This document shows, one piece after another, positions 1-64,000 of a stretch of 64,000 nucleotides of DNA (the stretch's first letter is position 1; each line of letters opens with the position of its first letter). The stretch covers positions 372,001-436,000 of the forward strand of contig NW_008805085.1 of assembly GCF_000004825.1 (NCBI RefSeq). Reading direction: 5' to 3'. The notes below the pieces were generated by a model that was given only the letters and a program-made list of their open reading frames with translations, searched no databases and was not told where the DNA came from. The translations under genes were made by a program, and so were the position numbers. The DNA comes from Heterostelium album PN500 (Eukaryota; Evosea; Eumycetozoa; Acytosteliales; Acytosteliaceae).

Positions 1-14
1 ATTATTAATTTTAG

Positions 15-2817
15 TATCTATTTTAAAAGATGGTGGGATGAACAAACAGATTTCACACAATCGCAAGTACGTCAGTTGGTACAGAATAAGCAATTAGAGT
101 TTGTTGGTGGTGGTTGGGCACAAAACGATGAAGCGGTAACTCATTATCAAGCTGTGCTAAACCAGATGACAATTGGACATCAATTCCTCTTGGGAACATT
201 TGGTGTGGTTCCGGAATGTGGTTGGCAAATCGATCCGTTCGGTCCGTCCACTATCACTGCGATGCTCTTCAAGCTGATGGGTTTCAAATATCACATTATC
301 AATCGTGTGGACGAGCGTATCAAGTACGTATTCAACACTACACCCGATATCGAGGGTTCGGGTTCGCTGATTACCGATCGTTCCTTTGAGTTTATGTGGT
401 ATCCTTCCCCCAGCTACGGAAAATCACTTTCGCTATTCACCCATATTCTCGATGACCACTACAATTCACCGCAGATCTGCTATCCCAATGCTACCAACCC
501 GAATATTACTATCTGTACGGGTTTCGATTTCGAATCGGATCCATCGTCGAATCCACCAATCAACTCGAGCAACATTGCCGAACGTGCAGAGATCCTGGTT
601 GGTATCATCAAGGAGCGTGTACTCTACTACCGTCACAACAACATGTTGCTTCCGTTCGGTAATGATTTCCGTTTCCAAGATTCAAATCTAGAGTTTGACA
701 ATATGGATCAGTTGATAGAGTATATCAACGCCAATAGTTCATTCAATGTAAATATCCGATATGCAACACTCAGTGAATACTTTGAAGCCGTAGAGGCAGA
801 GACACAACCGACCGACTTTCCCGATATCAATGGTGAAGATTACTATACCTATACTATGTGTTTGGGTGTTGACTACCAAAATTTCAATACCTGTGTAAAC
901 TATTGGTCTGGTTATTTCAGTAGCTATCCACTGCTTAAGCAGACCATTAGAAACTCAGACACCTATCTCAGACACATCGAGACACTCTATTCATTGGCGA
1001 GTGCAACACCAAGTTCTAAATTCACTTTCAATAGTCAGGCGATATTCCAAGCACTTGCACTCCACCGAAATGTTAGTGGAATCCTTACACATCACGATGC
1101 AGTCACTGGAACAGCCAAAGAATATGTTCGTAACGATTATTTCAATATGTTGTGGAGTGCTCAAAATGCATCACTCGATGTTATTCCATCGATGATCTCA
1201 TATCTATTGGCCAATGAATCGATAGAGTATGGATTCGACTATCAAGATGCTCTACTAAAGGGAATGACCATAGGACAAGTAGTTGTTGTATCACTGAGTA
1301 ACAGTGTCGCATGGAATAGAGTAGAGTATGTGCACTTCCCAGTTGGTGTTCAAAACTATGCTGTCTATGATTTCAACCAACAGCCGATTACCTCCCAAAT
1401 CATTCAACGATTCGACAAGGACAATGAATGGGAATTATATTTCGAAGCTACAGTGCCAGCCTTGGGTATCTCTACCTATTTTATCATGTGTATCGGTAAT
1501 AGTAATGACCAACAATATAACTATGTACCAAACTCCAATGACTTGGAGTATCCAATTCCATCATATGTATCGAAACCAATTGAAATTAGACCGACCGAGG
1601 ATCTTGATGTAGTGATTGGAAACACTCAATTTGAATTACATTTCCAACCGAATCCAGATAATAATTATCTTTTAGAGTTGAAATACTATGTTGATTTGAA
1701 TCACAATGGCAATCGTATTGAACTAAATCAACAACTAGTAGAATACGACTCGATGACCGACGATTGCTATAAGTTTAGAACACATGGATACGCTCATCCT
1801 TTGGATGCAACTGCTGCCCAATTCTATCTTACCGAAGGACCAATTGCATCGATGGTAACCGTTATCTACCGTAACAATGTTACACAACTCTTTACCGTCT
1901 ACAATACAACTTCAATGCAATCGGGATCGGGTGCACAGGAAGATCAATACTTTGAAATTGAAAACGTTGTCAGCGTTGGATTTGACCATGAAATATCGAT
2001 GAGATTCAACTCATCCATTGACAATGGCAAGGTATTCTACACCAACAATGGTTTGGAAACCATTGAAAGAGTTTGGACCGAAAAGTATAATGATTCACAT
2101 GTTTGGAGTTTGATAGCTGGTAATTTCTATCCAACTATAAACACTGGATTCATCACAGATGAAAATAGTGAATTGGTTGTGTTGAATCGTCAATCCATGG
2201 GAGCAAGTAGTCAGGCCAATGGACTATTGGAATTCCTCTTGATTCGTAGATCCAACTACACACAATGGTCTATCCACGAGACAATGAACGATACAAGCTC
2301 ACCACGTATCAGATCGAGAATTCTAGTCGGACAGCCAAACACTGTAGAGCTACGTCGTACACCACATTCCATACTCCATGAGAATGAACTACTCAAGATG
2401 TTTGCTCCGGTCAAGGGTAACTCGATTCGTGAGTGGTGTCGCCAAATGCAAACCCAATATCTACCATTAAAAGGTGATCAATTCCCACAGAACCTTCATC
2501 TTTTAACACTCAATCGTCAATGGGATGATAACCAAGAGGTTTTAATGCGTCTTATCAACATCTATGAGATTGGCCAGAGCAATATTTACTCGAAACCATT
2601 AACTGTTACATTCCAAGAGATATTCACACAGTTTAACATTTCATCAGTTTTAGAAACAACACTAACTGCCAATGCAATAACCAATGCCACTCTCCCAATT
2701 GCAATTACACTCAATCCAATTGAAATTAAAACATTCACCATGTCATTCAATAGTCTACAACAATCAGAATCCAATCAACAAAATGACAATGAATTAAATC
2801 AAATCATTATAAATTAA
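15..2817 (+). CDS. Lysosomal-type alpha-mannosidase (GH38), 5' end outside the window
   Basis: A glycoside hydrolase family 38 enzyme that removes alpha-linked mannose from N-glycans, in dictyostelids normally in lysosomes. The exon opens after a splice acceptor (TTTTAG at 9-14), since the reading frame begins inside a codon and is already deep in the catalytic domain (FKRWWDEQ). Visible family motifs are GGGWAQNDEA, VVPECGWQIDPFGPS (the Asp of IDPFG is the catalytic nucleophile position) and HHDAVTGTAKEYV, followed by the long beta-rich C-terminal domain and an Asn/Gln-rich tail. About 934 residues are present; the signal peptide and the HSHxDxGW metal-binding motif lie upstream. Many N-x-S/T sites fit a secreted glycoprotein. 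It is convergent with the next gene (108 bp between stops). A second, quite different GH38 gene lies at 58440-61900. Family assignment is secure; which D. discoideum mannosidase paralogue it matches is not decided here. Confidence 0.95.
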
Positions 2818-2925
2818 ATCTAATCTAAATAATAACATGTATTTCAAACTAAATAAATCATTATAAAATTGTAAAAAATTAAATTATTTAAACAATAAAC
2901 ATATGTGATCAACATTTATTTTATT

Positions 2926-4731
2926 TTAAAGCTTTATATTTACCCAAGGGAAATTAAAAGTATCTGGCATTCCTATATGTGATACATCTGGCCAATCAGA
3001 CCAAGAAAATGGTGGACAATCAGATGTGACAGTCGGACCATTATATGCCATTACAGTGTATGTTTCAAACATGGCAGCATTCATAGCTTTACCATCGATT
3101 CCACCATGTGTTCCGTGATAGAACCAAGAGTATGGGTTCATCGGTGTAGCTGCAATATCATATCTAGCAGATATAGCATTTCCTGGATATCCATCACTGT
3201 AGATATCGGTCTTGTATTGATTATAGAGAATCATTGATTGAATGTCCTCTACTGATTCAACTGACGATTGATCACGACGGAATATATTTGCTCTGGGATT
3301 GTATTCATAGGTAAAAAGAGAACCATAGGTCTCGCTGTAATATGGATATCCAAGGAGATCGTAAACCTTGAGGAAATAGGGACGATTGAAAGATCCCCAG
3401 TATCCATGCTCTAAAAGTGAGAATGTGACATCGGCAGCTTCGTATCCACCTGGGTACTGTTCCACTATCCAAAGTAAACCTGGACCTGGCATTTGATTGG
3501 GTGTGAACAGCTTGTAGTCGACAACCATAAACTGGATATTGTTGGTTCCAGAGTTATTCTGAATATAATAGTAAACCCAATCAAATCCATTCGATGAAAG
3601 ACGATTGGCCACTAAATTTCTGACCCAATACAATAGAGATTGAGGCTTAATTAGAGTGTAGAGTGTTTGGTTCAGAATGGAATTGAGTGTCTCTGTCAAC
3701 ATCAACTTGGATGGTCTGATCATGTAGAAATCATCGATAGATACCAATAGTCCTGGATAACTTGCAAAGAGTGTTTCATATCCATTAGGAGTAGAGGAAA
3801 CTGGTATTATAATTCTCTTGTAGATACGAATCATATCACTATAGTCTGCCCAAGTGGTATGAGCAACTATCAAATCCGAGTAGTTGGAAGTCAACTTTAT
3901 CAAGGCAGTACAATGACCACCAGTTGCCATATACTCCTCAACATCTGATCTTGACATTGGTTTAAATTCGTCATTGTTTCCAGTTGTAGCAGATATGATA
4001 TCTCCAATATCACCATACAAATTTAATAAATAGATTTCTAAAAATGATAATTCCTAAAAAGCAAAAATAAGTTAAATATTAATTCTAAACATCTTTATAA
4101 AATTATATTTACTTACATAAATAGGATCTGAAATGGCAGTATTATAACCTTCGTATACTCCATTTAATTGGTCAAAAGCATTACTAACTTGATTCCAATA
4201 AATATCATTGCTATTGATGTTGGCTGCTATTTGAGTTTGCATATAATCAATGTTATCACTAACAAAGTTTACAACACCCATTGGGAATTCCTTTACATTA
4301 GAAGTATTGAAATTGGATTCAAAATAGTTGACGGAAAAGTTATAAATATATTTCCAAGTAAGATATCCTTCAAGATAACCGGCAGCTTTGAATGCAATGG
4401 ACTCGTCACTGACCGATGATCGAGTTTCTACTGCCAACTTTCCCCATCCATCTAAAAACAATTCATCTTTGAACCAACCCTATTTTTTAAATTAATATGT
4501 TAATTAAATTTTAAAAAAAAATATTGTTATGAAATCTATTACCCAGGCTAGTGAATCATTAACATCCTTTCCTGGAATAACTTTAAAATCTGAAGTTAAA
4601 GAATACCATTGCTTATCTAGTTCATCTAAAAAAATATTATCATTAACAATATTATTATTTAGTGAAGATACAGAAGAGATAAATAAAATATATAACAAAG
4701 ATATAAATAGTATTTGTTGATGTTGCTTCAT
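2926..4731 (-). CDS. Phospholipase B-like hydrolase, secreted or lysosomal
   Basis: Three exons, in frame: 4731-4543, 4479-4117 and 4053-2926, giving about 558 residues, close to the usual size of dictyostelid Plb proteins. Exon 1 starts with a clear signal peptide (hydrophobic run FISLLYILFISSVSS). The family is an N-terminal-nucleophile hydrolase; the motif GGHCTALIK early in exon 3 carries the expected nucleophile Cys, preceded by LYLLNLYGDIGD. Other family landmarks are GLLWIVEQYPG, YFLKVYDLLGYP, ISARYDIA and SWFYHGTHGGIDGK. Known family role: removal of acyl chains from phospholipids in the endolysosomal system; the substrate of this paralogue is inferred only. Introns are short (63 nt each) and AT-rich with GTAATA or GTAAGT donors. 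Its 3' end faces the mannosidase gene, another lysosomal hydrolase. Confidence 0.93.
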
Positions 4732-5659
4732 TTTACTATTTGATTTTTACAAAATAAAATCTAAATAAAAATGTAGGATTTTTGGATCCCAAGATATTAT
4801 TTTTATAAAGATTTAATCATTCAACAATTTTATAAAAAATGACCAGGGTTGAGATTTTTTTTTTGGTGGGTCTCAAGCATCCCCATAGGGATTTTTCAAG
4901 TTCCTTTTTCATCACTCTTGATATTTATAATCTTAAAAGTGTTTATACCATCCACTGATAATACAAATAATATATATAGGGACAAAAAAAATTTTGTATA
5001 TTGTTTTTAAATGAAATGATATAGTTTTGAATAAATACTAGCATTAATCAATTTAGATTAATTAAATAATATAAAAAAATACAATGAGTAATAAGATGTC
5101 GATCTTACCGCGTCCTTTCTTTCGAAAGAAAGATTGTCTCCGTGTCTCATAAATGACACCAATAAAATAAACGTAAAATTTTTTTGTGATTTAGTTTTTT
5201 TTTTTTTTGGTGATCAAATTTCCAAACCAATTTATTTTGATTAATATTTTTATTTTTCAAGATATTTATCTATTTCTTCTTTAATTTCGAGGTCATTATG
5301 ATTTCTTTTTAAAATTATTATTATTTCAAATTGAATTATCATTTAATATTTGATCTAACGTTTCAAAACCAAAAAAAAAATCATTAAATCAAATCACATT
5401 TATTTTATATATTAAAAAAAAAAAACAAGCACTAACCAAATAAATATCTGTGTGGTTTTCTTTAATGAAAAGGTGAATCAACACAGTTCACCAACTGAAA
5501 CCTTCAATCAAAACAAAATAAAATAATAATTTAAAATAATAATATTATTAAATATACAGACAGGATAACAATAATAATTTAGATCGTCATTGATTATCAA
5601 TCAAAACACATTGATTTAAAACATATGTAAATAAATTACATTGATTCATTTACATTAAA
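4732..5659. other. Intergenic region with a GC-richer patch and 18-bp palindrome
   Basis: This region separates the divergent PLB-like and OXR1-type genes, so it should hold both promoters. It is AT-rich with long T and A runs. A compositionally distinct patch lies at about 5090-5160 and contains the perfect palindrome CTTTCTTTCGAAAGAAAG (5115-5132). I cannot assign it to a known ncRNA. No supported coding sequence is visible. Confidence 0.5.
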
Positions 5660-8600
5660 ATGAATTTCTTTCAACAAGTAAGTGATAAATTACATTAATT
5701 ATAAATTTCAAAATATTAATAATATCTTTTTTTTTTTTTTGTATTAGCTAAAAAAGAAGATATCATCAGATGATAATGAAGTATTCAATTCAACAGTTTC
5801 AGGATTTATGGGAATACTACCACCTCCACCTGGACTATCACCTATCAAACCTATTACAACAACAGACAATAGCAGTAGCAGTAGTAACAATAATAAATCA
5901 ACAAAATCAAACAAGATCAATACAAAGTCGAATTTGAAACAATCAACAAACAATGCATCTTCTTTAGCAAGTTCAACTTCATCATCTAAATTGTCAAAGA
6001 GACATCACCACCATCATCATCATAATCACAACAATAGAAAAGCAGTTCCACATTGTAAGCTAGTGCCAGCACAGATTTCAGATTCACTCTTATCAATTGC
6101 AACTAAATTCAACATGACAGAAGAAGATCTTATGATATTGAATAGATTAACTTCAAGATATTTATATAATGGTCAAGTAAGTAATGAGAGAGAAAAGAAA
6201 AGAGGAATCATAAACATATTAACAATTTAAACTAATATTATTATTATTTATTAGATTATAATGACATGTTTAAATTTTAATATCAATACTATTATTAGAC
6301 CTATTGTATATAGTAACTATAAAGCACCACCACCATTATCATTGAGCAGTAGTAGTAGTAATAGTAGTAGTAAGAGTGGATTGGATATTGAATTGTCAAC
6401 ATCTAGCAGTAGCATTGGCAAATCATCAAACTCTATTTTCCTACAGATGCATCAACAACTACAGCCACCATCATTAAACTCATCTACATCATCAACATCT
6501 ACTCTCTCACCAATATCCACAAATGAATCAGACGAATATCTACAACATCAACTTTTACTACAACAACAACGTGAACAATATAAACAACTATTTGAATCTA
6601 TTAAAATATCTTTTGATATCTTAACAACACCAACAACAACATCAACATCAACATTATCACAGCAACAACAACAACAACAAAATGTAAATAATCAACAACA
6701 AACACCACCAACAACAACAATAGATATTATTACATCATATAAATTATTTTTACCAGCACTTAGAGAAAAGAATGATTGGTATCCCTGTAGATTGTATGAG
6801 AATGAAACAAAACAAGATACTGCAGGTAATACAAGTGGTAATTACAGTGTTGATCTTTCAATGTCTTTCAATACAACACCGATGCCACTAATGAAAGATT
6901 CATTATTATCATTTAAAAATGTTATCTATTTCCTTGAAATGGATAGAATGGTATGTAGTAGCTAATTATAATAATAATATCTGATTGAAGAGAAAAAAGA
7001 TTATATTAATATAATTATATAATAGCAAATACAATTACATGGTGTAATTGAGGTTAATAAGGAATTCTTGACATTTGCACCGATCTCTTCAAACTATTCA
7101 TTCAATCGTATAGATATAGAGATATCTGATATTCTTGGATGGAAGTTTGATAGTTATCACAAGGATCATCTGTCATTGAATATCGATGTCGGTGCAAAGA
7201 CTGGCAGTGCTGACCAAAAGAATATGATCACCGTATTTAAGATTTGGATAAAGTATGACGATGAGGAAGATGAGGAAGATGATTCCTCTGACGACGAGAG
7301 TAACAACGATATTATCAAGTACTTCAACGGTTTGACAAGCAACAGCAAGTCTGACAGTCGAAAAGAGTCTAGCATGGCCGACAGAAGCAGATCAGAACAT
7401 GATAACAATCATCATACCGATGATGAAGATGAACAAGATGACGATGATGATGAAGATGAAGAAGATTTCGAAGAAAAGATATTTATAATCGATAGAACAG
7501 AGTATGTTATTTATTATAATGTTTTCTATATATATAAAGTTTATTAATATTATTTTATTTAATAATAATAATAATAATAATAGGATTGATATTGAGAATT
7601 ATGAAACTATTTTAACTGGTATATTAGGTGCTCCAATCAACTCATTCTATCAACAGAAAACCAAAACAACAAATCAGACAAATGATAAGTCACCAGATGT
7701 AAACAAATCACCTACATCCACTGCTAAAGATATTGAGCATCCTCTACTAGCAAAGACTAGCTACTTGTTAGACAAAACACTAGCATCTACTTCACCCGAT
7801 AAATCAAATCCATCAACTGCTTTACAATTAAATGCAAATAATCAACAACAACAACAGCAACAGCAACAACAAACACAAACACATCCTCTACATCATCTTC
7901 CTGGTAATTATAGTACAAGATTATTAAGTCTAAGAGATATTAAAGTATGTATTAAACTATCTATTATTAATTACCATATTTATTAACCATATATATATAT
8001 ATCTATTTGTTTGATTATAGCCAAGAGAAACAGAGATATTCAAAAAAGAGATACATTGTATATTCAACACAAGAAAGGTAAAGGGTATGTTGACACTTTT
8101 ACCACATTGGGTTATCTTCCAAGGTGATCCAAAGGATGAGTATGTAAAAAAGGAAGGTAGTGTCAGATTCCAGTTGAACTACACAATGAATCAGGTATTG
8201 TCTTGCACAATGGACAGTAAATCAACAACCACCATAGCAGCATCACAACAACTCAAAGACAGCAGTGGTGATCTTCAATTTGGTATGGACTCTGATTCAT
8301 CTTCACACCAGATATCCGATAATGAAGAATCAACAACAACAACAACAATAAATAATAATAATAATAATAATAATACAACAACAACATCATCATCATCACC
8401 ACCACCATCACCAAACCTTTTCAACAGCAATAATATTAGTAATTCAATCACCACCACCGCCAATAACAACACTAACAACAGCAACACCAATGTTAATAAT
8501 ATTTCCAATGTTTTTATTACAATACAAATTACACCAACCATTGAAAAGACAATAGAGTTCCAATGTGAGAATGAAATGTAGGTATTTTAAACCATCTAAT

Positions 8601-9687
8601 AGCAAGCACTATTATAAAGCTTTATAGTGGTTGTTTAAACAAGAATTAGCAAAAGGCAGAGGTGGTTTATTAATACTTCTAATAATATTTCTATTATAGT
8701 GCTGTATCAATATGTAATCAACTTAACATTTGGATGGCTGATGTAAAAATTAATAATACCGATGAATTGAGTGGTGTTGGCTCGAGTGCTACTATGATTT
8801 TGGATAACATCCTGCCATTACCACCCTTAATTAAACCAAACAGTCCTTCAACATTTGCAAAGACTCTTTTTAGATGGAATCGAACAGAATATGAATCAGA
8901 CGAAGAAACAGAGTCTGACGAATACGATGAGCTTTTCATACCAAAACTATTTGGTGTATCTACATTTATTACTCCAGATGAAACTCTTCAGGTAAATAAC
9001 TTATCATCATCATCATCATATATTTTTGATAATATTCCATGGACTTAAAATTTAATCAATTCTTTTTTTTTTTTTGATATTAGGTTATTCCTGATCTACC
9101 AGTTCTATATAGATTGTCAGATTGGGTATTGTTGTACAAGACTGAAAGAGATGGTATCTCAATGAAAACAATGTATGCAAAGACCTATTCACAGGGTGCA
9201 TGTATAATTCTATTAAAAGATTTTAATAATAATGTATGTATCAATCAATCAATCAATCAATCAATATTATTTTGTTGGATCATTTTATTAATTTCTATTT
9301 ATAATATTAGGTTTTTGGTGGATTTATTTCGGAATCTATCAAGGTTTCAAAATCATTCTATGGCTCAGGTGAATGTTTCTTAATGAAATTTAAACCAACC
9401 TATAAATCATATAAATGGACAAGAGAGAATAGATGTTTCGTACTCACAGAAGATAATTATATTTCAATGGGTGCTGGGTAAGATATATTGATTAATCAAA
9501 CGATTTACTATAAATTTATATTAACGTTTCCAATAATTATTTTAGATTTAATGGAAAATATGGTTTGTGGTTAGACAGTGAATTTAACGAAGGAACATCA
9601 TCTCGAAGTGAAACATTTGATAATGATCCACTTGCAAACGAAGAAGACTTCAAATGTGTTGGAATGGAGATTTGGGGATTTGTTTAA
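5660..9687 (+). CDS. oxr1: OXR1/NCOA7-type protein: LysM, GRAM and TLDc domains
   Basis: Ten exons were assembled: 5660-5677, 5748-6176, 6255-6950, 7026-7501, 7584-7944, 8021-8577, 8700-8991, 9084-9233, 9311-9477 and 9546-9687, about 1095 residues in frame throughout. In order: a low-complexity start; a LysM domain (HCKLVPAQISDSLLSIATKF); Ser/Gln/Asn-rich linkers; a GRAM domain split by acidic and poly-N inserts (GVIEVNKEFLTFAP and later VKGMLTLLPHWVIFQGD); and a C-terminal TLDc domain (LYKTERDGISMKTMYAK, VFGGFISESIKVS, FVLTEDNYISMGAG, ending CVGMEIWGFV). This order is that of animal OXR1/NCOA7, linked to oxidative-stress protection and, through TLDc, to V-ATPase binding; a similar role here is inference. 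The exon 3 acceptor (6255) is the least certain junction, because the end of the LysM motif reads poorly across it. Confidence 0.9.
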
Positions 9688-11630
9688 ATTGTTTATTAAA
9701 AGTATTCAAGTAATAAAAAAAAACCAAAACTTTCCAAAGATAAATTTATTATCCAATTTTGCAAAACAATACAAATCTTTCTAGATTTTATTTGTATTTT
9801 TAATCAAGAGAATAGTCCAATAAAGGTATACGCATATAATTTTACTAATATAAATTTTATTTACTTCTTTATTATATTTCGTATGTCATTAATTTATGTT
9901 CAACATATCAGATAATTTTGTATGCCTACGACAAATTATTCTGGTATTACCGAATGTAAAAGATGAAGACTCCCATCTGGTTGTCACTCAATAATGATTA
10001 GTATACATTATTCAATTAATGTTTTACTAACTTATTTGATACAGACCAATCCGGCATTATAGGGTAGGCACACTATAAAACTATATATTTTAAAATGCAC
10101 CACTTTAGAATATATAAAGGGCCGACTAGTCAATATTTCTAACTAAGGTGGTCAAGTTATTATATCGACTCAGCTACAATCTTTACAAATAAGATGTATG
10201 TAATTGAAAATCAATTTGGATAAACATTCTTACTCATTAACTATTTTGTTTTAAATAGAAAAATATTGTTGAGTAACAACAATAAAGGTGCATCGAACGA
10301 GCCACCCGGCTATCATGTATATTTTCTCCATTTTGATATGATAGTCGTGAATAATAATAGAATGGATTACCAGGGGCACACTCAGTGCAGGGAGTGGGTA
10401 AATAATCAAGTATATTCAAGATAACTAATTCAAATTTATTTTTCTCCAAAAAAGTATAGGTTAGTTTTGCCTTTAATTTGTTTATATATGGTATGTATCA
10501 TTCTATAAATAAATAGATATAGGTAATACAATATAAGTACTGTATTAGTCCAGTGCACATTGTGCTGTCAACGCGTTACATATTTATATTCTTACACTAT
10601 ATTTCTATTTATTTACACTGCAGTGAATTAGCACCTAATTCACTTTCATTCTTCCATTCATCCATTCTTTCTTTCTTTCTTTCAATCTTTTATCCACCCA
10701 TTCTTTCTTTCTTCCTTTCATACATTTATTTATTCATCCAGTAATTTATTTATTTCTCTATATATCTATTATATGTATTATATTTATTTATTTTTATTTA
10801 TCTTAATATTTATATTTATTTATATTTATATTCATATATATTATTTTTATTCATTTATTCATTTATTAACTCACTTTCTTGTCAATCTACTATCATACAA
10901 AGTTGCTTTTTCGTATCGCTAACATTATACAATTGAATTTTATATGGTTATTGTTGATTTGATTGTGTTTGATTCAAATAAAAACCAAAAATTTAATATT
11001 TAGTGTAGATTGGCAAAGTGAAAGATTCCAGCTTTATATCCACTACTCAAGGAATAGATAGAAATTAAAGATCACATATCGTGTGTTGAACCATTTCTAT
11101 TGATGTATGTGCTTTATTTAATCAGTAGGGTCCATTGTTAAATATCTATTTCGCTAGTTGCCAATCATTGATTTTCTCATATAAATTTCCCATATTACAA
11201 TAACCATTTTTTGAACACCAATTTTTGATTGAAGATCTTTGAGAAATTGATTGAATCTTTCATAACATTGATAAATATGTCTGTCCCTGTATTCTTTGAT
11301 CTCTCGGGTTCGTTGTAGCTTGCTCCGAACTCCGATGCAGATTGGACTCATTTTACCCATCGAAAAACAGAGGCCAAACTCTTTCAATTTTTTTTTAAAG
11401 AATAAAACAAACTTTATATTCTAAATCTACTATAAAAATACTTTCTATTTATCTAATTTTTATTAAAATCTAACAAGGTTTGATATTTTATTTTATTGTG
11501 AAAAAAAGCCACAACCACTATCATTGAAAAAAATTTAACAATGTTTAAAAAAAAAACACTTAACACATAGTGTTATTATTTTGTTTTTTTTGCAATTTTA
11601 GATTTTTTTATAAAACAAATAGTTATAAAA
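9688..11630. other. Intergenic region, no supported gene
   Basis: About 1.9 kb of AT-rich DNA. It contains CTTT/ATTT simple repeats (about 10,640-10,860) and a loose inverted repeat at about 10,099-10,154 (CCACTTTAGAA facing TTCTAACTAAGGTGG). Short open frames on the minus strand at 10237-10449 and 11154-11387 have no recognisable domain and no intron or start context that persuades me. Confidence 0.5.
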
Positions 11631-11927
11631 ATGGGATCTATATTATCTATTTATAACAATAAAATAATAGCAATAGAGAATAGTAATCAAACAATACTTC
11701 CTGATATCACTTGGAGATATATAATAGAGTTATTAGCTGATCAACAGTCTAGATATCATCGACATGACTGGAATGTATTGACACTCTCATTGATATCACA
11801 CTATTGGTTGGTGAAAATCATTGCAAAAGTGAATATAAGAATCACAACATTGACATCAAACACTGAATTCATTAAAAACTATCCACTTTCATATGAAAGA
11901 TCATTATTAAAATTAAATAATAATAAC

Positions 11928-11990
<63 letters not shown>

Positions 11991-13136
11991 GGTTTAAAAT
12001 TTAATCTAAGTAAATTAACATTAATATATGTAAATCATATCGATTCTTTTATACCTATATCTTCTTTATCTCAAAATGTAAAATTAAATCATTTCCGTTG
12101 GATAGAAGCCTACAATGATGCGTTGTCTAGATATTGGAGTGTAGATTCAATGACTATCATTAATCTACCTGGTGATCAGGGAGTCGAACAACTTTCAATC
12201 ACCAGTGAACTTAGAGAGCTGAGAATCTACCTTTATGCTTCAACAGCCATAGTAGATGTAGCCAGTTTCCCTAAGCTTGAGAGATTCGCACTGAAACAAA
12301 AGTCTCAATATATAAAGAGCTCTTTCGATCTATCGAAAAAGTGCAATCTACTATCGCTGTCGCTGACCGGGAAATTCAATCATTACGATCTCTTTGAGAA
12401 AGCCGATCCTTCATGGTTCCATAGCATCCAATCATTCCAACTGAATCATGTTCAATGCAAATGGGATATCAAAACGAGTGCGCTCGATACGATGATCAAG
12501 ATCGATCTATCGGCTTGCTTTATCAATGTTACACAACTGAAACTTGGTCATTCCTACCATAGAATTGCACTATACTATGCCATAACCAAGAACAACGGCA
12601 AGCCAATATCAATGTTAAGCGAACTGAGACATCTTAGATACCTATCGATTCGTGCCACTGTAAACAGTTTGTTATTTTTCCTCATGGACATGGCATCGAT
12701 TGGTCATCAGCTTCACACTCTCAAGCTTAAAGTTGAGGAATCATATTTCGAACGTTATCTACTCTCTGCGTTCCGCCATCTATGCAACCTACAGAGACTG
12801 ACCCTTGGGTTCTATCCTCTCAATGATCCAGCAATGATAACTCAAATATTGAAATATACTACACTCACTCGTCTATCAGCGAAAATTACAGATAACAGTA
12901 TACTTGATTCATTAATAACAAATAACAAATCAATTATTTCATTAAAGATCTACAATCATCAGAATTCAGCGGAAAGACATCAACAACTTGTCAAGCTTTC
13001 TACAGAGAACGCAACCCTTCAGGACATTCGTTTGATGTGCAATGAAATCAACAATGACAGTGTCAACACATCGAAAATAACTTATATATTGCAAGATAAG
13101 AAATATAAATATCCAAAGAGTCTATGTGTTATCTGA
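11631..13136 (+). CDS. Dictyostelid F-box/LRR-like family protein with poly-Asn run
   Basis: A single-exon gene of 501 residues. The N-terminal part (ILPDITWRYIIELLAD, then LTLSLISHYWLVKII) looks like a degenerate F-box, the type found at the front of large dictyostelid families. A run of about 30 Asn residues, encoded by AAT repeats at about 11,917-11,988, separates it from a region of irregular leucine-rich repeats (for example LSELRHLRYLSIRA, HQLHTLKLKVEES, RHLCNLQRLTLGF). Such proteins often act as ubiquitin-ligase adaptors, but that is inference from the fold. A close but broken tandem paralogue follows at 13672-15103, so the pair arose by local duplication. No motif fixes a specific substrate. 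The start ATG is the first in frame after an AT-rich leader. Confidence 0.75.
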
Positions 13137-13671
13137 TTTATTCGATTCTTAAGTTCAAAGAGAAGATAGTTTAAGTATAACCACACTATGTTTTAATTTT
13201 TTTAAATAAAATGTTGTTTTATTAATCTTTTTTAAATAAATTCTAAACAGTGAGATCTTTAACTAATTAAAAAATGAAATTAAGAAATAGTTTTATATTT
13301 AATAAATTTATTTAATAAAATACGGTCCTCTCTATTACAAGTAGTAGATGAGACTCTAATAATAAGTTACCTGGTCATCTACCACTTGTAATAGAGGACT
13401 GTAAGATCCACATTCAGGCACCAAGCATTCACCTTCTCCAGGAACATAAATATCTTTTTCCAAGACAATGGAAATGGGTTACCAACCACCAATTTTGATT
13501 TTAGAAATTAGGAGAATAAGGCAATTAGACTTGTGACCCCATTGAATTCTTCTCAATGATAAGAATTCTGGATACCAAATTGATACAGTTTTGATTTTCT
13601 TTAATTTTTTTTGATTTCTTATTTTTATAATAATTTATTTTTTACAAAAAGATCAAAGTAACTAATTAATT
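13137..13671. other. Spacer between tandem paralogues
   Basis: This spacer holds the long hairpin at 13321-13403 (listed separately) and otherwise AT-rich sequence. No coding sequence is seen. Confidence 0.5.
13321..13403. repeat. Long near-perfect hairpin (about 28-bp stem)
   Basis: The left arm TCCTCTCTATTACAAGTAGT with flanks TACGG and AGATGA (13321-13351) is the reverse complement of the right arm at 13375-13403 (TCATCTACCACTTGTAATAG and then AGGACTGTA). The stem has one 2-nt bulge (CT) and a few wobble pairs, and a loop of about 23 nt. It could be a foldback-element remnant or a small-RNA precursor; the sequence alone does not decide. Confidence 0.75.
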
Positions 13672-15103
13672 ATGAGTAAAGTGATACCAAATAATCAAAC
13701 ACCACTATCTGATATTATATGGAGATATAATAGAGTTACTAGCTGATAATAAATCGAGATATCATCGACATGACTGGAATGTATTGACACTCTCATTGAT
13801 ATCACACTATTGGTTGGTTAAAATCATAGCAAAAGCGAATCTAAGAATCACAACATTGACAACAAACACTGAATTCATTACCAACTTTCCACTTTCATAT
13901 GAAAGATCATTATTAAAATTAAATAATAACATCAACTATTCGATCATCAGCAATAATCAGTATCACAGTAAAAATGATAATAATAATAATAACTACAAGT
14001 TCATTTTAACAAAGTTAACTATTATTTATGAACCTAGACTCTACTGTTGGATAGAAACTTATAATGACGCACTATACAAGTATTGGAAAGTTGATTCTAT
14101 GACTTTTATTGATATACCTATCAAACAGAGCATAGGCGATCTCAAAGTAGCTGGTGAACTTCGAAAGCTAAGAGTTTACCGAGGAGTGATCAACTTCCAA
14201 ATGTCAAGATTCCCAAAGCTAGAGAAGTTCTCATTGAAACAAACTGATGAACGCAACTCAAAATCATTTAATATCGATGATCAGAGTGATATCGATTCAC
14301 TTCGATCACTTTCACTTGGCATTCATTTCAATACGCAGACTCCATTCAATCAAGCACAGCCATCTTGGTTCAATAAAATAGAGTCACTAGAACTTAACTA
14401 CTTTGGATTTATAGACAAACCAATGATTGCCATCGATCTGTCGACTAGCTTTGCCAATGTTACACGATTGAAACTACATAATATCTATCCGAGAATAGTA
14501 AACTAGGCGATCGACTGCAACCGTGGTAAGATCGTTTCGATATTGGGCAGACTGAATCGACTGCGATATCTATCGATTTGCAGCTTCAAGCTTTTCAAAT
14601 ATCAAGCAAGTTTTGACACTTATTCCAACTCTACGTATGCTACCTTCCTGTTGGATCTACAATCGATCGGTCATCAACTTCACACACTGAAAATTCGAAG
14701 CAGTCGAATGGGTCTGTTTGACTCTCTTGACAATGCGTTTCCAGCGCTGATCAACCTAAAGAGACTGTCCATAAAGATCCACATGATCAGGGATTCATTG
14801 TTTGGTCAGATATTACACTCCAAAACCTTAATTCGACTTTCTTTCAATTCAAACTACAGCGACTCACTTGTTTCACTTATTAAAAATAGCAAATCAATAC
14901 AAATCTTAAAGATAGAATGTTATTTTACACCAAACACCGAAATATGTAGAGAATTGGTAAAGATATCCAATGAAAATACAACTCTTCAGGAGATTCGATT
15001 AGTAAACACTCTAATCGATAGTATGAATATCAACTGCCAATCTAAACTTATATTCATAAGAATAGATGATAGTTATAAATCACCTAAAATTGAAAGTACC
15101 TAA
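13672..15103 (+). pseudogene. Broken tandem paralogue of the F-box/LRR-like gene
   Basis: The whole length aligns with the gene at 11631-13136 (shared blocks include HRHDWN, TLSLISHYWLVKIIAK, LPLSYERSLLKLNN-like and HQLHTLKIR). Two lesions are visible. First, near 13722-13732 the text ggagatataatagag has lost two bases relative to the intact copy's ggagatatataatagag, shifting the frame from the ATG at 13672. Second, an in-frame TAG at 14504-14506 replaces the region matching ALYYAI, with clear homology resuming in the same frame. The Asn run is replaced by a short mixed stretch. It might instead be read as two short proteins (13784-14506 and 14543-15103), but the lesions make a decaying duplicate more likely. 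Sequencing error at both sites is possible. Confidence 0.8.
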
Positions 15104-15207
15104 ATAATTGATTGTTTAGTGAATCAACAATAATATTAATAAATAATAAAAAGATTGTAAAATAAATAAAATAATATAAAATATATTGTTGTTGTTGTTG
15201 TTGTTGT

Positions 15208-16016
15208 TTAATGTCTCTTCTTCTTTGTTGCTCTGACTCTGAGTGCCTTCTTCTTTTCTTGATCGGCTGCAATGATCTCTGATGACTTTCTATCGATATA
15301 GTTCATAACCTTTTCATCTTCCATAATGTCACCGAGATTACCTCTCTTCTTTTCTCTGTTTGTAAATCTATTATAGTAATCTTCGTGATTATTGATGAAA
15401 GTACCGACTTCAAAGTATTTAGGTAGTTCTTTTGTGGCGTCTTTTGAACGCTTCTTTGTGTTATCTGCAAACGATTTCAATCTTATCAGCTCTGCCTCCA
15501 ATTTCATCTCCTCTGTTATCTCACCCTCACCAAAACCGAACCATTTCTTATTCTCATGTACTGGTTTCTATGTATTTATTAAAATATTAATATTAACTAT
15601 AATATTTATTTTATTCTATAATTATACATTACCTTAATAACTTTATTTGGTAAAACTGAATCTGATTCATTGATTGTCTTTATCTTATTTTTAGCATCTA
15701 ATACTCTCTCATTTGATGCACCTTTTAACTCTTTCTTTGTAACTTTTTTTAATTCATTTTTTAGTACACCTTGTGTTGATAATCTAGAAATTGTATCAAT
15801 CGATCAAAATATTAGTAGTGGTTTTTAAAGACATATAATGAGTGAATGTATTGCTTACAATTTCTGTTCGTTTACTAATTGACCTAAATGTAATGCTGCA
15901 CTCTTTGCAAGTTGATCTATAAGTTTAAACTCGTCAAACGCTAAATTCTCTTGTTTTGAATCTGTATCACTACTATTATTTTCACTAAGTGAATATGATT
16001 CAAGTGATATTGACAT
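15208..16016 (-). CDS. fcf2: Fcf2/TDIF2-type pre-rRNA processing protein
   Basis: Three exons: 16016-15859, 15783-15633 and 15567-15208, giving 222 residues. The C-terminal half matches the Fcf2 domain: a Trp-containing lead (KKWFGFGEGEITEEMKLEAE), then LPKYFEVGTFINNHEDYYN, then FTNREKKRGNLGDIMEDEKV and a basic tail ending KKKRH. Known role of the family: a nucleolar component of the 90S pre-ribosome/SSU processome needed for early cleavages of pre-rRNA and 18S production. The N-terminal part is acidic and then Lys-rich, without a fold I recognise. The basic tail suits a nucleolar localisation signal. The gene is downstream of, and in the same orientation as, the NEK-like kinase (145 bp). Introns of 75 and 65 nt are canonical. 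Confidence 0.85.
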
Positions 16017-16160
16017 TATTTATTATATATATTAAATCAAACTTATTATAAATTAATAAAAATAATAATAAAATTAAATCAATTTTTTGATATCAAAAAA
16101 TTCAAAAAAAAAAAAAAAAAAACGAAACGAAAGAAATGAATTATTAAAATGAATTAATTT

Positions 16161-17691
16161 TTATTTATGCATACAATTATTATTATATGAAATCAATTTA
16201 TAAAGCTTTAGATCAAGATAGTTTTCAATGTCAGATGAATCTGTTGAATCACAAGACTCGATATGTCTTCTAATCAATTCGATCTCCATCGGTTTGCTGA
16301 TATTCTTTGTGTCAATATTGATCCCGATTCTCTTTAAAATCTTTGTTTTATAACATTGGTTAATGGGTGTTTCCGATTGACATACCGATTGATCGCTAAA
16401 TGAAGAAAATCTACTTTGACTATCAATACTATTCTTTTCTATCATTGATTTCTCTGATTCTATGTTTGTGTTATTCTTTGTTATCGATACAGGATTAATT
16501 TCTATTAAACAACCATCCATTCCATAGTATTGTTTTATCTGATTTGCAAGATCTACATCATTCTTTAGAAATTCAACAATAAATGGATTCTCCATGATCA
16601 TACTTGAAGTAGGTCTCTTTGATGGATCTTTATTCAACATTTGTTCAACCAATGAACTCAAAGCTCTATTATAACTATAAACTACTATAAGTATCTATTT
16701 TACATTTTCTTTAATCTCTACTTACTGTCCAGGAAGTACATCATATAATCCTTTTTTAATATTCTCTGCAATCTCATATTGGTTTCTACCTCTATTTTAT
16801 TTATAATGTTAACAACAACATTATGATTTGTGGTTTAATATTATTATTAAATAATACTTACCCAAATGGACGTCTTCTCGCCATCAAAATATAAAGTACT
16901 ACACCTAATATGATAATATAACAGTTAGATTATTATTAAAAACTATTAAGATTTATTTCAACATACCTAAAGACCAAATGTCAGTTGAAGATCCATAAGA
17001 ATTACCGTTACATATCTCTGGACTAATAAAGTGAATTGAGCCAACAAAAGTTAGAGTATTCTTAGTCTCATCCAAAATCTTTGATAAACCGAAATCAGCC
17101 AATTTAACACATTTCGAATAATTGAATACCAAGATATTCTTTAACTTTATATCTCTGTGAATGATACCTTTACTATGCATATAGTTTATGGCTGAACAAA
17201 TCTCAATAAAATATCTAATTATATCCTTATTTATAAATATTGCGAATAACCGTTAACATTTAACATAGTTAATTGTTGTTTTATTAATAAAAACATACAT
17301 TTTCAGGTAGGAATGTCTTTGATTTAATATGATAATCTACCAATCTATCTAAATCATAGTGTTCAGCGTACTCCATGATAATTTTGATGCGTTGGTCCAC
17401 TGAATAGGCATCTCGATAAGATACGATGAACGGATGTGATAGTTGTTTCAATATTTCGATTTCATTCAACGATTTCATTAGTTGTTTGTTACTATTGAAA
17501 CTGATATCTTTTATACAAACTATTTCACCTGTATATCTATCTTGACAACGAAATACCTCACCATAGCTTCCATTTCCAACTTTTTCGAATACAATATACC
17601 TACTATCATCTACAGTACCACCAGTATGATTGATCATATTAATATTATCAAAAATACCAAATCTATTTTTACTATTATTTATATGTAACAT
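16161..17691 (-). CDS. NEK-like serine/threonine protein kinase
   Basis: Five exons: 17691-17299, 17225-16967, 16904-16862, 16791-16726 and 16665-16161, giving 421 residues in frame. All kinase landmarks are present: Gly-rich loop VGNGSYGEVFRC, VAIK-type lysine in EIVCIKDISF, the catalytic loop HRDIKLKN, DFG in KLADFGLSK, and SPEICNG in place of APE, which together with the GSIHFISPEI activation segment is typical of NEK kinases. MLNKDPSKRPT closes the domain. The roughly 125-residue C-terminal tail is Ser/Asn-rich with no clear coiled coil, unlike many NEKs. NEK kinases act in mitosis and at centrosomes or cilia; dictyostelids lack cilia, so a cell-cycle or centrosomal role is the natural guess. 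Substrates are unknown. Confidence 0.88.
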
Positions 17692-18322
17692 TTGTTATTT
17701 CATTTTATAGGTTGGGTTTTTCTAACACAACTTTTTTTGTATTCTCGCATTATTTTTGTAAAATGCACACAAAAGCTGTGCAAAATTTTTTCATTTTTTG
17801 GGGAGGGATAAAATGAAATTACACATTCTTTTTGTTAAAAATAATCATTTGATCACATCTTTATAAAGCATTGTTATTTCACATTGTGTAACTAAAGGAA
17901 AATAAGAACAAATAATTAACACAGATTACCTGATTGACAACTTAAAATAATTTATCAGATTTATAAACAAAACTTTTTGAGAACATCAAAATTTGTTATA
18001 AATATAAAAATTGGTATAAAATGGGTTTTAAGAACTCTTTTAGAATGCTTCTTTTTAAAAGTCATTTGAATTTTCTGTATCCAATAAGAGATCTTTTTGA
18101 CACTGTGTTTTTATTCACCCAATTAATTGGACATTTTTGATAAAAAAATAATTTGTTTTTTTTTAAACTTGTCAATTTTTTTTTTAGCACTGCACACTAT
18201 TTGATTTATTTTCATTACATTAATAACTATTTATTATATTTTATTCTTGGTTTTATAAAACTAATAGTAATACATATAAATTAAACAAAGCTTTTAAAAA
18301 CAAAAAAAACACAAAACAAATA
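17692..18322. other. Divergent promoter region, kinase / candidate selenoprotein
   Basis: AT-rich spacer between divergent genes, with long T and A runs typical of dictyostelid promoters. No coding sequence or RNA gene was recognised. Confidence 0.5.
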
Positions 18323-19290
18323 ATGTCTTTCTTTGCTGACATTCCTAAGTATGAGGAAGATTGCGAGGGTGGTGTATGAGCTCGTCCCACTCCTGCCAAG
18401 AACGTCAATACCAACCAAGATGATGAAACTGCTTTGCTCATGGAAAAGGATGATTGTTGCTCCACTGCCAACAATAACCTCTCCGATGAAGCCGATGAAA
18501 AAGTAAGAGAAGAATCAGACAAGGATAAGAAACCATTATACATGTAAGTTACAATAAACGATCATTTCACATAAATATACACCATTCAAATCTCTAATCA
18601 TATCAATCAATTCCTAGTGCTATTCTCTCTGTACTCATTTCAATTCCAGCTTTGGTAGGAAGTTGATGTTGGCCACTTTTGGTGGCAAGCATTCTTGGTA
18701 TTGCCGCTTCGCAAGGTGCCGTTGTAAGTATAAACTATAATATAACAAAAAGTAAATAGAAAAAAAATTAATGATAACTAATCATTTTATTATTATTATT
18801 TATTGTTTGTTATTTTAGGGCTTTGCACACGCCATTACATTTGCCATTTCACTCACAATTTTGAGTAATCTCTCACAATATCACTATCACAAGTGCTGCA
18901 CACGTCGTAGTGATAAAGGTCATTGGTACAAGTTCGGACCATTCTATTTAACTGCAGTAGCTGTGCCGTTCGCTACTGTTGATATCCTGCGTCATATCCT
19001 AGTTGATAATGGTCTCTGGACAACTAAATCTCGTTGGAGTCCAGCTGCGTATGTATCTTTATACCATTTAAAATAACATTGCATTTCTTTTATTAATTTT
19101 TAATAATTTCCATAGTTATCGTCCAGGTTGTAATTCAGAAAGTATGAAGTGTCTGTCTGCTACTGGTTGGTTCTTTGTTGTTTTCTGTACCTACTTTGGA
19201 TATATCCTATTGATGGTGGGTACCATTTGGTGTGCTGATCTACATTTGAAGATCAAGAAACTCTGGAAACAACTCCGTCCATCTAAATAA
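18323..19290 (+). CDS. Candidate multi-pass membrane selenoprotein with two UGA (Sec) codons
   Basis: Four exons: 18323-18543, 18618-18723, 18829-19048 and 19116-19290. They form one continuous frame of about 240 residues interrupted only by TGA at 18377-18379 (context EGGV-U-ARPTP) and TGA at 18664-18666 (context LVGS-U-CWPLL). Codon use on both sides of each TGA is that of a real gene (GCC, AAG, GTC, ACC), introns keep phase across them, and the gene ends with a normal TAA. A SECIS-like element lies in the 3' UTR. The protein has an acidic Cys-containing N-terminus (KDDCCST), then about five hydrophobic segments (ILSVLISIPALVG, PLLVASILGIAA, AITFAISLTIL, FYLTAVAVPFATVDIL, GWFFVVFCTYFGYILLM) and a basic tail. 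Sec next to Cys at a membrane face suggests a redox function (inference). I do not recognise the family with confidence; it could correspond to a membrane selenoprotein (MSP) type, which needs checking. Confidence 0.82.
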
Positions 19291-19557
19291 CCAGCTAGAA
19301 CCAATTGACATGCTATCGATTTCAGAGATCTTGTTTTAGTTAAACAGAGTATGAAGTCTAGTCTGTAGTTAGTAATTTGTTTAGGATTATTTTGTTTGGT
19401 CATCTAGATTCAGGTGTCTGGAGATTCAGAGTGTTGGATAGATTTGATTAGTTGATTGGACCACAGAATTCAATGCACTGTACCTATCGTCGGCAAATCG
19501 GTAGTATAGTAAGTATACCTTGCGAGATTTGAATTTCTGTTGGCAATCAACCTCGAA

Positions 19558-19633
19558 CCATTTTAAATAGTGATGAATCCTATCGGCATAAACTTATAAA
19601 GTCGCTAATAGGATGATGTTTATTTAAAAATGG
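19558..19633 (+). promoter_or_regulatory. SECIS-like element in the 3' UTR
   Basis: Lying 268 nt after the stop codon. The lower helix pairs CCATTTTAAATA (19558-19569) with TATTTAAAAATGG (19621-19633). The non-Watson-Crick core has ATGA at 19573-19576 opposite TGAT at 19614-19617. The upper helix pairs TCCTAT (19578-19583) with ATAGGA (19608-19613) and CGGC with GTCG (GC, GU and CG pairs) past a small bulge. The apical loop ATAAACTTATAAA carries the conserved AA. This is the arrangement expected of a eukaryotic SECIS, with about ten pairs between core and loop. Confidence 0.85.
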
Positions 19634-19845
19634 ATTCGGATCAATTTTTGTCTAATACCTTTGTTTCTTTGTTGAATATTTGTTTAAAGATATTAAATAA
19701 ATTAATCTTGTTTATAATTCTTTTCATGTGTAATTTATTCTGTATAAGGTGTTTTTTATGTTGAATCAACTATTTTTTTTTTAATTTTAGAACAATTGGA
19801 AAAATAAAAATAAAAACGGAAATATTAATTTGAAATTTCATCAAA

Positions 19846-19916
19846 GCGTTGTTGGTCTAGTGGCAGAATTCTTGCCTTCCAAGCAGGAGACCCGGGTTCG
19901 ATTCCCGGACAACGCA
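19846..19916 (+). tRNA. tRNA-Gly (anticodon UCC)
   Basis: Full cloverleaf: acceptor GCGTTGT pairs with ACAACGC; the D arm contains GGTCTAGTGGCA; anticodon stem CTTGC/GCAGG with loop CTTCCAA (anticodon TCC, reads GGA); T arm CCGGG-TTCGATT-CCCGG; discriminator A. No intron. A TRE-like retroelement copy begins about 60 bp downstream in the same orientation. Confidence 0.97.
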
Positions 19917-20133
19917 TCTAAAATCTCCTAAAAGAATGAACCGCTTGCGGTATAATTATTGTGTAAAAAAAAGAAGGAGTATGAACTTTACTAAGAAGGA
20001 AGGCCTCTTCGACCGCAAGTACCCCCGAGTCCGCCGTACTGAAGGTCAACTAACCATCCAGATTGGTCACTCTTTGGTTCTCCAATCCCAGTTCCTGCAC
20101 ATATCCAAGGTCAAAGCGCCTATGCTACGTAAC

Positions 20134-21033
20134 AATACTTAAAAAGTTATTCAAATTTTACTTTATTTCAACTTTAAATAAAGATAAATATTATAACTTA
20201 ATATATACTCATTTTTAAACTTAAATGTTGTAAAGTACAAAAGATATTAAATATTATATTTCATTCTTTATTCTTTATTTAACTTTATTACATTATCAAA
20301 GTGAGACAAAATATGACATATCCATTGAAATTAATTATACATATTAAAACCTAATTAAGTATAAGATAACTCCTTATAGTAATAGAGTATTCAGCGTGTT
20401 GAAAATTAATATAGAATAATATTAATCTATTGTTTGCAACCATTCTTTCTAATCGGGAAATTAATAATTAACAAGATTAGAATTTTTTTTAAATCTTCAA
20501 TTCACCACACTTTTTGGCTTTGGATGTAATTTACTGTGTTTCTTACAAATTTTAAAGATATATATTTTTTAGTAGTAGATCAATTTTACTTGTTTTGTGA
20601 TTTTCAGAATTTGATTTCATATTTTTTCTATTCTATTGCAGTTCTCAATTTATCTATATCTGGATGAATATATCTGGATGAATATATCTAGATAATGGTG
20701 TATATTTCATTGTGTCACAGCATCTATCCAAAATAGGAATAAAATTGGAAAATACATTAATCTAATATATTGTCCAAAAAAAGAAATAAAATGTTTATTT
20801 TGAATATGCTAACATATCCATTTATATTTTAAAATACGAATAATATTCCAATAATATGTATACACGGTGTATTTATATACATTAAAGACAAAGTTAATAA
20901 ATATTGTAAAGATTTATGTATTAACTTTATTTGATCTTTAATGTATACAGATAATAACCTTTATCTTTATATGATTTTAAATGTAGAATACTTTAACAAT
21001 TAAGATAAAGTTAATTGAATCTTTATGAGTATT
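20134..21033. mobile_element. 900-bp terminal-inverted-repeat element with 10-bp target duplication
   Basis: Flanked by the direct repeat GCTACGTAAC at 20124-20133 and 21034-21043; the other TRE copy (about 34,119-34,128) has this sequence once. Ends are inverted: left AATACTTAAAAAGTTATTCA, right end in reverse complement AATACTCATAAAGATTCAAT, with patchy similarity continuing for about 60 nt. Inside are a second inverted pair (about 20,877-20,898 and 20,919-20,947, ATACATTAAAGA..AAAGTTAATA) and no ORF. A long variable-size target duplication points to a non-autonomous Mutator-like (MULE/MITE) element; superfamily is inference. Confidence 0.82.
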
Positions 21034-21613
21034 GCTACGTAACAGCATATTCCGGCTGTACTCTCACACCTTCCCCATCAACCACAAGCGCACTGGTCAT
21101 GTCTGTGAGTTCTGTGGGGACACCTTCACTGAACTCTGCAACCCACATGAACATTTCTTCTTTAAATGCAGGAATGTAGTCTCACAGCAGTTCCTTTCCT
21201 TTATCAAACATATATACCACAAGTACTGTAACTATAGACTTCGTAATTGGAAGCACTCGTGCATCAAGTTCGACGGTCCTATTCGTACTACTGTCCACTT
21301 CACCCACCTCACTGCTGCTATCGTACACTCGTTATGGCAGGCGCTGTCCTGTGAAATGTTTGGTGATGGTACCCATTACAAGCTGGAAAATACCGTCAAG
21401 AGAGCAGTCACCCATTACACCAAATTAATCGACGCCAATTACCACAAGCTTAACTTCACAATCGCTAATTCTATCTCCCAAGGAGTCACTGTCGATTGCG
21501 CTTTAACGCGTAAATTTAAATCTGATTGGAATCTAAATCCTTCCAACTACGTGCCACCACTTTATACTGTTGTTCATCAACACTCAACTGCTGTTAGATC
21601 TATCCTATCCTAA
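21034..21613 (+). pseudogene. C-terminal fragment of TRE-like ORF2 (copy A)
   Basis: An open frame of about 190 residues continuing the sequence cut off at 20133. It contains the Cys/His cluster (VCEFCGDTF, NPHEHFFFKC) and ends in TVVHQHSTAVRSILS. No reverse transcriptase or endonuclease domain remains, so it is inactive on its own. One codon is missing relative to copy B (DCALTRK against DCSALTRK). Confidence 0.8.
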
Positions 21614-21684
21614 TACTACTCAACTTATTAATTAATAATAACTATAAACAATAATAATAATAATAATAATATTTTATTGGCTAT

Positions 21685-21783
21685 TTCTCACGGCCTGTGT
21701 GAGAATGTATATATAATATAAAACACGAACTAGCAGGTTAATATCAATACCTGCAATTTGTTGACTGATCATGAGTCAACAAA
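21685..21783 (+). other. Triple hairpin in the retroelement 3' UTR
   Basis: Three successive stem-loops: TTCTCAC/GTGAGAA with a 7-nt loop (21685-21705), GCAGGT/ACCTGC with a 10-nt loop (21733-21754) and TTTGTTGACT/AGTCAACAAA with a 7-nt loop (21757-21783), directly before T and A runs. The same set is in copy B (about 31,977-32,076); copy C keeps only part. Such 3' structures commonly serve reverse transcriptase recognition in LINE-type elements (inference). Confidence 0.75.
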
Positions 21784-22109
21784 TCTTTTTTTTGCAAAAA
21801 AAAAAAAAAAAAAAATAAAAAAAAAAAAAATAACTTCCCTTTCAAAATAGGTTTAGCAAATCTGATCTTGTTGTCCAGATGTTTGAGATGATCTGCCAAT
21901 TGGTGCCACAGAGAATATATAATAATAATTTTTCTCAGTAAATTTTAGAATTAAAAATTTTTACTTTAAGTATTTACATTGCACTATCATTTTGAAATTT
22001 ATCTTACAATATAGCAAAACAAGTATTAATCATCTTTGAGTGTTTGTTATTTCCAAAAATAATCACTTATAATTAATTGTAATATATTAATTGCAAAGAA
22101 ATTTTTATT

Positions 22110-23077
22110 TTATATATAAGTGTATTCGTTTGAATTATTTAGAGATTGGCCTATATAGTAAGGAAGTTGTGTTGTTTGTGAAGTAAATGAAGACTGTTGT
22201 TGGTCAAGTGATTGTGATTGTACAATGTTGATGGTGCTTGGTACAAATAGGTTATGTTGTTGTGATTGTTGAAGAAGATAATCCTCGACCTGTGGCGTTG
22301 AATAACTAATTTGTTGTTGTTGTGGTTGTCCACTGGTAATATAACTATTTTGCTGTTGATGTTGTTGATATTTAAAATAGTTTTGTTGTTGTTGTGAATG
22401 TTGTTGATGTTGTTGTTGGTGTTGCAATTGTTGTGATTGTTGAAGTTCATATGAGTTTGAATCAACGCAATATTGAACACCATTGTGAGTAACGACAACT
22501 GTAGAACCACTCATATTTCCATGTGTATTATTGTTATTAGTATTGCTACCATTCTTTTGTAGATATGATGAGTAGAATGGGAAGTTTGGATCTGAAGGAG
22601 CAAGATTGGAAGTTAGTACCGGTACTACTTGATAGTCTTCGAAATTCTTTATGAACCCAGTGTTGCTCGAGGGACTGCCAGTTGAACTACTGCTATTACT
22701 ATTGCTATTGCTATTGTTGAAGTTTAAACGATTTGTATCTTTTGGGGAATGGTTAGTTGACGATGATTGCTGATGGTCTTCACAATTGACACGTTTTTCA
22801 AGGCTATCATAGCTACTGTACATACTACTGCTACCAGAACCTGGCGTACTGTTACTACCTCCATTTACCATACTATTTTGGCCGTAGAAGGATGTCTTCG
22901 AGTAGTGAATGTTTGGTTCACTGTTTGACATGTTCTTTCGCTTAATGTTGAGTAGATTGTTTTGAATTCCAGAGAAGCTACGTTTCAATGGGTTAGTGAG
23001 AGTTGGTGATAGTTGTTTTGGACTATTGGTATTGGAATGAGCAGGTGATGAAAGTTGGTCTTGTTGGTAGAGATATA

Positions 23078-23108
<31 letters not shown>

Positions 23109-24023
23109 ATTAGCTGAGTAATGAATCTTATCTTCCAGTTTTGGACATCCAATGGTATTGTTTTTCTTTAGAAAAGCAGAGGGAGAATTTTCTTGATTAA
23201 CCATATTTAGTGGAATGGAAGCTTGTTGTAGTGGAGGTGATGAGGAGTATAGCTGAGATGATTTATTGTTGTTGTTGTTGTTGGAATTGGTCTTACTACT
23301 ATTGTTGATACATGGAACTATATACATATTACAATTGGAAGAGGAAGAAGAGGATGAAGGTGACGATGTATTTTCGTTATAGGGAAAAATAGATGAGTAA
23401 TGATATGATTGTTTACTATTGTTGTTGTTGTTATTGATGTTGTTACTATTGGTATTACTGTAGTTTTGTTGTTGAGTAGAGTTTGTTGAACTATTTAAAA
23501 AGTCTATTGGCTGCGAGCAAGGAACCATGTTGGTTGCTTCTTCGGTGTACTGTTTGTTTGATGAGTTATACAGTCTGAATCCATGATTGGGTGGCGTAGA
23601 AATATCAGAGTGTGGCGATGAACTAAAATTGTTGTTTGGAACTTGACTGGATATCAGTATTTTTGGTGGGGAGATTGATGCTTGTGTAGGAGGATGATAG
23701 ATAGGATAGTTATTACTACTGTTCAAAGACATACCACCGATATTTGGACTGGAGATGGGTGTATTTCCTGAATATGATTTGATTGAAATGAAGCTACCAC
23801 CATTGGCTGAATCGCTCGGCGAGGCACCGGGTGAATTGTTGGCGATAATTGCCGAGGCGCCATTGGGTGGTTGTTTGATCTTCTTTTCACGCTTCTTCCT
23901 TGGCAAATCATAACAGGTGTGACCAATCTCTTGCTTGACACATCTGGTACAAGGCCGCTGCTGATCACATGCTACCTTGGAATTTCTGCAATTGAGACAC
24001 GCACGTCTAACTCTTTTTATCAT
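22110..24023 (-). CDS. Zn(2)Cys(6) binuclear cluster transcription factor
   Basis: A single exon of 637 residues. The DNA-binding domain is at the extreme N-terminus, residues about 8-40, with the six-cysteine pattern C-x2-C-x6-C-x5-C-x2-C-x7-C (ACLNCRNSKVACDQQRPCTRCV and a later C), followed by a basic stretch RKKREKKIKQ, a likely linker and nuclear signal. The remainder is dominated by Asn, Ser and Gln runs, typical of dictyostelid regulators. One conserved-looking island (FEDYQVVPVLTSNLAPSDPN, then FPFYSSYLQ) lies near residue 475. The family is best known from fungi but occurs in small numbers in dictyostelids. Targets are unknown. About 4 kb without a gene lies upstream of its start, so it may have an extended regulatory region. 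No fungal 'middle homology' domain is evident. Confidence 0.9.
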
Positions 24024-27000
24024 TGCCCAGTTGGTTGTAGTTTACAATTGATAAAAAAACAATTTGAAAGTTGAGGTTTTTGTTGAAAACTATTGGTGGA
24101 ATCCTCCAAATGGGATTTTAATAATAAAAAGGAAAACTCCAATTATCCTGGATTGGCTATCAGATTCAATGGAATTATAAATCTTTATACAACAATAAAA
24201 CAATTCTTGTTGTGTGGCTATTAGAAAATGAAAAAATGATTAGTAAATAAGATTAGAAATACAGTCCATTTATGAATTGAATGACTTGTATGAAAAGACA
24301 ATAAAAAAATAGAAAAAAGTAACAATTGGGAATTGTGTTTTAAGATATAGTTGGCAACTGAAGTGTCAGTTGATTGTCAGTGGTTGAAAAAGTTAGACTA
24401 AAAAAAAAAAAAGTTGAAAGTTAACTCTTTGATCCAACTTTAATCTCGGATATTTGTATTTAAAAACACAACCAATTCATTGTTTTTTTTTTCAACAAGA
24501 TAAATAATTTTAAACTTATAAATAAATAAACTTGAACATATTAAGAGTTATTTAAAAAAAATTTAAAGTGAATGATTTAAAAAATAAAACGAAAAAAAGA
24601 TTAAAAGTAAGTTATTAGGTGGTGGCTTTCATATTAATAGTAATTATATTTCAGCTATTAGTAGTTTTTAGAAAATTTTATCTCTAGATTAAAAAATTCT
24701 TACTGACAATGAACTGGATTTAAATTATTTTTAATTAAAAAATAAACAAGTGGTCACTTTGGATCTGAAATGTATAAAATCCACAGTGAATGTATAACAA
24801 AAACAAAAAAAAAATACAGATTCTTTTATTTGAATTTCTATATATCGTATCTTCATACTTTTTTTCAATATTAAAAAAAAACAAATTAATTGGAAGTGGA
24901 ATTGGTTTATACTAATGCTAAGTTTGTGTTCGATTTTATGATGCTAATTAATTTTATTGTTTATTTATTAAATATTATATTTTTAGATATTGAGATAGAT
25001 ATATTTCTTTTAAAAGGAAGTTATTGACAATATGTTGTGAATGATATGAAATTGATATCTGAGTACTCAGATGCAACAACAAAAAAGCATATAAAAAAAA
25101 ACAATACATTAACATTTAAAATACATCAAAAATAATGAAAGACGATCGAGTTAATTTGAAATTTTGTGTTTGAATATATGCAAACAGAATAAAATCAATA
25201 AATCCAAAAAAAAAGATAGGTATTTAATAAAAAATAAACCTATTTTTATGATGTTTTTGTTTTTTTGTGTGTGGATGAATATGTGTGTGTGTTTGAGGAT
25301 GTGGTAATCAATATGATGTATTTGTTATTGAAGTGGTGTGTGAGTAAAGAGAATTGAGTGTAACATTTGGACATCTCACTATATGGAATAATCTATAAAG
25401 TTTTGTTTTGATTGTGGTAGAATCGAACATATAAAAAAGCACAAACCATATGCAGAGTGTTGATTGTTGTATATATACAACATAATGAGAGTGAAATAAA
25501 ATGAATAATTTCCCTCCTGACATCAACAAAACAAATCTGACTTAATAAATAATTGTAAAATTAAATGATTGATGATTATTTTTTTTATTGATTGATTATA
25601 TAATAGATAAAATTAGTCCAATCCTCATTGATAAGTTACTTTGTTTAATAATTATTTTATTCTATGTTGATGGGTTGGAGTTGAATGAAATATGAATAAT
25701 ACGAATCAAATAGTTATTTTTATACTTTTTTTCTAAATTTGTTTTTTATTTGTGATTAACTTATTGGTTGATTGATTCTATTTCGATTTGATTTATCAAT
25801 TTACTAAAACGAATAAAAACATAAAAAAAAACATAAAAAATGGCACTTTTTACACTTTGCTTGGTTGTTGTTATTTGATTAAAAAAGTTGATTTTTACTA
25901 AAAAATTAAGAATATAAAAAATAATATAACTTTTATTTACTAAAATTATATATTTTGTTATTATATTGATGATATTTATAATTATAAAATATGATTGTTA
26001 TTAAGTAGCACACCAAATCGACATTTAAATCTACATCAGTATAAAAACACAATTGAATGCAAGTTAAACAAAAGGAAAAAAAAAGAAAAATAAAAAACAA
26101 AAATAATAAAATCAATCTAAATTTACATGATAATTTTATAGGTAGACGCATCTCATAACATAAAATTAAACAACAACACAATTATAACAATAACAACATT
26201 AGAGGAGGATTGTCCAGTGTTATAGAGTCAACCAATGTGTCGGTCAGCCACCAGTTATATATATATTTGATTATCCAATCCTAATTGAAAAATGAAAAGT
26301 TCTATTGTTTATTAATTTATTTATGTTTTTTTTTGTCTTTATTTCTGTCGTCTGGATTAGCTGCTGTGTGATCCAGGACAAAGAGTCATTGTAAAACAGT
26401 AATAGAAACACAAAATAAATAAAAAAAAAGATAATAAATAAAAAATTGATTGTGTTTTGTTTTTGCTGTGGTAACTAGTTAATTAATTTCCTATCAAATT
26501 TTTTAACTGATTAAAGATAGATGGATTGAATAATAGACAGAATAAATATTCTAAACATTTGATAATTTAGAATGACAAGTGTGTGCGTGGTGTGTGTGTT
26601 GATTGATAGTTGATGTCAATCAGAATTTGATAATTAAAATGAGTAATTCGTAAGAATAAACCACTACTACAATAAAATGTAAAAATATATATACATATAT
26701 GGTATACCATTTAAAATATATCCAACAACCACCACCACCACAAATTGAGTAATACCACATATTCAGAACACTTCTTCCACTTATCATAACACACCACAAC
26801 TCACCACAACACACACCTATAAATTAAATCAAATCAAAACAAAAGAAATAATTCGATGAAATATAGTAGAGTTAAAAATATAAATAATTGCTTGATTGAT
26901 TACACATTAAAAACACAACATATCTTATTATATAATATCGTAATAATAAATGAAAAAATGATTAACTAACCAATCTTCAATCTATAAATGAAAAATTGTA

Positions 27001-27969
27001 CAAAATCTTAATTATTACTTTACATTTCCAGTGGTTCTTTGTTCTTCCTCCTCTTTATTTCATGCATGATGCTGTTGATTACAAGATGATGATAATGATG
27101 ATGTGTTGATTGTAAACAATTGTTGCACTTGTAAATTGGCATACCATCGAAATACAAATACAACTTTTATGTTTGGGTGTTAAAAAATATTATAAACAAA
27201 TACTAAGTTTGTTGGTTTGACTTTGAAATTGATTTGTTGAATCTGTTTCGTCTGGGTGAAGGTACCATCTTGTTTTGATTGTCGTCATCTTATTAAATTC
27301 AATCAATCAGTCAATCAAAGAGTCAATCATTAATTAATTCAACTGAATCGTTGAGCGTATGTGTTTATCAATTTTTAAACAATAAACATGTTTGAAATTG
27401 ATCATAATTAATTAAGTATTTGTTTATTTTTTTGTTTTGTTTATTGTTTGTTGTTATTTGTGTGTTGTTGTTTTATTATTACATCTGAAAATATCATAAC
27501 AATAAAGATCGACAGAGATAGATAGAATAATTGATACTCTCGATTTTAACTATTGTATTAAAGTACGTTTGATATTGATTATTTATTTCTATCGATGTGA
27601 TCGTACTTTATTGATCGTTAAAATGGGTGATTAGATACTCCATAACAACAGTAGTTACAATAACAACAATATCAGACAATGTTATTGATAATTTAGATAA
27701 CATCATCAATTTGAATGATAGTTTAAACTCGTGGTGTATTGTTGAGACGTACACTTTTTGAACAATAAAGTAAATCATAAGTGACCACGTATCATCATGC
27801 AAATGGGTTGAATTGAAAATTTTCCTTTTAAAGTAAAAGTAATTGAAATGAATGAATTATTATTATTATATGATTATTAATTTATATATATTAAGTAAAC
27901 TAAATAATTTACCTTTTTTTTTTGTTTTTTTTTTTTGTTATATATTGATGATTAAGACGACTTTAGTCT
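24024..27969. other. Long gene-poor region
   Basis: Nearly 4 kb of AT-rich DNA with homopolymers, TG-rich stretches (about 25,260-25,300 and 26,580-26,600) and no frame with convincing codon use or domain content. It precedes both a minus-strand transcription factor and the LYR gene's 3' end, so most of it is upstream of the transcription factor. Two patches with more complex sequence (26,200-26,260 and 26,340-26,400) may be transcribed leader or ncRNA, but I cannot identify them. Confidence 0.5.
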
Positions 27970-28271
27970 TTAAAGATGGAATGTCCAGTTCTGATCATTT
28001 TTGTTTAAGGTTCTGTATCTATTGATTTCTTTTATACCTGCATCAACCTCAGATTGAAAGAGTTGTAACTTTTTTGGATTGGTTTCATTTCTATTTGCTC
28101 TGAAATCTTGATCATATATTAAATTACAAAATTAATATGAATTTAAATAATCATAAAAAAAACAAAGTTATTACCTTCTCTAACTAAAATCAATAATCTG
28201 TCTCTACTTCTTGATGGATATTTTGGAAGATGTTTAATAAGAAATCTATATTTATTTAACATTGTAGTCAT
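27970..28271 (-). CDS. Small LYR-motif (Complex1_LYR-like) mitochondrial protein
   Basis: Two short exons, 28271-28175 and 28106-27970, give 77 residues ending in a TAA. The product begins MTTMLNKYRFLIKHLPKYPS, continues SRDRLLILVRE, and after the junction reads DFRANRNETNP and LFQSEVDAGIKEINRY. This is the LYRM pattern: an (L/M)YR-like tripeptide near the N-terminus, a spaced Arg-rich helix, the Phe-Arg pair (here DFR) and a final helix. Known relatives are assembly factors for respiratory complexes or iron-sulfur and acyl-carrier partners in the mitochondrial matrix. The tripeptide is KYR rather than LYR. The acceptor AAG at 28107-28109 was chosen because it keeps the FR motif in frame; a later CAG acceptor breaks it. 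A second ATG at 28262 could be the start. Confidence 0.75.
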
Positions 28272-28569
28272 TTTTATTGTTATATTATGAAGTTGAAAAA
28301 TTTAATCAGAAAAAATTAAAAAAAAAAAATAAATAAAAAAAAAAAAAAAAAAAAAAACTAATTGAATTCAATTTATTTTGTTTTTAATTTTTTATCAAAA
28401 AAATCGAACGAAAAATTTTGGTTTACGCGTTTTTTATAAAGAATATAAAAAAAGAACTCTTAAGAATAGAATTAACATTTTATTTATTTATTTATTTATT
28501 AATCATATTAGATATATCAATTATTTTAATTAGTATAATAAAATAATAAATTTAACAAATAATAAATAA

Positions 28570-29909
28570 ATGGAATTATCATTAGTTCAGCAATTCTTAG
28601 AGGCAAATGGATTCTCAAAAGCTTTGAACAGTTTAAAGGAAGAAGCTAAAAAACAAAATATTAAATTTGAAAACACCGATAAAGATGTTACCTTGAATCA
28701 ACTTGTCAAGTTTTGGCAAGAGTAAGTAAATAAATAAAAATAAATAAATATTAAACTTTATATTAATTCGTTCGTTTGTTCCTTCGTTTTTTTAGAAATA
28801 AATCAAATAATAAAAGAAAGTTGGAGGATGAAGATGAAGAAAAGAAAGAAGATGAAAATCAAAAGAAACAAAAGGTAGATGAAAAAGATAGTGACAGCAG
28901 TGATAGCTCAGATTCAGATGATGAAAGCAGCAGTAGCAGCGATGACGACAGTAGCAGCGACGAGGCTGACTCTGAGTCAGAGGAAGATAAGAAGGAAGAG
29001 TCAGATGACGATAGCAGCAGCAGCGAAAGTGAAGACGAGAAGAAAAAGACATCCGATGTAGATTCAGATGAGCCAGCAACTGCCACCGCAACTGCCAAAG
29101 ACGACAGCACCACCACAACAGAGAAATCCGAACAAAAGTCATATTCATCCGATTCATCCGATTCATCATCTTCAGATTCATCTGACTCTTCTGATTCATC
29201 ATCATCAGAGTCAGAAGATGAAAAGAAGAAGAGTGATTCCTCATCATCAGAGTCCGAGGATGAAAAGAAGAAGAGTGATTCATCATCATCATCAGAGTCT
29301 GAAGATGAAAAGAAGAAAAAGGATAGTGATTCCTCATCATCAGAGTCTGAGGACGAAAAGAAGAAGAGTGATTCATCATCTGACTCCTCATCATCTGATT
29401 CGTCATCATCATCAGATTCCTCTTCATCAGAGTCATCAGAGTCTGAAGATGAGAAGAAGAAGAAGAAGAAGGATTCAGAGTCTGAATCAGAGGAGGAAAT
29501 GAAAGTTGAAAAAGTTCCAGAAAAGAAAGTCGAGAAAGTTGAGCAAAAAGAAGAAGAAGATAAGATGGAAGTTGAAGAATACAACAACTCATATAGAAAT
29601 AATAATAATAATAAATCAAATGGATATGGAAATAGCAACAACAACAACAACAATAATAATAATAAATTAAAACAACAACCAAACACACCATTTAGAAGAG
29701 TAAGAGAAGAAGATGTAGTCTTTGACAAGCATATGAAGGCAGCCCAGAATATCTTTACTGATGAATGGGGAAAGAAGATTAACAATCACATGGATAAATA
29801 CCGTGGTAAAGGTTTCCGTACTGAGAAGACAAAGAAGAAGAGAGGTTATTCCAATTGTACAATCAGTCACGAGATTAGCAGCTACAAGTATCCAAGTGAC
29901 GATGAATAA
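28570..29909 (+). CDS. LisH plus SRP40 C-terminal domain nucleolar protein (Nopp140/Srp40-like)
   Basis: Two exons, 28570-28721 and 28796-29909. Exon 1 encodes a LisH-type motif (LVQQFLEANGFSKALNSLKE). Exon 2 is mostly acidic Ser/Glu/Asp-Lys blocks (repeats of the type SSSSESEDEKKKSD), ideal CK2 substrate sequence, then an Asn run, then a conserved C-terminal SRP40_C domain (PFRRVREEDVVFDKHMKAAQ and EWGKKINNHMDKYRGKGFR, ending ISSYKYPSDDE). This is the architecture of Nopp140/NOLC1 and yeast Srp40, chaperones of box C/D and H/ACA snoRNPs that shuttle between nucleolus and Cajal bodies. Total about 421 residues. Start ATG follows an AT-rich leader and opens directly into the LisH helix. Antisense frames over the Ser-rich part are mirror artefacts. 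Confidence 0.88.
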
Positions 29910-29997
29910 ACAATTTTTAAAAAACTTTAAATAAAAAATAAATAAAATTAATTTAAAATATAATGACTTTTTTTATTTACTATAGTAACAATGATCA

Positions 29998-30524
29998 TTA
30001 TAGCTCTTCTTTTTGTTGATGAGCGGTAGTGCGAACTTTAAGTGATTTCAAAAAATTATCGACCAATTGATGTGGTTTTTCATCGCGTGCTGTAATTTTA
30101 GAGTTGATAGTGTCTTCCATTGCTAACATCTGTTGTTGTGTAAAGTAAAGTAAAGAAAAGTAAAAGTTGTTAGTTGATCAACTACGCTAACGATTATTAA
30201 TTGATGTAATCTACTTACCATTGGTTTCAATGATTTACCAGATCTTTCATATTGTTCAAAGATCAGGAATATATCGTGGTCCAAAATGTGTGAAACAAAG
30301 TTATTGCAGTAGGTCTCTGACATTGATGGTTCGTGTAAGAATCCTTTTGCTCTCTTGTAGCACTTATCACGAAGAGTGTTACCAATGAGAACCAACTCAT
30401 TGGTGTGATCACCTTCCATCACCACTGAATTTGATGATTTGAATGGTTTAAGCTGTGTTTTTACAATATACAAACACGCTACTATTGATACACAAACTAA
30501 AAATACAACTATTATCTTTTTCAT
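29998..30524 (-). CDS. Small secretory-pathway protein, unknown family
   Basis: Two exons, 30524-30219 and 30129-29998, giving 145 residues. The chosen Met begins a strong signal peptide or anchor (MKKIIVVFLVCVSIVACLYI); an in-frame Met 29 codons upstream exists but would bury it. The mature part has three cysteines (RDKCYKRAKGF, ETYCNNFVSHIL) and is otherwise helical and charged; exon 2 adds a basic, hydrophilic tail ending HQQKEEL. The C-terminal KEEL resembles an ER-retrieval signal of the KDEL/HDEL type, so ER residence is possible (inference). No domain is recognised. The introns and phase are clean (GTAAGT to CAG). Confidence 0.72.
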
Positions 30525-30744
30525 CTCTTTACTTTTTAATAAATTATTCAATCGATATATATCTAAAAATCCCCGAATCTGATCGTGGTCTTTCAGATTT
30601 TTTTTTTGCAAATTTTTATTGTTTATTTTTTTTAAAAGTTATCAACAGATTAATCGTTATATAACAAACTACAGTTAGTAAACCACAAAATCCAGACATA
30701 CTTCAGACACATTGTTTTAACCCTCAGCTATTTTACCTTAAGCA

Positions 30745-31080
30745 ATGGAAGCCGAGATCTTGAAGCAATTGGTATTTCGACAATTTGCTACTATTTAATC
30801 ACAGAACAATCTACTTTCGCACTCTCAAGAGTCGTAGCGGCTGAGTGTCCACCTGCTTTGTGGAGTATCTTTCATGGTCGACGTCTTTTATCTGCTGCTC
30901 TCAGAAAGGAGATTATGATCAACTTCAAAGGTGAACCAACAGATGACTATCAAACCTGTTTAGCACTCCGATTGGAAAATTTTTTTTGGGATAAATTTCC
31001 AAAAACTAAAACTATCATTCAAATTCTCTTCCCCGCAAGGTGCAATTTATTTCTAAACGAGCACCCAAGATGATAAGAAG
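30745..31080 (+). pseudogene. Unidentified coding remnant just upstream of tRNA-Ser
   Basis: A frame starting MEAEILKQLVFRQFATI stops quickly; after a shift another frame reads SRVVAAECPPALWSIFHGRR and ALRKEIMINFKGEPTDDYQT up to 31073. Codon use is gene-like but the frame is broken and no domain is recognised. It sits within 90 bp upstream of tRNA-Ser, a favoured zone for tRNA-targeted retroelements, so a fragment of such an element's first ORF is one possibility; a decayed host gene is another. Confidence 0.4.
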
Positions 31081-31160
31081 CTTAAATCTAAAAGAAGGAC
31101 CACTTTAGTAAACCAAGAGGTCGATGGCACCATTTATGGATTTTTGATAATCATTCAAAT

Positions 31161-31241
31161 GACACCTTAGCCAAGTGGTTACGGCGATTGACTAGAAATC
31201 AATTCCCTTCGGGGGCGCAGGTTCGAATCCTGCAGGTGTCG
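31161..31241 (+). tRNA. tRNA-Ser (anticodon AGA)
   Basis: Acceptor GACACCT pairs with AGGTGTC; anticodon stem ATTGA/TCAAT with loop CTAGAAA (anticodon AGA, reads TCT); the long variable arm TCCCTTCGGGGG is typical of type II tRNAs; T arm GCAGG-TTCGAAT-CCTGC; discriminator G. No intron. Confidence 0.96.
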
Positions 31242-31255
31242 ACAACACTAAATCA

Positions 31256-32099
31256 TAGTTGGTTCGCATGCGGAGATGCTCTTCTATCACTTCTATCTTG
31301 AATCGCCCACACCTGATCAAATCAAGCTTGTCAACAGACTTATCGCTTGGTTCTTCACCAGTGCACCTGATGCCAAAGCAACACCTTCACTGAACTCTGC
31401 AACCCACATGAACATTTCTTCTTCAAATGCAGGATTGTAGTCTCACAGCAGTTCCTTTCCTTTATCAAACGTATATACCACAAGTACTGTAACTATAGAC
31501 TTCGTAATTGGAAGCACTCGTGCATCAAGTTCGACGGTCCTACTCGTACTACTGTCCACTTCACCCACCTTACTGCTGCTATCGTACATTCGTTATGGCA
31601 GGCGCTGTCCTGTGAAATGTTTGGTGATGGTACCCATTACAAGCTGGAAAATACCGTCAAGAGAGCAGTCACCCATTACACCAAATTAATCGATGCCAAT
31701 TACCACAAGCTTAACTTCACGATCGCTAATTCTATCTCCCAAGGAGTCACTGTCGATTGCTCTGCATTAACGCGTAAATTTAAATCTGATTGGAATCTTA
31801 ATCCTTCCAACTACGTGCCACCACTTTATACTGTTGTTCATCAACACGCAACTACTGTTAGATCTATTCTATCCTAATACTACTCAACTTATTAATTAAT
31901 AATTTATAACAATAATAATAATAATAATAATCATAATAATAATAATAATAATAATAATAACATTTTATTGGCTATATTTCTCACGGCCTGTGTGAGAATG
32001 AAAATATAATATAAAACACGAACTAGCAGGTTAATATCAATACCTGCAATTTGTTGACTGATCATGAGTCAACAAATCTTTTTTTGCAAAAAAAAAAAA
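31256..32099 (+). mobile_element. TRE3-like retroelement copy B, internally deleted
   Basis: It begins about 15 bp after tRNA-Ser in the same orientation and ends in poly(A) at 32,088-32,099. The first 120 bp match copy C at about 33,565-33,670; at about 31,381 the sequence jumps (gatgccaaagcaacaccttc) directly to the Cys/His-cluster region matching 34,201 onward, so about 530 bp are missing. The C-terminal frame (31617-31877) and the triple-hairpin 3' UTR are intact and nearly identical to copy A. An ATT/AAT microsatellite in the UTR is longer than in copy A. Confidence 0.85.
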
Positions 32100-32189
32100 T
32101 GCGGAGAGAATATCTCATTGAAATCTATATCTTTTAATGCCTACTTTTCAAAGAATTCAATTTAAATTCGAATTTTAAATATATCAATT

Positions 32190-34794
32190 AGTGAAACTAA
32201 CTAACTCTGTTGTAGAAAAAACTAAAATTATCAAAGCTAACTCTCCCTCTTCTGTTCTGGTGAACGGTTTCAAAACCAAGACTTTTTTCATTTATAAAGG
32301 CACCCAGCAAGGTGATCCCCTTTCTCCTACTCTCTTAGTCCTCACGATTGAGTGTTTGGCGAGAGCGATCATCGCTGATTCTCATATAGTTGGACTACTT
32401 TGTTCTACTCCAATCAAACTTAAACAAAAGAGATTGTTAAATAGAACACTTTAATTTATAGTTAATCACCCCTTTTAAAAGAGATTTGTATTGAAGTATC
32501 TACCGCTCAAAAGAATCAAGTTGCTCATGTTCGCGGATGAGTCATCCATTGGTTTAACCTGTTCAAACTATCAACCCTTGAGGACGTTAACTCTGGTAAA
32601 TCGCTTATCATTCCGCTCGGTAACACTCTCACTACTAACCACCCGTTCCCTTTCTCCACCGTCCCTGAAAGATACCTAGGTGTAAACTTCAACCCAGATG
32701 GTCATTGCTCTAAACTGGCAAGTATCATCAATCTCATTAAAGTTAACCTACAGAAAAAATCTGAGAAACAGGACAGGGTATCAATAGTATCAAAAAGATA
32801 CATTTATTTGTTATAGAAAGTAAGAAATATGTTCTAAGATAGATCTTTGTAAATGATTAATAATTAAAAAAAAATTGATTCATTTATCATTTTAAAAAAA
32901 AATAAAAAAAATAAAAGATAAAATTTAATTTGTGCAATATTTTGGAAGTAATAAACTATTTTTTATTATAGTACTTCAAGAATGAATACTTAACTAAATT
33001 TGATATACAAACCTGTCAGGACCTGAATGTTTTTTAAAATTCTTGGGTATTCATGAGATAAATATATATACTAGATGCTATTCATTCTAAACTCAAAGGA
33101 GCTCTTAAATAATGTTAATGGTGGTGATATGAAATGACACCTGCTTATTGCCAAAAACCCTATGAATCTTTATGAAACAAATTGAATCAAATAATCATCA
33201 TCTAGGTATCTTAATCATATTTATTGATTTTTAAGAAAGTAAATTTATATCTATAAAAACAAAAAGTATTTTATTCCTTTAGAAATATTGCACAAATAAT
33301 TTTTGTTTTTTATTTTTTTTATTTTTATTTAAAAAGTTAAATGTCTCAATTTTTTTATAAATACTAATCATTTTCAAAGATCTATACTCCCATATATTTG
33401 TTACTTTCTAAAACAAATAAATGAATATGTGTCTGATGATTTGATACATTGTTTTTTAATTTATATTCAACCCTTATGTCCTGTTTCTCAGATTTTTGCT
33501 GTAGCTCTGTATAAAGTTTATACTCTTAGAGCGACATCAATCATCATTAAATCTTATATACTTCCCATGTTCTTCTATAACTTCTATCTTGAATCACCCA
33601 CACCTGATCAAATCAAGCTTGTCAACAGACTTATTGCTTGGTTCTTCACCAGTGCACCTGATGTCAAAGCAAAGTTTACTGCTTTGATGTCTTTGGGTCT
33701 TGCTTTCACTGGAATGATGGTGGTCTAAATTTGTGGGATCTACTCTTCGTTCTGCTGCTTATAAGATATGGGTCTTTAATAGATTCCTGTTGTTAAGTAG
33801 AAGCAACTCATTTGGTTACTTCAAAACTTGGTCATCCATGCTTGATTGTGCAAAAAATTTTCTAACCCAACCTCTTCACCTTCAAACTATTCCATTGGTC
33901 TTGGATGGATTTTAGAAAAAATCACTTCTCCAGAGTCATACCGGGCAATCTCATCCTTACTGGTGATGGTAGTCTCTTTTCTCTGAAGGAAATCTATTCT
34001 GTCCTATTCAACCACAAGTACCCCCTGTGTCCGCCGTACTGAAGGTCAACTAACCATATTGGTCACTCTTTGGTTCTCCAATCTCAGTTCCTGCATATAT
34101 CCAAGGTCAAAGCGCCTATGCTACGTAACAGCATATTCCGGCTGTACTCTCACACCTTCCATCAACCACAAGCGCACAGGTCATGTCTGTGAGTTCTTGT
34201 GACACCTTCACTGAACTCTGCAACCCACATGAGCACTTCTTCTTCAAATGCAGGAATGTAGTTTCACAGCAGTTCCTATCCTTTATCAAACATATATACC
34301 ACAAGTACTGTAACTATAGACTTCGCAATTGGAAGCACTCGTGGATCAAGTTCGACGGTCCTATTCGTACTACTGTCCACTTCACCCACCTTACTGCTGC
34401 TATCTTACAATCGTTATGGAAGGCGCTGTCCTATAAAATGTTTGTGATGGTACCCAATACAAGCTGGAAAATACCGTCAAGAGAGAAGTCACCCATTACA
34501 CCAAATTAATAGATGCCAATTACCTCAAGCTTAACCTCACGATCGCTAATTCTATCTCCCAAGGAGTCACTGTCGATTGCTCTGCAATAACGCGTAATTT
34601 AAATCTGATTGGAATCTAAATCCTTCCAACTACGAGCCACCACTTTATACTGTTGTTCACCAACACTCAACTACTGTATTGATAATTAAGAATACAGAAT
34701 TTTGATATTGACGGTAGAGTTAATATCAATACCTGCAATTTGTTGACTGATCATGAATCAAAAAATCTTTTTTTGAAAAAAAAAAAAAAAAAAA
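32190..34794 (+). mobile_element. TRE-like retroelement copy C with reverse transcriptase remnant
   Basis: The most complete copy. It starts inside the reverse transcriptase domain (FIYKGTQQGDPLSPTLLVLT, the conserved QGDPLSP box; then LLMFADESSIG, where the usual FADD/YADD catalytic pair reads ADE). It is interrupted at 32751-33501 by a TA-flanked element, resumes in frame at ALYKVYTLRATS and continues through several stops and shifts to the Cys/His cluster region and a poly(A) tract (34,776-34,794). The 3' UTR has lost the first hairpin. Clearly a dead copy. It lies in tandem behind copy B, about 1 kb from tRNA-Ser. The 5' edge is approximate. Confidence 0.85.
32751..33501. mobile_element. 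TA-flanked inverted-repeat element (Tc1/mariner-type MITE), short copy
   Basis: Begins CAGAAAAAATCTGAGAAACA after TA (32749-32750) and ends TGTTTCTCAGATTTTTGCTG before TA (33502-33503). Terminal inverted similarity extends, imperfectly, for roughly 200 bp at each side. Excision to a single TA restores the retroelement frame (VNL to ALYKVY). It is an internally shortened relative of the element at 38001-39496, in opposite orientation. No coding sequence. Confidence 0.85.
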
Positions 34795-35513
34795 TTAAAT
34801 ATATTCAAATTATTAAAATAAAATACAAAAGATCTAAATTGTTTGTAAAAATGATTTTTCCAAAAGTTTATTCTTTTAGTTTTTTTGATTAACATTAACT
34901 TTATACTTAGTATTTTATTAAATATTTTGTAATTTTAAAGGTTTCTATTTGGTTTATTAATGTATTATTAAAATTATCTTTTTTAAATCATAGATAACCA
35001 AATTACCAATATAAAAGCATACTGACCCATCCACTGATATCTAACAGTGCTGATCTTGCATTCATATATATGTATAAATGATAAAGTATACTTTGAAGAT
35101 ACTACCAACTTTCCACAGACAAGATTAATTCAAATCAGAGTTAGAATTTCCTTTTTTATATTTAATAATCCTTTTTCTAAATCAAGATCATATAGAATAG
35201 ATATGATTTGAATGGTGTTTTTATTCTTTAATTTCTATACAACACTGTATTCTATGCACTAGTTCATATCCAATCTAATGAAACAAAAAAAATATAATGT
35301 ACCTATGAAAATTTTAAAAGAGATTTTACAAGAAAAAAATCATCTGATGACAAAATGTGTAATTAAAATTAAGGGTTTTTTAATTCTGTTTTTCCATGGA
35401 ATTAAACATATAGAAATTTTTTTTTTTTTTTCATTTAAAACAAGCAACCACATTATATATTTTTTTGTATCATTAGTACCAAAATTAGTTAATATTATTA
35501 ATAAAATAAACAA
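34795..35513. other. Intergenic region
   Basis: AT-rich sequence between the retroelement tail and the importin-like gene. An open frame at 35278-35526 overlaps the importin start, is Lys/Asn/Phe-rich and is not credible as a gene. Nothing else is recognised. Confidence 0.5.
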
Positions 35514-37258
35514 ATGGAGAGTTTAGAAGATGATAAGATCTCTAAAATGAGATTAAGTTTGAACGATTTCTATTCAGGTGATAATCAAAAAGTGCTACAA
35601 GCAACCAAACACATTAGAACTATCTCATCAACAGTAAGTCTTTTTTATTTTATTTTTTTCGACTCTTTCGAGTGAACTTTGAATCTGATTTGTTCTTAAC
35701 TGTGCAAACTCATAGGAATCATTAGAACATATGCAATTAATCATTGACTATGGATTGATAGCCAGACTTTTAGAAATCGTTCAGATTGGAATTGATGAAA
35801 TCAAATTTGAAAGTGCATGGGCATTAACAAATGTATGTAAATATAAAGACAAAGTGAAATAATAGGATTATTAATCTAATAACTAACTTTTATTTATTAA
35901 AAGATTGCTGCTGGCTCAACTGAACAGACAACAGCTGCTGTTGAACAAGGATGTATACCAATGTATCTATCGATCATTCTATGAATGTATCTTTTTATGA
36001 TATGGTTTTAATATATCTTTATATAATATTGTCTATCTTGTAGATTTATAGAGTTATTGAAATCGCCAAATATTAACTTGGCAGAGCAAGCATTATGGTG
36101 TCTTGGAAACATATCTGCAGAAAATATTGAAATGCGAGATTTGGTTATTTCCGAAAACACAATAGATAGAATAGTGAGTTTGTTATCGAATCCTTATACC
36201 ACAACAGTGTTTATACAAAAAGGCATATGGACATTTTCTAATTTTACAAGATTAAAACCAATTCCTCCCAAACATCAGGTAATATTACATTGCGAATGAA
36301 TATGAATGATCATTTTTGAACACAATCTAACTATGAATATCATCATAGGTTGAAAAGTATCTTCCATTCATATCTATTGGTCTAAGCGATAATGATCAAG
36401 AAGTATTGATTGATTCAATGTGTACTTTAATGCATCTCTCTGATGAAGCAAACGATTGGATTTTCGAGCATTTCATCGATTTAAAAGTAATACCAAGAAT
36501 AGTGAAATACTTGGATTCAAGCTATTTAAATTCGTATGTTTTTAAATTTTATTTGGATTGAATTAAAAAAAAATTACTAAACTCTGTCTCTCTAATAAAA
36601 GAATTGTACTACCAGCCATCAAAATAATTGGAAATATGGTATCATCAGATGATGAAAAGGTAACACAACATGTATTGGACAGTGATGTAGTTCCACACTT
36701 AAAGTCTATCATTAATCATAAGAAAACAAGCATTAGAAAATATGTTTTCTTTTCGATATCCAACATTTCAGCTGGTACAAAAACACAAGTTGATACACTC
36801 ATTCAATCCGATATTTTGAAATTAGTTATTAATCACGTTGAATCAGCTTCAGCAGTCAAAACAGTAAATATAAAAAATAATCATTTATCATTTTAAATTC
36901 ATTAAAAAAGTTTATCATTGTTTATAAATATTTGTAGGAAATGGTTTGGGCAATAATAAATGTTACACAAAACAGAGATCCTCATCATATTAAATATCTT
37001 TTGGAAATTGGAATAATACCATTTTTGAACTATCATTTAAGCAACTCAAGAGACACAAGGATATTATATGCGATTCTTAACGCCACTACCAACATTTTGA
37101 GCTTAAATGAAATTAATCCAGACCTCAAGATCACAAAACAATTTATTCAGAGCGGCTTTTTTAAAATTTTGGAAAATAGAGGTTTGATTTCTAATCTAAA
37201 GAATGAGGTTACCGACATTTATGCACTGAAAGAGATATTAAAAATTGAAGGTAGGTGA
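35514..37258 (+). CDS. Importin-alpha-like armadillo-repeat protein
   Basis: Seven exons: 35514-35633, 35716-35832, 35904-35962, 36044-36278, 36349-36533, 36602-36863 and 36938-37258, giving 432 residues in frame. Armadillo repeats run through almost the whole length, with importin-alpha landmarks: FESAWALTNIAAGSTEQTTA, IPMFIELLKSPNINLAEQAL followed by WCLGNI, IWTFSNFTR, IIGNMVSSDDE, FSISNISAGT, VWAIINVTQ. Known role of the family: binding nuclear localisation signals in cargo together with importin beta. It is shorter than typical importin alpha (about 520) and I see no Arg/Lys-rich importin-beta-binding segment at the N-terminus, which begins MESLEDDKISKMRL; the Trp-Asn ladder is only partly kept. 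A GTAGGT/CTATAG pair near the end could splice to a tail stopping at 37321 instead. Confidence 0.85.
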
Positions 37259-37489
37259 TTATTTTCAATTGGAATAACAATGAGAAAATAACTAATAAAT
37301 TGTCCTATAGGTTATTATTAAATAAATTTAAAAAATTACCAATCTTGTTAGATCGATATAAGATAATTATTATTGATTAGTAATTAATTGAAATAGATAA
37401 TAAAGTAGTGAATAGTATTTAGATGGTAGAGTATTTATTAAAATTGAATTGTTATATTCTATATATTTTTTATTTGATGATTACCTTTT

Positions 37490-38000
37490 ATTTTATTAGT
37501 TTGGATCTTCATGATAGAAGCAAAATAGGTCGACCAAGTAGTGATGAAGAAATGGGTGCCAAAGAGAATGCATATCATTGTCCTAAATAAAGAACCTTCT
37601 TGCATCAACATATGGTTTGAATATCAGTATATCACGAATTGGGAGTATACTAAGAGAGGAAGGTTTGGCGTATAAAATTTTATCTCGAAAGTTTGATCTA
37701 ACAGCAAAACAACTCGAGATAAGATTGGATTTCGCTATGGCTCCAGTGTGCCATGGACAGTAGAGTAATGGAAACAACTGGTGATGACGAGTCAACAATT
37801 GAATCAAATTTCAAAAACTACCGAAAGTTTAGTTGAGTTTTTTTTATTCAAAATGGAAGATTTGGTATAGGATACAACGTGGAAAGTCGTTCAATCTCTG
37901 AGGGTGTATTACCAAATCAGGAGAGGGTTTTCTAATCAAAATAGAAGGTACCCTCAGGCAGGAACAATACACAGAGATTCTCAGAGATGCATACATTCTA
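37490..38000 (+). pseudogene. Tc1/mariner-type transposase relic
   Basis: Three frames are needed to follow the homology. Pieces seen are a GRPR-hook-like KIGRPSSDEE, a DES-type motif (GDDESTIESNFKNYRK), a VWG-adjacent-style KIEGTLRQEQYTEILRDAYI corresponding to the segment before the last catalytic block, with stops and shifts between. The relic is cut at 38000 by the inverted-repeat element that follows, and I find no clear continuation beyond it. It begins about 170 bp behind the importin-like gene. Assignment rests on short motifs and motif order. Confidence 0.6.
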
Positions 38001-39496
38001 CAGCAAAAATCTGAGAAACAGGACAGAGGTATCAAATCATAAGACATATATTAATTCATTAATTGTTTTAGAAAGTAACATATATATATGGGAGTATAGA
38101 TCTTTGAAAAAGATTAGTATTTATAAAAAAATTTGAGATATTTAATAATAATAACAAACAAAAATTATTTGTGCAATATTTCTCAAGGAATAAAATACTT
38201 TTTGTTTTTATAGATATAAATTTACTTTCTTAAAAATCAATAAATATGATTAAGATATACCTAGATGATGATTATTTGAAACAAATTGTTTCATAAAGAT
38301 TCATAGGGTTTTTGACAGTAACCATGTGTCATTTCATATCACCACTATTAACATTATTTAAGAACTCTATTGAGTTTAGAATGAATGGCATCTAGTATAT
38401 ATATTTATCTCAAGAATACCCAAGAATTTTAAAAAACATTCAGGTCCTGACTGGTTTGTTTATATATCAAATTTAGTTAAGAATACATTTTAAGTAAAAA
38501 ATATTATGAGTTTTAGTATATTGATGACAAGTGAGATATCTTGTACAGTTGTGGAATATACTAAAATTAGTTAAACAATATTATTTATTCGTCGATCTAT
38601 ATCATACTCTAAAATTTCTAAAAAATCTGGGAATCTAGAGCTTAAGATGGATTGTCTAAGTATCCAGTTCCATATTAAATTAATTAGAGAAAAGATTGAA
38701 TTTGAATCTATCACTCCTTTAAAGAATAACCTTTCTTTATACTATACTCTCCTTGTTGTATTTTCGTTTCATCTGTTAAATTACTTTTCTAAAAAAACAA
38801 TATCCTTGTTTATTGTAAAATCAGTTCAAAACCTTTACATTTTGAATATGAAGAAGAGTCTAAAAGGTTTTTTTTTGTATTATTTCTGAAAGTAATTCCT
38901 TAATCCTTTATTATTCTTCTAATAATGTTATTGATTTATCATTTTAAAAATGTATTGATCTCCTTTTTTTTTTAATGATTTAATTTTTTTTTAAAAATTT
39001 TTTTAAATTTTATTTTAAATATAATTGTAATCTTTTGAATATACTCTTTTTATACATATAGTATTTGGGTTCAGTGCTGAGTTTGTTTTTGCTTAGTATT
39101 TCTTTAGTCTTGAAACTGTTGAAAATTAGAATTGTATTTTAAACCAATAACTTCTTGTGCCGTTCAGTAATCCAAATCAAGTATTCCACAAATCTTTTAT
39201 CTTTCTGTTAACATTTTACTTGGTATCATTCTTATATATGATATAATTAAATATTTAAAAATAAATTAAAAAGTACTATAATAAAAAATATTTTATTACT
39301 TCAGAAATATTGCACAAATTAATTTTATCTTTTATTTTTTTTATTTTTTTTTAAAATGATAAATGATTCAATTTCTTTTAATTATTAATCATTTACAAAG
39401 ATATATCTTAGAATATATTTATTAGTTTCTATAATAAATAAATGTATTACTGTTTGATATTTTGAAACCTCTGTCCGGTTTCACAGATTTTTGCTG
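38001..39496. mobile_element. TA-flanked inverted-repeat element, long copy
   Basis: Begins CAGCAAAAATCTGAGAAACA after TA (37999-38000) and ends TTTCACAGATTTTTGCTG before TA (39497-39498). Its left half is the reverse complement of the right half of the element at 32751-33501 (for example GGTCCTGACTGG here against CCTGTCAGGACC there), with about 750 bp extra in the middle (about 38,500-39,290). That central part holds no transposase frame; an open stretch at 38647-38889 is AT-driven. The family is therefore non-autonomous here, presumably moved by a Tc1/mariner-type enzyme. Confidence 0.83.
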
Positions 39497-39856
39497 TAAT
39501 ACTATCATACGCCCATATTATTGTTTAAACAATGCAAAATATAATGATAATTCATTGCAATACGAACAAGTTGTGATGAATTTAGATTAGATTTCTTGTC
39601 AGTATCATCTATAGATGTAACACTCTTCTTGATGAGAAATGTGGATATAGTTTAGTATGCTTGTTCAAAACGTGAAAAAATTTTGCAGATGAGCGGATTT
39701 GTTTTTGCAAAAAAAAAAATTAAAAAAAAAATACCTTTGTTGATTCTTGATTTTTTATTTTTTAATTTTTTTTTATTTTTTATCTCGATTGATAATTTCC
39801 ACGAATTTTCATCGAAATTTAGTCGATTATGGGCTTTTAAAAGTTATTTCTTTATA
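39497..39856. other. Spacer before tRNA-Ala
   Basis: AT-rich with A and T homopolymers; may contain further decayed transposase sequence, but I cannot align it. Confidence 0.4.
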
Positions 39857-39929
39857 TGGACTAGAAGGGTATCGATCCCTTTACCTCTCGCCTGCTAAGC
39901 GAGCGCTCTACCATCTGAGCTACAAGCCC
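39857..39929 (-). tRNA. tRNA-Ala (anticodon AGC)
   Basis: Read on the minus strand: acceptor GGGCTTG pairs with CTAGTCC (one GU and one mismatch), D arm GCTCAGATGGTAGAGC, anticodon stem CTCGC/GCGAG with loop TTAGCAG (anticodon AGC), T arm AAGGG-ATCGATA-CCCTT, discriminator A. The A54-type T loop is also known from other eukaryotic tRNA-Ala genes. Confidence 0.92.
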
Positions 39930-40597
39930 TTTGTTTTTTGGTATTCTCAATTTTAAAATTATAAATCTTTTTTAATATAGTAAATCATGATTTTCAAACA
40001 AACGAATGATTTCAATAAAAATAAAACATAATATAACTCGAGATTCAATATTCTAACCACTGAGCTACATTATACACTTTAAATGCATAAAATAGAGTGG
40101 AAATCACTTTTTTTTTATAAGCAATGACATTGTGTATGAAGATTCGAGCAGTTAAAGTTCTATTTTATTTACATTTGTGTGGTTACGAATAATACAAGAG
40201 AATGAAAAAGATAAATTAAACATAGAATGAATAAATTTAATAATTTTCTTATTTGACAAATTATTGATTTTATTTGTTTAAACAGTTAACTCTTTTTATT
40301 TTTAAATGAAATAAAAAAAAAAACAACAGGTTTCATTTTTGAATTCAATAAAAAATAAATTATATCCAGGTTTGTTTAATCTTTTTTAATAATTGATGAA
40401 ATGGAAGAGAATAAAATTGTTAACTATTTTAACTGACCTTAAAAAAAAGACCCCGAAAGTGAGCAAAAACTAATTTGAACTAAATTGGTAATCTACAAAA
40501 AAAGATATTTGTTAATTTTTTTTGTAAAAATTAATATTCACCCAAGTTTAGATTAATAAGGAAGAGTTTGATTAAAAAAAACAAAACATAGTAACGA
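39930..40597. other. Intergenic region with a tRNA-like A-box fragment
   Basis: On the minus strand at about 40,028-40,078 the sequence reads TGTAGCTCAGTGGTTAGAAT followed by TTGAATCTCGAG, a perfect tRNA D-arm/A-box start with no proper acceptor, anticodon or T arm closing it. It looks like a tRNA gene relic. The rest is AT-rich leader of the next gene. Confidence 0.5.
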
Positions 40598-43195
40598 ATG
40601 GATGGTATAGAGATAGGTAAAATTATACAAAGAAATATTTAAATATAAAGTTATTAATAAATATTGTTAAGATTTGTCACTTTGTGGATTTTGTAGAGAT
40701 AAAATCGAGCCAGGAGTCGAAAGATATCGCTGTTCAGAGTGTGTTGGACTATTCCTTTGTACAAAATGTTACCACTCCCCTCAATCGAATTTAGCTCACA
40801 CTGATAAAGCACCATTACCTCATTTTTGTAATATTGAAACAAGTAAGTTGACAACTGGCGTACCCACTTTTTAATATTAACTTTTCTTTTCTATTACATT
40901 TAGAATCTGATATAAACTATTGGAGCTTTATTAAATGCGATACAGTCTATCAAAGTTTTGTGTATGCTTATATTTCTTTTTTCTTTGCTCTAATATTAAT
41001 TATTATTATTACTTTTTTTTAGCAATTCATTCACTTCATTTTCAAAAAGAAGATGTATTGGTGTACGAAATGAAAATTCAACAACTAATCCAATCAACTG
41101 GTTGACCTATGAAGAGATTTATGATAAATCACAAAGATTTGGCACTAGTTTAACAAAATATATTCCAAGGGTATATTTAAATATATTGCTCTTTGTTTTG
41201 TTTCTTTACTAAAATTTTTAAAACCTTAATCATCTTTATATAGGAATCAAAAGTTGGTACTATGTTGGAAAGTTTACCAGAATGGTATTACGTTGAATTT
41301 GCATGTTTATATTATGGATTCACAATGATCACAATAAATCAACATCTAAGTATGTAAAAAGAATACTCTTTAAAAGATTATTGAACTCAAATAATCTTTT
41401 TTTTTTCAAATTTATAGATAAAGCTCAACTTCCAATTATTCTTAACAATGGAGAACCATCAGTTTTAGTTGTTTCAAAATATACACTACCAAGATTGATA
41501 GATGTTATTGATCAATATTCTAAATTGACCATGGTGGTTCATGTTGGTGATGAATTCGATGAGAATCTTATATCCAAATTACCACAAAACGTTCAATTCA
41601 AAATGATGTCTGAATTAATCGATCAAACACCAACAGATCAAATTGGTTCACACTCTCCTCTGGTTGATGGAATATTGGCATTAGGTATTATACTATTTCG
41701 TATTAATAACATTTATCAAATTCTAATCATTTGTTAATAGTTTACTCGAGCGGGTCAACAGGTATTCCAAAGGGTCAAATACAAACAAATAGACAACTAT
41801 TGAATGTTTTGCAAAAGACCTATACCCCTGAACTTTATTTCTTAACAATGAGTTTTTTGTCTTTATGTAAGTTAAATAAAAAAAATAAAAAATTACACAT
41901 TTACTAACACTCTAATAACAATAGCTCATGCTCAAAGAATATTCGATCTATGTACAATTCTTAATGGTGGAAAGATAGTTGTTTACAGATCAACAAATTT
42001 GGATTCATACTTAAAGGATGTTATTTATATCAGACCAACCTATTTCTGGGGCTTACCTTCGTAAGTTGTACTTTTAAAAAACTGTTCAAATGTTAAAATA
42101 TATTTACAAAAGAAATACTTGTTTTTTTTAGATTTTGGAATCAGTTTTACACAAGATATCAATATCAACTTCAATCAATTAAAGATAACAATCCACAACT
42201 ATCAGAGTTGGAATTGAAAGAACTTGCTATCAATGAATCAAGATCTATGTTAGGTGATAGAGTTCAATTGGTTGTCACAGGTGGTTCTGTGATCTCTCAA
42301 GATATTTTACATTTTATGAAAGATTGTTGGGCTGACAAGGTAATAAATCTCTATGGTTCCACAGAGTGCTATCATATAACCGTCAACGATGTTTTAAATC
42401 CAGATGTCCAACACAAAATCATTCCTATTCCAGAGCATCCAAACTCCGGTCAACATCCAGTTGGAGAATTGGTTGTCTTGTCTCCAAGAGTAATCAAAGG
42501 TTATTATAGAAATGAAGAAGCAAACATATGCTTTCAAGATGGATGGTTCTACACTGGTGATATTGTAGAAGAGTATGAACCAAGAAAAATAAGAATTCTT
42601 GATAGAGTTAAAAATTCATTTAAAGGTCCTCAAGCAAAATATGTCTGGTAAGTTTATGTATTTATATTTCCAACAATTATATGTTACTAAACTTATATTT
42701 CTAAACAAAACAATTAAATAGTCCTGAAACAATTGAAAGTTATTTCTACACCTCTTCGCTAATCAGAAATATCTTTTTATACGGAGATTCTTATCATGAA
42801 TTTTTGGTAGCAATTGTCATTCCATCCGATGAAGCATTGGAAAGATTCAATGCTTCGATTAAAGATTCAAATCTAAATGATAATGTTAAACTTAGAAATT
42901 ATATTTTAGAGGATATAAAACTAATTACAAATCAAAAGAGTGTAAATATCAAACTTTATTTATTTAAATTGATCACCTCTATTAATAACAGATTATATAA
43001 TTTCTTTCTAATTAGATTGCATTCTGGGAGTCACCGCGCGTCATTAAACTAGACAACACAATCTGGTCACCTGAAAACAACCTCTATACTGGAACCTCTA
43101 AGTATAACAGACCAGAACTCAAAAATTATTATAAAACATCCATTGAACAATTATTGAATGAAGGAAAACCCGCAAATAATAATAACTTTTTATAA
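40598..43195 (+). CDS. ZZ-type zinc finger fused to long-chain acyl-CoA synthetase-like enzyme
   Basis: Eleven exons: 40598-40616, 40672-40842, 40904-40961, 41023-41170, 41244-41349, 41418-41684, 41741-41866, 41925-42060, 42132-42647, 42722-42941 and 43016-43195, 648 residues in frame. Residues about 8-60 form a ZZ zinc finger (LCGFCRDKIEPGVERYRCSE, CVGLFLCTKCYH and a paired His region). The rest is an AMP-forming ligase: WLTYEEIYDKSQRFG, the phosphate loop VYSSGSTGIPKGQ, NLYGSTECYH, DGWFYTGDI, DRVKNSFKGPQ, and a terminal RPELKNYYKTSIEQL as in ACSL enzymes. The expected reaction is ATP-dependent thioesterification of a fatty acid to CoA. Substrate specificity and the purpose of the ZZ domain (usually protein or ligand binding) are unknown. 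Exon 1 is tiny and is the least certain part. Confidence 0.88.
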
Positions 43196-43410
43196 ACGAT
43201 TTTCTCTACAAAACGTTTTAAAAAAATAAAATAATAATAATAATAAATAAAGAGAATATATTAAGTTAAAACAATATCTTACAAACTAATTTTTGATCAC
43301 AAAAAAAAAAAAAATTAAAAAAAAAATTGAAAAATAAGAATAAAATTTAATTAAAGTGATCATTCTGGTTAAAGCCGACAGAATACAGAGTATATAGTAA
43401 AAAATACAGG

Positions 43411-44751
43411 ATGGATCAAGTAATTGATCTTCTCACAAGCTATCTCGAACAACCATTCGATGAACAAAATGATAGTTCTAATATAAACAACCCAACTTAT
43501 GATATACTCTTGGCACCATTAAAGGTATCAACACTCGATCAAATCTCATCTATTGCTACCAACCTCATTAAGAATGAACCTATTATGCAATTGATAATAA
43601 AGAAGATATGTTCGAAAGGCTTTGCTCAAACTGTATGTAAAACAACAACAACAACAATAACAACAACAACAAACCAAATTTCATTAACATTCGTTTGTTA
43701 ACAAATCATCATATTATAGAAGAATGAATTACTTTGTCAATGGTTTTACACTTGGTATAATCTAGAGTCTATCACAGCAAAGAGATTCGTTCTAGCATTT
43801 GTACCAGCATTCCTATGGGTGTTCTTGTATGGTCCAAGTCCAACTACACATATCGGCATAGAGACATGCATGATTGGCATATACAACCATGAATTGGTTG
43901 ATCGCGAAGGCAACGACAATGTGTTCCAACCAGTCTCTGTTACTATGCCCTCTTTTATATTCAAGTCGGTCACACCGGATGCAGAGTCTGCTCTGACTGA
44001 ATCGACATTGAAGCAGCTGAATCTACAGTCTGTACCGGTGATGGTTGAGCGTGCACTCACCAGAATCGACGCAGTGACCACTGCCAATCGCACACAGATT
44101 CTGCGGACCAACATTAAAGTATACAACGCAAATCTAACATATATGCCAGAGATATCGAGAACCATGTTTTGTGAGATGTGTATTCGTGTATCGGCAACTG
44201 GCTATCCATTCTTACCATTGGCACAAGACTCACCATCTCAACACCATCATCATAACAATAACAACAACAACAACAACATCAACGAACAAAGTAGCAGTAG
44301 TCTTGCAAGCATGGTCAAGTCGAGTGATGCGCTATTTGAGGAGAGTGCACCATTGTCACAGTCAGAGAATCTTATTGAAAGACAAAGAAAAGAAAGAGAA
44401 TCTCGTAAACAATTTAGAATGACATCCTACTTGGAGTTGGACTACCAATTGCAGAGTCATCACAATCAACATCTCACCAATGGCAATGGAAACACTACAC
44501 ATCAGCACACTACCATCACCACCACCACCACTAACAACAGTAAAATAGTTAAACGATTATATATAACAGAGAGTGTCTACAGGGAATTGATCACCGGTTT
44601 GACCTACTGTGCATTCCAAGACTCTACAAAGTCAATGGCAACCATTGCACTTAAATCGATTAACCAGAGAGCAAGTCACGATCTGGTACCAGAGATAATG
44701 CTATATTCAAACTCTGTAATCAATGTACTACAACATCAACATCAAAATTAA
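43411..44751 (+). CDS. Hyccin (FAM126)-like protein
   Basis: Two exons, 43411-43632 and 43720-44751, 417 residues. The hyccin pattern is clear: an N-terminal helical part (VIDLLTSYLEQPF), then RFVLAFVPAFLWVFLYGPSP, GIETCMIGIYNHELVDREGN, FQPVSVTMPSFIFKS, NRTQILRTNIKVYNANLTYM and CIRVSATGYPF. Hyccin is a subunit of the plasma-membrane PI4-kinase III-alpha complex with EFR3 and TTC7, controlling PI4P supply; that role is transferred from the family. His/Asn/Ser-rich and Thr/His-rich insertions interrupt the second half, as usual for this genome. A helical C-terminus (ALKSINQRASHDLVPEIM) follows. Confidence 0.85.
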
Positions 44752-44834
44752 ATCTATTATTATATTATTACATTACCAGTTAATATTAATATTAAATAAA
44801 ATATCGAAAATCACTACTACTACTACTAGTACTT

Positions 44835-46230
44835 TTATAGTGCAGAATTTATTAAACTATTGGTGTTACAAGGGTTATTTACAATTAAACCATCACTGTT
44901 TGTTATGATTGGCGTTGATGATGATGATAAAACGGGTATACTGTTATTACTGGATGATAAAATCGATCTTGGTGGTGATGATGATAACGATTCAATTGGT
45001 ATTGGTGAGGAAATAGCGGTTGGTTTGTTGTTGCCGTGTATTTGTGCAGAGTACTCTTTTAGTGCCTTTGAGAATCCAAAGTTTGGTTGTATGATACCAC
45101 GTCTCTCTTTGACATATTTTCTGGCATCATCGTATGTGTAACCTAGCTCTTTAATTAGATAAGCAATCACAGCAGTGGTACTTCTACTGACACCCATAGC
45201 ACAATGCACTAGTACACGTCCATTCTTCCTCTTACAATCGTTTATAAAATCGATAACCGGTTGGAAGTGTTTGACAATGTCCGCACGAAAGTTATCCTCC
45301 AGATCTGCTCTATAATATTTAAAGATATGTGGATAACAATCCTCCAATTCCACCGCCATATTAACTATATGTGTAATTTCTATTGAACAACCAATTTGGT
45401 TAGTTTGATTAAATGGATTTTAATTGCTAGCAGGAGACTTACTTAAATTCTTTAGCTGTTTGATATTGGATGCTGATTCATACGCACCAAGATACAGGAA
45501 ATTCTCCAGAATTTCAGATGGATACAAAGCCAACTCCAATGGTGACTTGGTTGGCGTCGATGAACTTAGACAAAGGAATGGATACTTCTCTTGGAATGGA
45601 ATGTAGCCATCTTTGTAGACGGTTATTACGGTTCTCTTGGAACGTGCCAACATAAAGTGTAATACAAAGTTCCTCCCATCGATCGGTATCGAGGTTGAAA
45701 GGGTGGCTGTCGGTCAAGCTGTGTGTATCCAGACTGTTTTGGTCCATCTGGAAATGAAACTGTGAGTCTGCATATACAATGACACGCTGTGATGTCAAGT
45801 TCCAGTACTTGACACCGGTGTGAGTGCTTATGTACTTGGTGAGATTGAATTTGTTGTTGTCATCGAAATGCTCTGATTCCTTTGAGGGTGGCGGTAAGTT
45901 GACAGCCGTGCTAATGTGTGAGGCATTCCACTGTGCTGATGGTCTCAAATCAATGACGAGCTTGGAGAATGAAATGTCTTGCAGTGCATTATACATCTGG
46001 GTGTTCGAGTCAATATACAACAGCTGGTAGGCAGAACTGTCTAGTCCATGCACTGGTTCTGCTATCAAATCTCTCTGCTTTCCTGTCCATGCTTGAAATA
46101 TATTATGATAGATCGGTGTTATTGGTGGTGGTATTGGTGGAGGTGGTGGAGAGCCAGCCGCAAGTGGACAACGTTCATCCTCAATAAGACCAAGAACAAC
46201 ATTATTATTATTATTATCCAACTGTGTCAT
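44835..46230 (-). CDS. Rhodanese-like plus dual-specificity phosphatase; apparent one-base frame disruption
   Basis: Exons 46230-45443 and 45379-44835. The first holds a Pro-rich start, then a rhodanese/CDC25-like domain (KLVIDLRPSAQWNASHI, QRVIVYADS, and in the shifted frame MLARSKRTVITVYKDGYI and KYPFLC) and the beginning of the phosphatase domain (PSEILENFLYLGAYESASNI). The second completes it with the catalytic signature VHCAMGVSRSTTAVIAYLIK and a Ser-rich tail; about 443 residues in all. This is the MAPK-phosphatase-type layout. However, conserved sequence changes frame around 45,671-45,677 (minus-strand GGGAGGA): one base too many is present, and exon 1 is one base out of phase with exon 2. 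No intron fits there. Either a sequencing error, a recent mutation or, less likely, programmed frameshifting. The catalytic Cys and Arg are intact. Confidence 0.82.
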
Positions 46231-46863
46231 ATCTTAATTGTTACTAACTTTTAATTTTACAATAAATAAAAATGATATAAACAAAATAAATATGTAAATC
46301 TTAATTAAATAGATTTAAATAAAAACAGGTGTAATAAAAAAATTTTAAAAAATTAAAAAAATTATAATAATTTTCGTTGAAATTTATAACAATAAAATTA
46401 TATCATAGATATTGATCAATAGTTCTATTTAGATTCAATATCTTTCTTCTATTTATTTGATTTTGTGGGTTACTGTGTAGCTTTAATGATAACTTTATTG
46501 GGTTTGTTTGGGTTTGGTTTATAATGTTTAACAGAAAAAAAACAGTCAAAATTGTAGAAAAAAGATTAATGAAAACAAGACTACTACCTATATTTGATTT
46601 TGATTGGTTGATTGATTAATTAATTAGACAATTCTCTTTTCGATATTGAAGAAGACGATGTTTGATTATGATTAAAAAAGCGAAAAATAAATAAAAAAAT
46701 AAAAAAAATGAAAAATTGCAAGTGGTATCCCTGTTGGGTGGTGAAGTTAGAATTTTTGAGAGAAAATAAGGTTGTATCCTTTATCTGTTTATCGTATCTT
46801 TACATAATAGTTAAGAGAATCTCGATCGATTAGAGGTATCCTTGATAGTACAGTCACAAAAAG
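46231..46863. other. Divergent promoter region, phosphatase / eIF3k
   Basis: AT-rich spacer with poly(A/T) runs between divergent genes. No coding sequence or RNA gene is recognised. Confidence 0.5.
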
Positions 46864-48188
46864 ATGTCAGACACAGAACAAGAACAAATTCAACAGGATG
46901 ATCACAATCAGTTGCTCGACGTCGACTTGTCGACTCTGAGTACACCAGAGAAGATGGAATTGATCACCAACATTATTGCAGACTCTTACAATATTAATAT
47001 TGCACAGAAATTAGAGCAATTCCTCGACATTCAGATCAACGAGAACATCTATCACTTCCAAGCCAACTCTACTTTGCTCAAGCTCTATCAATTCAACCCT
47101 TCTGCACTCAACAAAGACTACATCGCCAAGATGTTGGCCAAGGCTTTGATGAACTTGCCATCAAATGACTTTTTATTCTTATCATATATGATTCCTTTCT
47201 CAATGGTATGTTTATTTAATTTTATATTTAATATTTACTATCATTATTTTAATTTACTAATTATTTTTAAAATATAATCAATTAATAATAATAAATAATC
47301 AATAATTAATAATTAATAATAATTTAATAATATTTAGCAAAAGGAAGAACCATTATTAAAGTTATTCGTATTGAACAATTTGCTCGAGACATGTAAATTT
47401 AAGGAAGCATGGGAACACATTCAAAATAATCAAGCATTCTTCTCTGTTATTCCAAGCTTTGTCGATAGTGTTAGAAATTGTAGGTTCACCACTCACTCAT
47501 CAGTTAGAATAAAATCTTAAACATAATAGATAACAGACACCTCAACTTTGATAAAATTATGCGATAAACAAATTAAATTTTTAAAAAGGTTGATTGGAGT
47601 TTATAGATAAAAATAGATATTGAAAGAACAGATAGACAATAATAAATATAATATATAGATTGATGAAACGATAGAAATGAATTAATAGATCGAATAATAA
47701 TGATAGATGAAGCGAGATATAATAGAATTAGGTGTATGATTTATAATAGTAAAATTAAAGATAGACTAATAACGATTGATGTAGAGCTTAAATTTGTTAT
47801 CATTCTATCGAAAAACAAATATGTAGATACAAACTCTATTAGATTACTAATATTACTCTTTTTATGTTCAATAAATAGTCGTATCAAATGTTTTATCAAT
47901 TACCTATCAAACCATTACCATTACAATGTTGGTAGAATTGTTGAATATTCAACAAGGTGGATTAGATGAGTTTATGTCAACAAAGCCATCATGGAAATCA
48001 AATGGTACTACTGTATCTTTACAAAGCGATAGCGTCAAGCAAAAGAAATCAGATATCTTTACTTTCGATCGTATGTATATTCTATCATTTAAGAGTCACA
48101 CAGTTTATTCATATATTAATACAATCACCTATCATTATTGTTATTCATTTTAGAATTATCACGAATCTTGCCAACTATGATGAAATAA
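46864..48188 (+). CDS. eif3K: Translation initiation factor 3 subunit K (eIF3k)
   Basis: Four exons: 46864-47205, 47338-47479, 47879-48070 and 48154-48188, 236 residues. The order of family blocks is kept: INENIYHFQANSTLLKLYQF, KMLAKALMNLPSNDFL, EEPLLKLFVLNNLLETCKFK, PSFVDSVRN, then across the long second intron FVSNVLSITYQTITITMLVE, LLNIQQGGLDEFM, and SDIFTFDQLSRILPTMMK. These align in order with animal eIF3k (PCI-like CSN8/PSMD8/EIF3K domain). It is a non-essential peripheral subunit of the eIF3 complex. The intron of 399 nt (47480-47878) is several times longer than its neighbours and contains open frames that should not be mistaken for exons. Exon 3 start was fixed by the phase and by matching the FxxxVxxITYQ block. 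Confidence 0.93.
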
Positions 48189-48344
48189 AAGAATCATCAT
48201 TTTCCGTAAACAAAAAAAAAAAAACAAAATAATATAACTATAGTATAATACTAAATAAATAAAAGTATTTATATGATATATAAAAAGATTTGTAATAGAC
48301 AGACAGAGAGAGGGAGGTGTTTTGATTTATATTCTCAATGAATT

Positions 48345-50425
48345 TTAAACATTTACACTTTTTTTATTGTTGTTGTTTCTTATGGTGGTTTGATTCTTTT
48401 CATTGTCTTTTTTGAATAGTTTATGTGCTAGATCTACAACTTTCTTATCGAGTGGTTTAAGCATAAAGTCATCGCAGCCGGCCTCGAGACAACACTTCTT
48501 ATGACCCTCTTCGGTATCGGCAGTCTGCATGATGACAGGTGTTCTCTTTAATCCTCTTTCTCTTTCGTAGTCTCTGATCAACATGGTCGCAGTCAATCCA
48601 TCCATGATTGGCATAATGATATCCATGAGGATCAATTCATATTTAGGGTTCGATTTATACATATCCAATGCCATCTGTCCATTGGATGCCACTTCAACTT
48701 CAAAATTATTTCTCTCCATTATCTTTGTAATCAAAGTAACTTGCATTGCATTATCTTCCACCAGTAATACCAATGGTCTATGTTTAACTATGAGTTACAA
48801 AAGAAACAAAGTTAAAAACAAAGAAATAAATAAACTTAACTAGTTGTGCTCGACATACCTTTAATTAATAATCTGTTACAACCGATAATGCCTAGTGATG
48901 TTAGATCACTCAATCCACCGGTCAAAGTAGCAACACCAGTATCAGTTAGGTTTGAGTTGAAATTTAAATTTAATCTTGTGATTTGAGTGAGGTTTTTGAG
49001 GTGTTCCAGTGCCTCGTCGGTTAAAGCTGTACACATAGAGAGGTCGAGGGCAGTAAGCGATGTCAACTTGCTTATATGAGCAGCACCGACATCGCTGAAT
49101 GGATTATTGATTAGGGTGAGTGTTTTGAGTTCAGTGAGTCCACTGATGAATGCCATCTCTTGGTCCTCAATTCCACAATCGGATGCTTGAAGAGTTTGTA
49201 GTTTCGAAAGTTGCTGTATATACTGAAAGCCGGCATGAGTGATATTCCGACAGCCACTGATGTCGAGATCCCTCAGAGTGGAGATTGCACTGATATGTTG
49301 GATGCCGAGTGCATTGATGTCATTGTTGTTGCTGATATCGAGTTGTGTGAGTGAGCGTAGCTGTTTCAGTGGCGCACACAGCACATTCGAGAGTCTGACC
49401 GACGATATATTTAGCGAGTCGAGTTGTGGGAATTGCGAAAGCAACTCGAGACACCGTGCAATATCAATGTTCAAACAGCCCTGTAGGTTGATCTTTTGCA
49501 ATGGTACTTCGCTCTCCACCAACTTTGCCAAGCCATCCCCTTGAATCGAATCGCAATAGCTTATATCGAGTGAATTCAACTTGCGCAGATGAGAGAGGTT
49601 CGCTATTCCTTCGTCTGTGATTTTGATGTTCTTTGAGAGGTTGATCGTCACCAGTGTACTACTCATTGCACCCTTTGTAATCGACAGCCAATCGTCATGG
49701 ATCTGCACTTCCTTACCAAGGAAATCCAACTTGGTCAACTTTGAGTTCTTAAAGAGTGATAGTGTCTGTTGATTCAACAGTTTAGATCTCTGGAATATCG
49801 ATATCAGAGTCTGACATAGTTCGTCAGGTAGCTTCTCCAGTGATTCTATTTGATCGATATTCTTTACCAATGCACCAAAGCAGAGATCTATCAGACGATA
49901 TACCCTCTTTCCTCCTGCAATAGGTGCTTTCGATAACTGTTGTTGTTGTTGTTGTTGTTGCTGCTGTTGCTGTGTTGCTACGGATGCTGATGCTGATGTC
50001 GTTGTCAATTGTTGTTGTTCATCTTCTTCTTTTTTCTGAACTTTAATCGCTGCTTGTTGTTGTGATTGACCTGAACTACAACAGTTGCCTGACTTTCCAT
50101 TGTGTTTATCTTGATATTCAGTTTGTTCTATTTTTCTTTTATTATTGTTATTATTATTATTATTATTGCAATTGTTTTTACTGGTGTTGGTTTTATCGGT
50201 GGTATTATTTGTTGTGGTTGGTGTATCTGCAGTGGTTGCTGCAGTTGCTGCCGGTAATGTTGGTGGTGAAGAAGATGAAGGTATTGTTGAAGGTGATGAC
50301 GTACTATATACACAATCGTTGTTATCTAAATGAATATCATTGTTACTACTGTAATCTTCCCCATAATCAGTGGTAGCAACAATTTTGACACTCATACCAT
50401 GATTGATATTATCCATTCTATTCAT
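48345..50425 (-). CDS. Leucine-rich repeat protein with C-terminal response-regulator receiver domain
   Basis: Two exons, 50425-48859 and 48787-48345, joined in phase (LLIKG/VKHRPLV), 669 residues. The N-terminal 170 residues are Ser/Thr/Asn/Gln-rich with a poly-Q run. Residues about 170-520 are RNI/AMN1-type leucine-rich repeats (LTQLDISNNNDINALGIQHI, LRDLDISGCRNITHAG, LTALDLSMCTALTDEALEHL). The C-terminal 120 residues form a complete receiver domain: acidic pocket LLVEDN, phospho-acceptor Asp in LILMDIIMPIMDG, switch Thr in VIMQTAD, and Lys in DFMLKPL. So it should be a phosphorelay target of a histidine kinase or the RdeA phosphotransferase, with the LRR part as effector or scaffold (inference). 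Nothing suggests two genes: the upstream exon ends at a donor GTATGT and the downstream one lacks its own good start. Confidence 0.87.
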
Positions 50426-50848
50426 TAACTGTTTAAGAGATAAATAAAAATGAATAATTTGATTATTATTATTATTATTATATTATTATTATTATTGAAC
50501 AAAGTTAAACTACTATATGCATATAACAACAAAAGTTTGATATGAGGAGTAGCTGGAATTCCTCCTTGAAGACATGTAGGTTTTAATCAAAAATAATATA
50601 TTATTATTATCTAATTATAATTTATAAAAATATAAAAATAATCTGATAAAATCTAAAACTAATGAGTTTGATGCAACTAAACTAAACTAAATTAATCTAA
50701 TGCGTTTTGCTTGTATAATTGTTTAGTAAGAGTTGTTTTATCTTTGATATTTATAAATAATGATGTTATTAATTACTATATTATTTATTTGAAATTCTAT
50801 TTAGGAGGTGGTAGCTTGACAGTCAGTAAGTGTCAGTCCAAGAGAAAT

Positions 50849-50882
<34 letters not shown>

Positions 50883-53091
50883 GTTATTTTCCTATTCTGT
50901 AATTGTTTGAGATACAATAAGGGGGTTGTTGGATAATAGATGAAGGGGTGTTTTATCTACTGAATTAAGTGATTATTCATAAAATGAACTTTTTATTGTT
51001 TTTTATTGTTTTTCCCTTTTTGTATTCACTTGTGGTTTTGTTTTTTGAAAAATTCAGATAGATGCAAAAACAAAAATCCGATTCCAAAGTTTGTAGCGAT
51101 GTTGACTTGTTGTTGTTAGTTCTTAACTTTAAATCGACTGGTAATGATATAGGTGAAAAATAGAATGAAAGATAAGATAATAATAAAGATAGTTTAAACT
51201 TTAAATGAAAGAGTAAAAGAATTTCATATATCTTTGTTCAGTAAAAAAAAAATATAAAATTTGACCAAAAAAAAAGAAACAACAACAAAATTTTTTTTGC
51301 AGGTATTAATTAATGCCTGCAAAAAAGACGAACAATAACAACAAACCATTTATTATATTGTGTGTGGTTGTTGGCTGCAAAAAAAAAAAAAGCAATGTTT
51401 GAAGAGGAGAGATGTAAAAAATATTACTTTACTTTTGAATGTGTTGTGGTCAATTTTTGATTTTTTTTTTTTCACACAAAATTGGAGTGTTTAATATAAA
51501 CAGGGGGTACCTAATTGAAGTAACACACACAAAGTGCGAATACTTTTGATACAATAGTAACAAATTATAATTACCTTTATTATATATGTAGATTTAATGA
51601 ACAAACTTGGCTCTTCTCTTTACTTATTATCTTTATTTATCTTCACTTCTTCTTCTATACTCGACTATGCTCTACTCTACTCTCCTCAATAAAACATGCT
51701 GTGCGATGTCGAACTATATTCTATTATTATTTATTTTTATTTTTTCTGTATGAGTATGAACACTCACTCCAATTGTTGTTGTTGTTGTTGTTGTTGGTAG
51801 TATCTCGAGATTACTTTTCTTTTCTTTATTTTTTTTTTTTGTTCTATTTGTTATTTTCTTCTGTTTGTTGAAGTGAGTGACTAACAATACATTAATTAAT
51901 ATATCGATAGGGTAGTGGGTATTTAATTAATTATACTAAATTGTACTAAAATTATAAATAAATAAGTAAATAAATAGAAAACATATCAATAAAACAACAA
52001 ATAAAGTAACCCACAACGACAATAATAAATAAATTTAATATATTAATAAAAATCCAAAGTCACCAACTTTTGAACAAATGTATAATATCTCTATATTTTT
52101 GTATCTATCTCTATATCTTTGTGCTGTATCTATGTTATTTTGTTATCTTTAATATCTAAGCTTGATGTACATAAAATTTAAATTTAAACTGAATTAATAA
52201 TAGAATAAATCAATAATAAATAACTGATGAAATATATATAAATACATAAATAATTGTATGTGTGTTTTTTATTTATAAATATTCGATAGATTAAAAATAT
52301 TTTCAAGTTTATTGAATGTTAGATCTTGACCCCCCTCTTTTTTCCAATCCCAAACACCAAACAAAGGGATATTTCTATCAAAACCATAAATGGTTTGATC
52401 TGTGATTAAATTAAACAACACACTATTTAATTAAAAAAAAAAAAAAGATAGTGTGATGATGATGATGATGGGGTGGTCATTGAACACAACACAATTATGA
52501 ATAATAGAACTACTTTATATTTATATTTACTTACAGCAATTTGTTTCATAATATATTCTCTTTCTCTTTCTCTTTCTCTCAGTTAAAACTAAATAAAATA
52601 ACAATAAAGTTAAAACTTAAAGAAATAGAGAAGGACACTACATTAAAATTGACGCCGAAGTGTGTTAGTTGTTGTTAAAATATGGTTCGACATTAATTAA
52701 ACCAATCCAATCGGCACAATCTGCCTTTAATAGCAAACAAAAGATGGCAGAGCTCTTTGTTGTTGGTTTCTCAAATGTTGTTAGTTTTAGAACATTGTGT
52801 TGACTGTTGCATCTATAAATCTATCATTCTTCTATTATTATTTTTCTCCACCATTCAGTTGTATTTGATTATGTAATGGTGTTTGATGATGATGATTATG
52901 ATGCACCCATCTCATGAGTGGTGAAGATGAATTATCATAAAAAGTGGTGCTGTTGGTGACAAAAAACACCACCAAAAGTTCACAGATCTTTATAGATCTA
53001 CAAGCCACCACTATTTTGAAGGTGTTTTGAGCGATTTTAGGCAAAAATAGTGGCAAGTTTAAATTTAGTTTTTATTTATTGTTGTTGATGT
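50426..53091. other. Long intergenic region
   Basis: About 2.7 kb of low-complexity AT-rich DNA upstream of the LRR/receiver gene and downstream of the USP5 gene. It contains a 33-nt T run (about 50,850-50,882), GTT and ATG microsatellites, CT-repeats (about 52,557-52,580) and the palindrome at 51293-51326. A short minus-strand open frame at 52838-53056 lies in what is probably the USP5 3' flank and has no domain. No supported gene. Confidence 0.5.
51293..51326. repeat. 34-nt near-perfect palindrome
   Basis: TTTTTTGCAGGTATTAA is followed immediately by TTAATGCCTGCAAAAAA; the second half is the reverse complement of the first with one mismatch (a GU pair in RNA). Its GCAGG/CCTGC core resembles the second hairpin of the TRE-like 3' UTR, but the surroundings are not retroelement. 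Confidence 0.7.
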
Positions 53092-55814
53092 TTATTTTCT
53101 TTGATAAAAATACATATATCCAAATTCCTTTGGTGGTTCAACAGAGTGCTGTACCTGTCGATCATTAAACTTTATCCACTCACCATCCTTCTTGACGTGA
53201 CAAATATAGTGTCCAATGTGAACGTTGCTTCCAAGATGGGAGATGAATCCAACTAATTCATATTCTATTTAAAGAGAAAAATAAATAAATTGTTAGTATA
53301 CGGATAGGGTTAATATTTGTTTTTTTTTTTTTTTGTTTAAAAAAAACACTATATTTATAAATAATGTTAACACTTACTTCCTTCTCCATCTTTAACTTTT
53401 TTGGTCAAATTGTCAACAGTGTTTGTTGATTTTGGTGCTGGGGCTGCTGATGACGATTCACTTTGAGCAAGCAATTGATCCAGATCATCCATATGAGAGA
53501 GTAGCCAATCAGCAGCTCTCTCGACATTGTTGTTTGTATTTTTAAGTGCAAGTTTGGCTTGTTTGTCGTTGAAACCCATTGCTTCCAACATCATGAGGTC
53601 GTCGGCATTGAATGACATTGAAGCAGCAGCAGGCTTGGCAGCAGAAGGAGCTGGGAGTGGATCGTCAACACCTGGATCTTCACCATGTTCCAATGCCCAG
53701 TTCATAGCAGAGTCAGCATCAGAGTTGTTGACAGCCAAAGCAGCTCTTGCAGCTCTATTCTTTGGGAATCCCATAGCAGTCAACATCTCGACGATCTCAC
53801 TATTTGGAACTGGTGCAGCAGCTTGTACTTCTTGTTCAGGTAATTCTTCTTCATTCGGTTTCTTACCAGTACCTCTCAGGTATGAAATATCGAGATTATC
53901 TGGTGCATCAATACAGATATCTATAGCAAACATATTAGTATCATTTAAATGATAATGATCAAAAACAACATACTTAATTTCTTTGGTACCCAATCATCTC
54001 CAATCACATATTTTCTTAAATGAATAACTAAAATATCTGGGAAACTTGCTAATCTTGTTGAACTAATAATAATTGGATAAATTTATGTTAGTGATTAAAT
54101 TATCATGTAAAGATATTGTTTTAAGTTACATACTTGATTGAGAATGTTTTACCACCGATTGCTGTGCTCATAAAATCAGAGACTTTATAGGATTCGGCAA
54201 AGTTGTCTAGACATGCTTGAAGTGGAACGATGGGTCTGATTTCTTCTTGACCAGCAGGTGGTTTTCCACCGTTACTAGCTACCAATGATTCGTAGATTTG
54301 AACTTCCTCCTTGTTGGTCACTGCCTCCATTGGTATGCCAAGTGACAAGACATTCTCGATTCTATTGGTGTATTTAACCTTACCACTTGAACCACATTCG
54401 ATTCTCTCCTCTAGGACATAGGTGAATGCCTTGGTTGGGTCTTCCGAACGAATCCAGCTGGGACGTGTTTTCTCATTACGCTCGATCCACTGCAACATGA
54501 ACTGGAAGAATTCAAGAGTATCTTGTTGTTGATAGGTTGCAAAGATCGACGAGTTCTTTCCGACCAAACTCTTGAAAATCTTTGGAGTAATACCAATTTG
54601 TGATGCTTTTACTTGTTCCTGTTCATTTTTGGGTTGGTTGACCTCCTCTGGCTTTGCATAGTCACCACTCTCCAAACCATGAGCCAACTTTGACATTTGA
54701 ATCTCAAAAGATGATGTTGGATCCTGTGTAATCTCTTTGAATGAATGTTCTCTCTGACTGATATATCTATCCTTGAAATGACGTGTTGCAAATAACATTT
54801 GCAATACAGATGACATATAGCAACTAAAAAAATAATTAAAGTTAATCAACTATAATAGTAATAAAAAAAAAGAAAAGAATATTGAACTGTTCATTTGATT
54901 GACTTACGTATTTCCAAGATTTTCAATACCTGTCTTTCCACTACCGAATGCATTCTTTAGTTCTCTTCCCTTCTCAGAGAGTTTTCCAAATTCGAAATTG
55001 AGATTCTGGTCGAGTTCCAATTCAGCCATTGACTTTTCTGTTTTGCTCATCTGGAAGATGTTGATACCAAAGTGTGCTAGATGTTCGGCAAGTTTTGGAT
55101 CGGAAACCATTTCGTCCTCTGGATAGGAATAGACGTCGGCGGTTCCCTCCTTGGTGATGGTTCCCAGCTTGACCGAAAGCGGATATTTTGTTTTATCGTA
55201 GTGAGTGAGTGCGTGGCCATTTCCACCGGTTCCATCGGCGTAGCGACGACCGCATCCAATGTTACCATCTGTAAGATTGAGCCAGAGATTCGACTCGGAA
55301 CGATCACAGCCTGGCTCGTTACAACGCCAGCCTGTTGGTGGCACGCGAACACCATTGTCCAGCTGCTTCAAGTCGTCGGCATACTTTGAGGGAAATACCT
55401 GTTCTGCCGACCAACCGACGATCTCTTCCTTGCGAGACACTGAATTGGCTTTGATTACGCCCTCTGCCGACTCTCTGATGGCGGATGGCACAGTCGGGTC
55501 ATTCAACTCGAAGTGCTTGTCTATCGGATAAAAATAGATAGAGTAACGATCCTCGTACTTTGGTGAGTCATCGTCGTTGAATCCACCTTCGACACCGATG
55601 GCCAACTTCTTTGGTGGAGGTGGATTCGAAGTATCACTATCTGTCTTTGGTGAGGTAGGTAGAATTACCTTTCGAATATTTAAATACACTGAATGTTTAG
55701 TCTTTTCATAGTTCAACTGTAAGAATGTTTTTGAAATTGAAATAAAACTATTTAAATCAACAAATAAACCATCTTTCATATCCTATATATGTATGTATTT
55801 ATATATTAGTATTA

Positions 55815-55846
<32 letters not shown>

Positions 55847-55960
55847 GATATGGTTATTACATACAGTTCTATCAAAAGAATAACTACATTCATCTTTCCA
55901 AACTTGTGAATTAGCATTTGGAATTCTTACTTGATTCACAAATTGATCAAGTTCACCCAT
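53092..55960 (-). CDS. ubpA: Ubiquitin carboxyl-terminal hydrolase, USP5/isopeptidase T type
   Basis: Six exons: 55960-55865, 55782-54908, 54823-54134, 54062-53974, 53920-53378 and 53264-53092, 821 residues in frame, close to the family's usual 850. Order: a USP5-type N-terminal region; a ZnF-UBP domain that reads free ubiquitin C-termini (WRCNEPGCDRSESNLWLNLT, CGRRYADGTGGNGHALTHY); the Cys box GIENLGNTCYMSSVLQML, split by an intron just before the catalytic Cys; QQQDTLEFFQFMLQWIER; LASFPDILVIHLRKYV; two UBA domains (EIVEMLTAMGFPKNRAARAA and LMMLEAMGFNDKQAKLAL); and the His box HIGHYVCHVKK. Function: disassembly of unanchored polyubiquitin chains. The D. discoideum counterpart is UbpA. The last exon intron placement puts the His box alone in exon 6. 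Confidence 0.95.
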
Positions 55961-56266
55961 CTTTATCGAAATAATATAAAATAATATATGTATATAAATA
56001 TAAATCTAAAAATAAAGTAATAATAACACAATGACAGTTTAATATTAGTTTTAAATTAATCAATTCCCCAATCATAATTAACTTCACAAAAAAAAAAAAC
56101 AAAAAAAAAAAATTGGATTTTAATTAAATTTTTAATGTTTTTTTTTTTTTTTTTTTTTGATTATCTTTAATATTTATTAGCTCTAGATTTAAATTATATA
56201 TGTAATGTAGTGGAGGATATATATATTGGATTGGTGGATGGATTTAGATTGGTTTTCTTTTTTTTT
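55961..56266. other. Spacer between USP5 and acyltransferase genes
   Basis: AT-rich with A and T runs; no feature recognised. The neighbouring USP5 intron 1 (55783-55864) contains an (AT)n microsatellite at about 55,819-55,846. Confidence 0.5.
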
Positions 56267-57483
56267 TTAGAAATAACCAAAGTATCTTAAAAATGCGCTA
56301 GTTATAATTAGAAGACCTGAAAAGAAGATTAGAGAGTGATTAAATTGTGGTCCTGATTTTAGTGGTTCGAAATTCTTTGGTGGATTGACGAGTGCTTCGT
56401 GCATCAATGATCTTGTTTTTTCTAAAAGTGAATCTACATTATCGTTTGGTCCAATTTCAAATGGTGGTAAATATCTAACACTATTGATTGAATGGTTGGT
56501 TGATTGATTAGTAAGTTTGTTTAGAAATAAAAGAAATAAAAATAATAGTTACTGAACAGTTCCATTGTTTGGTAATAAATCTTTGGTTGGCCATAGTTCA
56601 TGATTACCAAATAGACATACTGGTGCGATGACAGCCTTTGATTGAATGGCCATGTGGAATGGTCCTTTTTTGAATGGCTGTAGAATGCCGTCAGCAGATC
56701 TAGTACCCTCAGGACTGATGACAACACAAAGCTTGTTATCTTTGACGTTGGCAGCTGCAATGTTGATCGATTCGAATGCAGACTGACGCTTCTTACGATT
56801 GATTGGAATATGTCCGATAATATAGGCCAGGTAGAAGATATATGGAACGAAAAAGAGGAGTTCCTTCTTGAAGATGAAACGTGTAGTGATCGGAGTGTAG
56901 CCCATCAGAATGATTGGATCGATATTCGAAGCGTGACTGTACATTAAAATCGTTGACTTTGTATTGCATTGCTTGACATAGTGATCATCCTCGATAATAA
57001 CATTGACATTGACCACCCAGAGAATAACTCTTGCCCAGACTCTGCTCAATACATCGAGAGGACTGTCACGTAACCAACGCTTGCTACCCAAAGCCTTTAA
57101 AATCGGTTTCAATATAACAATAAATGGTAATACCACCCACATAACAGCTGTATTTAATAATATCCAAATTCAATCAAATTAATAAATTAATCAATCAGTT
57201 TTTTTTTGTTCTCTTTTTTCCCTAATATTAGAATCATAAAAATAAAATAAAGTATACTATCTATCTATCTACTATCTATAAATAAATACTTACAAGTGAT
57301 TATAATTGCCCATGAAAATCCAATGATTCCTCTAAATGTTTTCAAAAAGAAGGTATCTGTACGTTTTTTATAGACTGCTTGTTTCTTTACATTGGAACAG
57401 CTTTCGTCGACAGACTCTGTAGTGGTGGTGTTGGAGGTGTTAGTTACCGACTTTCTCTTTACAACACTTTCATTGCTTTCCAT
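56267..57483 (-). CDS. 1-acyl-glycerol-3-phosphate acyltransferase-like (PlsC family) membrane enzyme
   Basis: Three exons: 57483-57294, 57147-56553 and 56480-56267, 332 residues. Motif I is present as SHASNIDPIILMG (the His-x4-Asp pair), followed by KKELLFFVPYIFYLAYIIGH, the motif II region NRKKRQSAFESI, motif III as ISPEGTRS and the Pro-containing motif IV (IAPVCLFGNHELWP). A hydrophobic segment precedes the domain (FRGIIGFSWAIIIT with VMWVVLPFIVILKPIL) and another closes the protein (HSLIFFSGLLIITSAFLRYFGYF), so it is an integral membrane protein, probably ER. The expected reaction is transfer of an acyl chain from acyl-CoA to a lysophospholipid such as lysophosphatidate; exact substrate not determined. 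Confidence 0.9.
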
Positions 57484-58439
57484 TTCTTTAATTTAACTGT
57501 TACTGATCTAATAATATTATTAGCAATATTATTTGTAAAGTTACAAAATAAGTTTAAAACAAAAATGAATTTTTTTTTAAATAAACAAGGCCAAAAAACA
57601 CTATAAAGTTAGTGGGAATTTTCCAACGACAAAAAAAAAAACCCCTCTGCATTAATTTTCCAACACATAGGAACAAAATTTTATTTTTTTATTTTGCTTT
57701 TTATTTAGATTTTTTTTATTTGATTTTTTTTTTTTTTTAACTTTTGAGTTCAACGAATAAATATTAATCAATTTGTTTTATTATTTTTATCAAACTTATA
57801 TAAAATACATTTAATTATATGTAGTTTCTAATCTTCCAAGATCTCTGTAAACCATTCTAAATTTGGATTTTTTTATATTAGTTCAACCATTGATGATTTT
57901 TGTTATTTTTTTTTGTATGTTCATGAGCATCATTCTTTTACCAAATATATTGTCATTATCGCCCAAAATAATAAATTATTACCACCACAATTCAATTAAT
58001 CACTAATATCCAGTTATTATTATTTTTTACTCTTATCACACACAAGTTTTTTTTCATTTGATAGTATAACCCGATAAAACATTTATCAAATATTCATAGG
58101 ATCATTGTCGCAAGCATACCACTGTGCCGATTGATGGTTCCTTTTTTGAATTAATTTATCTGTATCCATCGAGTTCATTAGATGTTTGTTCTCAAAGTTA
58201 GATGTTAAAATGCCGTAAATAACATTGTAGTGTTCCCTTTATTAAATGAACTACCAATCTGTAAATGTACTAATTATTCAGATAAGATGAAAGTTTTGAC
58301 TACATTTTTGTTTTTTTGTTATTTTATGAATTGTTTATATTAAAATCTTTCAACTTCAAACTTGCAACAATGATCATATATTATGTTTTGTGTTTATCTT
58401 GCTTTGTTAATATTTTATCTTTAAATAAAATTTATAAAA
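57484..58439. other. Divergent promoter region, acyltransferase / mannosidase
   Basis: Nearly 1 kb of AT-rich DNA between divergent genes. A Met at 58316 opens a frame that is not the mannosidase frame; it reads through the true signal-peptide region out of phase. No feature recognised. Confidence 0.5.
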
Positions 58440-61400
58440 ATGAAATTTATCTTGATTTCTATTTTTATTTTATTTTTTTATTATTTTGGAATAAATCATT
58501 CAATGATTGTAAAGAATGGAGACAACAATATTTTCATTGACTATGAATTAAATCCCACTCTATATGTTAACAAAACAAATTACAATATACATTTTATATG
58601 TCATTCACATCTTGATGCTGGCTGGTTAAGAACTATTGATGTATGTATCAATATTCCAAAATAATTTGTTATTTTTTTTTTGGTGATTTCTAATTTGTTT
58701 ATATAGGCTTATTATAAAATATGTGTAAAAAGTATTTTACAAGGTATTGTTCCTGAATTAATAAACAATGAAAAAAGAAAATTTGTTTGGGCAGAAATGT
58801 ATGTACTATTATTTTAAAGTTCTATTTTCTTTGTCTTTTTAATTTTATAAATAGAGGTTATCTTGAAAGATACTGGAATAATGATGCTACAGCAGATTGG
58901 AAAGCACAATTCAAATCATTAGTTTTATCACGTAGAATAGAGTTTGTAGGAGGTGGTTTTGTTCAGGCTGATGAAGGATGCACATCATCAGAAGGTTTCC
59001 TTTTTAATATTGAAGTTGGATACAAATTTATTGTTGACAATTTCGGTGAAAATTATTTACCAGATACGTAAGTATTATTTTAAATTTATTAAAAAATACC
59101 AAATTAAAAATAAATAAAAAATCTAGAGCATGGCAAATTGATCCATTTGGATATACTAAAAAGGGTTCAATCATGGAAGCCTATAGTAAGAGTACCAATC
59201 TTGTTCTACACAGAATCGGTGAAGGTTTAAGGGAGAGATTAAAGTTGAATAGGGATATCAATTTTCTCTGGAGACCCAATGGCAAAAATAGTTCCGAACT
59301 TTTTGTTACTATTTTACAAGATAGTTATACTTGGCCTCCTACTTGGATGGCTCCACTTGATTCATTTTCACCTATCAATATTTCACAATTTTTGACCGTT
59401 GCATTGAAAACTATTGAAGATAAAATTCCAAATACCAATACAAACAATATCTTTATGGTTGTAGGTGGTGATTTCACATTTAATGTCCCTAAAAACTCTT
59501 TTTCTAAAATAGATGACCTAATGAGTATATATCTTCATGTAAATATTTTTTAAAGAAAAAATCTAATTTTAAAACATTATCTTTTTAGATATTATAAACT
59601 CGGATCCAATTTTATCAACCAAATTTAATGCTAGGTATAGTACTGTTTCTGATTACATTACTGATTCCAAGCAATATTACATTTTGAACAAGGAGAAAGC
59701 AAAGATAAAATTATACTACGAACAAGATTTTATGTATTATTCTCAACTTGATGAATCATATTGGGTGGTAATATTTATATTATTAGTACAATTCAATTAA
59801 GAAAATCTAATTTAATGAATTCACTTTTTTCTATAGGGATACTATACCTCAAAGCCAAATTTGAAAAGGAGTATAAGTTATACTATTCGACAGACTATGG
59901 GAGTACAAACTTTAATAGCAATGAGATTGGACAAAGGTGGAGATATGAACATGTTATCTGATATTATAAGAGTATTTAAATTTTATAAAAAATAGTTTTA
60001 ATATTTATACATAGATTGTTTACTGCTTATTTTTTAGAATACTACTTATTTAATGCATCATGATGCAATCACTGGAACCTGTAGACAAGATGTGCTATTA
60101 GACTATCAGAAAAGAATTGACTATGCCAACAACCAAACAACAACTTTGCTGAGAGATTTCATAAAATATTCAACAGGAAATACTGTAGAGAGAGTTACCA
60201 ATACCACAATTAACCATAATATTTTGGAAACTAGATATAGAAGGTTGGTACTGTTGAATCCTACTGGTTGGACCAAAAAGCAAATTGTAACCCTCAAGGT
60301 AAATGCATTATACCGAGATTTCTGTCCATTTACCATTACAAACACTAGTTTGAAGGTGCTACAGCTCGACTGTGTATATGACTCTTTAAACCATTATTAT
60401 ATTTTGGAATTCTTTATAAATATGAGACCATTCTCCACAAAGAGTGTATATCTAAAGTCAATCTTATTACCTTCACCTTTTTCCAACTATAAGATTTTCC
60501 AAAATACAAGAGGACCATGTAAGTAAACAATAATTATGAATTTTGAGATCTCTTATCTAATTTTTGAAACAAAGATTTTGGTGTTAGTCAATATGAAGTG
60601 GCTTTTAATGAATCAACCAAGCTACTTGATTATATTTTAATAAAATCAAATAATAATCAAAGGGTTGAATTGAATCAAAAAGTAAGATTTAATAAATTGA
60701 ACATCTACCATTTACTTACTAATTTAAAAATTATTTTGAAGATTATAAACTATCTTGGTGCGTTTAACAATGGTGCATACATATTTAAGCCTTGGGGACC
60801 GGGTATTGAAGTGAATGATATTAACGCTACATCCCAATTGATTATTGGTTGGAATACAATAGAATACCGTTCCAATCGTTTTGATGCCAATGTAACATCT
60901 AGATTCTTTACTTCTGGTGACCAAGAGTTTGATCTAAATATCGATTTTACTTATGAACTGACAGTACCACGGAATGTCGACAAGATGGTCAGGTTTGAAA
61001 CCAACATTAACAACACAAATCTCTATTCCGATGATGGTTTATCGTACGTCCAGCGAAGCATTACCAACAACAAACTAACTCAAATGCCACAAAAGTTTTT
61101 CTATCCTTCTGTCACTTCATCCACAATCTTTGATAACATAACTTCATTTGTTGTATGTAATAACTTGTTATTATTATTATTAGTATTAACAAATCAAACT
61201 CTAGTGTTATAGTGATAGAAGTAAAGGTGTTTCTGGATTGGATGTAGGATTTATGGAGTTTGCATTGCATAGGAATTCAGAGTATGACGATAACAAAGGC
61301 TTGGGAGAACCTCCCATTGATGATTCAAAAGCGGTGATTCAGCATCGATGTAGATTCGATAACCAAACTCAAATCTTTAAGAACTACTGGAGACGCTCAA

Positions 61401-61900
61401 GAGATTTCCTAAATGCTGTTGAGGTTTTCGATACCAACTCCTATTTCCTACAGGCTGGAACAGAGCCAGACTGGAAACCACCAATTTCAGACTTCCAGAA
61501 TACCGATATTCAGCTGCTCACACTCAAAAGGATCCGAAACGATACACTCCACCTAACATTATACAACAGTTCACCAAACCTTACAGACACTTGCTATTTC
61601 GATCTAACTTCATTCTTTAGAGCGATAGAAGTCAAAAGTATTCAAGAAGTTAGCATAAGTGGTTATGGTTGTAAGTATAATTCTATTGAATTCGAACCTT
61701 TTTTTTCTAATATATATTTAATAAAAGCTGCAAATGCTAGGAAATCAAACTGTTTGAATATGAATTGCGACTATTCGAAAACTCTAACAGGAGATCAAAC
61801 ACCACCGGCTCTACCCATCCAAGATTGCTTTCCCATTTTTGAAGGAATCGTTTTTATTTGCCCAGGTGCTATCAAAACATTTTTAGTTACCTTTACTTGA
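58440..61900 (+). CDS. Second, divergent alpha-mannosidase (GH38)
   Basis: Ten exons: 58440-58640, 58707-58798, 58855-59067, 59127-59524, 59589-59767, 59837-59971, 60038-60518, 60575-60681, 60742-61152 and 61205-61900, 970 residues in frame. It starts with a signal peptide (MKFILISIFILFFYYFGI). GH38 landmarks are HSHLDAGWLRT (metal-binding His and Asp), RIEFVGGGFVQADEG, AWQIDPFGYTKKG (nucleophile Asp), YYTSKPNLKRSI, HHDAITGTCRQDV and DRSKGVSGLDVGFMEFALHR. Compared with the gene at the left edge it has GGGFVQADEG where most have GGW.xNDEA, and many introns where that one has a very long last exon, so the two separated long ago. Several junctions (exon 4 donor GTATAT, exon 10 acceptor CTAG) were chosen to keep conserved blocks in frame. 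Expected function: lysosomal or secreted mannose trimming. Confidence 0.88.
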
Positions 61901-62260
61901 TGTTAAAATAAAGCTATATATAACTCTTTTTAGTTAAAAGATTTTTTGTAAACAAAAAACAGATAAAAAAGTTCAAAGAAAAAAAAGATATCTTTTTTTT
62001 TCAATCAAGATTTAACAAAAACTAAATGATCAAAAAATACAAAAATAGATCTATTTTTTAAAGGAATTTTTTGATTTGAAAGTTTTTTGTTGACAAAAAT
62101 TTGCATTCTTTCATTTTTTTTATTTATTTTTAAACACACATAATTTTTTTACAAATTATCATTTTTTTTTTTCATCAATATTTAAATTGATTAAAAATAA
62201 ACTAGTATTTCATAATAATAATATTTTACATATATATTTATATTTATATCATTCAAAGTT
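61901..62260. other. Spacer between mannosidase and KCTD9 genes
   Basis: AT-rich leader with T runs between co-oriented genes; nothing else recognised. Confidence 0.5.
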
Positions 62261-63682
62261 ATGAGTGAAATTAGTAGTAATAGTGGAAGTAGTAATGGTA
62301 GTAGTTCAGCACTAAGCAGGAAACGTGTTACAGTCTTTCCGAATGGAAAGAGATTGGGTGGCAAAGCTATCAGTATTCCCAAGAAATGGAGTGAATTTCT
62401 AAAGATTGTTTCTAAAAAGCTGTTGATACCAGTCACCAGAATCTATAATGAAGACGGTGGTGAGATCGATGAGATCGACTTGTTGGTGCCGAAAGAGGTG
62501 TTGTTCGCTTCATGTGGAGAATCTTTTATAAAACCAGGTGAACTTACCAACACTCTTAGCCCAATAGTCAGCAACACCAGCAATAACAATAATAATAACA
62601 ACAGCAACAACAACAACAATAATAATACTATACCTACATTTTTATATCATGATAACGTGTCAACTACAACTAGTGCAGGTGTTTCAAGAATTCGATCGAC
62701 TACACTCGATTATGATGCTTCGGATTGGGTGACACTCAATGTTGGCGGACGTATCTTCTCGACTACGCGATCTACACTACTCAAAGACAAAGACAGCATG
62801 TTGGCAAAGATGTTTGGCGAAAGCTGGGATTCCACTAGAGATATCAATGGAAACTATCTGATCGATCGTTCACCAGAGTATTTCGCACCGATCATCAACT
62901 TTTTGCGATGTGGTAACTTGATTATCGATGACGGTGTCAACGTGGAGGGTGTCTATCTCGAGGCACGCTTCTTCAATATCACAGGAATGCTCGATAGACT
63001 GTCTGCGATGGTCGAACGCAAGATGCAAACCGACGTATTCACAAGAAAGGATGTCATATCGATACTGCTGACGTCGTCGTCCAACTCTAGTCTTCGTTGT
63101 CAAGGACTGAATCTCTCGGGAGTCGACCTCTCGAAGCTCGACCTCCGTAACATCAACTTCAAAATGACAAACTTTAGAGAAACCAATCTTTCAAAGTGCA
63201 ATCTCGACAATGCACTGCTGCAAGAGGCCGACCTCTCCTATGCTAATCTATGTGGTGCATCATTAAGAGGTGCTAATCTATCAGGTGCTAATCTTGAACA
63301 TTGTATATTAAAAGTATGTATAGAGAGAGAGAGAGCGAGAGAGCGAGAGTAGTACATGTTTTGGAATTTAAAATATTAATATTAATTTGATATTTATTAT
63401 TAGGGAACGAATTTTGAAGATAGAGGTGGACAAAGAGCAACTCTGGAGAGTTGTAATTTCAAGAATGCAATTTTAGAGGAAGCAAACTTTAGTGGTGCCA
63501 ATTTAAGAGTTGCAAATTTCAAAGGTGCCAATTTAGAGAATTGTAATTTCCGTGGTGCTGATTTGGCTGGTGCCAATCTCGAAGATACAAATCTCAGAGG
63601 TGCCAATCTTCACAAAGCAAATTTAATTGGTGTAAATTTAAGAGGTGCAAATTTTGATATTAGAACCGTTAGTTCAAGGTAG
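62261..63682 (+). CDS. kctd9: KCTD9 orthologue: KHA, BTB/T1 and pentapeptide-repeat domains
   Basis: Two exons, 62261-63313 and 63404-63682, 443 residues against about 390 in animals; the extra length is a Ser-rich start and an Asn run. Residues about 22-95 match the KHA-type N-terminal domain (RVTVFPNGKRLGGKAISIPK, RIYNEDGGEIDEIDLL). A BTB/K+-channel tetramerisation domain follows (WVTLNVGGRIFSTTRSTLLK, GNYLIDRSPEYFAPIINFLR). The C-terminal part is pentapeptide repeats of the A(D/N)LxxA type (LSGANLEHC, LRGANLSGANL, FSGANLRVANFKGANLENC), predicted to form a quadrilateral beta helix. KCTD9 is a likely cullin-3 adaptor; targets unknown. The repeats themselves are nearly identical at DNA level (ggtgctaatct), so exon 2 reads as its own tandem repeat array. 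Stop TAG at 63680. Confidence 0.95.
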
Positions 63683-64000
63683 TCTAATAGCTTAAACTTT
63701 TATTTTTTTTTTGTAATATTAAATTCAAAACTAAAAATGTTTCAACTGTATAAATAATCATATGATAAAATACTTTTTTTACTTTTATTACTTATTTTCA
63801 TTCACTATCATTCAACTACATTCACAAATTGAATTCTTTAATTAGTTAGTTGCCATCTTATTAGATGGTGATATAAATTCATCATTAAAACTCTATCTGT
63901 TATATTAATGAACAATTCAAAATTAAAAGGTTAGGTTCTATCCATGAGACAAAAGAATTTGATTAAAATTATTTTATTTCAACTGATCAGATAGATGATT
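63683..64000. other. 3' flank of the KCTD9 gene
   Basis: AT-rich; no coding sequence or RNA gene recognised up to the window end. Confidence 0.5.

Follow-up and report, generated by a model that had tools for sequence, protein, structure and literature searches.

A well-supported selenoprotein gene with two in-frame TGA codons is present in the social amoeba Heterostelium album PN500, within the 64-kb window that was analysed here (contig 24, 372001-436000, of a genome of 32.9 Mb in 39 contigs). The favoured reading, to which a probability of about 0.9 is given, is that the gene product is a multi-pass membrane selenoprotein of 243 residues, likely the orthologue of the predicted membrane selenoprotein MSP, and that a SECIS element recodes UGA codons 19 and 90 as selenocysteine (Sec). 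The GC content of the window ranges from 22 to 41% per 2 kb, and the gene and its SECIS lie on the forward strand; positions are those of the window except where another contig is named.

The gene is made up of four exons that are separated by three introns, all of them with GT-AG borders. Exon 1 (18323..18543), placed by its splice joins and frame score, starts at an ATG after an A-rich leader and covers the acidic N-terminal tail together with the first Sec codon, the TGA of codon 19 (18377..18379), which is a predicted Sec in the context GGVUARP with coding signal on either side. Intron 1 (18544..18617, 27% GC) is followed by exon 2 (18618..18723), placed likewise, with the first hydrophobic segment and the second TGA, codon 90 (18664..18666), where the predicted Sec adjoins Cys 91 in the context GSUCWP. 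Beyond intron 2 (18724..18818, 13% GC), exon 3 (18819..19048), again placed by frame score, contains membrane segments and a basic CCTRR loop. Finally, intron 3 (19049..19115, 18% GC) leads into exon 4 (19116..19290), which contributes a CNSESMKC loop, the last membrane segment and a basic C-terminus before the TAA at 19288-19290. Whilst the introns have 13-27% GC, the exon pieces that were scored have 39-53%. The spliced frame is 732 nt long, equivalent to 244 codons including the terminal TAA, and the only stops inside it are the TGAs at codons 19 and 90, with no TAA or TAG before the end. The computed mass of the product, with Cys substituted for Sec, is 27.1 kDa. An initial annotation had described four exons in one frame broken only by TGA at 18377 and 18664, and both its positions and its joins were verified. 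An AATAAA at 19696..19701 is a possible polyadenylation signal by its match to the consensus, and a tRNA-Gly (TCC) gene lies on the same strand at 19846-19916, some 220 nt beyond the SECIS.

The coding character of the frame was assessed with a codon score, for which 12 long stop-to-stop frames in the window, with 5296 codons in all and unverified as genes, served as the training set. In five of the six coding segments scored, the proposed frame has the highest score of the three. The 18 codons 5' of the first TGA score 6.3, against -3.4 and -4.8 in the other frames, a value that 8 of 1000 shuffles equalled or surpassed, and the proposed frame is also the top one for exon 1 after the first TGA (25.0), exon 2 after the second TGA (6.5), exon 3 (17.9) and exon 4 (12.0). 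The exception is formed by the 15 exon 2 codons before the second TGA, which score 1.9 against 4.6 and 0.6, with 209 of 1000 shuffles equal or higher. The earlier claim that gene-like codons flank each TGA stands for both sides of the first and for the 3' side of the second, but not for these 15 codons. Two non-coding controls were scored, and the 63 nt 5' of the ATG are negative in all three frames. The 210 nt of 3' UTR at 19291-19500 give 2.3, 9.3 and 4.9, the top value falling in a frame with seven stops; the codon score is not a clean measure, because this control is high in one frame.

The SECIS element of this locus occupies 19567..19623 (core 19573-19617) and consists of ATGAA, a 10-column helix, an ATAA bulge, a ministem of four pairs, a 1-nt 3' bulge and TGAT. 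Outside an internal loop, folding extends the structure by a lower helix (19558..19633; CCATTTT...AAAATGG), the letters of which were checked. In the spliced message 960 nt separate the first TGA from the core and 747 nt the second, and the element presumably belongs to the same transcript as the four exons. The hairpin has a folding energy of -19.3 kcal/mol (z -3.13), which none of 200 shuffles equalled. The helix contains nine pairs in its ten columns, including one G-U, and one C-A mismatch. A 3' UTR stem-loop with an ATGA...TGAT core and about ten pairs had been proposed from the sequence, a description borne out by the fold and by the covariance model discussed below but one pair too generous in the helix. 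An AAA is present after CAT, and in the minimum-energy fold ATAA is unpaired and the third A pairs into the ministem; the other four SECIS of this genome have TAA only, as opposed to the AAA found here.

Searches with structural descriptors were also undertaken. An earlier descriptor that lacked an effective fold constraint matched the window 63 times on the plus strand and 72 times on the minus strand, and the element was absent among the 12 plus-strand matches listed. The descriptor used subsequently was composed after the candidate had been folded and is thus post hoc. It matched the window twice on the plus strand and three times on the minus strand, with the 19567-19623 element as the best, whilst 3.84 Mb of simulated single-strand sequence gave 202 matches, nine of which equalled the element on inner energy and one on both energies. 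At the other loci, it returned a single match each for SelK and SPS2, its best of three matches at the Sep15 locus was the Sep15 SECIS, and it produced no match to the SECIS at the deiodinase (DI) locus. Since this descriptor is post hoc, the independent test is provided by a covariance model. The Rfam model SECIS_1 (RF00031) has no match in the window, nor anywhere else in the genome at E <= 10, a silence that means little at this locus because the model misses the other four SECIS of the genome too.

The genome contains parts of the Sec machinery, namely a tRNA-Sec with a score of 66.5 bits (cut-off 47), a SecS gene (E 1.1e-62) and an SPS2 gene (E 8.7e-52). Four further selenoprotein genes, for SPS2, SelK, Sep15 and DI, have a TGA at the expected Sec site, within KGUGCK in SPS2, CRUKLG in Sep15, TVGUAR followed by TAA in SelK and GSYTUPPF in the deiodinase. 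The deiodinase-like genes are two in number and lie in tandem on the minus strand of contig 39 (92274-93989). One of them has the TGA of GSYTUPPF and a SECIS and the next has Cys (TGT) in GSFTCIPF, so that the tandem is a Sec/Cys pair; the 1.5 kb 3' of the Cys copy contain no match to the SECIS covariance model at E <= 1.

That model was built from the SECIS elements of SelK, Sep15 and DI, with the present locus held out, and as it is small (three sequences) its E-values are rough. Within the window it places this hairpin at the top of nine matches, with 32.2 bits (E 2.2e-4), and the runner-up at 16.2 bits (E 0.78). The SPS2 SECIS, which has an 11-pair helix and was left out of both the model and the pair count described below, provides a second held-out case with 29.8 bits. 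When the window and 14 of the 21 loci were searched together, seven matches at E <= 1 were returned, namely Sep15, DI (twice, from overlapping loci), SelK, this element, SPS2 and one elsewhere; Sep15, DI and SelK match by construction. The match elsewhere, at L005:1185-1249 on contig 9, has 19.9 bits (E 0.2) and lies near a weak match to the tRNA-Sec model, and it is probably due to chance. With a SECIS of this kind, Sec is inserted at the UGA codons that lie upstream of it, at several if several are present. The recoding of UGA as Sec, already put forward in the initial annotation, is well supported at the level of sequence by the machinery genes, the four other genes with a TGA and a SECIS and the held-out model match.

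The SECIS elements of SelK, Sep15, DI and SPS2 share a common build: a helix with 10 or 11 columns comes first, then a bulge of four bases with TAA at its end, a ministem, a single unpaired base and TGAA. The DI element was picked by eye through its TGTAATGA motif and its pairing was assigned by hand. As plain MAFFT misplaced Sep15, the loops were padded with N to fix the register. When four of the five SECIS are compared, each from a different gene, both partners have changed in 13 of 14 pairs, a count that none of 500 shuffles reached and that is favoured by the setting of register and structure by hand for pairing. In the same four elements 91.1% of the pair cells are standard, and in slid versions 36-43% are paired. 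Since the four genes are from different families, the pair changes argue for a functional structure common to the elements and not for shared ancestry. The sequence UGUA stands 5' of the core in three of the five SECIS of the genome (Sep15, DI and SPS2), with AGTG in its place at this locus and GAGTG in SelK. A SECIS that has no UGUA before the core hence occurs in such a genome, in two cases of five.

The identity of the protein follows from comparison with Dictyostelium discoideum. According to the accessible text of Lobanov et al. 2007 (PMC2375036), that species has five selenoproteins, SPS2, SelK, Sep15, a deiodinase homologue (DI) and MSP, of which the last is a selenoprotein with two Sec that is predicted to lie in the membrane and occurs also in Chlamydomonas, Volvox and Ostreococcus. 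The same text reports four 75Se-labelled bands in D. discoideum, matched by size to SPS, MSP, DI and Sep15, and an algal survey, in the part of it available, gives MSP as nearly always in the Sec form (PMC7539508). The present locus is most likely the MSP orthologue, an assignment made by description and elimination, not by alignment, since this genome has the other four of the Lobanov set and the locus fits the fifth. The likeness, compared by description with the 2007 text, lies in a predicted membrane protein with two Sec, a SECIS and a position as the fifth gene beside SPS2, SelK, Sep15 and DI. With respect to the D. discoideum SECIS elements as the available text describes them, the element shares the type II build, the quartet core and an apical bulge with unpaired A's, but it has AGTG where UGUA precedes the core there. 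The U-U mismatch after the core also seems to be absent here, where A is opposite T, the position being taken from our own reading of the text description.

The initial annotation had claimed two Sec codons in one protein, which agrees with the in-frame TGAs at codons 19 and 90, and it had contained no mention of the two-Sec MSP of 2007. As two Sec in MSP were already published in the available 2007 text (PMC2375036), the locus is not a new kind of protein. It provides a second genome, besides that of D. discoideum, with two UGA codons in the gene of such a membrane protein. The literature conflicts over whether D. discoideum has a two-Sec selenoprotein, for the accessible part of a 2026 paper (PMC13063481) assigns a single Sec to each of the five selenoproteins. 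If the locus is MSP, it favours the two-Sec statement of 2007 over the single-Sec statement of 2026, as far as both texts are accessible. Among the open-licence papers listed by literature searches, no earlier description of this gene in the species was found.

The 2026 statement, in the form in which it is accessible, also lends some weight to a reading in which only Sec90 is real, the first TGA being avoided either by a start 3' of it (the first in-frame ATG is codon 40, at 18440) or by a small intron that removes codon 19. The N-terminal tail is short and could be dispensable, and among the 18 frame-keeping GT..AG spans able to remove the first TGA there is one of 75 nt; for the second TGA there is a single such span (54 nt, 50% GC). 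This reading is nevertheless judged very unlikely. The 18 codons that precede the first TGA, though a short stretch, look coding in this frame only, the A-rich leader stops at the ATG at 18323, and the alternative introns over the first TGA have 45-59% GC among the 14 of 18 listed, against 13-27% for the accepted introns. Moreover, Lobanov et al. 2007 (PMC2375036), in the text available, give MSP two Sec. A decayed gene or a sequencing error, in which both TGAs are real stops, would account for a frame interrupted twice, but it is hardly credible for a frame with no frameshift and no TAA or TAG before its end, canonical introns, coding signal in five of six segments and, 3' of the gene, a SECIS like the others of this genome.

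The protein could also be a dictyostelid membrane selenoprotein that is unrelated to MSP. MSP is known here by description, and the protein matches no Pfam family and no PDB chain, with a single weak bacterial match in NCBIfam (E 0.79). The pattern searches of contig collections, of which little was expected because they contain viral and prokaryotic DNA, gave 15 matches in the viral collection and 107 in the prokaryotic genome collection, and none of either was confirmed. In its own genome the gene has no second copy, all four matches being exons of this gene. An origin apart from MSP is considered very unlikely, since by count and by the accessible description (membrane, two Sec, fifth gene) the locus fills the place of MSP.

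On the reading as an MSP orthologue, 19-residue hydropathy windows above 1.3 are centred at residues 78-119 (with short breaks), 157-162 and 207-223. These windows uphold the membrane protein of the initial annotation, whilst its count of five segments is uncertain, as hydropathy allows four or five. The N-terminal tail (residues 1-72) is acidic, with 19 D+E against 9 K+R, and reaches the membrane with DKDKK. Basic stretches occur near residues 130-146 and in the C-terminal part, and positive-inside reasoning suggests a cytosolic location for them. A cytosolic N-terminal tail carrying Sec19 would give four membrane segments, and would bring Sec90-Cys91 to the side of the membrane where the loop with Cys191 and Cys198 lies.

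In the proposed mechanism, the 3' UTR SECIS would presumably be bound by a SECIS-binding protein and eEFSec with Sec-tRNA-Sec, and both in-frame UGA codons (19 and 90) may then be translated as Sec. The role of the protein may be in redox chemistry, the likeliest form of which would be a selenenylsulfide/thiol site formed by Sec90-Cys91 at the membrane boundary. A bolder and rather unlikely proposal is a selenol relay across the membrane, in which Sec90-Cys91 at the membrane boundary would exchange electrons with the loop of Cys191 and Cys198 on one side, and Sec19, in the cytosolic tail, would pass them on. No membrane selenoenzyme is known to work as such a relay. The Sec positions found suggest direct mutational tests. 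Sec19 may provide a second selenol on a flexible tail; it can be likened to the Sec of SelK and SelS, membrane proteins that have theirs in such a tail close to one terminus. Whilst the tail is here N-terminal, the membrane segments are several and no Pfam family is matched, the GVUAR around Sec19 resembles VGUAR, found C-terminally in the SelK of this genome.
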